This document shows, piece after piece, positions 1-48,859 of a stretch of 48,859 nucleotides of DNA. Position 1 is the first letter of the stretch. Every line of letters begins with the position of its first letter. The DNA is from Bdellovibrio sp. (GTDB lineage Bacteria > Bdellovibrionota > Bacteriovoracia > Bacteriovoracales > Bacteriovoracaceae), in contig DYOQ01000018.1 of the NCBI GenBank assembly GCA_020720455.1, forward strand, positions 1-48,859. Direction: 5' to 3'. The notes under the pieces are model-generated. The model was not told where the DNA came from. It saw only the letters and a program-made list of their open reading frames with translations, and made no database searches. The position numbers and the translations under genes are program-made.

Positions 1-56
1 ATCTTTTTCCTAAAGTTTTTTCTGATACTTCCGATCAGGTTAACGAGAGAGTGTGA
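1..56 (+). CDS. possible 3' end of an upstream gene (partial)
   Basis: Reading frame 3 is open from the window edge to a TGA at 54-56 and gives 17 residues (ending SDTSDQVNERV) of ordinary composition. Frame 1 is also open, to a TAA at 61-63, but its translation is strongly hydrophobic and looks less like a protein end. The gap to the next gene is 22 bases, so the two would be co-transcribed. Too little is present to name the product. Confidence 0.3.
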   Translation, partial: LFPKVFSDTSDQVNERV

Positions 57-78
57 ACTTTAAGCTGGAGATAAGTTC

Positions 79-840
79 ATGAGAAACGTATCGTCTTTAA
101 TTATGAGCGCTGTGATTGTGATGTTTTCCATCTCGTGTGATCGATTTTCAGAGGTTGCAAGGAGTATTGAGGAAAAATCTAAAAACGTAAATCATTACCA
201 AGTTGTATCCTATGAACTTGAGAAAAAAAACCGGTTGCTACATTCGCAAATTATGGAACTTGAGAGCAAAATATCTGGCTTAGAAAGAGATAAAAATTTT
301 TTGCGAGATGATCTTGCTGGTTGTGAAAATGGAAGAGCTAAAGATGTTAATGGTAGAGAAGTGGCGAGTATTAAGGGTATTAACCCAGTAGGTGCACTGG
401 ATAATATTAAAGTCGATTATGTAAATTACGAAGCATATAAGTGGACACCGAATCAATTGTTAGCAGTAGCAGAGACAGAGTTTGAAAATAAAAATTATGA
501 AAAGGCTTCCCAATTTTTCCAAACATTTTTAATGTATTTTCCGTCACATGAGTTTGTTGACGATCAGTTTTTATTTCAAGTTGGAGTATCATCTTACGAG
601 TCAAAACGTCATTATAACTGGACCGTTGATGGTTTGAATAGAATTCTTGTTGAGTATCCGGCATCAAAGTATTATCGAGGTGCAAAGTTGTGGACGGCCT
701 TAGCAAAATTGCAAATGGGAGACAAAACATCATTTTTTAAGACTGTTGAAGAGTTTAGACAGAAATATCGTAACACTCCAGAATGGAAAATCCTGAGAAA
801 ACATTATGAAGAGATTGTTAAAAGGTATAAGCCTAACTAG
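79..840 (+). CDS. lipoprotein with coiled coil and TPR-like repeats (CpoB/YbgF-like)
   Basis: The 253-residue product begins with a short hydrophobic signal ending in a lipobox-like FSISC at about residues 16-20, so it is probably a lipoprotein. Residues about 28-80 are rich in E, K, L and N with heptad-like spacing and should form a coiled coil. From about residue 130 there are helical repeats with the TPR pattern (EKASQFFQTFL, then YPASKYYRGAKLW), as in CpoB/YbgF of the Tol-Pal system. In that family the coiled coil trimerises and the TPR part links envelope constriction to peptidoglycan synthesis. The start is supported by GGAG at 67-70. The next gene overlaps its end by 35 bases. The CpoB assignment rests on architecture only; a BamD-like or other TPR lipoprotein is possible. 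Confidence 0.6.
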   Translation: MRNVSSLIMSAVIVMFSISCDRFSEVARSIEEKSKNVNHYQVVSYELEKKNRLLHSQIMELESKISGLERDKNFLRDDLAGCENGRAKDVNGREVASIKGINPVGALDNIKVDYVNYEAYKWTPNQLLAVAETEFENKNYEKASQFFQTFLMYFPSHEFVDDQFLFQVGVSSYESKRHYNWTVDGLNRILVEYPASKYYRGAKLWTALAKLQMGDKTSFFKTVEEFRQKYRNTPEWKILRKHYEEIVKRYKPN

Positions 841-1957
841 TATTTTTTGTGCTATGGCATTTTTTTGTGGGCAAGCTTCTGCGAAGCCGCTTGTTCTTGT
901 AAGTAAACTTACAGGAAATGCGTTTTCCGTTTTCAATGATGCTACTAAACAGCTAAGGGAAGGTGACTATCTCGACGATTTTTCAACTGTTATGACTGAA
1001 GAGGGAGCGACGATATCACTCTCGGATTTCCATGATCACAAATATCATTTAGCTGGTTCTGGAATGATAAAGATGTATAACGGAATTTTGGAAGTTCTTA
1101 GAGGGTATGTGCTTATCCAGTCATTTGGAACTGATGCTGGTGTTAATTATCGGCTTCAAACTTCGAATGCTATCTCTACGTATACTCATGGTGATGCCGT
1201 GATCTCATTTGATCCTCTAGCTGGCAGAACTGAGCTTTTAGTATTAAATGGAAAATTTGAGTTTAAAAACAGTATTCATGACGATCTTGGAGTTACGTTG
1301 CAACGAAGCGAGTTCTCTTTTGTCGATAATAACTACGATAAAGGTATTCCACGGTTGCCGACTAGAATAGGTGAGAAATCATACGGACAGATCTCATCGA
1401 TGTTTTCGAAATTTTTATCTGATGAGTATAAGTATGCGCAGACAAAAAACGTAAGAGAAGAGTCAATTTTCAGAGGAGTTGCTTCAGTTAGCAGTGCGGA
1501 TGGAGTTAGCGCTAAGGAGAGTGGAGCAACCGCAGGCGGAAAGATAATTTATAGAAGGCCTTATGAGCGTAAACAGTTTGATCTAGATTCATATTATTCA
1601 AAAAAAGTGACCAAAATTGATTCAGATAGAATAAATCAAAAATTTAGACCAGAGTACTCAGTTAAAACTGGAGTGGCCGTCAAAATATATGGGAATACCT
1701 CTAGATCAATAGCTTCTATTCCTAGCAGTAAAAAGATTGCGAAAGAGAGAAGTTTTGTCCAGAGAAAACCCGCGTCAATTCTCATTAATCCTCAAGTAAC
1801 AATCTCACAAGATGCTACAACGATTAACGGTGCTCCAAATGCGTTCCAAAATGGTTTAATGAAGGCATATACAGAACAGATGAGGCATGAGAACGAGGTT
1901 AATTCATTGATCGATGAGCTTAGCTCATACAAAAACAGTTATCAAAAGAACTACTAA
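806..1957 (+). CDS. exported FecR-domain protein
   Basis: A 383-residue protein with a typical signal peptide (about 26 residues, cleavage after ASA). Residues about 50-160 resemble the periplasmic FecR domain, with the pattern LREGDYL, then ISLSD, LAGSGMIKM and LEVLRGYVLIQS, which in this family forms a beta-helix-like fold. The remaining 200 residues are low in hydrophobics, rich in S, K and R, and unrecognised. No sigma factor or TonB-dependent receptor is adjacent, so this is the stand-alone exported FecR-domain type common in deltaproteobacteria and spirochaetes rather than an iron-signalling FecR. It overlaps the preceding lipoprotein gene by 35 bases, implying coupling; its Shine-Dalgarno is weak. 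Confidence 0.6.
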   Translation: MKRLLKGISLTSIFCAMAFFCGQASAKPLVLVSKLTGNAFSVFNDATKQLREGDYLDDFSTVMTEEGATISLSDFHDHKYHLAGSGMIKMYNGILEVLRGYVLIQSFGTDAGVNYRLQTSNAISTYTHGDAVISFDPLAGRTELLVLNGKFEFKNSIHDDLGVTLQRSEFSFVDNNYDKGIPRLPTRIGEKSYGQISSMFSKFLSDEYKYAQTKNVREESIFRGVASVSSADGVSAKESGATAGGKIIYRRPYERKQFDLDSYYSKKVTKIDSDRINQKFRPEYSVKTGVAVKIYGNTSRSIASIPSSKKIAKERSFVQRKPASILINPQVTISQDATTINGAPNAFQNGLMKAYTEQMRHENEVNSLIDELSSYKNSYQKNY

Positions 1958-1977
1958 CGCTGTCTATTCATTTATAA

Positions 1978-3528
<1,551 letters not shown>

Positions 3529-3531
3529 GGT

Positions 3532-5085
3532 ATGTCTAGTCGACAGGTGTGGATTGCAGATTTTGGTTCCCAATACACTCAGCTAATAACAAGAAAAACT
3601 AGAGAGCTTGGTTACTCTTCTGAAATAATGACGGTTGAAAGAGTCAAAGAGCTGTTACTAAGTGGCAAAATTCCATCAGCGCTTATTCTTTCAGGAGGCC
3701 CCCAATCGATATTTGAGGATAAAACAGATTACACTTTTTTGTTTAAAAATGAAGCGCTTCCTATTTTAGGTATCTGTTACGGAATGCAGTTAATTGGCCA
3801 TCATTTTGGAGGTAGTGTAGTAAAAGGTTTTATTGGAGAGTATGGTGATGCCACTATTTCAATGATTGATAGTTTCTCGATTAAAAATTGCCCCAAAAAA
3901 ATTAACGTGTGGATGAGTCACTCTGACCATGTAGAACAACTTCCACTCGGATTTAAAAAAATTATGATTAGCGGAAATGGGATTTTTGCAGGAGTTATTT
4001 CCGAGAGTGCTCCGGTCATGGGACTTCAGTTTCATCCAGAAGTTGAGCACACTAATCATGGTAAAGATATTCTTAATTATTTTTTTACTTGTATTGCTGG
4101 CATGAAAAAAGATTGGGAAGATAAAACAATTCGAGAAGAGGCAAAAGCCGAAATTAAGAAAGTAGGAGAGAGTAAAGTTCTCTGCGCATTTTCTGGAGGT
4201 GTGGACTCTCTTGTCGCTGCAACAATAGCGCATGAGGTGATTGGAAAAAATCTTCACTGCTTTTTTGTTGATAATGGACTTCTTCGTCCACAAGATTATG
4301 AGCATATCGAAATACTTCAAAAAGAGACACCACTAAATATTGTAGTGATTGATGCCAAAGAGATATTTTATAAAAATTTAGAAGGTGTGAGTGATCCAGA
4401 AAAAAAGAGAAAAATTATTGGTAAAAGTTTTATCGATGTTTTTGAAGCCAAGGTAAATGAGTACTCTAAAAAGCATAATATTAGTTTTGATTATCTGTTG
4501 CAAGGGACACTTTATCCTGATGTTATTGAATCAATTAGTCCTCATAAAAAAGATGGAAAATCTGTTACCATTAAATCACATCATAACGTAGGTGGGCTTC
4601 CAGAGCGAATGAAACTTAAGCTTCTTGAACCACTAAGATTTTTGTTTAAAGATGAAGTCCGTCTGCTTGGAGAAGAGCTTGGTCTTCCACACTCATGGGT
4701 TTATCGTCACCCATTTCCAGGCCCAGGTATTGGAGTTAGGGTGCTTGGAGAGCTAGGGTTGGAATCGATAACTGCTGTTCAACTAAGCGATCAAATTTTA
4801 TTGGAAGAATTAAACAGTTCCAATCTTTATGAGGCAGTTTGGCAAGCGTTTACCGTCTATTTACCGATTAAGACCGTCGGGGTAAAGGGCGATTCTAGAG
4901 CATACGAGAGTGTTATTTGTGTTAGAGTTGTTAATAGCACAGATGGAATGACGGCAAATTGGTCATCACTACCGACGGATTTTCTCTTTCGTGTATCGTC
5001 TCGAATTACTAATGAAGTAAAGGGTATTACTAGAGTTGTCTATGACATTACTTCTAAACCACCAGGTACTATTGAGTGGGAGTAG
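3532..5085 (+). CDS. guaA: GMP synthase (glutamine-hydrolysing)
   Basis: Converts XMP, ATP and glutamine to GMP. The 517-residue protein has the class I glutamine amidotransferase domain first, with catalytic Cys82 in GICYGMQ and the His168/Glu170 pair in QFHPEVEHT. The ATP-pyrophosphatase domain follows with the P-loop SGGVDS at 221-226, and the dimerisation domain ends in KPPGTIEWE as in nearly all GuaA proteins. The start follows CAGGAG at 3518-3523. It is directly downstream of guaB. All catalytic residues I could check are present. Confidence 0.97.
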   Translation: MSSRQVWIADFGSQYTQLITRKTRELGYSSEIMTVERVKELLLSGKIPSALILSGGPQSIFEDKTDYTFLFKNEALPILGICYGMQLIGHHFGGSVVKGFIGEYGDATISMIDSFSIKNCPKKINVWMSHSDHVEQLPLGFKKIMISGNGIFAGVISESAPVMGLQFHPEVEHTNHGKDILNYFFTCIAGMKKDWEDKTIREEAKAEIKKVGESKVLCAFSGGVDSLVAATIAHEVIGKNLHCFFVDNGLLRPQDYEHIEILQKETPLNIVVIDAKEIFYKNLEGVSDPEKKRKIIGKSFIDVFEAKVNEYSKKHNISFDYLLQGTLYPDVIESISPHKKDGKSVTIKSHHNVGGLPERMKLKLLEPLRFLFKDEVRLLGEELGLPHSWVYRHPFPGPGIGVRVLGELGLESITAVQLSDQILLEELNSSNLYEAVWQAFTVYLPIKTVGVKGDSRAYESVICVRVVNSTDGMTANWSSLPTDFLFRVSSRITNEVKGITRVVYDITSKPPGTIEWE

Positions 5086-5240
5086 TTTCTCTTGTTTCCT
5101 TTGATTTATCTAGGATCAAAATGTCTTCGTTTTAGTTAAGTAGTGTTATTTTGACACTGATTTGGGCGAATTTCGTTCCATTTATTGGGCATATTAATTG
5201 CTATCTTCGTATTAATGTTTAAAACGATCATGGGGGAAAA

Positions 5241-5924
5241 ATGAGAGTAGATGTAAGTGGGGTATCTTTATTATTATTATCGTCGCTGTTTTTTAGTTGT
5301 AACAACATAACTGGAAACATCGATGTTTTTAATCCGTTAAATTACAAAAATAAAAGTGGAGATGCCGTTATACCTGTTGGAGAGTATAATGGTGAGCTTG
5401 CTTTTAAAGATGAGCAATCGTTCAAAATTAAATTTAAAACTAAAGGGAGCGATGAGAGAAAATATGAGATTAAAATTCAATCGGATAAAAAAATTAATTT
5501 TCCAAAATACGTAGGGAATATTGAAATAAGAGGTGAAGATATTGATCAAAGTTTTGATTTGATCGGTGAGGTTGATACAGAGACTACTTATGGTGAGGTT
5601 GTTTATATGACTGAATCTTGCTCAAAAATAAGAACTGTAAGAGATTGTTGGAGAGATCCAAATGGAAATATTCAGTGTGAGAGTCGTGATATTACCGAGT
5701 ATGGTTATAAAAATGTTAGTTATCAAAATGTAGATACTGTAAAAAAAATGATTTTAAATATTGTTGATGCTCAAACTACTTACGCTACAATGAGTTCAAC
5801 TGATTACTCTTCTGATAAACAGTATCTCGATCGAGGATATTGTATAGTTGATCATCGTTATGATAGTGGAAGACCTGATTATGGCCATGTCGATAAGTGG
5901 CCAGGCCCAGCACCAATGAAGTAA
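5241..5924 (+). CDS. unknown lipoprotein with a cysteine cluster
   Basis: A 227-residue protein with a hydrophobic signal and a lipobox LFFSC near residues 16-20, so it is probably a lipoprotein. Residues about 30-110 are charged and look beta-rich. A segment at about residues 130-155 carries three cysteines (ESCSKIRTVRDCWRDP, then NIQCESRD), probably disulphide-bonded. I recognise no family. The start is supported by GGGGG a few bases upstream. It stands alone between guaA and a hairpin terminator; the 155 bases before it contain no convincing promoter. Confidence 0.65.
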   Translation: MRVDVSGVSLLLLSSLFFSCNNITGNIDVFNPLNYKNKSGDAVIPVGEYNGELAFKDEQSFKIKFKTKGSDERKYEIKIQSDKKINFPKYVGNIEIRGEDIDQSFDLIGEVDTETTYGEVVYMTESCSKIRTVRDCWRDPNGNIQCESRDITEYGYKNVSYQNVDTVKKMILNIVDAQTTYATMSSTDYSSDKQYLDRGYCIVDHRYDSGRPDYGHVDKWPGPAPMK

Positions 5925-5937
5925 TCTGTCTATATAC

Positions 5938-5972
5938 ATGTGCCGAAGTTATATTTAGTAGCTTCGGCACAT
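5938..5972 (+). terminator. hairpin terminator after the lipoprotein gene
   Basis: A perfect 11-base-pair inverted repeat (ATGTGCCGAAG / CTTCGGCACAT) with a 13-base loop lies 14 bases after the stop codon. It is followed by CTGTTTTA, a short and interrupted T tract. Position and stem fit a Rho-independent terminator; the tail is weaker than ideal. Confidence 0.6.
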
Positions 5973-5994
5973 CTGTTTTAAAAATATGTGCGGA

Positions 5995-6022
5995 TTGTTA
6001 CATGATATCAGTATGTTATCAT
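5995..6022 (+). promoter_or_regulatory. promoter for the 6133-9437 genes
   Basis: TTGTTA at 5995-6000 (4 of 6 matches), a 16-base spacer, and TATCAT at 6017-6022 (5 of 6) preceded by TGT, which makes an extended -10. The predicted transcription start is near 6029, leaving a leader of about 100 bases. Confidence 0.45.
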
Positions 6023-6028
6023 AAGTTA

Positions 6029-6139
6029 TCCCAAGTAAATTGAGAGTATAAAATATACACAGTCAGTGGCGCGCCGCGTGATCACGGGGTATATTTTCAA
6101 AGCCTTTAACTTTTTATAACCAAAGGATTGCTTTGAAAA
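6029..6139 (+). promoter_or_regulatory. structured leader with two overlapping inverted repeats, riboswitch-like
   Basis: Repeat 1 is AAAATATAC at 6050-6058 with GTATATTTT at 6089-6097. It encloses a 30-base GC-rich core that includes GGCGCGCC and the palindrome CGTGATCACG (6077-6086), unusual for this AT-rich region. Repeat 2 is TTTTCAAAGC at 6094-6103 with GCTTTGAAAA at 6130-6139. Its inner helix is extended by CTTT (6104-6107) with AAAG (6122-6125). Repeat 2 would bury the Shine-Dalgarno AAAGGA (6122-6127) and the start codon. The two repeats share 6094-6097, so they compete. This is the layout of a sensing domain followed by a translation-blocking hairpin. I recognise no known riboswitch class; structure is inferred by eye. 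Confidence 0.4.
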
Positions 6140-6903
6140 TGTATGTAGTAATATATTTTATCTTTGCACTGATACTAAATGGTTCATCTGTTTTTGCTCA
6201 GACTGGTATTGATCTTAATGAGAGGCCAAAGCTTTTAGTTGTAAGAGTACTGGAGTACGTCTCTGGAAAAAAAGAGGTAGTTGAGCACGAGAAAGAGAAT
6301 TTTTCTTATGAGGAGAGTGCTGCGTACGTTCAAAAGCAGTTGGCAAGTTGGGCAAATGGTGAGATCCGACTGGAAAAGTTTGAAAATGGTGTGATGGTTA
6401 GTGTTGGATTACTTACGGTATTAACGACATATTTAGCTAGGGCAAAATATGCGCTGGCCGCCAAAGCAGGCGTAGTTTTTGCTAAAAAAGGGATGAGCTT
6501 GTTTGGAAATTTTTTTAGCAAACTCTCAGTTTTTGGTGGATCAAAATACGCTTACGCAATTAAATATTTTTCAATAGGTAGCAATGTTGTTGCCATGGTT
6601 TTGCTTGATCCTGATGAGGTTGCAGATGCTACACTTGTTAGCGGATATTTGCGAGATTTTGAAGAAGAGAGCGAGAATAAGATACCCCAGTTTTTGAAAT
6701 TATCACCAGAGGAGCAACGTCATTTTCTAACCGAAGAGTGCGTTGATTATACTTACACTAAAAAAATGAAAAGAGATGGAATGCAAAATAAATGCGAGAG
6801 GTTAGAGGACTCCGTTCGATTGTTAAGTGCTACACTTAGAGAGCTACTTGAAAGTTATTATTCGAAAAAGTTTGAAGACGATATATTTGCTAGAATTGAT
6901 TAA
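6133..6903 (+). CDS. unknown exported protein
   Basis: A 257-residue protein of unknown function. TTG at 6133 is preferred over ATG at 6139 because AGGA (6124-6127) is then 5 bases away and the signal peptide gains a positive N-terminus; cleavage is expected after SVFA. A hydrophobic stretch of small residues at about 90-125 and another at about 140-160 may be membrane-associated. Two cysteines occur near residues 197 and 216. It is followed after 14 bases by another unknown exported protein, with which it probably works. Its start region lies inside a hairpin (see the leader), so translation may be controlled. Confidence 0.6.
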   Translation: MKMYVVIYFIFALILNGSSVFAQTGIDLNERPKLLVVRVLEYVSGKKEVVEHEKENFSYEESAAYVQKQLASWANGEIRLEKFENGVMVSVGLLTVLTTYLARAKYALAAKAGVVFAKKGMSLFGNFFSKLSVFGGSKYAYAIKYFSIGSNVVAMVLLDPDEVADATLVSGYLRDFEEESENKIPQFLKLSPEEQRHFLTEECVDYTYTKKMKRDGMQNKCERLEDSVRLLSATLRELLESYYSKKFEDDIFARID

Positions 6904-6917
6904 TCTTGGAGTTAAAA

Positions 6918-9437
6918 ATGAAAAGATTGAGTATTGTTTTAGTTCTCTTGTTAATGGTTATATCCATAACTGGATTGTGTGAAGAGGGACGATTTAAGTA
7001 TGATTCAACAGATGATCTGGATAAAGTGCTGTACAACTATTTGGGAGATCAAAATTTAGATATATCTTATATTGAAGATACGCCGATTAATAAACTTTAT
7101 ATTGTAAGAGCGTTGCTTGCGAGTCCAGATAGTCCTGAACATTTTCAAACTGGAATAAACTATTTAAACCATATTTTAAGAATTAAGGGGCTAACTCCTG
7201 CAGCTAGACAAAACTTAGAAGATGCAAATCGCATTTTAAGAAGGTTTGATGACTCATCATCGCTTGGCAGATTATTTGATACGTTAACTGGAAAAAAGAA
7301 GCTGGTAGAGAGGCACTCTTTTATAGTTGCGCAGTTTTTTATTAATGAAGCAATAATGAACTCTAGAATTATTTTAAATGCTTCAAGTAGTAAAGAAAAA
7401 GTCTTTGTGGAAAAACTTTTTGCAAACTATTTTTTTCCAGCAATGAGCAAAAATATCAAAATATTGTATCCAGATAAAAGTGTTTATTCATTTGATAAGT
7501 GGAAGGTAGTGTCGAGTATTTTAACGGATGTTTTAAAGTTAAATCGGGCCGATCAATTAAAGCTAGATGTTATTAGAGGAAAGAGTGAGTTTGTAAAAAG
7601 TTTTATTGATGCTTTAATGAAGGTGACAGAAGAGGAGGTTAATAAGGTTGAGTATATTGAGCAAATCAAGAACGAAGCTGAGCGTCAAGGTCTTGACCCT
7701 AGAATGATTGATGAGATTGTTGTTGGTTCGATAGATGCTAGTCCTCGGTTATTAGATGTTAATATTGGTGGCGCTAGTGTAGGTATTGGCAATGAACAAA
7801 AGAAAGACCTCTTAAAGTTACTTTTTTCACTGTATAAAGGGTATTCAGAGGGACAAAAGATTCCAGAGCAAGATGTGAATGATGCCAGAGAAAAGGCGAT
7901 GCTGATGCAATTAATTGCAGATCCTGGATCCGTATCTGTTGATCCACAACTTCGGATGTTTGCTGAAAATCTAAAAGTAGAAATTACTTTAGGTGCAGAT
8001 GAGAGTGAAGATGGAAAATTTTTAATTGAAAACTTAAAAGACTTAAGTAGGAGTGAGTTAAGTGAGTCATGTATGAAGTTAGGAAGTGGTGAAAGTAGTT
8101 TGGCCATTGATATGCATTGCTTGACTGGACGAAGTCAAGAGATGAATGGAATGAATCGAAAGTCGATTCGAGAACTGATTTTTGATATGAAGGAAGATGG
8201 AGCTAAAGGTGGTGGGAAAGGAGTAGTTCGAGTCGTCACCGGTCTTGCAGGAGAGGATCTTGAGTGGTTGAGATCGTTTATGGCCCTTAATAAGTTGGCA
8301 ATTTTTAAAGGCACAAAAGAACCGTGGATATCTGTCATACGTAGAGGTTCGTGGAATTTATTAGTTAAGTGGGCAGGGGGTGTACCTAAGAATACATCAA
8401 CATATGGGGGATATTCTAGAGTCAGTAGTATTGCTACAACTGATGTTGCAAATACTCCGATCTATAAGACTGTATTACAGTGGGTTCAAGCGATTGGAGA
8501 AAACCATTTTAAGGCGATGTACGATAAATTGATTGTAGGTATAGACAAAGCAGAAAAACTTGAAAACGTAGTTTTAAAAAATGCACTATCTAAAAAACTA
8601 AGTCATTTTAATCTGATGCTAGATATAAAACTTAAAAAGAGTATAGATAGTATTTTTGAAAAATTGATAAAACTTAAAACTGGAAAAGATGTTAAGTTAG
8701 TTAAGAAATTGTACATGCCAGAGCATGCAAACCGACTAGATCGAATGTTTAATAGAGTTGCTATTTTAGGAATGTTGATAGAAGGGGCCGCTCTTGTTGG
8801 AGATCTCGTCTCAATAACAGATATTAACGATAAGAGAGATTCGTTGGCGGCCCATTTAGGGTCTTTACTGACGTTTAGACTTTATATGCTTGAAGGAATT
8901 GGTGCCCCATTGGCCCTTTTTGATGTTGTGAGCTGGGGACTCAGGGCAAAAGGGTATGAGAATGCCCCTAGAATTGATGAGGTGATTAGCGGAGCAATAT
9001 CTTATATGATTGCATGGGGTAATGGGGCGTCCTCTCCTACTTCTTTGAAGGCAAGAGAGATTGAGAGTGCGTATGGATTACCTCTTGAGCCGCTAGATTC
9101 TGCTGTTAGTTTAGAAAACTACGTCTATCAGTATAAAGATTTTGATGAGAAGGAGAGAGCTTATGTCAAGGCCACTTCAGATACGATTGATGGGATCGGA
9201 AGGTTGATTAGCGGAATTTATTTTTTGCACAGGGCCGTCAATGAGTACAAGGTAGATAAGTTTTTTTCTAATAGTTTTGGAATGCGCATTAGTGACTACG
9301 ATGAGCAGTTTATTGAGTATCTTAACTCTTATGTAAAAACTTTGAACCGAATTGATAAGGTAGAAGTTAAAAATGCTACCAAAATCATTCCAAATGAGCT
9401 AGTTATCCCTAACGATGAAAATGTAAATAGTTTGTAG
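6918..9437 (+). CDS. large unknown exported protein (839 aa)
   Basis: ATG at 6918 is chosen over the in-frame TTG at 6906 because GGAG at 6908-6911 fits it. A hydrophobic signal of about 20 residues is followed by a mature region of about 815 residues. The protein is largely helical, rich in K, E, L, I and S and nearly free of cysteine. A hydrophobic patch near residues 610-680 (AILGMLIEGAALVGDLVSI, then LTFRLYMLEGIGAPLALFD) could insert in a membrane. I recognise no domain. It lies between the other unknown exported gene and speD (27 bases), so it may be transcribed into the spermidine operon. Confidence 0.6.
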   Translation: MKRLSIVLVLLLMVISITGLCEEGRFKYDSTDDLDKVLYNYLGDQNLDISYIEDTPINKLYIVRALLASPDSPEHFQTGINYLNHILRIKGLTPAARQNLEDANRILRRFDDSSSLGRLFDTLTGKKKLVERHSFIVAQFFINEAIMNSRIILNASSSKEKVFVEKLFANYFFPAMSKNIKILYPDKSVYSFDKWKVVSSILTDVLKLNRADQLKLDVIRGKSEFVKSFIDALMKVTEEEVNKVEYIEQIKNEAERQGLDPRMIDEIVVGSIDASPRLLDVNIGGASVGIGNEQKKDLLKLLFSLYKGYSEGQKIPEQDVNDAREKAMLMQLIADPGSVSVDPQLRMFAENLKVEITLGADESEDGKFLIENLKDLSRSELSESCMKLGSGESSLAIDMHCLTGRSQEMNGMNRKSIRELIFDMKEDGAKGGGKGVVRVVTGLAGEDLEWLRSFMALNKLAIFKGTKEPWISVIRRGSWNLLVKWAGGVPKNTSTYGGYSRVSSIATTDVANTPIYKTVLQWVQAIGENHFKAMYDKLIVGIDKAEKLENVVLKNALSKKLSHFNLMLDIKLKKSIDSIFEKLIKLKTGKDVKLVKKLYMPEHANRLDRMFNRVAILGMLIEGAALVGDLVSITDINDKRDSLAAHLGSLLTFRLYMLEGIGAPLALFDVVSWGLRAKGYENAPRIDEVISGAISYMIAWGNGASSPTSLKAREIESAYGLPLEPLDSAVSLENYVYQYKDFDEKERAYVKATSDTIDGIGRLISGIYFLHRAVNEYKVDKFFSNSFGMRISDYDEQFIEYLNSYVKTLNRIDKVEVKNATKIIPNELVIPNDENVNSL

Positions 9438-9464
9438 CGTAGAACGTTAACGGAGGGGATTGCT

Positions 9465-10397
9465 GTGTTTTTTGAAGGGTCAGAAAAAAAACTTGAAGTC
9501 GTTGTTGATTCATCTTTAAAGCTAAGAGAGTTAGATCATGGCTTTTGGGTTAAACTAGTCAAAGCATGCAATGCTGAGATTATTTCAGAGCTTTCTGATT
9601 CTAGTGTTGATGCATATTTGCTTTCCGAATCTAGTCTCTTTGTTTGGGATGATAGATTTTTAATTTTAACGTGTGGAACAACATCACTTGTTAATAGCGC
9701 GCTTTTTTTTCTTGATGCGTTTCGAGATAATATTAGATCACTTATTTTCCAACGAAAAAATGAGTATGAATCAAGATTTCAAAAAACATCTTTTGGGTTA
9801 GATGTTAAACAGATTAATAAAGAGATAAGTGGTTTAGCATATAGATTGGGAAATCTGGATACTCATCATTCGCAACTTTTTTATTCTGATAAAGAGTTTA
9901 TCTGTTGTAACGATGACGTAACAACAGAACTTCTAATGTATCACATCGATCCTGTTGTAAGAACTAAACTACAATGTGCAAAAAACATTACTGAGGTTAG
10001 AGATATTCTAGGCCTTCATGCTAGCTTAAAAGATTACAAGTTTGATGATCATCTATTTACTCCATATGGATACTCGCTTAATGGGATCTGTAATGGGAAT
10101 TATGTCACAGTTCATATTTCACCAGAAGATCACAACTCATATATTAGTTTTGAGAGTAATTTAAACTTGGAAACATTTGGTTTTATTTATACGGATTTAT
10201 TAGAGCGTCTAAATCCATCTAGTTTTGATACCATTAGCTTTAATCAAAAGAGTTCGGGCTTTATAAATAAGAAAAAAGTTAGACCGCTTGCGGTAGTTAA
10301 TAAAAAATTAGATAACGGTTATGAGGTTGAGTTTGTCCATTATGCTAATGTTGATGGTATTAATCTTGATCCAGTTGAAGTTGAAGTAGGAGTGTAG
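9465..10397 (+). CDS. speD: S-adenosylmethionine decarboxylase, eukaryotic (class 2) type
   Basis: Makes decarboxylated AdoMet, the aminopropyl donor for spermidine. At 310 residues it resembles the animal, plant and fungal enzyme, not the short bacterial SpeD. FFEGSEKKLEV at residues 2-12 matches the eukaryotic N-terminal motif with its two glutamates. LSESSLFV at 53-60 is the self-cleavage motif, so Glu55/Ser56 should be the processing site giving the pyruvoyl group. TCGTT at 69-73 supplies the catalytic cysteine (Cys70). YGYSLNG (Ser204) and VHISPE (His217) match the serine and histidine needed for processing, and SYISFESN follows as in eukaryotes. GTG start after GGAGGGG at 9452-9458. speE begins 1 base after its stop. 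Confidence 0.9.
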   Translation: MFFEGSEKKLEVVVDSSLKLRELDHGFWVKLVKACNAEIISELSDSSVDAYLLSESSLFVWDDRFLILTCGTTSLVNSALFFLDAFRDNIRSLIFQRKNEYESRFQKTSFGLDVKQINKEISGLAYRLGNLDTHHSQLFYSDKEFICCNDDVTTELLMYHIDPVVRTKLQCAKNITEVRDILGLHASLKDYKFDDHLFTPYGYSLNGICNGNYVTVHISPEDHNSYISFESNLNLETFGFIYTDLLERLNPSSFDTISFNQKSSGFINKKKVRPLAVVNKKLDNGYEVEFVHYANVDGINLDPVEVEVGV

Positions 10398-10398
10398 T

Positions 10399-11259
10399 GT
10401 GAAGATGAAAGAAGATTGGGTAGAAGAGGATTTTAGGGGCCATTTAAAAATGAAATATAAAATTACCGAGAGACTCTATCATAAAAAGACAGAGTTTCAG
10501 ACTGTTGAAGTAGTGAATACTGTTGGCTTTGGTAAAATGCTATTAAACGATAGTTTAGTTATGGTTACAGAAAAAGATGAATTTGTTTATCATGATATGA
10601 TTACTCACGTTCCGTTATTCTTGCACCCAAATCCCAAAAAAGTTCTAATTATAGGTGGGGGAGATGGAGGTACAGCTAGAGAAGTGCTCCGTCATAAAAA
10701 TATTGAACGATGTGTGATGGTTGAAATTGATGGTGCGGTGGTTGATAGCTGTAAAGAGTTTATCCATCAGACCTCTTGTGCGCTTGATGATTCTAGGCTA
10801 GAGCTTATTATTGGAGATGGTGTCGATTATGTTGATAAGTGCGAGGAGAAGTTTGACGTAGTATTAGTTGATTCAACTGAGCCAATAGGTCCAGCTACTC
10901 CTCTCTTTGGTGATAAGTTTTATTTAGATGTTGCAAAGGTTCTTGTAGAGGATGGAATCGTTGTCGCTCAGGGTGAGTCGCCATTTTATAATTTAGAGAT
11001 GCAGAAAAAGTTGACAGAGATAATGAGTGATAAGTTTAAATATGTGTCGCCATATAACTATTCGAATCTAACTTATCCAGGTGGCGCATGGTCTTTTATT
11101 ATGGGATCAAAAAAATATCATCCTACGAAAGATTTAGATCATGCTAAGGTTGGGCGTAGTGGCATGGATTTTAATTATTACAATGAAGATGTTCATGTCG
11201 GTGCCTTCGCAGTTCTAAATTTTGTAAAAAAAGAGCTTGGTTTAAATATCAAAATGTAG
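10399..11259 (+). CDS. speE: spermidine synthase
   Basis: Transfers the aminopropyl group from decarboxylated AdoMet to putrescine. The 286-residue protein has the family length and motifs: the N-terminal beta domain with HKKTEFQ, the Rossmann motif GGGDGGT at 86-92, the acidic VEIDG, the catalytic loop DSTEPIGPA beginning at Asp158, and QGESPF. GTG at 10399 is taken as the start because GGAG (10389-10392) lies 6 bases upstream; the ATG at 10405 is the alternative. It lies between speD and speB in a tight operon, which fits a spermidine rather than spermine role, though specificity cannot be read from sequence alone. Confidence 0.95.
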   Translation: MKMKEDWVEEDFRGHLKMKYKITERLYHKKTEFQTVEVVNTVGFGKMLLNDSLVMVTEKDEFVYHDMITHVPLFLHPNPKKVLIIGGGDGGTAREVLRHKNIERCVMVEIDGAVVDSCKEFIHQTSCALDDSRLELIIGDGVDYVDKCEEKFDVVLVDSTEPIGPATPLFGDKFYLDVAKVLVEDGIVVAQGESPFYNLEMQKKLTEIMSDKFKYVSPYNYSNLTYPGGAWSFIMGSKKYHPTKDLDHAKVGRSGMDFNYYNEDVHVGAFAVLNFVKKELGLNIKM

Positions 11260-11272
11260 AGTAGGTCAAAGT

Positions 11273-12136
11273 ATGTTGTGTGATACTAGTGTTAAAGCGA
11301 TTTCGTTTTTTGAGACAAAATTGGTTGATTCAATAAAATCTGGAGTAAACATTCTAGGCCTTTCGTATGATGAGACTGCCTGTTTTAGAAAAGGGACAAG
11401 GCTTGGGCCATCAGCAATTAGAGAGGTTAGTGATGGGCTTGAATCATATTCGTCATATCAAGATTTAGATTTAACAGATTATGAAATTAATGACTGTGGT
11501 GATGTTGAAAATGATAATAGTTGGCCAAGTTTGGAAGCAGGTTTCTTAAAAAAGGTTAATGGTGTTAATTTTAAAAATGTTAAACTGCTAACTCTTGGCG
11601 GTGAACACTCTATATCTTTTTTACCAATTAGAGAGTACCTAAAAGCTTATCCTGAGCTATTAATTGTTCACTTGGATGCTCATGCTGATTTGCGTGATGG
11701 ACACGAAGGGTTTAAGTATTCACACGCTTCAATCATGTTTAGATCGATGGAGCTTTTTGGTAAAGGCCATAGCGTTCTTCAATACGGTATTAGATCTGGA
11801 ACGAGAGAAGAGTTTTTGATGATGAAGAAGAAAGAGACGATCTGTAATTCGCTTGAAGAGTTATTATCTAGAATAGGACGAAATAATAAGCCTATCTATT
11901 TAACTTTGGATGTTGATTTTTTTGATCCTTCAATTGTGCCGGGCACTGGAACACCAGAGGCCGGTGGTGAATGTTTTTCAAGTTTTATTAAAATTTTAAA
12001 GCTTCTTAAAACTAAAAATGTAGTTGGAGCTGATTGTGTTGAGCTTGCACCTAATATTGATTCAACAGGAAACAGTTCGGTGTTTGTTTCTTTAATAGTT
12101 AGAGAGCTTTTGCTTCTTCTTGGTGGAGGGAGGTAG
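11273..12136 (+). CDS. speB: agmatinase (ureohydrolase family)
   Basis: Hydrolyses agmatine to putrescine and urea with a binuclear manganese centre. The metal ligands are visible: GGEHS (His112), HLDAHADLRD (Asp135, His137, Asp139) and TLDVDFFDP (Asp213, Asp215). Length (287) fits agmatinase, and the position beside speA, which makes agmatine, supports this over arginase or formimidoylglutamase. The next gene starts on the last base of its stop codon (TAGTG), implying coupled translation. Confidence 0.92.
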   Translation: MLCDTSVKAISFFETKLVDSIKSGVNILGLSYDETACFRKGTRLGPSAIREVSDGLESYSSYQDLDLTDYEINDCGDVENDNSWPSLEAGFLKKVNGVNFKNVKLLTLGGEHSISFLPIREYLKAYPELLIVHLDAHADLRDGHEGFKYSHASIMFRSMELFGKGHSVLQYGIRSGTREEFLMMKKKETICNSLEELLSRIGRNNKPIYLTLDVDFFDPSIVPGTGTPEAGGECFSSFIKILKLLKTKNVVGADCVELAPNIDSTGNSSVFVSLIVRELLLLLGGGR

Positions 12137-14061
12137 TGGAAACAGAGAGAGAAAATGAGCAACCAGGTGATGTTTATCGAATAGATAAATGGGGTGGAGG
12201 TTTTTTTAAGATTAATGGTAAAGGTAATCTTGCAGTTTCGATTCCAAGGGAAGGGGATGAACAATCGGAAATAGATATCCTCGAAGTTGTTCAAGAGGCA
12301 AGGTCTCGAGGTGTCTCGATGCCGGTGGTTATTCGTTTTCACGATATACTTCGAGCTCAAGTAAAAAAACTTAATGAGCAGTTTGCTACAACGATAGGTG
12401 AGGCCGGTTATAGTGGAAAATATATTGGGATTTATCCAGTTAAAGTAAATCAAATGAGAGAGGTGGTTGAAGAAGTAATTGATGCCGGATATGAGTACAA
12501 TCATGGATTGGAAGCAGGTTCGAAAGCTGAACTGATCGCAATCTTAGCGATGAATGAGAATCCAGAGGCACTAACAATTGTTAATGGCTATAAAGACAGT
12601 GAACAGCTTGACATGGTTCTTCTTGGTGCAACGATAGGAAGAAAAATAATTATAGTAATAGAAAAAATCTCTGAGATTGATCTTTTAATAAATAAAATAG
12701 TTGGCAATAACTATGAAGGCCCATTGCCAATGATTGGGCTTAGAATAAAAATGTTGACCGTAAATCCAGGAAAGTGGAAAAGTTCAAGTGGAGAGCGTGC
12801 TAAATTTGGTTTGACTGTTCCAGAAATTTTAAGAGCAATTGACCTGCTAGATAAGGCCGGATTAAAGGATAGAGTTAAATTAATTCACTTTCATATTGGT
12901 AGCCAAATCAGTGATATTAGAGCGGTAAAGGAATCAGTAGCTGAAGGCGCAAGAATTTATTCAAAACTTAGTTTGAAAGGTGTCCCGCTGGAGTATCTCG
13001 ATATAGGAGGTGGTCTTGCAATTGATTATGATGGTTCACATACAAACCGCTACTCGTCTAAAAATTATACGCTAACAGAGTATGTTTCAGATATTGTTTA
13101 TGGTATTCAGCAGGTATGTGATCTTGAACATGTTGCACATCCAAATATCATAACAGAGACGGGCCGTGGCGTTGTCTCTAGACACTCATGTGTAATAACA
13201 GATGTCCTTGGTGAGATAACGACTGGCTATACAGGGTTTGAGATGAACTCTCAGGCAGGTGCTGAACATATTTTGCTAAAAAATATGAGAGATATTTTAA
13301 AAGAGTGTAGAAGCGATAACATTCAAGAAAGTTATAACGATGCCGTGGATGTTAAAGATAATGCCCTTACTGCTTTTAAGCTCGGGGTTATTAGTCTTGA
13401 AGAAAGAGCAAGCGTTGAAGCGTTATACTGGAATATATTAAATAAAATCAAAGAGCTTTTAAATGGCCTAGAGACTGTTCCAGAAGGCCTAATCAATCTT
13501 GATGGTGATTTATCATCTCAGTATTTATGTAATTTTTCAGTCTTTCAATCAACAGCGGACTGTTGGGCCATTGATCAACTACTACCGGTTGTTCCAATTA
13601 CCAGACTTAATGAGGAGCCAACTGTAAGTGCTACTTTGGCAGATATAACTTGTGACTCTGATGGTAAGATCGATAAGTTTATTGGCAATAGTGGATTAAA
13701 TAATACTTTGAAGCTTCATAAGCTAAATGGTGACGATTATTACATTGGAATTTTTTTAACTGGTGCCTATCAAGACGTTATGGGTGATAACCATAATCTT
13801 TTTGGTCGAGTTAGTGAGGTCCATGTTTTTGTCGATAACTTCGAAAAAGGTGGTTTCTTCATTGAAGAGTATATTCCAGGCGCAACGGCCGGGGATGTCT
13901 TGTCTACAATGCAGTATAGTCAGGACCGTTTGTCAGGAATGATTAAAAATCAGATGGAAAAAATGGTTAAGAATGGTGAGATTAGGTATAAGCAAGGGAC
14001 GGAGATTTTAAATACCTACCGAACTGCTTTGTCCAAAATGACTTATCTCAAACTAAGCTAA
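12136..14061 (+). CDS. speA: biosynthetic arginine decarboxylase
   Basis: PLP-dependent fold III decarboxylase converting arginine to agmatine. The 641-residue protein has the SpeA layout: PLP lysine in YPVKVNQ (Lys103), HFHIGSQ, the glycine-rich phosphate loop DIGGGL, ETGRGVVSRHS, the cysteine-containing SpeA motif DGDLSSQYLCNFSVFQS, CDSDGKID with the catalytic cysteine, and AYQDVMGDNHNLFG. GTG start overlapping the speB stop by one base, with GGGAGG immediately upstream. Together with speB, speE and speD it completes arginine to spermidine without ornithine decarboxylase. Confidence 0.96.
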   Translation: METERENEQPGDVYRIDKWGGGFFKINGKGNLAVSIPREGDEQSEIDILEVVQEARSRGVSMPVVIRFHDILRAQVKKLNEQFATTIGEAGYSGKYIGIYPVKVNQMREVVEEVIDAGYEYNHGLEAGSKAELIAILAMNENPEALTIVNGYKDSEQLDMVLLGATIGRKIIIVIEKISEIDLLINKIVGNNYEGPLPMIGLRIKMLTVNPGKWKSSSGERAKFGLTVPEILRAIDLLDKAGLKDRVKLIHFHIGSQISDIRAVKESVAEGARIYSKLSLKGVPLEYLDIGGGLAIDYDGSHTNRYSSKNYTLTEYVSDIVYGIQQVCDLEHVAHPNIITETGRGVVSRHSCVITDVLGEITTGYTGFEMNSQAGAEHILLKNMRDILKECRSDNIQESYNDAVDVKDNALTAFKLGVISLEERASVEALYWNILNKIKELLNGLETVPEGLINLDGDLSSQYLCNFSVFQSTADCWAIDQLLPVVPITRLNEEPTVSATLADITCDSDGKIDKFIGNSGLNNTLKLHKLNGDDYYIGIFLTGAYQDVMGDNHNLFGRVSEVHVFVDNFEKGGFFIEEYIPGATAGDVLSTMQYSQDRLSGMIKNQMEKMVKNGEIRYKQGTEILNTYRTALSKMTYLKLS

Positions 14062-14104
14062 ATATCTCTAAATTTTATGGTAAAAAAGTCCGATAAGTTC
14101 AGTT

Positions 14105-14794
14105 ATGAAAAGGTATTTCTTTGTAATCTGCTTAGGCGCATTTTTTTCGTTGCTTAACTCTTGTTCACATCTTGGCAGTGGTCAAAACGTTCTTCTTGGA
14201 GACGAGAGTTTAAAGGAGATTTCGCAGAAATATGGGACTCCAGAATGGGTGATTCGGAATGCTAACCAAGGTAAACATTTTATAAAAGGAGAGTGGATTT
14301 TTGTTCCAACAAAAAAAGGATTAATGTCTAGAGAAGATTTTATTACGAGATATGGTCTTTCGACAAATCCTGTTGTGCCTCTTGGGAATGGTGATTACAT
14401 TTGGCCAGTTCCTGCTAGTAAAGTTATTTCGTCAGGATTTGGAAAAAGATGGGGAAGACAGCATGAAGGTATAGATATTCCGGCCCAAGTAGGAGTGCAT
14501 ATTTTATCCACTAATGATGGAGTAGTTGTCTATGCCGGAGATCAATTAACTGGTTATGGTAATATGATAGTGATATCTCATCCAGATGGTTTTTTTTCAG
14601 TGTATGCTCACAATAAGAAGAATTTTGTAAAGAAAGGTGTAAACGTACATAAGGGCCAGGTCATTGCGACAATTGGTAAAACAGGAAGAACGACTGGGCC
14701 ACATTTACATTTTGAAATTAGAACTAGTGATAAAGCTTATGACCCCGTTACATTCTTTGATAGAAATCAAAAATTTCATATTGCTAGTAGATAA
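14105..14794 (+). CDS. lipoprotein LytM/M23 peptidase (NlpD-like)
   Basis: A 229-residue lipoprotein (lipobox LNSC near residue 20) with a LysM-like segment at about residues 37-72 (SLKEISQKYGTPEWVI, then GEWIFVP) and a LytM/peptidase M23 domain at about 115-220. The zinc-binding pattern appears complete: HEGID (the HxxxD motif), SVYAHN and GPHLHFE (HxH). It could therefore be an active peptidoglycan endopeptidase, unlike E. coli NlpD, whose site is degenerate. It probably acts at the outer membrane in cell separation or envelope remodelling. It follows speA by 43 bases and converges with the next gene, only 2 bases separating the stops. Confidence 0.85.
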   Translation: MKRYFFVICLGAFFSLLNSCSHLGSGQNVLLGDESLKEISQKYGTPEWVIRNANQGKHFIKGEWIFVPTKKGLMSREDFITRYGLSTNPVVPLGNGDYIWPVPASKVISSGFGKRWGRQHEGIDIPAQVGVHILSTNDGVVVYAGDQLTGYGNMIVISHPDGFFSVYAHNKKNFVKKGVNVHKGQVIATIGKTGRTTGPHLHFEIRTSDKAYDPVTFFDRNQKFHIASR

Positions 14795-14796
14795 TT

Positions 14797-16116
14797 TTAC
14801 TTATCACAATAAATTGCAGCGTCACTTCTTGAATCAATAATAAATCCATTTTCTGTTGTGGTGTCGGTATGTTTAACATCCATAAACGATATAATGTCTC
14901 CAATATCTCTTTGATGATAAATTGGAATATTGTTTTTTTGCATGTTACGTATCTGTTCGCCTGTTGCCTTTGACGTTTCATATAGAATTCTTTTTGGTGA
15001 CATTAAAAAATAGTGACGAGGACTGTTTGTAAGTTCAACCATCATTTTTTTTGATTGAGCGTTATCACCACCTATATTTATTAAGTCATACAAAAGTTGT
15101 CCCGGATCTCTTGTCGAAGTTGATAGCAAGATTGTATGGACGAGTGGAGATGGTTCACTTATACAGATAGCTTTGCTAGTAGCGGGATAACTCCCTTTAA
15201 CTAGGAATGTGTCGTATGTTGGGAGAATTTTATCAGTTAATTTTTGAAAGGTTGTAGCTATGAACATATCTCCGTTTTTTCTTTTAATGCCATAATTATT
15301 GCTCGCAGATGGTTTTTTAGCTATTGGGTAGATTGAATTTTTATAGAGATTGAAATCATAGTTGCATTTAACTTTTCTGGAACTATCATCACCAATAGAA
15401 TAGTCAAATAGGTATGCTAACGTCTCATCAGAAAAATTTTCAATCTCATTTTTTGCTGCGCTTACTACTTGTTCAAATTTGATTCTACTAATTGCTTCAC
15501 CAACTCTTAATGGTTGATTTCCTCTGTAAAACGCACGGGAAAATTGGGACGTATCAGTTAACTGTTTTGTATTTGTAGTAATGAAGCTAGCTAGATCTTT
15601 CGATACTGTTGGAAAAAAGTTGGGTACGTTATCAACTCCAGTTGCTAGTTGTGCAAGAGTAAAAGGTGAATTGTATTTTTTTAATAGGTGATTTAGCCCA
15701 GAAAGAAGAGGGAGTGAATTTTCTTTGTATAATTTCTCATTAACAAAATCAAAATATGATATCTGATTATTTTTTTTAATTACTATGAGCAATCTAGATG
15801 TCGGAGATGAGATGTCTGGCCGAAAATTCATTTGAACGAGAGCAAATATAACGGCTTCTTCTACGATAGATAGTTGCCAGCGAGTGTGTTTAATAGAAGA
15901 TAGAACTTTTTTGTACTCTAAAATGACAGAAGAGTTTTTTGCAAAAATTTCAGGGCCATTACTATTTGAACAAGTAAGATTAGCTCTACTCTCTTGGTTG
16001 ATTGGTTGTTTGTTTTTAGGTAAGTAGGCCGAGCAGGAGTAAAAAAGAGTGAGAAAAATAAAAATGAGTTCAGGTTTTTTTAATAGGATTAGAGGTGTAA
16101 GAAAAAGTTTTTTCAA
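14797..16116 (-). CDS. unknown probable lipoprotein
   Basis: A 439-residue protein with a long hydrophobic N-terminus ending at a cysteine in LFYSCS (about residue 28), probably a lipoprotein although the lipobox is not canonical. The rest is mixed alpha/beta with no motif I recognise. Repeated mentions of Asp, Lys and Ser in the C-terminal half and a few cysteines (near 49, 258, 325 and at the third residue from the end) may matter for disulphides. It is monocistronic, converges with the M23 peptidase gene, and has a good promoter at 16173-16202. Confidence 0.65.
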   Translation of the reverse strand: MKKLFLTPLILLKKPELIFIFLTLFYSCSAYLPKNKQPINQESRANLTCSNSNGPEIFAKNSSVILEYKKVLSSIKHTRWQLSIVEEAVIFALVQMNFRPDISSPTSRLLIVIKKNNQISYFDFVNEKLYKENSLPLLSGLNHLLKKYNSPFTLAQLATGVDNVPNFFPTVSKDLASFITTNTKQLTDTSQFSRAFYRGNQPLRVGEAISRIKFEQVVSAAKNEIENFSDETLAYLFDYSIGDDSSRKVKCNYDFNLYKNSIYPIAKKPSASNNYGIKRKNGDMFIATTFQKLTDKILPTYDTFLVKGSYPATSKAICISEPSPLVHTILLSTSTRDPGQLLYDLINIGGDNAQSKKMMVELTNSPRHYFLMSPKRILYETSKATGEQIRNMQKNNIPIYHQRDIGDIISFMDVKHTDTTTENGFIIDSRSDAAIYCDK

Positions 16117-16172
16117 TATTTATCCGACTGAATCAGTATGGTTATAAGTATTTTACTGTTAGTAGTTAAGGA

Positions 16173-16202
16173 ATTTTACATAGTTAACACTAGGATCGTC
16201 AA
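16173..16202 (-). promoter_or_regulatory. promoter of the 16116-14797 lipoprotein gene
   Basis: On the minus strand: TTGACG (plus 16197-16202), an 18-base spacer, TAAAAT (plus 16173-16178). Each hexamer matches the sigma-70 consensus at 5 of 6. The start would be near 16166, giving a 50-base leader. Confidence 0.5.
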
Positions 16203-16254
16203 AATAAAGAATAGGTACGTTATTGCCAGGAAAACTTTTCCATTAAAAAAAATT

Positions 16255-16283
16255 ATGATTCTAAATTGATTATAGGATATAAT
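16255..16283 (+). promoter_or_regulatory. candidate promoter of the small RNA
   Basis: A perfect TATAAT at 16278-16283 with a weak -35 (ATGATT at 16255-16260, 17-base spacer). The expected start, 7 bases after the hexamer, is G16290, exactly the first base of the first hairpin of the candidate small RNA. Confidence 0.4.
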
Positions 16284-16289
16284 GAAAAT

Positions 16290-16364
16290 GTGGAACAGGA
16301 AGTTTCACCAAGTAGGCAGGATGCCAAAAAAGAGGGGCCTTTGCAGGGGGCCCCTCTTCTTTTT
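16290..16364 (+). ncRNA. candidate CsrA-binding small RNA (CsrB/RsmZ-like), about 75 nt
   Basis: Three hairpins in a row. Hairpin 1 pairs GUGGAAC (16290-16296) with GUUUCAC (16302-16308), one G-U, around loop AGGAA. Hairpin 2 pairs GGC (16315-16317) with GCC (16323-16325) around loop AGGAU. Hairpin 3 is a strong terminator at 16330-16358 with a T tract. Loop 1 with its closing pair reads CAGGAAG and loop 2 reads CAGGAUG. Both match the repeated CsrB element CAGGA(U/C/A)G, which is known to sit in hairpin loops and bind CsrA. A perfect TATAAT lies at the right distance upstream. The region has no ORF of note. Alternative: the terminator serves only the minus-strand fnr-type gene and the other two hairpins are chance. 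Confidence 0.5.
16330..16364. terminator. strong bidirectional terminator
   Basis: A 10-base-pair GC-rich stem (AAGAGGGGCC / GGCCCCTCTT) with a 9-base loop. It is followed on the plus strand by CTTTTT and preceded by AAAAA, so a minus-strand transcript also ends in a T tract. It lies 12-18 bases beyond the stop of the fnr-type gene and would also end the candidate small RNA. Confidence 0.85.
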
Positions 16365-16376
16365 AGCTCTACTTTC

Positions 16377-17087
16377 TCAGCAAAGATTAGCAAATTTTAT
16401 TAGTTTTTGTTCATCGACTAGATAAAGAGTTTTTCCTTTCTGTACGATCAAACCTTCATCTTTAAACTCAGCAATAAATCTTATCAGTGTTTCATTTGCA
16501 ACACCAATCATTGATGCCATCTCTTCTCTGGTTAGTTTTATGTTAAGTTTCCATCCATATGTGGTGTCTCGTTCGCCATACGCTTCTTTTAGAGTGATAA
16601 ATAGCTCTGCAAGTCTTTCACGAACATTTTTTTGAAATAAGGAAGCCACTTTACACTCTGCTAAACCTAAATCCCTTCCAAGCTTTTCGATAATCTTCAT
16701 GGCGACAGACATATTTTTTTCCATGGTTTTTTGCAAAATATCTTTATCGATAAAACAAAGAGTGGAATCTTCTAATGCTGTTGCCGTTGCGCCGTAGCAG
16801 TTACTTGTAAATAAGCATCGGTGGCCTAAAAGGTCTCCGCTAGCAGTAATTCGTATGATCGACTCTTTTCCATCATTGCCTATTTTGGAGATTTTAATTT
16901 TTCCTGCTCCAACACAATAGATTCCATATGAAGGGTTACCTTGAAAAAAAAGAGTTTGTCCTTTTTTGTAGTAGTTTGTTACCTTCCCTTCGTCAAGACA
17001 GTGCATGGCATCGTCTGAAAGGTTCGTAAAAATACAGGTTTTAAAACCTGGACAGTTTTTACATTTAATCATTGCGCCAAGAGTCAT
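16377..17087 (-). CDS. FNR-type [4Fe-4S] Crp-family regulator
   Basis: A Crp/Fnr-family transcription factor: cyclic-nucleotide-type beta-roll, long dimer helix, then a helix-turn-helix (LTREEMASMIGVANETLIRF). At its N-terminus CKNCPGFKTC has the C-x2-C-x5-C spacing of E. coli FNR Cys20, Cys23 and Cys29. A further cysteine in DSTLCFID lies 93 residues after the third, exactly the FNR Cys29-Cys122 distance. An oxygen- or NO-sensitive [4Fe-4S] cluster is therefore likely. In the recognition helix the E and R of ExxSR are kept but S is I. The start is uncertain: ATG 17087 (GGAG about 12 bases upstream), GTG 17105 or ATG 17072. It diverges from hpf. Confidence 0.85.
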   Translation of the reverse strand: MTLGAMIKCKNCPGFKTCIFTNLSDDAMHCLDEGKVTNYYKKGQTLFFQGNPSYGIYCVGAGKIKISKIGNDGKESIIRITASGDLLGHRCLFTSNCYGATATALEDSTLCFIDKDILQKTMEKNMSVAMKIIEKLGRDLGLAECKVASLFQKNVRERLAELFITLKEAYGERDTTYGWKLNIKLTREEMASMIGVANETLIRFIAEFKDEGLIVQKGKTLYLVDEQKLIKFANLC

Positions 17088-17153
17088 TAGCAGCACCAGC
17101 TCCACTTATATGTTTTGGATCAGAATTATTCATCTTTTCTATCAAAAAGTAAA

Positions 17154-17182
17154 GTGACATAATCATTATAGCTTTTTACCAT
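17154..17182 (+). promoter_or_regulatory. candidate hpf promoter
   Basis: GTGACA at 17154-17159 (5 of 6), a 17-base spacer and TACCAT at 17177-17182 (4 of 6), placing the start near 17189, 31 bases before hpf. Confidence 0.35.
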
Positions 17183-17193
17183 TTTGTAATAAA
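17165..17193 (-). promoter_or_regulatory. candidate fnr-type gene promoter, overlapping the hpf promoter
   Basis: On the minus strand a perfect TATAAT (plus 17165-17170) with a weak TTTATT -35 (plus 17188-17193, 17-base spacer). The start near 17158 leaves a leader of about 70 bases. It occupies the same DNA as the opposing hpf promoter. Confidence 0.35.
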
Positions 17194-17219
17194 GAATAGA
17201 GCATCAGGAGTGAAATAAT

Positions 17220-17522
17220 ATGGAACTAAGAATTGCCTATCGTCACCTAGAATCGACCCCATCGTTAGAGGAAAAAATTAGAACAAAGACTTTAAAGTTG
17301 AAAAAATTTTTTCGAGGAAAAATTAGCGTTGATTGGGTATGTTCAGTTGAAAAAGATGCTCATCATTCAGAGGTTACTGTGAGTGGTGATCATTTCAAAT
17401 ACCATGCTTCAAGTGCAGGGGAAAATCTATATAAGACAATTGATGGGGCCTTGCAAAAGTTAGCTCGGCAACTTGAGAAGAAAAAAGATCAGGTTACAGA
17501 GAAGATTCACAAGAGCGTGTAA
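17220..17522 (+). CDS. hpf: ribosome hibernation promoting factor (short HPF/RaiA family)
   Basis: A 100-residue protein of the HPF/YfiA family, which binds the decoding region of the 30S subunit in starved cells. The family pattern is visible: an N-terminal strand with ITYRH-like IAYRHLEST, a basic helix (KTLKLKKFF), a central strand segment with EVTVSGDHFKYHAS, and a C-terminal basic helix (ALQKLARQLEKKKDQ). It lacks the C-terminal dimerisation domain of long HPF, so it would act as short HPF. Shine-Dalgarno AGGAG is 10 bases upstream. It is monocistronic and diverges from the fnr-type gene, away from its usual rpoN neighbour. Confidence 0.88.
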   Translation: MELRIAYRHLESTPSLEEKIRTKTLKLKKFFRGKISVDWVCSVEKDAHHSEVTVSGDHFKYHASSAGENLYKTIDGALQKLARQLEKKKDQVTEKIHKSV

Positions 17523-17541
17523 GGAAGTTATTAGGAGAGGT

Positions 17542-18357
17542 TTATGTAAGCTTTAAGATCTCTCTGGCCTCTTTAACGGAAGCTACTGGACGATCTAATT
17601 CTTTAGCGATTCGTACTACTCGTTCAACAAATTGAGCATTGTTTTTACAGAGTTCACCTTTTCGATAATAAATATTGTCTTCTAGGCCGACTCTGATATG
17701 CCCTCCCATTGCAATGGCGTGAGCAGTAAGTGGTAGCTGATATTTGCTAATTCCTGCCACGCTCCATTCTTGACCAACTCTTAACCGATCCGTGAGCATC
17801 GTGAGGCTTTTGATTTCTCCATTCATGCCACCAAGGACTCCAAGAACAAAATCGACATGAAATTTCTCAGGGAGAATATTTTTTTTCAGGTATCTATCTA
17901 CTGTATCCATCATTCCGTAATCAAAAATTTCTAACTCTGGCATAACGCCATTAACGATGATCTCTTTATTGATTGCTTGGATAATATCTTCTGTATTTTC
18001 AAAAATCTCATTCCCGAAATTTAGACTACCCATTGATAGTGTTGCCATCTCTGGTTTTAAAGAAAGCGGTCCGCATCGATCTTTTACTGGAGTTCCAACT
18101 GCACCACCAGTTGAGTATTGAATAATGCAGTCACACCTATTTTTTATTAGTTTTGTTACCTCTTTAAAAATTTCTTTATCTTGGCTTGGTTTTTGGGCCT
18201 TATCTCTAACATGAAGATGAATGATGGAGGCACCAGCATTAACAGCTTCGATGGCACTTTGTGAGAGCTCTTCTGGTGTAACCGGAAGTGATGGATAACT
18301 ATTTTTTGTTAGCTCTGCTCCAAGGACTGCGCAACTTATAATTAATTTACTTGCCAT
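17542..18357 (-). CDS. kce: 3-keto-5-aminohexanoate cleavage enzyme (BKACE family)
   Basis: Cleaves 5-amino-3-oxohexanoate with acetyl-CoA to 3-aminobutyryl-CoA and acetoacetate. The 271-residue TIM-barrel protein has the family zinc ligands in HLHVRD (His47, His49) and the glutamate in RVGLEDN (Glu226). It also shows STGG, SMGSLNFG and the PELEIFD segment of Kce-type members. The neighbours kamD, kamE and kdd identify the substrate within the broad BKACE/DUF849 family. It is last in the lysine operon, 8 bases after the aminotransferase gene, with AGGAGG before its ATG. Confidence 0.93.
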   Translation of the reverse strand: MASKLIISCAVLGAELTKNSYPSLPVTPEELSQSAIEAVNAGASIIHLHVRDKAQKPSQDKEIFKEVTKLIKNRCDCIIQYSTGGAVGTPVKDRCGPLSLKPEMATLSMGSLNFGNEIFENTEDIIQAINKEIIVNGVMPELEIFDYGMMDTVDRYLKKNILPEKFHVDFVLGVLGGMNGEIKSLTMLTDRLRVGQEWSVAGISKYQLPLTAHAIAMGGHIRVGLEDNIYYRKGELCKNNAQFVERVVRIAKELDRPVASVKEAREILKLT

Positions 18358-18365
18358 AATTCCTC

Positions 18366-19604
18366 CTAAAACTTGATGGCCTTTAATGCTGCTTCTATTT
18401 GAGAAACAACATAGTCTAAGTCTGCACTACTGTGTCGATAAGCAATATACCCGTGATGATATGGTTGCAAGAAAATTTTGTTTCTAATTAGCTCTGTATA
18501 AAATGCTGGTCGAAATTTTTTATATTTATTATCTTTATCTTTGTTGAATGTAATAAATGGCATCCATGGCCCACCACTAAAGGTGCAGTCGATACCGGAA
18601 TTTTCAAGAACTTTTTCTACTTTTTTTGCAAACTCTTCGCCTTTAGTTTTAATCGCTCCAAGGATGTTGTCTCGCTCTAGAATTTCGATAGTCTTTAGGG
18701 CCGCAACTAGTTCTAAACTGTTTGGAAAAAAAGTGGAGCTTAAAAAAACTTTTTGCGCAAGGACGTCCATAATCTCTTTTTTACCGACCACTGTACTTAA
18801 TGGATATCCGTTTGCGAGTGCTTTTCCAAATACAGATAGGTGGGGGGTGACTCCAAACTCTTTTTGAGCGCCACCTAGATTGACCCTAAATCCACTTCTT
18901 ATCTCGTCAAAAATTAAAACAGCTCCATATTTTTCTGCAAGATCCTTAAGTCCTTTTAAAAATCCTGGCCTAGGCCTTTCTACTTCGTGAGCAAGTGGGT
19001 GCCCTAAAGGGGTAATGATAATTGCCGCGACATCATTACCATGTGTTTTCATTAACTGTTCGGCCCCATCAAGGTCGTTGTAGTGAAACTCAAAAATGTC
19101 CTCGTAAAGTTTTTGAGGTACACCACCTTTTACTTCTACACACCAGTCGTGCCATCCGTGATAGCCACATCTTAGAACTTTAGTTTTATCTGTATAACCT
19201 CTAGCGACTCTTATTGCAGTTGTAGTAGCATCGGAACCGGTCTTAACAAAAACAGCTTGCTCGCAAGATGGAATAATTGCTTGAAGTTTTTTTGCTAGTC
19301 TATTTTGTACATCTTGAGTTAGAGACATGCAAAAGCCCTTGTTTCTCATCTGATCAATAACAGCATTATCGATTTCTTCTTCTCTGTGCCCGATAATTAT
19401 TGGCCCATAAGCGCAAAGCATGTCGATATATTCATTGCCATCAACATCTGTTACTTTGCCACCTTTTGCTGACTCAAAATATATTGGATACTCACCAGAG
19501 ACAAAGTTATATGGACGTCTAATTCCAAGAACAGCACCTGGAGTAAGAGTTAATGCTTCTTGGTAGATTTTATTACTTTTAGTTAGTGTTAGTGGCCTAC
19601 TCAT
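18366..19604 (-). CDS. class III PLP aminotransferase, probable 3-aminobutyryl-CoA transaminase
   Basis: A 412-residue fold I aminotransferase similar in layout to glutamate-1-semialdehyde aminomutase: KTGSDATTTAIRVAR, YHGWHDW, FDEIRSGFR (PLP-ring aspartate Asp233) and the PLP lysine in FGKALANGYPLS (Lys261). It lies between kamE and kce, where fermenters of the classical type have kal. An acyl-CoA beta-transaminase of this class replaces the ammonia lyase Kal in Candidatus Cloacamonas. By position it should convert 3-aminobutyryl-CoA with a keto acid to acetoacetyl-CoA. Haem synthesis (HemL) is unlikely in this setting. The substrate is inferred from context. Confidence 0.82.
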   Translation of the reverse strand: MSRPLTLTKSNKIYQEALTLTPGAVLGIRRPYNFVSGEYPIYFESAKGGKVTDVDGNEYIDMLCAYGPIIIGHREEEIDNAVIDQMRNKGFCMSLTQDVQNRLAKKLQAIIPSCEQAVFVKTGSDATTTAIRVARGYTDKTKVLRCGYHGWHDWCVEVKGGVPQKLYEDIFEFHYNDLDGAEQLMKTHGNDVAAIIITPLGHPLAHEVERPRPGFLKGLKDLAEKYGAVLIFDEIRSGFRVNLGGAQKEFGVTPHLSVFGKALANGYPLSTVVGKKEIMDVLAQKVFLSSTFFPNSLELVAALKTIEILERDNILGAIKTKGEEFAKKVEKVLENSGIDCTFSGGPWMPFITFNKDKDNKYKKFRPAFYTELIRNKIFLQPYHHGYIAYRHSSADLDYVVSQIEAALKAIKF

Positions 19605-19606
19605 GG

Positions 19607-20353
19607 TTAGATCTCCTTGCCTAGTTTTTTACATAGGGTTGTGACGATAAAAGATGCGACTTGACTTGGAAGAGTTCCTGCACCAAAACCTCCATCATAC
19701 CCAAGTTCTATTGCAAGCTCATGTGAAACTCGTGGGCCTCCAGCTATAATGACAAAATTGTCTCTTAAACCTTCGGCATCAACTAAATTTATAAATGCAC
19801 TAAAATTATGAATGTGAGATTTTTTTTGTGTTACGGTTTGAGATACTAAAATTGCATCAGCTTTTTTTTCTAAAGCGTGTTTAAGTAACTCTTCAGGTGG
19901 CAATTGAGCACCAAGATTGTAGGCCTCCATTTGAGGATAACGTTCTAAACCGTAGTCCATATTGTAACCTTTCATGTTCATGATAGCATCTATTCCCACA
20001 GTGTGAGCGTCGTCTCCTATTGTCGCTCCAACTACCGTGATCTTTTTGTTGAGTTTTTCTACAATGAGATCGTTTATCTCATAAAAATTTAATATTTTGG
20101 TTTCGGCAGTTACTACTTGGATTTTACTATAATCTATTTCATGTTTTCCAGAAGCGTAAGCGACAAAATAGGTAAAACCTTCTGCAATTTTTTTGCTATG
20201 GCAAACGGCGATATTTTCTAAATTAAGTCCTTGTAGATATACCTCAGCAGCTTTAACAGCTTTTGGAGAGTTTTCGACTGGAAGAGTAAAGGATAACTGA
20301 ATTCTTCCATCACCTTTGGTATCGCCATATGGTTTAATAAGTTGTTTACTCAT
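19607..20353 (-). CDS. kamE: lysine 5,6-aminomutase beta subunit (B12-binding)
   Basis: With KamD it moves the terminal amino group of D-lysine or L-beta-lysine using adenosylcobalamin and PLP. The 248-residue subunit carries the base-off B12 motif DDAHTVG (His117) and, 11 residues later, the lysine in MNMKGY (Lys128) that forms the PLP aldimine; this spacing equals that of the known enzyme (His133/Lys144). The downstream VSQTVTQ and AGGPR segments complete the Rossmann domain. The frame is open further upstream, but ATG 20353 follows GGAGG by 7 bases and overlaps the kamD stop by 8 bases, fixing the start. Confidence 0.96.
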   Translation of the reverse strand: MSKQLIKPYGDTKGDGRIQLSFTLPVENSPKAVKAAEVYLQGLNLENIAVCHSKKIAEGFTYFVAYASGKHEIDYSKIQVVTAETKILNFYEINDLIVEKLNKKITVVGATIGDDAHTVGIDAIMNMKGYNMDYGLERYPQMEAYNLGAQLPPEELLKHALEKKADAILVSQTVTQKKSHIHNFSAFINLVDAEGLRDNFVIIAGGPRVSHELAIELGYDGGFGAGTLPSQVASFIVTTLCKKLGKEI

Positions 20354-21896
20354 TTTGCGCCTCCAGTATTTTGAGAACCGGGTTTGTGTAGTTTTCACCT
20401 TTAACAAAAACTCCATCAAGTCCTTTGCCACCAGTCTGCGTACGTTTTATATCTGCAAATTTTCCTTCGCCTATTGCATTCATCAATCCTTGGAGTTTTA
20501 CTTCACGAAGAAATGATACCGTTTTATCTAAAACAAGATTTGCTCTAGTTTCAATAATACCTCCTTTCTTATACTCAATTTCGCTACTAAGTGAAGCGGC
20601 CGTATTAAAGCAGTAGTTGGCGCTGCCAAGGGAGTTATATCTATCTTGCATTAGTGGCGTATGGATAGCTTCAGTATGCATACCAAGAAGATGGACAACT
20701 TGATCAGTCATTACGGATGCCATATTAAAGAGGGTATCTTGGACGTGTGATTGAAAGACGTCAGTGCTTTTATATTTTGTTGGAGGCATATATTTTAATG
20801 GTGCCCTTGGAAATAGTTGTCTTGCAAGCTGAGCATGAGCTATCTCGTATAGGAACCCATTCTTGATCGTTGGGTTTATTTCAAACGCATGGCCTAGTCC
20901 CATTTGTTCTTCTGGTAACCCAGCTCTTATTGCTAACGCTTCATTAATCAGTTGGCTAGCTGTAACTGTATGAGCGTTATCAATTGCATCTGCTGTTGTT
21001 AAATAGTTATCTTCGCCGGTGTTAATGATAATTCCAGCTTTGGCGCATATTAGTCGACTAAAATATTGGTCAATAAATGTGCGTTGCATGTTTATATCTC
21101 TAAAAAGAATCCCATACATAGAATCATTTAGAAGCATGTCGAGATCTTCAATCGCCGCGCAGGCAGTAATTTCTGACATGCAAAGACCAGAAGCGTAGTT
21201 AACAAGTTGGATATATCGTTTTTGTTTTTTTGCTATTTCATCAAGTGCAGCTCTCATTATTTTAAAGTTTTCTTGGGTAGCGTATGTTCCGCCAAAACCT
21301 TCAGTGGTTGCGCCAAAAGGGATATAATCAAGCAGCGATTGTGCTGTTGTTCTAATTACTGCAACTATATCAGCGCCTCCAAGGACTGCAGACTGTGCTT
21401 GGAGAACATCTTCATAGATGTTTCCGGTTGCAACGATTAAATATTTCCACGGAGCTTGTGGCATTGGAAGATCTCTTTTTTTTCTTTCCTTTTTTTCTTT
21501 AGATTTCCTAAGTTTCTCTATTGCAATTGTTGCAAACTCTCTCTCTTTGACCTCAAGCTCAGCACTAGATAACTCTTTAATTACGTTGATTGGAATCTCT
21601 TTAGTGGCCAAAAGCTCGGCAGTCGTTTGAATATCTCGTTTTGTTTTGAGCGTTGCAGCTGCTAAAAGTTTAGTAATTCCATATTGGGCCAGATCTTTCT
21701 TTGCTATCTCAACTATTCTGTTTACGTAAGGGGTACCATCTTTAGTTGCACCGTCAACGCCATATAATCTAAGTAAGGAGCGCTCAACAGAGATAGAGGA
21801 GTGCTTATTAATAAACTTTTGAATATCATCAGCAATAGCACTTGCATTATTTTTTACAGAGCTAATTTTTTCTGGGTCCAATGTAAGAGTTGACAT
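20346..21896 (-). CDS. kamD: lysine 5,6-aminomutase alpha subunit
   Basis: The 516-residue catalytic alpha subunit, a TIM barrel binding PLP and the adenosyl group. Family segments are clear: SLLRLYGVDG, PWKYLIVATGNIYED, ATTEGFGGTYATQ, NYASGLCMSE, HAFEINP and SNYCFNTAASLSSEI-like SANYCFNTAAS. The length is normal and nothing appears missing. It overlaps kamE by 8 bases, and its ATG shares one base with the end of the MutS-like gene upstream, so the whole block is translationally coupled. Confidence 0.96.
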   Translation of the reverse strand: MSTLTLDPEKISSVKNNASAIADDIQKFINKHSSISVERSLLRLYGVDGATKDGTPYVNRIVEIAKKDLAQYGITKLLAAATLKTKRDIQTTAELLATKEIPINVIKELSSAELEVKEREFATIAIEKLRKSKEKKERKKRDLPMPQAPWKYLIVATGNIYEDVLQAQSAVLGGADIVAVIRTTAQSLLDYIPFGATTEGFGGTYATQENFKIMRAALDEIAKKQKRYIQLVNYASGLCMSEITACAAIEDLDMLLNDSMYGILFRDINMQRTFIDQYFSRLICAKAGIIINTGEDNYLTTADAIDNAHTVTASQLINEALAIRAGLPEEQMGLGHAFEINPTIKNGFLYEIAHAQLARQLFPRAPLKYMPPTKYKSTDVFQSHVQDTLFNMASVMTDQVVHLLGMHTEAIHTPLMQDRYNSLGSANYCFNTAASLSSEIEYKKGGIIETRANLVLDKTVSFLREVKLQGLMNAIGEGKFADIKRTQTGGKGLDGVFVKGENYTNPVLKILEAQNE

Positions 21897-23458
21897 TAGA
21901 TATCCTTGATTAATTTGATTATTTTTGTTTTTATTCTTGTCGGTATGTTAAATAGTAACGCCATTTTAACTTGTTCAAGATTGCTCTTTTTAAGATCATG
22001 GATTTTATCTCTATCAATATTTTTTGCAGTAAACGGAACACTCTTGAGCAGTGTTTGATAATTTTTTTCTTCGATAGATTTACTTCTCATTGCCGGCCCT
22101 TGCATTTGCAATAAACGCACCTTCTTAATTTTTAATAGGTCTGCGTAAAATGTGCTGAATATAAAGAACATTTTATCAGAAGAGAAGCTCGAGGCAAATA
22201 ACTTTGCAAGCTTAGAACCTGCGGTGGGATTAGTTGACTGAAATAGTTCATCGACGAGAACGTAATTGTAATTTTTTACTTTTTCAAAAAATGAGAGTTC
22301 TTCGGCAAAGCTAGAAAGGCCAAGAGTGAGATCACCAGATGATTTTAAGTGGATATTGTGTTGTGCAGGAAATGGAAGTTCTAATTTTTTTGCAGGAACA
22401 GGAATTCCAAACTGCACTAAGAGTAGGTGGAAACTAATTGTTTTTAGCAAAGTTGTTTTCCCTGACATATTTCCACCAAACAGCATGGTCGGCCCTTGAG
22501 AGATAGAAAGAGTAAGTGGTACGTAACCGTGAGGAGCTTTGTTTTCTAGAACAGGCAATCTACCATTTTCAATTCGAAATTCATCATTACGGATAGCTGG
22601 AATCACAAGCTGATTTTTTTTTATATTACTTAGGAGAATATATTTTATGATGGAGCTTTTTCTAAACTGGTAGTATGAGTTTAGATCACCGTCGAATTCT
22701 TTTATTTCTAGTGTTAAACGGCAAAGTATCTCATGTATTTCTGTTTGGAACTTATTATTGGCACGGTCTTTTATTGATTCAAGTTTTTCGATCCTATCAT
22801 CGTTTTTAATTGAGATATGGAGATAGTCATCCACTGGCACAATGGTAGTTTTAGAATATCCTTTAATTTTATCAATTCTACTATCTCCAAGTGGAATCTC
22901 TTTTGCGTAAGGATAGGTTAGCTTTATTTTTGTATCAGCAAAAATGGCATCTTCAATTGATTTGACGTGATGCATGAATATATCTTCGCTATTTTTAAAT
23001 AGCTCTTTGGCCATGTTTGCTTGTGAGGTAAGTTTAATTGTTTGCCCAGCGTCGTCACTATATTTATTCACTATTTCTTTTATATGAGAAAGGAAGTTTC
23101 TATCAATTTTCGGAAGGGCCCCTACTTCATATTGAAGTAACAATTCTTCGGTTGCTACAACTTTGCCAAGATTAAAAAGATCTTGGTGGGTTAGAGTAGC
23201 GTCTTCGTTTAAAGATAAAAGTGATTCAATGTTTGGAAGTCGTTCAGCATATTTTAGTAAATCATCTAAGTTGCAATTTTCATTTTTAATGTTCTCTAGT
23301 TCTTGGTAATAGTTCGTAGCGTTTTGAGTCGTTAATGGCCCAATAATTACGTTCGACAAAAAGGGTATATTGAAATTAAACAGTTCGAGATAAGATTCGA
23401 TAGCTAATTCATTATAAATTTTTTCATCATAATGGCCTTTCTTAAACTCTAATCGCAT
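21896..23458 (-). CDS. MutS domain V-like ATPase of the lysine cluster (probable aminomutase maintenance factor)
   Basis: A 520-residue protein whose C-terminal third is a MutS/ABC-type ATPase: Walker A GGNMSGKT at 328-335, LSSFAEEL at 381-388 (the MutS signature region) and Walker B LVDELFQSTNP with Asp403-Glu404. The N-terminal 300 residues are helical with no mismatch-binding domain, so a DNA-repair role is unlikely. MutS-like genes accompany B12 aminomutases in lysine and ornithine fermentation clusters (named among kamB/kamC), where a role in protecting or reactivating the mutase is proposed. The start is set at ATG 23458, 6 bases after GAGAGG and inside the end of the upstream gene; the frame extends to 23530. 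Confidence 0.85.
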   Translation of the reverse strand: MRLEFKKGHYDEKIYNELAIESYLELFNFNIPFLSNVIIGPLTTQNATNYYQELENIKNENCNLDDLLKYAERLPNIESLLSLNEDATLTHQDLFNLGKVVATEELLLQYEVGALPKIDRNFLSHIKEIVNKYSDDAGQTIKLTSQANMAKELFKNSEDIFMHHVKSIEDAIFADTKIKLTYPYAKEIPLGDSRIDKIKGYSKTTIVPVDDYLHISIKNDDRIEKLESIKDRANNKFQTEIHEILCRLTLEIKEFDGDLNSYYQFRKSSIIKYILLSNIKKNQLVIPAIRNDEFRIENGRLPVLENKAPHGYVPLTLSISQGPTMLFGGNMSGKTTLLKTISFHLLLVQFGIPVPAKKLELPFPAQHNIHLKSSGDLTLGLSSFAEELSFFEKVKNYNYVLVDELFQSTNPTAGSKLAKLFASSFSSDKMFFIFSTFYADLLKIKKVRLLQMQGPAMRSKSIEEKNYQTLLKSVPFTAKNIDRDKIHDLKKSNLEQVKMALLFNIPTRIKTKIIKLIKDI

Positions 23459-24365
23459 CTGCATCCTCTCGATAAATGTTGTGTATCGGAATATTGCTTG
23501 GAAGATTTGGTAATCTTCCCCCATGTTCAATCATAAAAATTGAGTTAATCGTTACGCTATTTTTTACTTTTAGCTTAACGGTTAGCTTGGTCTGACACAT
23601 TGTGAAGTTATCAAGAATTATGTTTATTTTTGGTCTGATTTTCTTTGCTAAATCATCAGTTAATGCTCCGGCCAGATAGAGCGTCTGTTCTTTGCTAGAT
23701 AAAAGTTGTTGATGAAGCTCATTGTCTAATGCTGGAATTTGTGTACTAGTATAATAAATTTTTTGATCAGAAAACAGGAGCGATTTCGTTTCACTCGTAA
23801 TGTTTTGATCAATGAATATTGCCATGTTTTGGTTACAGCTAGGGTGGTTTAAATTTTTAGCAAAATTTTTATTTATAGAGGTCGTTTCATTGTCCATTGA
23901 TAAATTAATTGATAAATAAAAAGCATCGGTTATTACTGGGGAGGCAATGAATTGTCTATCGACAGAACCATCAAGTAAAAGAGTGGTGTTAGAAGGGTCG
24001 GATTCAAGAATTTTTTTCATCGCGATTATTTGTGATGAGGTTGATGGCCCTTCAAGTACGATATCAAAAGGTATAGTTACTTTGCCATAGAGATATTTTT
24101 TGCTAAAGATTGGAGGGGAGAGAATGTCGATGATCTGATATTTTCCTGCGTGACTACAGGCCCATTCTACTGCTGTGATAAATTTTGTTCCTGGCAGTAG
24201 TTTAATTTGAGGTTTTACTCTCCCGTCAAAAGTATCAATTTTTTCTCCGTTAATTCCAATTGAGCTGACAACACAAATGGATGGGAGTTGTTTTGAGTAC
24301 ACAAAATTAAGCGCAGTAGTTTTACCAGAACTTTTTGATGGCCCAATAAAAGAGAGAGTTCTCAT
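23442..24365 (-). CDS. P-loop-like protein of the lysine cluster
   Basis: A 307-residue protein starting with a P-loop-like FIGPSKSSGKTTALNF at about residues 6-21, slightly off the canonical Walker A. A later LEGPSTSSQ and LLLDGSVDRQF may include the acidic residue of a nucleotide site. It is found between kdd and the MutS-like ATPase, as its counterparts are in fusobacterial and clostridial lysine clusters (kamB/kamC group). I infer a partner role in aminomutase assembly or reactivation; no reaction can be read from the sequence. Its ATG shares a base with the kdd stop (TAATG), and its end overlaps the next gene by 17 bases. Confidence 0.75.
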   Translation of the reverse strand: MRTLSFIGPSKSSGKTTALNFVYSKQLPSICVVSSIGINGEKIDTFDGRVKPQIKLLPGTKFITAVEWACSHAGKYQIIDILSPPIFSKKYLYGKVTIPFDIVLEGPSTSSQIIAMKKILESDPSNTTLLLDGSVDRQFIASPVITDAFYLSINLSMDNETTSINKNFAKNLNHPSCNQNMAIFIDQNITSETKSLLFSDQKIYYTSTQIPALDNELHQQLLSSKEQTLYLAGALTDDLAKKIRPKINIILDNFTMCQTKLTVKLKVKNSVTINSIFMIEHGGRLPNLPSNIPIHNIYREDADAIRV

Positions 24366-25405
24366 TAGCAGTACTGTTTTTCAAACAACTCTCTAAGCTT
24401 TGGTGATTTTCTAACCACATCTAGCGCAATATTTGCGTGATCTGGAGCGTAACCATTACCAATAATCAAGTGTGCATCGGAGCCGATCCCTTCTGCTCCT
24501 AGCGCTGCCTTGGTAAAGCTTGTTGCCATTGTAAAAAAGTAAACTGTTCCATCATTTTTTGCCGACATGATAGAAGACATCTCGGTATTTTCTACTGGCG
24601 CACAGTTAATAACTAGATCCGCCATTACACCTTTGGTGACTTCTTTTACCGCATTGAAGCATCCTACTGCATCACAGGCGTCGATTTGTAAAACCTCATC
24701 ACAGTATCCAAGGGCCTTTATTCGCTCACAACCTTTTTGGGATGGTTGGATGGCAATTAATTTACCAGTTTTACCCAGAATCTCTCTTGCGACTGCACAG
24801 CAGATTGATCCTGATTTTCCACCAGCTCCGATTATGACAACATTTTGATTTGGTTTTACTAACCTGTAGGCTTGAGCAGGAGCACCAGCTACATCAAGAA
24901 TTGCAAGAGCAAGTGTTTGATTGTAATCTTCCGGAATTTTTGCAAGTACGCCAGATTCAAATAAGATAGCGTGACCTTTAATTTTTACTTGGTCTCGTTC
25001 AGGAAATATATCAATAAATTTCTCAATCATAAGAGGAGTTAGTGATAATGAGACGAGAGATGCAACTTTATCCCCAACTTTAAATCCTCGATTTGTTGGA
25101 TAATTTTTCCCGATCTCCTTGATTGTTCCTAGAAGCATTCCGCCAGACCCCGTTACAGGATTTTGTTGTTTTCCTCTACTCTTTACGATTCCATCAATCA
25201 TTGATTTAACTTTCTCAAGATCACCATTGCAGGCCCCTTTCATCTGTCTAAATGAGGCAGAGTCAATATTTAAGGTGTCGACGTCGATTAAGAGCTCATT
25301 GTCATATATCGGTAGGCCATTATCAATTTTCTCAGCGTTTTGTGGAAGTGATTTTGCAGGTGTAATCACTCTGTGTGTCCCAAATTTGCATCCATTACGA
25401 CTCAT
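24365..25405 (-). CDS. kdd: L-erythro-3,5-diaminohexanoate dehydrogenase
   Basis: NAD(P)-dependent oxidative deamination of 3,5-diaminohexanoate to 5-amino-3-oxohexanoate, the step between KamDE and Kce. The 346-residue protein has a GroES-like N-terminus and a Rossmann domain with VVIIGAGGKSGS, resembling zinc-type alcohol dehydrogenases. The family-specific N-terminus (HRVITPAKSLPQ) and DVAGAPAQAYRLV segment match Kdd. The start is preceded by AGGAGG. It follows the methionine gamma-lyase-like gene after 14 bases and overlaps the next gene by one base. Confidence 0.93.
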   Translation of the reverse strand: MSRNGCKFGTHRVITPAKSLPQNAEKIDNGLPIYDNELLIDVDTLNIDSASFRQMKGACNGDLEKVKSMIDGIVKSRGKQQNPVTGSGGMLLGTIKEIGKNYPTNRGFKVGDKVASLVSLSLTPLMIEKFIDIFPERDQVKIKGHAILFESGVLAKIPEDYNQTLALAILDVAGAPAQAYRLVKPNQNVVIIGAGGKSGSICCAVAREILGKTGKLIAIQPSQKGCERIKALGYCDEVLQIDACDAVGCFNAVKEVTKGVMADLVINCAPVENTEMSSIMSAKNDGTVYFFTMATSFTKAALGAEGIGSDAHLIIGNGYAPDHANIALDVVRKSPKLRELFEKQYC

Positions 25406-25419
25406 AAATACCTCCTAAC

Positions 25420-26697
25420 TTATTTTATTACTTTAAGTGCGTTTAATAAATCTTGTTTTAAATCTTCTATGTATTCTATCCCAATAGATAGTCTAATGAC
25501 TCCATCTGTAATTCCAATTGAGATGAGTTCTTCTGGTGGAACATCCGCATGGGTCATTGTCATTGGGTGCTCAACTAAACTCTCTGTTCCACCAAGTGAT
25601 ACAGCTAATCCAAAAAGTTGAAGCGAGTTAATTACTTTGAACGCTTGTTTCTCACCACCCTTAACTTCAAATGAGATTAGAGAACCTGTTCCTGTGCACT
25701 GTTTGTCGAATATTGTTTTTTGACTGCTTCCATCTTTTAAGAGCCCCGGATATTTAACCCAGTTAACGACAGGGTGTTCGCTTAGTAATAGCGCAATCTC
25801 TTTAGCGTTTGCTTGTTGTTGTCTCATTCTTATTGCGAGTGTTTCCAGTGAGCGAATGAGTAGCCATCCTGTAAAAGGAGTTGCCATTGTACCTAAGATT
25901 GTTCGAGATACATTAATCTCTTTAATGATATCAGCTTTTCCTGTTACAACACCAGCAATCAAATCACTGTGGCCTCCAATGAATTTTGTCGCGGAATATA
26001 TTGTTATATCAGCTCCATGTTTAGATGGTTGTTGAAAAATAGGGCCAAGGAATGTGTTGTCGATAGCAACAATAGTTTTTCTTTCTGATTTCTTCTTGTT
26101 TAACTCTTTAGATATTTCAGCAACAGCAGAAATGTCGGTTAGGACATTTGAAGGGTTGCCAGGTGTTTCAGCATAGAGGAGTCTAACATTAACAGCTCCT
26201 ACTTCATCAATTTTTTTTCTAATAAGAGTCGGTGCATCTGATCCAGCTTCGACAAAATGAACTTTAATTCCGTATTTTGGAAGAATGTGGGTAAAAAGAA
26301 AATAAGTTCCTCCGTAGACCGGAAGTGTTGCAATTATTGATTCTCCTGGTACAAGAAGTGCAAGGCATGTTGTTGAAATGGCCGACATACCGGAGGAAAA
26401 TACGCTGGCCAGCTCAGTATTATTCCATGCTGCAATTCTCTCTTCAAATATTTGGAGGTTTGGGTTATTTAATCTACTATAAATTAGCCCATTTTCTTCA
26501 CCTTCTTTGCGAGGATCTAGCCCATATGCAAGTTGAAAATATCTTTTTCCCTCTTCTGCGCTCTTAAATTTGAATGTAGATGTTAAAAAAATTGGAGATT
26601 TGATTGAGCCTTCAGACAAACTGGAGTCATATCCAAGTCCAAGTGCTAACGTTTCTGGTGAACAGTGGTGTCCATTACTCAGGTTTTTTCCTTTCAT
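25420..26697 (-). CDS. methionine gamma-lyase-like PLP enzyme (Cys/Met metabolism family)
   Basis: A 425-residue trans-sulphuration-family enzyme. Seen: YSRLNNPN (the YxR phosphate motif), SSGMSAI, PVYGGTY (Tyr128), AETPGNPS, AIDNTF (Asp213) and the PLP lysine in SATKFIGGHSD (Lys238). By length and motifs it could be methionine gamma-lyase, making methanethiol, ammonia and 2-oxobutyrate, or cystathionine gamma-lyase; the two cannot be separated by eye. The frame is open to 26784, but ATG 26697 has AAGGA 7-8 bases upstream and lies after the promoter. It is the first gene of the lysine operon, suggesting a general amino-acid catabolic unit. Confidence 0.85.
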   Translation of the reverse strand: MKGKNLSNGHHCSPETLALGLGYDSSLSEGSIKSPIFLTSTFKFKSAEEGKRYFQLAYGLDPRKEGEENGLIYSRLNNPNLQIFEERIAAWNNTELASVFSSGMSAISTTCLALLVPGESIIATLPVYGGTYFLFTHILPKYGIKVHFVEAGSDAPTLIRKKIDEVGAVNVRLLYAETPGNPSNVLTDISAVAEISKELNKKKSERKTIVAIDNTFLGPIFQQPSKHGADITIYSATKFIGGHSDLIAGVVTGKADIIKEINVSRTILGTMATPFTGWLLIRSLETLAIRMRQQQANAKEIALLLSEHPVVNWVKYPGLLKDGSSQKTIFDKQCTGTGSLISFEVKGGEKQAFKVINSLQLFGLAVSLGGTESLVEHPMTMTHADVPPEELISIGITDGVIRLSIGIEYIEDLKQDLLNALKVIK

Positions 26698-26726
26698 TAT
26701 TGTTTCCTTATAAAAAATGTAATGAA

Positions 26727-26755
26727 ATGATATATAAAAAAATATCCTTTGCCAA
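26727..26755 (-). promoter_or_regulatory. promoter of the lysine-degradation operon
   Basis: On the minus strand TTGGCA (plus 26750-26755, 5 of 6), an exact 17-base spacer, and TATCAT (plus 26727-26732, 5 of 6). The start near 26720 gives a 23-base leader. It excludes the in-frame extension of the first gene, which would begin upstream of the promoter. Confidence 0.6.
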
Positions 26756-26842
26756 ATTAACAGAGGCCAATATTTTTCTAGCATTCGGTCCTATTTTTTG
26801 TTAACCTAATTATATATCTGGTTGTTTTCACGGAGGAAGGGT

Positions 26843-27235
26843 ATGAGTTTGACTAAGGCCGATATAGTGGAGAAGGTCTACAAGGGTGGAGGGTTTTCCA
26901 AGAAGGAGGCCACAGAACTCGTTGAGCTAGTGTTTAACGTAATAAAAGAGACTCTTGCCAAGGGTGAGAAAGTTAAAGTCTCAGGTTTTGGAAATTTTTC
27001 AATAAGAGATAAAAAAACTAGAGTTGGTAGAAATCCTCAGACTGGTGATTCGATGGAAATTTCAGCGCGCAGGGTTTTGTCGTTTAAACCATCTCAAGTG
27101 TTAAGAGATGACATCGCAGATAGATATGCTCATAGGCTTGATGAGAGTGGCAAAGAGAATGATTCAATCCCGGTCAAAGCAGATGTCGAGAGTCGTGCGC
27201 TTCACTCATTTGCTGATGGGATTGATGTTGAGTGA
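26843..27235 (+). CDS. ihfA: integration host factor alpha-type DNA-bending protein
   Basis: HU/IHF-family protein that bends DNA as a dimer. The start at ATG 26843 follows GGAGGAAGG and gives the usual N-terminus MSLTKADIVE; the frame extends upstream to 26822. The beta-arm RNPQTGDSMEISARRVLSF includes the intercalating proline Pro65, at the IhfA position. The canonical domain ends near residue 95, but this protein runs to 130, with a polar tail of about 35 residues (ESGKENDSIP) not present in E. coli IhfA. It overlaps merR by 4 bases. IhfA is preferred to HU from the arm sequence and the merR neighbour. Confidence 0.88.
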   Translation: MSLTKADIVEKVYKGGGFSKKEATELVELVFNVIKETLAKGEKVKVSGFGNFSIRDKKTRVGRNPQTGDSMEISARRVLSFKPSQVLRDDIADRYAHRLDESGKENDSIPVKADVESRALHSFADGIDVE

Positions 27236-27579
27236 TAGATAACCCTCCTATTCGTAAAAATTTTTTTTCACACAATGAAGTTTGTACTTTTGCAGGTGTA
27301 AAGCCTTATGTCTTTCGCTTTTGGGAGGCAGAGTTTGATGAAATCTCAACAGAACTAATTAATGGTGTGAAGTTTTACAAAGATGACACAATTGAAAAGG
27401 TTAGGGAGATTAAGCATCTTCTCTTTGAAGAAAAACTGTCTATTGAGCAGGCCCGACTTAAATTAAAAAAAAAGTTTAGTAGCGATAAAATAGCAATAGA
27501 TCTTCAAATTGCAAAAAAACTTTTAGAAGAGGTTATTGTTGCTAGCAATGGAATCAAGGAGAGATATAATTGGTTCTAG
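27232..27579 (+). CDS. small MerR-family regulator
   Basis: A 115-residue protein with a MerR-type winged helix at about residues 10-80: FSHNEVCTFAGVKPYVFRFWEAEF, then NGVKFYKDDTIEKVREIKHLLFEE and the SIEQARLKL helix. There is no effector domain and no metal-binding cysteine pattern. GTG start overlapping the ihfA stop (GTGA). An ihfA-merR pair is typical of deltaproteobacteria and many gammaproteobacteria. The last 57 bases overlap the opposing ispA-like gene. Its target is unknown. Confidence 0.82.
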   Translation: MIDNPPIRKNFFSHNEVCTFAGVKPYVFRFWEAEFDEISTELINGVKFYKDDTIEKVREIKHLLFEEKLSIEQARLKLKKKFSSDKIAIDLQIAKKLLEEVIVASNGIKERYNWF

Positions 27580-28515
27580 ATCAAAAATAGTGGTTTTGTT
27601 TTTTGTTATATTTTGATTGATTTTATCTCTTCCTGTTTTAATCTTTTCTGACATCTTAAAAAGATAGCTTGTAATTACCTTGTTAACATTTCCCAAATTC
27701 ATAAAGGCAATATTTGTAGAATATTTTTTTAATTCACTTGTAAGTGTAATTTCAGCTTCGTGTGTGAAATTTATCCAAGGATTAATTAGTGCTTCGTGCT
27801 CATTTAGTTCTTCAGTTAGTTCTGTTAAATCATCAATAAGTTGAAACGCTATACCAATATTTTTTCCTATCTTTGCCAGATTTATGGACGATCGATACTT
27901 TGACATTGATAATCGCGGCTTTTCTAAGCTAAAAAAACCGAGAAGTAGTGATACTTGGATTAGTCTTGCAGTTTTTAGTTCATGGGCCTTAATTAAATTA
28001 GAAAAATTTTCGCGCATATCGTTACTAAGATCAATAACCTGACCTTGAATTAAACCTTTTGGGCCCAATGCCCAAGCAAAAATTTTAAGAATCATTGAAA
28101 CATTATTACTTGCTTTGCTAATAAGAGCATATGATCCATTTAGTAAACCATCGCCAACAAGAATTGCCTCCCACTCACTAAAAGCTTTATGTGTACTCGG
28201 CTTTCCACGCCTAAAATCATCGTTGTCCATAGATGGGAGATCATCGTGAACAAGTGAATAAGCGTGATGCATCTCCACGGCCGAAGCTAAATATGCAAGA
28301 GAGGCATTTGTGCTAAGGCCAAGACCAAGACCACTATCTGTTGAAGTAGGAGAAAAATCTTGAGCTGTTGCGACCATTAATAATGGACGAAATAGTTTTC
28401 CTGGAGGCGTGGTAGCGTACAGATAAACGTCCTTGATGTTGTGCTTAGGTGCTATTTGATTTACGTGAGCAATTAGATTTTTTTCTAAGATTTTAGTTAT
28501 TTTTTTTTGATTCAT
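27523..28515 (-). CDS. ispA: polyprenyl synthase (farnesyl/geranyl diphosphate synthase family)
   Basis: Condenses isopentenyl diphosphate with allylic diphosphates. The first aspartate-rich motif is intact (HDDLPSMDNDDFRRG, Asp91-Asp97), with PGKLFRPLL for substrate binding and GQVIDL. The second motif reads DDLTE (228-232), where the family has DDxxD, and the family KTG is KTA (181-183). The core is short-chain IspA-like. It is the last gene of the gsp operon, 5 bases after gspN, and its 3' end overlaps merR by 57 bases. An isoprenoid gene ending a secretion operon is unexpected. The altered second motif may lower activity or change specificity. Confidence 0.82.
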   Translation of the reverse strand: MNQKKITKILEKNLIAHVNQIAPKHNIKDVYLYATTPPGKLFRPLLMVATAQDFSPTSTDSGLGLGLSTNASLAYLASAVEMHHAYSLVHDDLPSMDNDDFRRGKPSTHKAFSEWEAILVGDGLLNGSYALISKASNNVSMILKIFAWALGPKGLIQGQVIDLSNDMRENFSNLIKAHELKTARLIQVSLLLGFFSLEKPRLSMSKYRSSINLAKIGKNIGIAFQLIDDLTELTEELNEHEALINPWINFTHEAEITLTSELKKYSTNIAFMNLGNVNKVITSYLFKMSEKIKTGRDKINQNITKNKTTIFDLEPIISLLDSIASNNNLF

Positions 28516-28520
28516 AATAA

Positions 28521-29489
28521 TTAGTTTAGCACTTGGAAAAAATTTTTAATCATCATTGGGCCTGAAGGAATCATTCCTGTTATTTTAAACTGGTACATTC
28601 CATTCTTTGTTTGATGATCCTTAAATACAAAATTGTACACAAATTTAAATGCTGGGTTTTCGAGGATTGAGTCACTTATACCGATCCACCCCTCAAGGTC
28701 AAATTGAGATTTTTTTATGTCGTATGTTTTAAGCTTTATCATTCCGTTCATTTGAATTGAAATAGGTGATTGCTCACTTCCTAAAATCATCTCTAGAATG
28801 TTAAGTCTTCCAGCTGAGTCGTATTCAGACTTTAGAAGAAAATTTCCAAAGTTGATCGTCGGAATCTCAATTCCAGCAGAGGACTGTGGCATAGTTGAAA
28901 AATTTTTAGATTTCAGCAAAACTTTAGCACTTGTTACATTTTTACCTTGAAATTTTACAAGCGCATCGACAGTAAAAGAGCCACTAACATTTTTAGATTC
29001 ACTACCAAGTAGTGTTGCGATAGTGTTATCTCCTAATACGGTATCATTAATTTTTAATGTATGGGTTGATAGCGTTAATGCCGTGGTCGCAATGATTTTA
29101 CTATCAGCGTTTTCAGCATCGATATTAAATTTTATCCCAAGAGGAAATAATCCCGGAGGGCCCAGTTCGATAGTTGCTTTATCAAAAAAAAGATCGTCTG
29201 AACCACCCGTGCATGTTCGAGGAATAGTTGGCGATGTAATTAATAATTTTGGTGATAATAAGAAATTAAAATCAACATCACGAAAACTAATGGGGCAGTT
29301 TTTGTCATTTGTTAGCGCTTCTTTTACGACGTTTATGATGAGCATTCGAGATGGTAGATTGGTAATAACTGCAATAAATAAAATAACAATTATGGCGGGT
29401 GTTAGCTTAATAAATGATATTTGCCAACTATCGTAAATTTCTTCACTAAGTTCATTGAGTTTTATTTTAGTCAATTTCTTCATTGTCAT
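28521..29489 (-). CDS. gspN: type II secretion protein GspN (Leptospira/delta type)
   Basis: A 322-residue protein with one membrane helix at about residues 27-48 (LTPAIIVILFIAVI) and a periplasmic domain of about 260 residues rich in beta structure. Positions of LIITSPTIPR, ELGPPGLFPLG and the C-terminal DLEGWIGISD fit the GspN family of Leptospira and deltaproteobacteria, which differs from enterobacterial GspN. It starts on the base next to the gspM stop. Role in the secretion envelope platform is inferred from family and position. Confidence 0.85.
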   Translation of the reverse strand: MTMKKLTKIKLNELSEEIYDSWQISFIKLTPAIIVILFIAVITNLPSRMLIINVVKEALTNDKNCPISFRDVDFNFLLSPKLLITSPTIPRTCTGGSDDLFFDKATIELGPPGLFPLGIKFNIDAENADSKIIATTALTLSTHTLKINDTVLGDNTIATLLGSESKNVSGSFTVDALVKFQGKNVTSAKVLLKSKNFSTMPQSSAGIEIPTINFGNFLLKSEYDSAGRLNILEMILGSEQSPISIQMNGMIKLKTYDIKKSQFDLEGWIGISDSILENPAFKFVYNFVFKDHQTKNGMYQFKITGMIPSGPMMIKNFFQVLN

Positions 29490-30110
29490 TTAATTATTCT
29501 TTTTAAAGTGAACGATACTTATATTTCCTTCTATAAGAGATGATTTCTCATCTCGTTTAATTGCAATAGCAGTTACTGTTGCTTTTAGCATTGTTGTTAT
29601 TCCTTCCAAGAAAGCGGTGAAGTCACTGGTTGTAAATTTTTTAAACGAGATTGTTGCAGATGTCTTAGATATTGTGTCTGCTTGTTCCCCCTCTGAAAAA
29701 TTAGAAATGGTTATATCACTACTGGAGACATTTTTTGATTTTAGGTATGGAGTAATTGCTAGTTTTAGTGAAGACTCATCTTTAATGTCACTGCTTGAAG
29801 TAATATTTTTTCCAATGACGGCCAGGCTCTGTTTGTCATTAAATAAAATATTTATTGCGGACTTAATCTCTTCTTTGCTGTTGATGTTATTCTTCATCGA
29901 GATATTTTGAATGAGTAAGGCCAGCACTATTAATACAGGGAGTAGCATGGAGAGTATTGAAGCAGTGTGGTTAATAACTTTTTGTTGAGTTGTGCTTAAG
30001 CCTGATATTTTGTCAATGATCTCTCTGTATGCTGAGGATGATTGTACCTGTCCAACAATTTTAAAAATTCCTTCATCTGCTTGTTTAATTATCTCTTTAA
30101 GTGAGACCAT
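29490..30110 (-). CDS. gspM: type II secretion inner-membrane protein GspM
   Basis: A 206-residue protein with a short cytoplasmic part, one membrane helix at about residues 50-68 (ILSMLLPVLIVLALLIQ) and a ferredoxin-like periplasmic domain with a final strand motif. Sequence similarity in GspM is always weak; position between gspL and gspN, topology and length make the call. Its ATG overlaps the gspL stop by one base. Confidence 0.85.
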   Translation of the reverse strand: MVSLKEIIKQADEGIFKIVGQVQSSSAYREIIDKISGLSTTQQKVINHTASILSMLLPVLIVLALLIQNISMKNNINSKEEIKSAINILFNDKQSLAVIGKNITSSSDIKDESSLKLAITPYLKSKNVSSSDITISNFSEGEQADTISKTSATISFKKFTTSDFTAFLEGITTMLKATVTAIAIKRDEKSSLIEGNISIVHFKKNN

Positions 30111-31699
30111 TATCGGTTCTCCTCTGTGAAATTTATTACTAACAGTTTTTCATGTTGCTTTAACTCTGTATGCATCTCAATTGAAGAAGAGGTTTTCAGA
30201 TGTTTCTGTAAAATTTCTAGTTCTTTGATATTATCACTTGTAAAACTTGCAGTGGTTTGATTGTGATCAGTAGAGAACTCCTGCAAGGTAACATTTTTGT
30301 TTGATTTTACAAGTTCGCTTAATCTAAAGAGCGGTGCTATTGCGTTTGTCTTAGTTGTTTTTTTTAAAAGATTTAATTCTGATTCTACGCTTTTTGTTTT
30401 TGATTTTAATGTGTTTAATACTTTGTCAGGGTTTTTTTTGTAAAGCATTTGTTGTGGTTTGGTAAGTTCAGTAACAAGCTGGATTCTTTTTTCTAGGAAA
30501 ACATTTATTTTTTTATCTTGTTGTTGTAAAAAAATTCCTTCAATGAAAAGTGAAAAGGCAATACAGAGTGAAACTAGTGCCACTCGAAATGCTACGAACA
30601 TTGTAGAGTGCGCCGATACTGCTTGAGTACCTCCTGACGTATATTGGCCCATTAAGAATGACGACAGTAATCCGCTTGTTGGTGCGGCAATGGCCATTAT
30701 TGTCGCTAATGAGTAATGGATGCTTTTGGGTAGTGATTCCATATGTAGTTGTTTTTTGAAATGTGTATCAACTTTATACTGTTCAACATGATGAGATAGT
30801 TGTTGTTTGAGAAAGTTTGGCAAATTTTTAATGTTACTTGTTCCACCTATTAAATATACTTGCTCAAAACTTCCTCCGGTATTGATCCTTTGAGCAATCT
30901 CCCACCTTTTGAAGTCACTAATAAATGGTGTAAAAATATTTTTCATTAAGTTGGCAAACTCTGCTTGATCTTCTGTTACTTCATTGTACTGTCCTTCTGT
31001 TAACATGAAGCAGTTATCATGCTTATAGAGGGTGGCATCGTTTAATGGTATGTTATATGTTTGAGAGATTGCTTCATTTATGACAGAACCTGCGACATAA
31101 GATACATGACTACTAATTACATCTTGATTTGAAATAAAGTATACCTTGGTAGTTGCATGTCCAAGATCTATGACGATGTAGTTGTCTTTTCGTTTGTTTA
31201 TTTTTGCCATAGCGTTCATTGCAGAGAGTTCAGAGGTTAGAATACTTGGCCTTATATTTAATTGAATTAGCTGAGAGTAGAATTGGTCAAAGTTTCCAAG
31301 ATATGAGATATCCATAGTGACATTCATACTTTTTTGCTTAGGGGAAAATGTCGTCGTGTAATGTGCTTCGCTTGCCTGATATGGTAACGAGTTGTCTAGT
31401 TGGAATGGAAGCATCATTTCAGCTTTTCGCTTACTATTTGTTGGTAGTTTTAAAAACCTTCTTGTCAGAATATTGTTGGGAGCTTGGAAAATAAGTTTTC
31501 CATTAAAGTTGTTTGCTTTTATATATCGTTTAATTATTTCGTAATGAAGTTCACGAGTAGAGAGGCCTTGAGGTAGTTGATCAGTAGCACTTGAAAGAGT
31601 GACCTCTGTTTTTCTTACTATGGAACTTTTTCTTGTATCAACGTTAGCTTCTATTAGCTTGACTGAGTAAGTTCCTAAATCTACGGATAGAATATTCAT
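30110..31699 (-). CDS. gspL: type II secretion protein GspL (PilM-like cytoplasmic domain)
   Basis: GspL recruits the ATPase GspE to the membrane. The first 330 residues are an actin-like domain close to PilM (SVDLGTYSVKLIEA, then VIDLGHATTKVYFI and YLIGGTSNIKNLP). One membrane helix follows at about 370-392 and a periplasmic ferredoxin-like domain ends the protein. At 529 residues it is longer than enterobacterial GspL (about 400). There is no Shine-Dalgarno before its ATG; instead an extended -10 promoter ends 6 bases upstream, suggesting a leaderless mRNA. It is separated from gspK by 71 bases, the longest gap in the operon. Confidence 0.9.
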   Translation of the reverse strand: MNILSVDLGTYSVKLIEANVDTRKSSIVRKTEVTLSSATDQLPQGLSTRELHYEIIKRYIKANNFNGKLIFQAPNNILTRRFLKLPTNSKRKAEMMLPFQLDNSLPYQASEAHYTTTFSPKQKSMNVTMDISYLGNFDQFYSQLIQLNIRPSILTSELSAMNAMAKINKRKDNYIVIDLGHATTKVYFISNQDVISSHVSYVAGSVINEAISQTYNIPLNDATLYKHDNCFMLTEGQYNEVTEDQAEFANLMKNIFTPFISDFKRWEIAQRINTGGSFEQVYLIGGTSNIKNLPNFLKQQLSHHVEQYKVDTHFKKQLHMESLPKSIHYSLATIMAIAAPTSGLLSSFLMGQYTSGGTQAVSAHSTMFVAFRVALVSLCIAFSLFIEGIFLQQQDKKINVFLEKRIQLVTELTKPQQMLYKKNPDKVLNTLKSKTKSVESELNLLKKTTKTNAIAPLFRLSELVKSNKNVTLQEFSTDHNQTTASFTSDNIKELEILQKHLKTSSSIEMHTELKQHEKLLVINFTEENR

Positions 31700-31705
31700 A
31701 TAAAT

Positions 31706-31733
31706 ATTTTATCAGAACTCAAGGATATTACAA
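31706..31733 (-). promoter_or_regulatory. internal promoter before gspL, probably leaderless
   Basis: On the minus strand TTGTAA (plus 31728-31733, 4 of 6), a 16-base spacer ending TGA, and TAAAAT (plus 31706-31711, 5 of 6). TGA plus the hexamer makes an extended -10. The expected start, 7 bases downstream, is the A of the gspL ATG. Confidence 0.4.
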
Positions 31734-31770
31734 TCAGATGGTTTTTCCCGATTAAAAATGTCGGGTAATT

Positions 31771-33162
31771 TTAGTTTATTACAATTTCAATAATTCGCGG
31801 CCCTAGTAATTGTTCAGGTGGTGGTTTCTCCCCTTTTTTTTCATTATCTTTTTTTGGGGGATCAACCTGTGGTTCAGCTTCTCCTCCATCAGTTTTTGAT
31901 GATTCTTCCTCACTGCTTTTTGCGGAAGGGTTAATAGACTTGCGCTTGACTGGAGCTGGCAGAATTGGAAGTATTACATAAGCATCCATGGAGAATCTTG
32001 CCCTCTCATACTCACCAGTCGTTGTAATTTTGAAAGTTTTACTACTTATTCCTAGGATGAGGCCGGCCTTTTTTAGTTCTTTCTCTCTCTCTTCTAGTTC
32101 AGCAGCAGAGATGACTCCAAGTGTATCAACGAGATAGGATTTAAACTCTTCAGCACTTTTAAACTGATGAGCAATATTTTCTGCATCTCCATCGCGATAT
32201 TTAAAGAAGGTCTCAATCTCTTCATCGTGAATAGTAGGAACAATTATTTTTAACTCTTTACTGTTAATTTTGTTGACTGGAATTATTGCGCTATTGTGTA
32301 TCGATAGCTTGTCTTTAATCAAATCTATAATTTCATAGTCCCAACCTGCTAGTAGGTACAGTTCTGAGATAGAAGCAAGCGGAGCATGTTTTGGAGTAAC
32401 TCCTTGTTCTAGGTAGCTCGATTCAATATCGGGGATATAATCTCCTTCTGCTTTACCTTTTTCGTTAACAAAGTATGCTAATTCTTCCACTAGTTTTGCG
32501 GGGTTAATATCTGAAAACTTGGCATTAAATAGTTCATCATTTTCTTGTTTTTCTTTAATGAGTTCTGTAAGCAAATTTGTGAGTTCTTTTTTTATCTGAA
32601 TGTTTGGTGTCTCTTGTTCTTCCTCTGATACTGGTTGTTGTGAAGCATCTTCTTGAGGAAGGTCAGGAACCTGTTCTTGTTGAGTATTTTTTTGTTCTGG
32701 GATTCTAAGAATATTTGGATTTAAAAATGTCGTAATAATTTGAGTTGATACGGTTACCTTTCCTCTAAAAAGTGAATTTTTTTTGAATTCATTAAGGGCA
32801 CTTTTTTGAACGGGAGACATTCCGGCCAACTCAGGGATTGGATATGTAAAAGGAAGCGTAATTATTGCATCAAGCGCATCGGCCGGAAACATACTTTTGA
32901 TATTTTCATTCTGTTCTATTTGATTTCTTGCCTCTTTGTAAATTTTCATTATAGACATACCAAGATTTAAACCTGACTCTGCATTTAATCTTGCTTGCCC
33001 TAGGTCTTGTCGGTTTTGAACTTTTATTTTATGAAGATTATTTTCAAAAATAAAATCAGCAAGAACATAAGCAAGAATAGTAATTGTTCCAAGAACAAGA
33101 ATCATCGCAATTCCTGATGAATTATATCTTGTGCAATTTTTGTGATTAGTTATCTTGTTCAC
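31771..33162 (-). CDS. gspK: type II secretion minor pseudopilin GspK
   Basis: GspK caps the pseudopilus tip. The prepilin-like segment SSGIAMILVLGTITILAYVL lacks Glu at +5, as is normal for GspK and unlike GspG-J. The C-terminal half contains the alpha-domain with KINSKELKII and FFKYRDGD (comparative-helix pattern). There is a low-complexity insert rich in Q, E and P at about residues 155-190 and a charged tail before the end. The frame is open to 33198, but GTG at 33162, after GAGAGGA, is preferred; it overlaps gspJ by 17 bases. Confidence 0.9.
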   Translation of the reverse strand: MNKITNHKNCTRYNSSGIAMILVLGTITILAYVLADFIFENNLHKIKVQNRQDLGQARLNAESGLNLGMSIMKIYKEARNQIEQNENIKSMFPADALDAIITLPFTYPIPELAGMSPVQKSALNEFKKNSLFRGKVTVSTQIITTFLNPNILRIPEQKNTQQEQVPDLPQEDASQQPVSEEEQETPNIQIKKELTNLLTELIKEKQENDELFNAKFSDINPAKLVEELAYFVNEKGKAEGDYIPDIESSYLEQGVTPKHAPLASISELYLLAGWDYEIIDLIKDKLSIHNSAIIPVNKINSKELKIIVPTIHDEEIETFFKYRDGDAENIAHQFKSAEEFKSYLVDTLGVISAAELEEREKELKKAGLILGISSKTFKITTTGEYERARFSMDAYVILPILPAPVKRKSINPSAKSSEEESSKTDGGEAEPQVDPPKKDNEKKGEKPPPEQLLGPRIIEIVIN

Positions 33163-34006
33163 TATCACTTTCCTCTCTAGCTTCTTCTTGTTGCGCACTT
33201 GGCGTTTGCTGTTTGGCCCTTAACTTTTCTGCTTCGTCTTCCGCAGTATCAAAAAAAGGCCAGATTGTTCTTATTGTTCTCTCTTTTTTCATTTGAACAC
33301 CGGAGACATCGATGTACTCTAAGTTTATTTTTATAGCTCGGATGGCCATCTTACTGTTTTTCAGTTCATTAATAGTAGTTACATATTTTTTATCTAACTC
33401 ATCCCAGAATGAAAACTCTAAGGATTTTATTCCTTGTGCTAGTACTTGAGGCTGTAATTGGTCCCAGTTAAATTCGTCTGAGTAGACATCTTTTGGATTA
33501 TAATATCTTACTAAATTGTATTCACCAGTTTGAACATCACTATCCGTATCTTTTGGTTCATCGTTTCGTTCTAAGGCATATTTTATCCAAACAAAATTTG
33601 ACTGCTTTATGTCGGAAGTTTTTCTTCGGTTTGAAACTGCCATAAAAATTAAAGTTTGCCGATCGGGTGCATCGAAGATTGGAATATTTGTGTTATTAAC
33701 CGTCTTCGATTTAAATTTTTCAGATGTTTGATCATTAAACTGTTGATGAGTATCTTCTTCTTTGCCTTGCTTCCTTAACGCTTCAAAAAAAAGAGGTGAG
33801 TACATCTGCATGAAATCAAACTCAAGACGATCAAGGGCGCTCTCTATTTGCATAAATCCGCGATCTTCAGTGATAGTTCGATCCTTTGATGTTGTGCTGG
33901 TGTGGACGATAGTATATAGGGCAAGCATGATAAGAGAGAGAATTGCAATAGCAATTAAAATCTCAATAAGTGTAAATCCCAATTTGTTTTTTTTCATCTC
34001 GCTCAT
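33146..34006 (-). CDS. gspJ: type II secretion minor pseudopilin GspJ
   Basis: Type IV prepilin leader with cleavage before FTLIEILIAIAILSLI and Glu at +5, then a globular domain of about 250 residues. The arrangement DRLEFDFMQMY and the later SLEFSFWDE, RAIKINLEY segments match GspJ, including the RTIRTIWPF end region. It finishes in an acidic Q/E/S-rich tail. The ATG overlaps the gspI stop (ATGA). Confidence 0.92.
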   Translation of the reverse strand: MSEMKKNKLGFTLIEILIAIAILSLIMLALYTIVHTSTTSKDRTITEDRGFMQIESALDRLEFDFMQMYSPLFFEALRKQGKEEDTHQQFNDQTSEKFKSKTVNNTNIPIFDAPDRQTLIFMAVSNRRKTSDIKQSNFVWIKYALERNDEPKDTDSDVQTGEYNLVRYYNPKDVYSDEFNWDQLQPQVLAQGIKSLEFSFWDELDKKYVTTINELKNSKMAIRAIKINLEYIDVSGVQMKKERTIRTIWPFFDTAEDEAEKLRAKQQTPSAQQEEAREESDSEQDN

Positions 34007-34512
34007 TGAAAACTTATTTTAGCATTTGGATTAATCGGCCAGTAACTTAGAGTGTAGCTAAAATCGGTTCTCTTATCTTTTACAGTAACTCTTGTTTGCC
34101 ATACTAGTTCTTCAATATTTTTTATTAATTTCCCAATAATCATTTTTTTTGCACCAGAGGCAGGATCATTTTGCTCTTCAGTTCCCTCTTCAGATTCGCT
34201 GTTCATTAGCGTAGAGATATCTGGAATTTTCATTCTGGCATACTCAACACTCCATTCATAATCTTCATTCCCTTCAAATTTACCACTATCTTTTTTTAGC
34301 GTTAACGCTTCTCCGAATTCTGGAGGATTTAGGATTAGTTCGTTAATTTTTTGTTCGCACAAATTCCGTAAGATTACTTCATCTCTCATCAGAGCGGATT
34401 GTGCTAGATTGCTTCCTATTCCAGTTGTATATGAGACAGCAACTGCAGCAAAGATTGCGAAGGCAAACATTACTTCTAAAAGAGAAAATCCATTTTTTAT
34501 TTTTTTAACCAT
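34003..34512 (-). CDS. gspI: type II secretion minor pseudopilin GspI
   Basis: A 169-residue prepilin with cleavage before FSLLEVMFAFAIFAAVA, Glu at +5. After the helix, CEQKINELIL matches the NLAEQKL-type GspI motif. The domain contains an E/G-rich insert (EGTEEQNDP) near residue 110. It overlaps gspH by 16 bases and gspJ by 4, so the minor pseudopilins are translationally coupled. Confidence 0.92.
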   Translation of the reverse strand: MVKKIKNGFSLLEVMFAFAIFAAVAVSYTTGIGSNLAQSALMRDEVILRNLCEQKINELILNPPEFGEALTLKKDSGKFEGNEDYEWSVEYARMKIPDISTLMNSESEEGTEEQNDPASGAKKMIIGKLIKNIEELVWQTRVTVKDKRTDFSYTLSYWPINPNAKISFQ

Positions 34513-35180
34513 TGTTGATATAGTTCCTCTACTTTGCTAATTTGTCCATCTGCTACATCGCCTGATTCAAGAGAACCAAGAGGGAAGTACTCTCTATTTA
34601 TTTCCTCAAGAAATGGACTAATTTTTATTTGGGCAACCTCATCATCGTTTGCTACATAAATTACACTACCATCTTTTTCGCCTGTTGGATAAAAGTAGAT
34701 AGATGCAGATTGGCCATTGATGAGCTTTTCATTAGTGGAGATTCCAACTCCAATAATCTTTATATCTTCATTATCAATCGTTCTCTCTTTATCTTGAAAC
34801 TCTTTTACTTTACTGAACATCTTATCAAGTTTTTGTTTTTCACTCTGCTCCGATTCCTCCTCTTCTAGCGATTTGACTTCGGTGTGTGGCCGAGCTGATG
34901 GTAGAACTAGAGCGCCATTGTTGCTGAATTCAACACTATAAGATTGAGGTTCGGTGGACATCGATATATTTAGCCTAACAATGCTATTTCTTAGCGCTGA
35001 TTCCGTTGTAGCAAACCTGACCCCTCGTTCAAGATCGTCTAAAACCTTATCTAGTTGATCTCTAGATGAGTTGCCACCAACTACAGCTAGTCCTAGAATT
35101 AGTGCGACTACTGACATTGAAACTAAAATTTCTACAAGGGTGAACCCTTTTGTGTTAAACGTGAAACGGTTTAAATTCAT
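34497..35180 (-). CDS. gspH: type II secretion minor pseudopilin GspH
   Basis: Prepilin leader with cleavage before FTLVEILVSMSVVALIL, Glu at +5, then the GspH/FimT-like pattern LERGVRFATTESALRN and the SIYFYPTGEKDGSVIY strand pair near the end. At 227 residues it is longer than usual because of a charged insert (EEEESEQSEKQK) at about residues 105-120. It begins directly after the gspG stop. Confidence 0.92.
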   Translation of the reverse strand: MNLNRFTFNTKGFTLVEILVSMSVVALILGLAVVGGNSSRDQLDKVLDDLERGVRFATTESALRNSIVRLNISMSTEPQSYSVEFSNNGALVLPSARPHTEVKSLEEEESEQSEKQKLDKMFSKVKEFQDKERTIDNEDIKIIGVGISTNEKLINGQSASIYFYPTGEKDGSVIYVANDDEVAQIKISPFLEEINREYFPLGSLESGDVADGQISKVEELYQQWLKK

Positions 35181-35624
35181 TTACTCGTCTAGGGAGATAT
35201 CAGCATCTTTTCCTTCGCCACCTTCTTCATTATCGTTACCATAAGAGATAATTTTAAATGTTTTACCATCTGAAGAGTAAACATATGGAAAATCCCATGG
35301 GTCAACAGGAACTTTCCCTCCGTCAAGATAGCCGTTTGGCGCATACCTTGGGCAATCTTTGCCCTCAGCTGGCTTGGTGACAAGTGCGTCTAGTCCTTGC
35401 TCTGTTGCTGGAAAGGTATTGCAGTGTCGTCTGAAATCTTTCAGGCTGTTTGCTAAATTTTTCATCTGAATTTTAGCAGCACTGATCCTGCCTTCGTGAA
35501 ATCTGTCATAAACGTTGGTACCAATGATTCCACCGCCAATAGCAAGAAGAGTTAGGGCGATCAGGATCTCGATTAAACTCATCCCTTGTTGGCCAATAAC
35601 ATTTTTAAATATTTTTCTTTTCAT
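35181..35624 (-). CDS. gspG: type II secretion major pseudopilin GspG
   Basis: The main pseudopilus subunit. Cleavage before MSLIEILIALTLLAIGG, with Glu at +5; the M at +1 instead of F is a mild departure. The C-terminal DPWDFPYVYSSDGKTFKI and the acidic SYGNDNEEGGEGKDADI loop are the GspG calcium-binding region. Normal length (147). It is 21 bases after gspF, with a Shine-Dalgarno AAGGAG, as expected for the most abundant product. Confidence 0.96.
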   Translation of the reverse strand: MKRKIFKNVIGQQGMSLIEILIALTLLAIGGGIIGTNVYDRFHEGRISAAKIQMKNLANSLKDFRRHCNTFPATEQGLDALVTKPAEGKDCPRYAPNGYLDGGKVPVDPWDFPYVYSSDGKTFKIISYGNDNEEGGEGKDADISLDE

Positions 35625-35645
35625 AAGTTCTCCTTGTCGCTTTTT

Positions 35646-36863
35646 TTAAGAAGCAAAACTTTGCATTTTTAGCATTGGTAAAATGACTGCAAACACTACA
35701 ATACCTACAGCGATACCCATACATACTATCATGATCGGTTCCAATATGGAAGTAAGGGCAGAGAGTTTGGAGTCAACTTGATCTTCATAATTCGTTGCAA
35801 TAATTTTTAGCATATCCTCTAATTCACCAGATCTTTCTCCTATGGTAATCATGTGAGTTACTAGAGCAGGAAAGAGTCCAGATTTTACAAGCGGCCCTGT
35901 CATTGATGCTCCCTCTGCTATATTGATTCTTGCTTCATTGACAGCTTTTTTTACATGAACGTTTGTGATTAGATTGCTGACAATATTCATCGAAACAAGA
36001 ATTGGAACTCCTGAATTAAGTAGTGTTGCTAGAGTTGAGCAAAATCTGCTGACACTAATCATGATGGCCAGATTTTTTACTACAGGCATTTTTAAAAGAA
36101 GGTAGTGCCAGTTGGATTCTCCTTTTTTCGTGCCGATATATTTTTTAAATAAGTAGTATGATAAAAATGTAGAGATAATCACTAGCCACCAGTAGTTAAT
36201 CATAAAACTAGAAGCAAATATACATGCTTTAGTTACCCATGGAAGTTCTTGTTTCATACTAACAAAAATTTTGGTAATTTTTGGAATTACAAAGATAAAA
36301 ACCATACTCATTAGTCCGGCACCAACAACGAACATTATGATTGGATAAAGCATTGCTCCTTTAACTTTAGCAGTTAATTTAACTTGAGATTCTGTAAAAT
36401 CAGCAAGTCTTAGCATTACGATATCTAGGTTCCCACTGCTCTCTCCAGCTTCAACCATGTTTATGTAGACATTACTAAACACCTTTGGATAGGCAGATAG
36501 TGCTTTTGCTAGAGATGTTCCTTCGTTTACTTTCTGCTTAACTTCAGCAAGTATTACTTTTAACTTGGGGTTATCCATCTGATCAGTTAGGGCAGCAAGT
36601 GCTTCAACGATTTGGATATTAGCTTTTATCAGCGTTGCAAACTGTCTTGTCATTAAAGATAGATCAAGGACCGATATACCAGTTCCAAACGAGATGTTTG
36701 ATTTTTGCTTGGAAGAGGTATCCGATTTTTCTTCTTTTATTTGAACGAGCATTACACCTTTAGAAGTGATTTTCTGTTTAGCTGTTGCTAAATTATCACT
36801 AGAGATTGTTGCTTTAATCTCCTTTCCACTGCTAGATATTCCTTTGTAGCTATACATTGGCAT
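35646..36863 (-). CDS. gspF: type II secretion inner-membrane platform protein GspF
   Basis: A 405-residue polytopic protein with two tandem T2SSF domains (about 68-190 and 270-395), each with the family motif LSAYPKVFSNVYINMVEAGESSG or its second copy LFPALVTHMITIGERSGEL, and three membrane helices near 165-190, 215-235 and 375-395. It forms the platform with GspE, GspL and GspM. It lies 13 bases after gspE. Confidence 0.95.
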   Translation of the reverse strand: MPMYSYKGISSSGKEIKATISSDNLATAKQKITSKGVMLVQIKEEKSDTSSKQKSNISFGTGISVLDLSLMTRQFATLIKANIQIVEALAALTDQMDNPKLKVILAEVKQKVNEGTSLAKALSAYPKVFSNVYINMVEAGESSGNLDIVMLRLADFTESQVKLTAKVKGAMLYPIIMFVVGAGLMSMVFIFVIPKITKIFVSMKQELPWVTKACIFASSFMINYWWLVIISTFLSYYLFKKYIGTKKGESNWHYLLLKMPVVKNLAIMISVSRFCSTLATLLNSGVPILVSMNIVSNLITNVHVKKAVNEARINIAEGASMTGPLVKSGLFPALVTHMITIGERSGELEDMLKIIATNYEDQVDSKLSALTSILEPIMIVCMGIAVGIVVFAVILPMLKMQSFAS

Positions 36864-36876
36864 TGAACATTATCCT

Positions 36877-38604
36877 CTAATTCTGCTTATCCTCTTCGTT
36901 GATTGCTCGTAATACTTCGTCAATAGACGTAACCCCTTGAAAAATTTTTGTAAGTGAGTCCTGTCTTAACGTGATCATTCCATCATTAACTGCTGCTTTT
37001 TTGAGAGCGTTACCATCAGCACGCTCAAGAATTAGAGGTCTAATTACATCGTTTATCATCAGCAATTCACACACGCTCGTCTGTCCAGAGTAGCCGCGGT
37101 TACTACACTTTGGGCAACCTACTGCTTTATAGATTGTTGCCCCCTGAGGGATAGATTGAATACCCAGAACTTTTAACTCATACGGTTCTGGTTCGTGGAC
37201 GGCCTTACACTCTGAACAAAGAACTTGGATAAGTCTTTGTGCGAGAACACCGATTAAGCTTGATGCAATTAAAAATGGCTCGATCCCCATATCTATTAAT
37301 CTAGTCGGGGTTGTGCAAGCATCATTTGTATGAAGAGTTGAAAGAACAAAGTGGCCGGTTAGTGATGATTGAATTGCCATCGATGCTGTTTCAAAATCTC
37401 TTGTCTCTCCGACCATTATGACATCTGGGTTTTGTCTAAGGATTGAGCGTAACGCTTTTGCAAAACTTAAATCAATTTTTGAATTGACTTGGATTTGTGA
37501 GATTCCAGGTATCTCGTATTCGACAGGATCTTCGACAGTGATAACCATTTTATCTGGACTGCTGATTTTTTCTAACATAGCAAATAGTGTAGTCGTTTTA
37601 CCATGTCCAGTAGGCCCTGTAACATAAACGACACCATGCTTACGATTACATAATTCTTCTAACTGATTAAGAACTTTTCCGTGAAATCCTAATTTGTCTA
37701 GTTTCAAAATGGTGTTATCTTTTTCAAGTATTCTCATAACAATTCTTTCACCATATTGTATTGGAACTGTACTGAGCCTTATGTCGATGTCTTTACCTGC
37801 CATTTTGATTTTTATTCTACCGTCTTGAGGAAGTCTCTTCTCTGCAATGTTTAGTTTGGCCATAACTTTAATTCTAGAGCTAACAGATGCATGTGTTTTG
37901 AGCGGTTGCCTCAAAATTTCAGTCATGACTCCGTTGATTCTAAAACGGTAAATAGTATCTCGTTCGTATGGTTCAATATGAATATCAGATGCTCTCTCTT
38001 TTACTGCTCTAAATATTATCGAGTTAACAAATCTAATAACAGGAGCTTCATCAGCTCCTGCATCCAGAATATCTATAGGGCCATCTAAATCAAGGCCCTC
38101 TTCAAACTCATTTTCAAGGCTTTGAACCATATCTTTGTTTGCTTTTTCATAAACACGGTTAATAGCATCTTGAATTTTTAATGGTGGAGCTATGACTACT
38201 TTGATCTCTTTTTGAAATAGCTCTCTTAAATCGTTAACAACATCATTATTAAAGGGGTCTCCAATGGCGACGGTTACATAGGTGTCTGTTGCAATAAGAG
38301 GCATCGCTTCATGTTTTTTTGCATAGTTTATTGGAATATCATTAATTAAATCAAGATTGATACTATCTACATTTAAATCAAGTGTATAGGTAATATCGAG
38401 CTGTTTGCAAACTACTCTCGTGATATCGTGATGGTGAATGTAACCTTTTTTAAGCAGAATTTCACCAACTAATAGGCCGGACTCTTTTTGAATTTCTAAG
38501 GCTTCATCTAGTTGTTCAGTTGTTAGAGCTGTATTTTCAAGTAATAGTTCTCCAATTTTTCTTTTGGCATTGCTATCCTTTGTCACTATTGATGATAGTT
38601 TCAT
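36877..38604 (-). CDS. gspE: type II secretion ATPase GspE
   Basis: Hexameric ATPase of the secretion system, 575 residues. An N-terminal MshEN-type domain is followed by the ATPase with SDIHIEPYE, Walker A GPTGHGKTT at 330-338, the Asp box (TVEDPVEYEIPGISQIQVN), Walker B VIMVGETRD, and the His box STLHTNDA. A CxxC pair in CSECK and another in CPKC form the zinc domain. The Walker A has His where GspE/PilB proteins almost always have Ser. All other catalytic residues are normal. It begins directly after the gspD stop. Confidence 0.96.
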   Translation of the reverse strand: MKLSSIVTKDSNAKRKIGELLLENTALTTEQLDEALEIQKESGLLVGEILLKKGYIHHHDITRVVCKQLDITYTLDLNVDSINLDLINDIPINYAKKHEAMPLIATDTYVTVAIGDPFNNDVVNDLRELFQKEIKVVIAPPLKIQDAINRVYEKANKDMVQSLENEFEEGLDLDGPIDILDAGADEAPVIRFVNSIIFRAVKERASDIHIEPYERDTIYRFRINGVMTEILRQPLKTHASVSSRIKVMAKLNIAEKRLPQDGRIKIKMAGKDIDIRLSTVPIQYGERIVMRILEKDNTILKLDKLGFHGKVLNQLEELCNRKHGVVYVTGPTGHGKTTTLFAMLEKISSPDKMVITVEDPVEYEIPGISQIQVNSKIDLSFAKALRSILRQNPDVIMVGETRDFETASMAIQSSLTGHFVLSTLHTNDACTTPTRLIDMGIEPFLIASSLIGVLAQRLIQVLCSECKAVHEPEPYELKVLGIQSIPQGATIYKAVGCPKCSNRGYSGQTSVCELLMINDVIRPLILERADGNALKKAAVNDGMITLRQDSLTKIFQGVTSIDEVLRAINEEDKQN

Positions 38605-40977
38605 CTATCTTTTAACTCCTGCTTTTTTTGATTCTATCTCTTGAATAACTTGTTTGTAATCTGGTTTATCAAGAGTGCTTGCTGAATCGATTGATTCTGG
38701 TTGTTCTGTTTCTTCATCGACTTGTTCTTCTGCTGGGGTGGGAGTCGAAATCGTTGAATCATTTCCTTGAACAGCACTACTTGTATCATACAGCGGAGCT
38801 ACTCCTTGCTGAGCACCTTTTTCGTACAAACCTTTGACTGTAGGTTTAAATGGATCATCTTCACCATAAATATTTTTTAAGTGAGCACTTCTTCGGTTTA
38901 TAGAATCTTTTAATACTTCAGATGAATCTTTTGCGTATTGATCCATAATTCGTGGAGTAAGGAAGAATAGAATATTAACTTTCATCTTACTCTTTTGTTT
39001 ATTTTTAAATAGCCACCCTAGAACTGGAATATCTCCAAGTAGAGGAACTTTTGAAAGTTTATAAGTCTCTTTGTCTCTCATTAATCCGCCCATGACGATA
39101 GTATCTCTATCTCGAACGTTTACTTCGGTAATTGCACTCCTTGTAACTGTCCCTACACCATCAGCTGAAGTTAGTTTTTTTTCAGAGAAGTCATCAACTT
39201 TTTGATTAATTTTTAGTTGGACAAATCGAGAGGTTCGGTTAATTTGCGGAGTAATTTTAAGAGTAAGAGTAACTTTTTTCTCTTGGATTGTTGTTTGAGT
39301 TGTTCCGTTGGCACCAGTTGCGCTTACAGGTACAGGAACTGTTTCACCAACTTCAAAAACACCCTCGGTGTTGTTAGTTATTAATAGTTGAGGAGTAGAA
39401 AGTATATTGGCATCACTATTTGTTGCTATCGCTGTGATTAGCCCATTAATTGTTTTAACTGGAACATCAGCTCCATTTATTTTTAGATCGTGAGTAGGGC
39501 CGGTACTTCCACCTGCAAAGAAACCACCAAGACCTGCTATGTTGTTTGAGAAAAGATCCATGAGGCCAGTTGATCCACCTGTGAAACCAGCTTTATCTGC
39601 ACCACCTTTTCCGTAAGCTCCAATAAAATTGATTCCAAATGCATCAGACTTGCTGATGTTTGATTCCATAATTAATCCTTCAACAAAAACCTGATCTTGT
39701 GGAGTATCTAGTTTTGCAATGACTTCTTTTATAGTTAGGTAGTCTGTTGGGGAAGCTGTTATTACAAGTGCATTGTTTTTTTTGTCAGCAGTCACTTTTA
39801 CTGAAGCTTTAAAAAGTGCTTCTGGTTCATCATCTAAAAGATTTCGTTTTGAAAAGCGTGATTGTGACTTACCTGATGCATCGGAGACAAGCCCTGTTAA
39901 TGTTTTTGCAATATCTTCTGCTGTACGATGGTTTAGATTATACACATGGATTTGGCCATTTCTACCAGACATGATTTTAACATCTAATTTTTCAATAAGC
40001 TCTCTTAATTCTTGTGCCCCAGAAGCGTTGGCCATAGTAATAATTGAGTTAGTTCTTGGTTCTGCAATGATCGTTCCCCAGTTTGATGTCTTTCCGGATT
40101 TTATGCCCATCTGAGATCCCATTCGCTGAAACCTATTGCCACCTTTTTGGCCTTGGATTTTTTCTAACAGGGTTGCAATCTCTTGTGCTGATGAGTTCTT
40201 GACTTTAATTATCTGGAGTGATTCTTCGTGTCCAGGGACATCGATAAATTTAATTAAGCTCATTAACCTGTTAATGTTTGTACCCATATCTTGAATGATT
40301 AATGTGTTAGTTTGGCTTATCTCAATTAATCGGCCATATCTAGATGTAAACTGTCTGAAACTTTTAACGATCTCAGCAGCGCTGATATTTTTAAGTGGGA
40401 CAATTTTCATTATGTAGTTTTCAGTGTTTGGGGTGTACGTGCCGGTATATATTTCAGTCGGAGTATACCTAATATCTCTTGTTCCAACTATTTTATAAAA
40501 TGCTCCAGATTTTACAACAGAGTAGTTGTTGATATTGAGGGCGGCCAAATACGCTTTCCATGCATCTCCAACGGTTATTGGAACTGGGGCGACTATACTG
40601 ATTTTACCTTTAAGTTCTTTATCTAGAATAAGATTTATTCCGGTAAGTTTTTGCATATGTTTTGTTAGATCAGTTAATGAAATATTTGGGAAATCAAAAC
40701 TGGTGATAACCTCCGGACCAAATGCTGTTTCTGGGTTCAGCATAACATATTTATCAGATTTTGGTGGCACTGTTCCTTTTATTTCATCTCCAGTTCTACC
40801 TAATTCTTCTTCGGATGCATTGTCATCACTACCCCCTATATTAACGGTACCATCTTCATTGGCGCTTCCAAGCGTACCTTTGCTTCGATACTTGTTAAAC
40901 TGTCCCCATGACGAAAGAGGCAGAGCAATGCAAGCTAAAAAGATTAGTGTCTGTTTTGTAAAAAATAGTTTTTTCAT
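38605..40977 (-). CDS. gspD: type II secretion outer-membrane secretin GspD
   Basis: About 790 residues with a cleavable signal (after WGQ or just before), an N0 domain (ITSFDFPNISLTDLTKHMQK), N1-N3 repeats and the secretin barrel domain ending in PLLGDIPVLGWLFKNK. A G/A-rich loop near residues 455-500 lies between the strands of the gate, as is typical. The C-terminus is a P/E/S/T-rich tail of about 90 residues that could bind a pilotin. Start: ATG 40977 gives a good signal peptide; ATG 40989 is possible but abuts the AAGGA Shine-Dalgarno. Confidence 0.95.
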   Translation of the reverse strand: MKKLFFTKQTLIFLACIALPLSSWGQFNKYRSKGTLGSANEDGTVNIGGSDDNASEEELGRTGDEIKGTVPPKSDKYVMLNPETAFGPEVITSFDFPNISLTDLTKHMQKLTGINLILDKELKGKISIVAPVPITVGDAWKAYLAALNINNYSVVKSGAFYKIVGTRDIRYTPTEIYTGTYTPNTENYIMKIVPLKNISAAEIVKSFRQFTSRYGRLIEISQTNTLIIQDMGTNINRLMSLIKFIDVPGHEESLQIIKVKNSSAQEIATLLEKIQGQKGGNRFQRMGSQMGIKSGKTSNWGTIIAEPRTNSIITMANASGAQELRELIEKLDVKIMSGRNGQIHVYNLNHRTAEDIAKTLTGLVSDASGKSQSRFSKRNLLDDEPEALFKASVKVTADKKNNALVITASPTDYLTIKEVIAKLDTPQDQVFVEGLIMESNISKSDAFGINFIGAYGKGGADKAGFTGGSTGLMDLFSNNIAGLGGFFAGGSTGPTHDLKINGADVPVKTINGLITAIATNSDANILSTPQLLITNNTEGVFEVGETVPVPVSATGANGTTQTTIQEKKVTLTLKITPQINRTSRFVQLKINQKVDDFSEKKLTSADGVGTVTRSAITEVNVRDRDTIVMGGLMRDKETYKLSKVPLLGDIPVLGWLFKNKQKSKMKVNILFFLTPRIMDQYAKDSSEVLKDSINRRSAHLKNIYGEDDPFKPTVKGLYEKGAQQGVAPLYDTSSAVQGNDSTISTPTPAEEQVDEETEQPESIDSASTLDKPDYKQVIQEIESKKAGVKR

Positions 40978-40996
40978 AGTAAATAACATTCCTTCG

Positions 40997-42097
40997 TTAT
41001 TTGAAGCTATAATCTTGTGTTATGTCAGCTCCATCTCTAGAAATTCCAAGAACTAGTTTATCAATATCTTTAATTCTGCTGAACATATCCATTAACTCGG
41101 CCATATTTTGAATAGGCTTACCATTGATCGATGTAATCATGTCTTCATCTTGAATGTTCCAGTGAGCGATCAGGCCACCTGGAACTACATCAGTAATTTT
41201 GAAACTCATTGATCCGTCAGAATTTTGAATTGGGATACCTCTTGCTTGAGTCAAAATTGATCCTAGATCGTTAAGCAGTTCATCACGCTTTTGCTTCGAA
41301 ATTTCAAAATGATTTCCTACATTCGTTATCCCATCCATTGAATGCTGGGCCATTAGCGCTTTACCTTTTTCAGGAGAGACAACAGTTAAGCTGTTTCTTG
41401 AATCCGAAAAACCTGTCTCTTTATTTATGACGTATTCACAGTTTCCTGATTGCAAATTTTTAATGATGATTTTTAAACGGTCAATTTTGCCTACCTCTGC
41501 CATTCCTGAAACAATATCACCCTCTCTTAGTCCAAGAGGGTCTGCTTTACTTCTAACTTGTACAGAAGCAATGCTTTTTACAGAATCTTGCATTACCGTA
41601 GTACTTAAAAGAGTAATTGGAAGTGATGACGAGGAGCTAGCACTAAGGCATTTTTTTTGAGCGAAGTTATCTTGTTTTGCTACAACTTTTTGCGATTGAT
41701 TGTCACTATCAATAGGTGTATTAAATAAATTTGCCGATTGAATAGTCGTTAACATATTCTTACCATCATTTCTAGAAGATGATGGCATTGGCACTTGGGC
41801 CGCTTGCGTTGTTGCATTTTTATTTTTTGAATCTGGCATTAGGCCTATGATCCCAAGGGTAGCAATTTTTCCTGATGTATACGCTAATGCGCATACCATA
41901 GAGATCATGAACAGCTTGTGTATCCAGGGCCTTCTTTCAGGAGAAAAAAGAGCGTTGATAATAGAATCCCATTCAAGATAGTTTGTAAAATTGTCTAAAT
42001 TTGACGGCCTTTTAAAGCTCTTGCTTGCAGGTCGTTTAAAATTAAATTTTGGAATTTTAAATAAGGACATAAGTCCTTTAAAATTAATTTTTTTCAT
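40997..42097 (-). CDS. gspC: type II secretion protein GspC with PDZ domain
   Basis: A 366-residue inner-membrane protein: a basic cytoplasmic N-terminus, one membrane helix at about 58-86, a homology region (LPITLLSTTVMQDSVKSIA) that binds GspD, and a C-terminal PDZ domain (about 285-366: VVPGGLIAHWNIQDEDMI). First gene of the gspC-N/ispA operon. The ATG at 42097 has no Shine-Dalgarno and lies 2 bases after a TATAAT (plus 42101-42106). ATG 42070 (codon 10) follows AAAGGA by 3 bases and may be the true start if that TATAAT is the -10 box. No good -35 is visible. The 220 bases upstream to 42317 contain no other feature I can support. Confidence 0.9.
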   Translation of the reverse strand: MKKINFKGLMSLFKIPKFNFKRPASKSFKRPSNLDNFTNYLEWDSIINALFSPERRPWIHKLFMISMVCALAYTSGKIATLGIIGLMPDSKNKNATTQAAQVPMPSSSRNDGKNMLTTIQSANLFNTPIDSDNQSQKVVAKQDNFAQKKCLSASSSSSLPITLLSTTVMQDSVKSIASVQVRSKADPLGLREGDIVSGMAEVGKIDRLKIIIKNLQSGNCEYVINKETGFSDSRNSLTVVSPEKGKALMAQHSMDGITNVGNHFEISKQKRDELLNDLGSILTQARGIPIQNSDGSMSFKITDVVPGGLIAHWNIQDEDMITSINGKPIQNMAELMDMFSRIKDIDKLVLGISRDGADITQDYSFK

Positions 42098-42317
42098 ACA
42101 TTATATTTTAAAGGGTTAATGTGGTTTTAATCAAGTGTTCAAATCGGTTGTCTATTAAAAGAGTGGAAAGTTGGTCTGAAATAGTCGGCTTTTGGTTGAC
42201 GATTTTAATCCTGTATTATCGGTTTGATAAATATGATTAAACATTGTTATTATTAATTTAGATATTAAATTTTTTTTAAGTAACGCGTAATGGTTTATTT
42301 GTACAAAGGATTGTTTT

Positions 42318-44084
42318 ATGGAAGATGTTACAGCTTTAGATTCAATTGCTAGAAATTTTTTTCATGGAGAGATTGATGAATCGTTGGTTTTTCCATTTCC
42401 TTCTTTTACCCCTGAACAGATGGCAACAGCAAAGGAGATGAGCTCTGCTGTTGATAAGTTTTGTGCAGATAATATTAACGGTGAGAAATTTGATCGTGAA
42501 GCGGTTATTCCAAAAGAAGTTTTGCAGGGACTGGCAGAGCTTGGGCTTTTTGGTCTAGCAGTTCCTGAAGAGTTTGGTGGACTTCAGTTAGATTATTCTT
42601 TATATGCTAGAGTTTTTTCGGAAATAGCTGGCATTGATGGCGCAACAGCAACGATGCTTGGTGCTCATCAGTCGATTGGTTATCGGGCGCTTCTTAATGA
42701 GGGTACTGTGGAACAGAAAAAGAAGTGGTTGCCAAGGCTTGCTTCAGGAGAGATCGTTGCAGCGTTTTGTTTAACAGAGCCAGGATCAGGCTCGGACGCA
42801 TACTCGATAAAAACCAAAGCTAAAAGTAATAATGATGGTACTTATACTATAAATGGACAAAAGCTGTGGATCACTAATGGTGGATTAGCAAATTTTTACT
42901 CTGTATTTTGTAAGACCGAGCATGATGTTGCTGGAGAAAAAGTTGAAAAGATCACTTGTTTTATTGTTGAAGGTGGCAGTAATGGACTAAGTTTTGGAGA
43001 AAAAGAAGATAAAATGGGGATTCGTGCTAGTGAAACTCGTGCTGTCTATTTTGATAATGTAGTCGTTCCTGTAACTAATATGATTGGTGAAGAGGGCAAG
43101 GGGTTTAAAATTGCGATGAATGTTTTAAACAGTGGCCGATTATCGCTTGGGTCTGCGTGTGTTGGAGCGATGAAAAAAATTATTGAATTGGCCACAGCTC
43201 AATCAAAAGGAAGAAAGCAGTTTGATAAACCAATTTGTGAGTTTGGGCTTATTCAGGATAAGCTAGTTGATATGGCCGTTCGTTGCTATACAACTGAGTC
43301 GATGGTCTATCTTACGACTGGTAGCATGGTTAAAGGGTTGACGGATTATTCTCTTGAAACAGCTATTTGTAAAGTTTATGGATCAGAATCACTTTGGATT
43401 GTAATAGATAAAGCGATGCAGATTGCGGCCGGTAACGGATACATGAGAGAGTATCCTTATGAGAGGTTAATGAGGGATTCAAGAATCAACCTTATCTTTG
43501 AAGGTACAAACGAAATTTTAAGATGCTTTTTAGCATTAGCAGGAATTCAAGGGCCAAGTGAGGATTTAAAAGAGATCGGAAAAATTGCAGCAGATATTCC
43601 CAATGCCCTGCAAGATCCGATTAAATCGCTTGGTGTTTTAACTGGCTTTGCAAAAGGAAGAATTGCAAAACTTATGGCAACAAAGGTGTTAACTAAATAT
43701 AATCCAAATCTTGAAAAAGAGGCGGACTTTTTTTCGATGATGTTAAATGGGTTTGCGATTCAAGTTGAAAATACTTTAATTAAACATGGTAGGAAAATTA
43801 TTGAATATGAGCTCCCACAGGGGCGTTTAGCGGATATGGCAATAGCTCTTTATGCTACGATCGCCGTTATTTCAAGGACGACGTCGATACTTGACAGTGA
43901 TACTGTAAGTGAAGAGGAAAAAAATTACGTGCTAAACTTGGCAAAAGTCTCTTGTGAAAATAGCAAAAAAACTTTTGACTGTACTCTGTCACTAATGAAA
44001 GATAATCATGATAAAGCGGTAGGTGATCTTGCTAGATACATAGTAGAAAAAGACGGACACGGGATAGATATTGTCAATTATTAG
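42318..44084 (+). CDS. acyl-CoA dehydrogenase, long form (VLCAD/ACAD9-like)
   Basis: A 588-residue FAD enzyme, longer than the usual 380-400 residues because of a C-terminal extension of about 170 residues, as in VLCAD/ACAD9. Seen: the N-terminal domain with LFGLAVPEEFGG, FAD-binding AFCLTEPGSGSDA and WITNGG, DKMGIRASET, and the catalytic-base region LIFEGTNEILR. It should dehydrogenate fatty acyl-CoA and pass electrons to ETF. Chain-length preference is unknown. Shine-Dalgarno AAAGGA is 7 bases upstream. The next gene starts within its last codons. It diverges from gspC. Confidence 0.93.
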   Translation: MEDVTALDSIARNFFHGEIDESLVFPFPSFTPEQMATAKEMSSAVDKFCADNINGEKFDREAVIPKEVLQGLAELGLFGLAVPEEFGGLQLDYSLYARVFSEIAGIDGATATMLGAHQSIGYRALLNEGTVEQKKKWLPRLASGEIVAAFCLTEPGSGSDAYSIKTKAKSNNDGTYTINGQKLWITNGGLANFYSVFCKTEHDVAGEKVEKITCFIVEGGSNGLSFGEKEDKMGIRASETRAVYFDNVVVPVTNMIGEEGKGFKIAMNVLNSGRLSLGSACVGAMKKIIELATAQSKGRKQFDKPICEFGLIQDKLVDMAVRCYTTESMVYLTTGSMVKGLTDYSLETAICKVYGSESLWIVIDKAMQIAAGNGYMREYPYERLMRDSRINLIFEGTNEILRCFLALAGIQGPSEDLKEIGKIAADIPNALQDPIKSLGVLTGFAKGRIAKLMATKVLTKYNPNLEKEADFFSMMLNGFAIQVENTLIKHGRKIIEYELPQGRLADMAIALYATIAVISRTTSILDSDTVSEEEKNYVLNLAKVSCENSKKTFDCTLSLMKDNHDKAVGDLARYIVEKDGHGIDIVNY

Positions 44085-45867
44085 AAGATTATACTTAGTC
44101 GTATTTTTTGTATTTTTTATTTGTTCGTGTGCTACGAAGAAATTGGTTGAAGTTTACAAACCACTACCACCAAAAAACTTTCAAATAAAATCTATTAAGG
44201 TTGGAGCACAGCTATCTGGTCCAACCAATTCAGAAAGCTCAAAATTTTTTGCTGATAAAACGAGCGAGTACGGTTTAGATGATGTAACGAGTGTACACAA
44301 CTATGTTGTAGATTATAATGGCGATGGGTATAGTGACTTGGTAATTCTTCCAGATTTTTATTCTGTTCCACAGTTTTTTTCCTTTGATCCAACTTCTAAG
44401 AAGTTTATTAAAGAGAAAGAGTCACTATTTGATAGTGAGGTTAGATGTTCTTCATTATATTTTGTCGATTTAAATGCTGATGGTGTTTTGGATTTAATCG
44501 TTATTACATTAAATCAAAAGAGTGAGCTCCCAGAGATGCCGCTACAAATCTTTAAGGGCGTAGTTAAAACTAATAAGCGAGTCTCATATGTTGAGATGAA
44601 AAATGCTATCTCTCTTAAGCCTATGCCGACGTCATCAGTCGTTGTTCTTGATTTTAATCTCGATGGCAAATTAGATCTATTCCTTGGGAATTGGTATACG
44701 AAAAGTTTAAAAAATGGGTTCACTCCAGATCGGTTACTTCAGGGAGGTGGTGATGGTTTTGTTTTTAACGATGTGAGTACATTGCTTGAAAAAGAGCAGC
44801 GTTATGATAAGGAATTAAATCTTCATCCATACGCGACGCCAACGTTTGGAGCAAGTAGTTGTGATGTTGATCTAAATGGGTTTCCGGATATTCTGGTAGC
44901 TAGCTCTAGTGGTTACTCAAATAAGATGTGGATGAATTTGTTAGGTGGTGATGGAAATAGATTTTTTAGAGATTATGGGCAAGAGTCTGGAATGGCCGCT
45001 GACCTAGAAGGAAGATTGGAAACTGTTGGTGGTGGCAATACGACATTTGTTAACTGTATTGATTATAATAATGACAAGCTGATGGATTTAATTGTTGGCG
45101 ATATCACTCCAGCTTTTTCACCAACATCATTAGATCGTTCTTCCATACTCTCTGGAAAAACTTTTGCATTCCCCCCTCAGTTTATCAGAAGTTCATATTA
45201 TACTGATGGAGGGGAGGAGTCGTGGAATCAGGGTGATCGTCGTGCGGTCTGGTTAGATTATAATTTTGATGGATTCGTAGATGTCATCGTTGAGAACTCT
45301 GGGTTTCCTCCAAAATCTAGACTTGTTCTTTTTTCTCAGAGTATTGATCATTCGTATAATGATGTTGCCGAAAATACGGGAATAAATATTTTAAACCCTA
45401 GTGGAGTTGTTACTGCCGATTTTAATAGGGATGGAAAAGTTGACATTCTTACAGGACAAACAAAAGTTAGAGATGCATCTATTAAAAACAGAGTTTATCT
45501 TTACGAAAACATTGCTCCATTTAGTGGCAAGCGAACGATTACGATAAGTTTAAGAGGGAAAAAAGGGAATAGAGATGGTGTTGGTGCAACTATTATTCTA
45601 AGGCATGGAGGGATTGAGCAGAGAAGATTTGTAGAATCTGTTAGAGGTTGCTTAGCATCTCAAGAAGAGATGAAGCAAATTTTTGGCCTTGGTGATGCAA
45701 ACTTGGACATTAAAGTGGATATTGTTTGGCCACTTCTTAGTTCAAAAAAATCAGAGAGTATGATGCCGGTAAGTAGGAGTTACGATTTATCAGGGTATAA
45801 ATTTAATGCTCACATGGAATTACTACTGGAAGAGAGCGGGAAATTTACAGTTTTAACCATGCAATAG
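44071..45867 (+). CDS. FG-GAP/VCBS-repeat lipoprotein with ASPIC/UnbV domain
   Basis: A 598-residue lipoprotein (lipobox FICSC near residues 17-21). It contains seven DxNxDGxxD-type calcium-binding repeats (DYNGDGYSDLVI, DLNADGVLDL, DFNLDGKLDLFL, DVDLNGFPDILV, DYNNDKLMDLIV, DYNFDGFVDVIV, DFNRDGKVDIL) that form a beta-propeller. A C-terminal ASPIC/UnbV segment follows (GVGATIILRHGG, then QEEMKQIFGLG). Such proteins resemble CRTAC1 and act in surface adhesion or binding; the ligand is unknown. TTG at 44071 is the only start that keeps the signal peptide and has GGGA upstream; it overlaps the dehydrogenase gene by 14 bases. Confidence 0.85.
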   Translation: MSIIRRLYLVVFFVFFICSCATKKLVEVYKPLPPKNFQIKSIKVGAQLSGPTNSESSKFFADKTSEYGLDDVTSVHNYVVDYNGDGYSDLVILPDFYSVPQFFSFDPTSKKFIKEKESLFDSEVRCSSLYFVDLNADGVLDLIVITLNQKSELPEMPLQIFKGVVKTNKRVSYVEMKNAISLKPMPTSSVVVLDFNLDGKLDLFLGNWYTKSLKNGFTPDRLLQGGGDGFVFNDVSTLLEKEQRYDKELNLHPYATPTFGASSCDVDLNGFPDILVASSSGYSNKMWMNLLGGDGNRFFRDYGQESGMAADLEGRLETVGGGNTTFVNCIDYNNDKLMDLIVGDITPAFSPTSLDRSSILSGKTFAFPPQFIRSSYYTDGGEESWNQGDRRAVWLDYNFDGFVDVIVENSGFPPKSRLVLFSQSIDHSYNDVAENTGINILNPSGVVTADFNRDGKVDILTGQTKVRDASIKNRVYLYENIAPFSGKRTITISLRGKKGNRDGVGATIILRHGGIEQRRFVESVRGCLASQEEMKQIFGLGDANLDIKVDIVWPLLSSKKSESMMPVSRSYDLSGYKFNAHMELLLEESGKFTVLTMQ

Positions 45868-45928
45868 GCAAAATTAGAATGATCTTTTTTTTCTTGAGAA
45901 TTTAGTGTATTATTGACAGGGGGCGCAA

Positions 45929-46213
45929 ATGAGATTTATTCTACTTTTTATTCTTTTGAGTTTACCTTTTGCAACTACGATTTCAGTTGAGGAGTCTTTG
46001 CAGGAGCTTTTAGAGCAAAAAGATCTGCAAGAAGATGGAAATGGTGAGATCAATACCAAAATTGCCAAGAGACTTTTAAAATCATTAACGTTACGATCTC
46101 AGAGTGTTAATCTTGATGATGACAAGTACAAGCATATGCCAAGAGCTTTCAGAGAGAGAATGGAGATGGCGGAATATTTCGCAAAAGAGGCCGCTGTCGA
46201 AAACGAAATATGA
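45929..46213 (+). CDS. small exported protein of unknown function
   Basis: A 94-residue product with a hydrophobic signal (about 17 residues) and a charged helical mature part rich in E, K, L and R. AGGGGG 6-10 bases upstream strongly supports translation. No family is recognised. Its stop codon lies inside the FNR-box-like site of the downstream cytochrome cluster. Confidence 0.6.
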   Translation: MRFILLFILLSLPFATTISVEESLQELLEQKDLQEDGNGEINTKIAKRLLKSLTLRSQSVNLDDDKYKHMPRAFRERMEMAEYFAKEAAVENEI

Positions 46214-46223
46214 TTTAGATCAC
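46210..46223. promoter_or_regulatory. FNR-box-like site before the cytochrome cluster
   Basis: ATGAT-TTAG-ATCAC matches the FNR consensus TTGAT-N4-ATCAA at 8 of 10 defined positions, with a perfect TGAT-N4-ATCA core. It lies 82 bases before the probable start of the beta-barrel gene. A TACTAC hexamer at 46245-46250 is at about the distance expected for a class II FNR promoter but is a poor -10. An inverted repeat TTATAC/GTATAA (46259-46278) follows. The regulator gene at 16377-17087 could be its partner. Confidence 0.4.
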
Positions 46224-46304
46224 CTATTTTGGTTCAAGTAAAGATACTACTTCACAAATTATACCCTAACTAGTATAAGGCAAAAAACCATTCTGGAGTT
46301 CATT

Positions 46305-47540
46305 ATTAAGGCCGTATACTCGTTAACACTGCTTTTTATTTTTCTCTTTGCTCTTTTAATTATGTCTGAATCCGCAATTGCGTTAGTCTCAATTCAAAAC
46401 ACCGTTTCTGGTGGGTACTACAGAGACATTTCTAAGGGTAAGCACTCAACATTATTTTATAATATGAAGCTGAATCAGTTGCAAGATAACGGTTCAGAAA
46501 TATACTTGGATCTTGGTATAAATAATAGTTACGTTCAAGAGGAGTGGGGAACATACCCATATCAAGCGTACTACTCTTTTGTCTATGGTGATGGGTTTGA
46601 CTCTGAACCACAATATAGATCAAAGGTTCAGTTTGGTAGAATTTTTCTCTCTGAGGCATTTTGTGCAGATATTTTTGATGGAGCACATCTTAACCACTAT
46701 ATAAGTTCTACTCGCTGGGTAACAATCTTTGCAGGTGGTCTTCATATTCCAGAAGAGATGAAAACAGATTTTGATAATACGCTCTATGGTGCAATCATTT
46801 CAAATAAGTTTAGTAATGGATCAATTGTAAAAGCTGGCCCTCTTTATGAAGATGGGTTAACAAATGGCCGTACACTTGGCCACGTTATGTTTATGGCACC
46901 ATTTGAAACCATTCCGTGGTCACCAACAGTTCTTGTTAAAGAGCAGTATGATTTTGATAGTTCTAAAAACGATCAATTTTTGGCAGAGGTTGATTTGGTA
47001 AAAGAACAAGTTGGCGTAGACCTCTTTTTTTCTGACATTGTTCCAAGTAATACGCTATTAAGAAAGAGGCGGGCCATTTATGAAATTGTTGCGATATCAA
47101 AGCAGAAAAATGTTGGAGCGACAGTAGATTTAAGAGGTGATATTGATGTTGCATTAAGTGGATCTTTGGCCTCGTTTGATTCTTTAGCAAAAAATAGTGA
47201 GCGCGGTTATGAACTTGAGTTAGCGACCGGTTACTATACAAGAAATCTTTCTGTTAAACCCTATGTTATGTACACAGATTCATTTGGTGGAACTGTTTGG
47301 GATTTTGGGGTTGAGAATTCATATAAGCTAAGTGACATTATCGATATTATTCTTAACGGAAGTGTTGCCAAAATTGAAAAGATAAATGGGATTGAAGGGT
47401 GGGCGCTTCATGCAAGAAGTGGCATAGATTATCGACTAGAGCGGTATTGGAAAACTTTAGTCGCATTAGAGGCAGAGAGAAATTACAGGTTTGATGTCGA
47501 TGCTAGAGCGGTTGTGTACCTTACTCATTATTACTATTAG
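46305..47540 (+). CDS. outer-membrane beta-barrel protein of the cytochrome cluster, probable ATT start
   Basis: Read from ATT 46305 the product is 411 residues with a complete signal peptide: Lys2, a hydrophobic core, and cleavage after SAIA (residue 26). GGAG (46295-46298) is 6 bases upstream of this ATT. The first ATG (46362) is codon 20, lies inside the signal, has no Shine-Dalgarno and would leave the protein without export signal. The mature part alternates polar and hydrophobic residues and ends in aromatic YLTHYYY, as outer-membrane barrels do. It is followed after 9 bases by a seven-haem cytochrome, so it may be the porin sheath of an electron conduit. No specific family is recognised. 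Confidence 0.65.
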   Translation: MKAVYSLTLLFIFLFALLIMSESAIALVSIQNTVSGGYYRDISKGKHSTLFYNMKLNQLQDNGSEIYLDLGINNSYVQEEWGTYPYQAYYSFVYGDGFDSEPQYRSKVQFGRIFLSEAFCADIFDGAHLNHYISSTRWVTIFAGGLHIPEEMKTDFDNTLYGAIISNKFSNGSIVKAGPLYEDGLTNGRTLGHVMFMAPFETIPWSPTVLVKEQYDFDSSKNDQFLAEVDLVKEQVGVDLFFSDIVPSNTLLRKRRAIYEIVAISKQKNVGATVDLRGDIDVALSGSLASFDSLAKNSERGYELELATGYYTRNLSVKPYVMYTDSFGGTVWDFGVENSYKLSDIIDIILNGSVAKIEKINGIEGWALHARSGIDYRLERYWKTLVALEAERNYRFDVDARAVVYLTHYYY

Positions 47541-47549
47541 GAGAGCAAT

Positions 47550-48122
47550 ATGCGTTTAATAACAGTTTGTATATTGATGTTCATCTCTATGACAGCATTT
47601 GCTGGTCCAAAACTTCAGGCTGAATTAAAAATTCTTTTTTCTCATAAAAAACATGCTGCTGCTTTTGAAAAAATTGGAGTAGGCTGTCAAGATTGTCATA
47701 ATTTTTCTTTTAAAAGCATTGAAAAGGGGCCACTTAGCGTTCCGATCGATCAAAAAGAGTTATCGGCCGACAGTAAGGTTTGTCATCAGTGTCATCTTGG
47801 CAAAGTTCCAGTTCCAAAAATTACACAGTGTAATCTTTGTCACGTCGGTGGTGAGCGAGAATTGATGCCAAAGAATCATAATCTTGATTGGAAAAGAAGA
47901 CACGGTACGCTTGCTGCGATTGACAGAGATTCATGTACTAGTTGTCACCAGAAAAATGAGTGTTCTGATTGTCACATGAGAAGAGATAATATGAATCCAA
48001 AAGTGCATCGGCCAAATTTTAGATATTCACACGCAATAAAAGCTAGGATGAATCCTGCTTCATGTACAACATGTCATCGGTATCAAAGTTTTTGTACCGA
48101 TTGTCACACAGGAAAAAGATAA
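47550..48122 (+). CDS. periplasmic seven-haem c-type cytochrome
   Basis: A 190-residue exported protein (cleavage after TAFA, residue 18) with seven CxxCH haem sites, at Cys46, 78, 94, 129, 138, 172 and 182. The first, fifth and last are CQDCH, CSDCH and CTDCH. Conserved-looking His residues upstream of the sites (FSHKKH, KNHNLDW, KVHRPNF, RYSHAIK) suggest bis-histidine coordination. This fits a class III/c7-like electron carrier rather than an enzyme. Shine-Dalgarno AGGAG precedes the ATG. Its stop overlaps the start of the next cytochrome gene. Confidence 0.9.
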   Translation: MRLITVCILMFISMTAFAGPKLQAELKILFSHKKHAAAFEKIGVGCQDCHNFSFKSIEKGPLSVPIDQKELSADSKVCHQCHLGKVPVPKITQCNLCHVGGERELMPKNHNLDWKRRHGTLAAIDRDSCTSCHQKNECSDCHMRRDNMNPKVHRPNFRYSHAIKARMNPASCTTCHRYQSFCTDCHTGKR

Positions 48123-48421
48123 TGTTTAAGTGTAAATTGCCGCTGTTTTTATTCTTATTATTCATTCTTGGATCTTGCGGAGAAGATGCAGAATATGAGG
48201 AGCTAAGTATGCCTAGTGAGCTTCTTACCCAAGATAGACATCCGTATGGTTGGCAGCGAGAGGATTGTTACTCTTGTCATGTTGATGGAAATGTTCACCG
48301 CTATAACAGTCTAAATAAATCTGAAGAGCATATGAATTTAGCAAGGAGCTCTAAGACGCTTTACGGTAGCGATGGCAATATTGGTTGTACAACTTGTCAT
48401 GGGAATAATGGAGTTGAATGA
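48122..48421 (+). CDS. di-haem cytochrome c lipoprotein
   Basis: A 99-residue protein whose ATG overlaps the upstream stop (TAATG). A hydrophobic signal ends in lipobox LGSC (Cys19), and two haem sites follow, CYSCH at 49-53 and CTTCH at 89-93. It should be anchored in a membrane leaflet as part of the electron chain. A longer reading frame exists upstream but would overlap the previous gene and disrupt the signal peptide. Confidence 0.85.
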   Translation: MFKCKLPLFLFLLFILGSCGEDAEYEELSMPSELLTQDRHPYGWQREDCYSCHVDGNVHRYNSLNKSEEHMNLARSSKTLYGSDGNIGCTTCHGNNGVE

Positions 48422-48859
48422 TGAAAATTTTAATTGTTGTTACACTACTTATTTGTTCATCATCACTTCTCGCAGTTAGTGGACAGTTAGACCCACACGG
48501 TAGTAGTTCTGTTGATCATAGAAGTTTAAAACTTTCAGAAAACCAAGCGTGTGCTATTTGTCACTATGAAGAAAAAACTGTTTTAAAAACTCATCAAGAC
48601 GCTGCAAGCAGATGTACCAACTGTCATGGAAAAATGCCTCATAGTGGGATGATTGAACACAAAGATTTGGGTTGTTTGTCTTGTCACCGGCCACACCGAT
48701 TTTCTGTAATAAAGAGCGAGCAAGAGGCAGATAGTTCGATTGCATCTACATCTTTTATCTACGCTCAAAGGAAAGTTAAAAATATTCCTGGTGTTGTGGA
48801 GAGTAAAAGTAAATCCCCAATGCTGGCAAGGCACTGCAAAGAGTGTCATACGGCCATAG
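48418..48859 (+). CDS. exported multihaem cytochrome c, cut by the window end
   Basis: Begins at ATG 48418 or 48421, overlapping the preceding stop (ATGATGA), and is open to the window edge, about 146 residues. A signal peptide (cleavage near LLAVS) is followed by four CxxCH sites (CAICH, CTNCH, CLSCH, CKECH). Additional His residues (HQDAA, HSGMIEH, RPHRF) could be distal ligands. The number of haems in the full protein is unknown. It continues the cytochrome operon. Confidence 0.85.
   Translation, partial: MMKILIVVTLLICSSSLLAVSGQLDPHGSSSVDHRSLKLSENQACAICHYEEKTVLKTHQDAASRCTNCHGKMPHSGMIEHKDLGCLSCHRPHRFSVIKSEQEADSSIASTSFIYAQRKVKNIPGVVESKSKSPMLARHCKECHTAI

Follow-up and report, generated by a model that had tools for sequence, protein, structure and literature searches.

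A candidate minimal CsrA-sequestering small RNA conserved in the FliW-bearing family Bacteriovoracaceae

The window analysed here is the complete 48,859-nucleotide stretch of contig DYOQ01000018.1 (Bdellovibrio sp., assembly GCA_020720455.1). The locus under study lies between a divergent lipoprotein-like gene and a convergent gene for an FNR/CRP-type regulator, and its features are as follows.

14797..16116, minus strand: gene for a lipoprotein-like protein, divergent and upstream; conserved syntenic neighbour, no Pfam family matched
16229..16241, plus strand: conserved palindrome GGAAAACTTTTCC, 36 nt upstream of the -10 box and probably the site of an activator (comparison of homologues)
16278..16283, plus strand: -10 box TATAAT (sequence)
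16290..16364, plus strand: predicted sRNA, about 75 nt long, comprising two CsrA-type hairpins followed by an intrinsic terminator (covariance model R1)
16290..16308, plus strand: hairpin 1, GUGGAAC-AGGAA-GUUUCAC, 7 bp, AC..GU closing the loop AGGAA (sequence, covariation)
16315..16325, plus strand: hairpin 2, GGC-AGGAU-GCC (sequence, covariation)
16330..16364, plus strand: intrinsic terminator with conserved loop UUUGCAGGG (terminator scan, covariation)
16377..17105, minus strand: FNR/CRP-type regulator gene, convergent; cNMP_binding and HTH_Crp_2 domains

The first-pass annotation, made from the window sequence, had described a TATAAT box, a CAGGAAG hairpin, a CAGGAUG hairpin and a terminator with a T tract. 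All of these are present as described, as judged by the sequence, the predicted fold and the terminator scan. The predicted 75-nt RNA folds into three hairpins (z = -3.57 against dinucleotide shuffles), and the window copy scores 87.9 bits with covariance model R1. The stem-loop of the strong terminator occupies 16330-16358 and the T tract 16360-16364; in its loop the window copy also has GCAGG, a degenerate third element. The A-rich 5′ flank makes it plausible that the same structure also terminates the convergent FNR-type gene.

The distribution of the RNA was determined in several collections of genomes. A DNA search of 59 genomes gave similar sequence in about 20 genera. The 18 aligned relatives share the three hairpins, with stems that differ in sequence and loops that are identical in kind, and the covariance model was built from these 18 sequences. 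The covariance search in relatives, which had been proposed as a check, was successful: the sRNA was found in 119 of 129 Bacteriovoracaceae genomes (44 of 48 genera; three of the 119 matches are weak, with E > 1e-5), nearly always as a single strong copy per genome, and in 70 of the 73 family genomes of good quality. No true match outside the family was obtained among 291 genomes drawn from the phylum. The only two matches above threshold there (G300 and G305; 33.7 bits) are terminators without paired GGA hairpins. Strong matches in named records belong to Bacteriovoracaceae, Bacteriovorax (one labelled Bacteriovorax stolpii), Bdellovibrionales and one 'Deltaproteobacteria' MAG. Among the loci from a DNA-pattern scan of public genomes that were scored with the model, 11 Bacteriovoracales-type records and the window reached at least 69 bits, and no scored locus from any other group exceeded 18 bits; the scan also gave many unrelated pattern matches, in Bradyrhizobium, actinomycetes and others. 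Neither the window nor any of 20 homologous loci contained a match to an Rfam family at its gathering score. The permissive Rfam matches in the window are all far below gathering scores, and none is a Csr/Rsm family. Origin of the sRNA in the Bacteriovoracaceae lineage is the best explanation.

Pairing of the stems was evaluated in 56-57 aligned copies. In these, 97.3% of the cells are paired and 12 of 16 pairs show double changes. Doubly changed cells number 140, whereas shuffles average 37.7, and a covariation score of 0.493 contrasts with 0.207 after shuffling; none of 500 shuffles reached any of the observed values, and slid controls collapse. Covariation is seen at five of the seven pairs of hairpin 1 and five of the six pairs of the terminator stem, while in hairpin 2 all cells (100%) are paired and two pairs are changed on both sides. 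As the 56-copy alignment was fitted to the covariance model, the earlier free MAFFT alignment of 18 sequences matters as a check, and it agrees (93.0% paired, 0 of 500 shuffles). The arrangement had been judged unlikely to arise by chance from the single sequence. Recurrence of the three-hairpin unit in 119/129 family genomes, with compensatory changes in the stems and constant loops, places it far beyond chance.

The GGA sequence is retained in loop 1 of 56 of the 57 copies and in loop 2 of 54, as read from the listing of aligned copies. It is lost from loop 1 in one copy and from loop 2 in three. An automatic tally gives 51 and 53 GGA loops, because hairpins mismatched close to the loop are passed over. 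Loss of both GGA loops in relatives that keep the terminator had been named as evidence against a Csr-type RNA; the pattern found is that the loops are kept and the stems vary. The loops with GGA consist of A(N)GGA, the element recognised by CsrA/RsmE, plus one base, N being U, A or C, and occur as AGGA[U/A/C] pentaloops or as AUGGAU, AAGGAU or ACGGAU(A) hexaloops. Most copies have ACAGGAUGU or ACAGGAAGU in hairpin 1. The Pseudomonas protein RsmE accepts A(N)GGAX variation in RsmZ, binding the hexaloop most tightly and loops without N more weakly (PMC4005645). Judged from the aligned letters, loop variation in the sRNA is exactly this accepted range. The predicted AC..GU closing of hairpin 1 likewise agrees with the E. 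coli CsrA SELEX consensus, RUACARGGAUGU (PMC7652899). In 52 copies, 17-24 nt separate the two GGA sequences, with a median of 19. Sites at a distance of 10-63 nt can be bridged by a CsrA dimer, with an optimum of >18 (PMC7652899), and the spacing would be suited to one dimer bridging both loops. GCAGG(G/A) is found within the terminator loop in 47 of 57 copies; it is GCAGGG in 31 of 57, so the GGA is often missing there. The conservation of this loop, UUUGCAGG(G/A) at 16340-16348 in the window and in the homologues, far exceeds the needs of termination.

Upstream of the RNA, the -10 box is exactly TATAAT in 41 of the 57 copies and TATACT in 11. The TATAAT proposed for the window stands, and two points are added to the promoter: no -35 box is recognisable (a promoter/terminator scan gives no sigma-70 pair at the sRNA locus), and a conserved palindrome is present at 16229-16241. 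In 49/57 copies the distance from the end of this palindrome, GGAAANNNTTNCC, to the -10 box is 35-38 nt; L184 and L020 also carry it and fall outside that range because the script chose another -10 hexamer. Of 56 upstream regions, 51 contain the motif, compared with 0.015 on average after shuffling, and its arrangement with the -10 box is unique to the sRNA locus within the window genome. The GacA/UvrY-type site is TGTAAG-N6-CTTACA, and in each of the 56 upstream regions even the best match departs from it at 3-6 of 12 positions. Since the palindrome lies near -55 and the -10 box has no -35 partner, we infer that the promoter is activator-dependent.

The lipoprotein-like protein encoded upstream has 439 amino acids, and a homologue of its gene is upstream and divergent in 49 of 57 sRNA loci. 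The FNR-type gene adjoins the sRNA in only two of the 57 (the window and one relative); the link between respiration control and the Csr system that its position had suggested is therefore unsupported.

The window genome has one csrA gene, the presence of which the first-pass annotation had left to be checked. It is adjacent to fliW, beside a flagellin-domain, flgL-like gene. The encoded protein matches best the CsrA in 5dmb, a crystal structure of CsrA with FliW, and the alignment takes in the C-terminal extension. In all six genomes examined, CsrA has L4 and R44, which serve RNA binding, as well as the FliW-binding residue N55; a CsrA with its RNA-binding residues is hence encoded in the same genome as the sRNA, and fliW beside csrA, together with a CsrA that has the C-terminal extension and N55, is the arrangement of a FliW-CsrA partner switch. 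Both csrA and fliW were detected in 116 of 125 sampled family genomes each, and each in 72 of 73 of good quality. FliW is found in 97 of 114 phylum genomes and is therefore very likely older than the sRNA. In the csrA-fliW intergenic region (L001, L178, L179, L225) a conserved element, ATTCCT-N-CTTGC, lies just past the csrA stop codon and may serve fliW as a promoter or regulatory site.

Flagellin leaders were analysed for comparable sites in a set of 26, most of them from Bacteriovoracaceae and a small number from the phylum's other families. A(N)GGA hairpins are present in 18 of them against a shuffled mean of 1.2, and 15 remain after dropping three that merely include the Shine-Dalgarno GGAGG. 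This suggests that CsrA controls flagellin across the family. The hairpins lie 40-90 nt before the start codon (e.g. L228, L230, L243, L250), and in many cases the Shine-Dalgarno sequence supplies another GGA; the leaders resemble that of B. subtilis hag.

The family appears to have, throughout, both FliW and a Csr-type sRNA. BarA-UvrY, taken as a sign of sRNA antagonists, and FliW have been reported as mutually exclusive, with a correlation of -0.97, and the same study does not settle if inhibitory sRNAs operate in species with FliW (Zere et al. 2015, PMC4682653). Csr sRNAs are described as gammaproteobacterial (Pourciau et al. 2020, PMC7652899), and a 2026 Geobacter paper assigns the CsrA that bears N55 and a C-terminal extension to bacteria lacking CsrB/C sRNAs (PMC13407953). 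In the open-access papers searched no description of a Csr sRNA in this lineage was found, and none joins Bacteriovorax with CsrA or Halobacteriovorax with a small RNA; subscription papers could differ.

With RsmX, RsmY and RsmZ of Pseudomonas the sRNA shares a short non-coding RNA, A(N)GGAX loops, C-G closing, an intrinsic terminator and an activator palindrome upstream (putative here). It differs in having the palindrome described above, not one of the GacA type, in a host with FliW, and shows no sequence homology to them by Rfam. With CsrB and CsrC of E. coli it shares repeated CAGGA(U/A)G in hairpin loops; CsrB, however, depends on BarA-UvrY and is found in lineages without FliW, whereas the host of the sRNA has FliW. 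As the first-pass annotation had stated, the known Csr/Rsm RNAs are richer in sites, with 6-22 GGAs against two here, or three if the GCAGG terminator loop is counted. CsrB has 22 GGA sequences (PMC7652899) and RsmZ of P. fluorescens 8 in 127 nt (PMC4005645), compared with two main hairpins bearing GGA within the roughly 75 nt of the present RNA, whose two conserved A(N)GGA hairpin loops are at the low end of known numbers. The flagellin (hag/flaA) leaders of FliW-bearing bacteria also have GGA sites for CsrA, as predicted in the sRNA, and the Campylobacter flaA mRNA itself takes part in controlling CsrA (PMC4894983); these are mRNA leaders, whereas the RNA described here forms a gene by itself, with a separate promoter and terminator. 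Among RNA motifs, TwoAYGGAY (Rfam RF01731) also consists of two hairpins with GGA in the loops, as in the sRNA. The window contains no match to it at any of the thresholds reported, and none came from a whole-genome search in which the positive controls were equally silent. The proposal of a minimal CsrB/RsmZ-like RNA therefore has strong comparative support in the presence of csrA, the covariance matches and the retained loops, but not as descent from the Rfam Csr/Rsm RNAs. Given that no homology to any of these was found, 'CsrB-like' denotes a probable way of working and not a common origin.

Several other explanations of the locus were considered. The ATG at 16289 opens a frame that runs through the terminator, MWNRKFHQVGRMPKKRGLCRGPLFF, and the unit could in principle encode a small protein. 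In the homologues, however, neither start, frame nor length is kept (lengths are 79-91 nt, in one case 105, with single-base steps) and the stem changes compensate. Coding potential was rejected on the lack of a conserved frame, and what is conserved, a -10 box and a terminator with no reading frame, is a free-standing non-coding gene. Nor is the unit at all likely to be a mere bidirectional terminator of the FNR-type gene in which GGA hairpins arose by chance. Runs of A and T on both sides and the position just past the FNR stop codon would fit such a role, but in 55 of 57 loci the unit occurs without a nearby FNR gene, and it has its own promoter element and covarying hairpins; synteny and covariation refute the terminator as the sole function.

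An ordinary base-pairing sRNA, with exposed G-rich loops (AGGA, GCAGG) pairing to C/U-rich mRNA and CsrA uninvolved, is improbable. The loops are indeed the conserved parts and could act as base-pairing seeds, and GCAGG in the terminator loop is kept though often without GGA. Against this, AGGA and ANGGA alternate among genera by a one-base insertion, which breaks the register of pairing and is accepted by CsrA/RsmE; the closing AC..GU is kept as well, and the same element is repeated on two separate hairpins at bridging distance. Involvement of CsrA in another capacity is unlikely, though less so. In FliW-bearing Bacillus subtilis, CsrA promotes the pairing of SR1 with ahrC, and by this precedent the RNA could be a CsrA-assisted regulator, or could merely be stabilised by CsrA, without acting as a sponge. 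The presence of two sites only, and a conservation of the terminator-loop GCAGG that exceeds known CsrA needs, are in line with this possibility, but no conserved single-stranded seed exists besides the hairpins and terminator, and the linkers vary in length and sequence. A further counterpoint to a sponge is that pentaloops without N, by analogy with RsmE, may be bound less tightly than hexaloops (PMC4005645).

In view of what is observed (the sequence, its structure and conservation, the promoter element, and the joint presence of csrA and fliW), the stand-alone RNA of about 75 nt is read as a minimal CsrA sponge that would bind one dimer per RNA, be driven by an activator and act on top of FliW-CsrA; we give this reading a probability of about 0.82. 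The presence of two CsrA docking hairpins on a conserved RNA means that it probably soaks up CsrA, as CsrB does in E. coli. Transcription would depend on a putative activator, postulated from the promoter layout. One CsrA dimer would bind both A(N)GGA loops of one sRNA molecule, and the sRNA would titrate CsrA off mRNA leaders, for example flagellin leaders, thereby relieving repression. With only two or three sites, strong titration would need abundant RNA. CsrA would in this way be under two antagonists, FliW responding to flagellin status and the sRNA to the signal driving the activator, the latter having been added onto an older, phylum-wide FliW-CsrA partner switch. It is likely that one family runs CsrA with both an ancestral allosteric FliW and a lineage-specific, activator-switched two-hairpin sponge. 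The best reading of the comparative data is a new minimal family of putative CsrA-sequestering sRNAs outside the Gammaproteobacteria, layered on ancestral FliW-CsrA.

The Bacteriovoracaceae, mostly predatory, were thought to use FliW alone as CsrA antagonist. If the sponge reading is true, sRNA control of CsrA would no longer be a gammaproteobacterial alternative to FliW, and Csr sponges would have arisen independently. N55-type CsrA, FliW and a conserved Csr-type RNA occur together in one family, and the coexistence of both controls is therefore directly testable, for instance in Bacteriovorax stolpii. The sRNA would also give structural studies a natural Csr sponge of very small size, and may bear on motility switching in the predatory life cycle.
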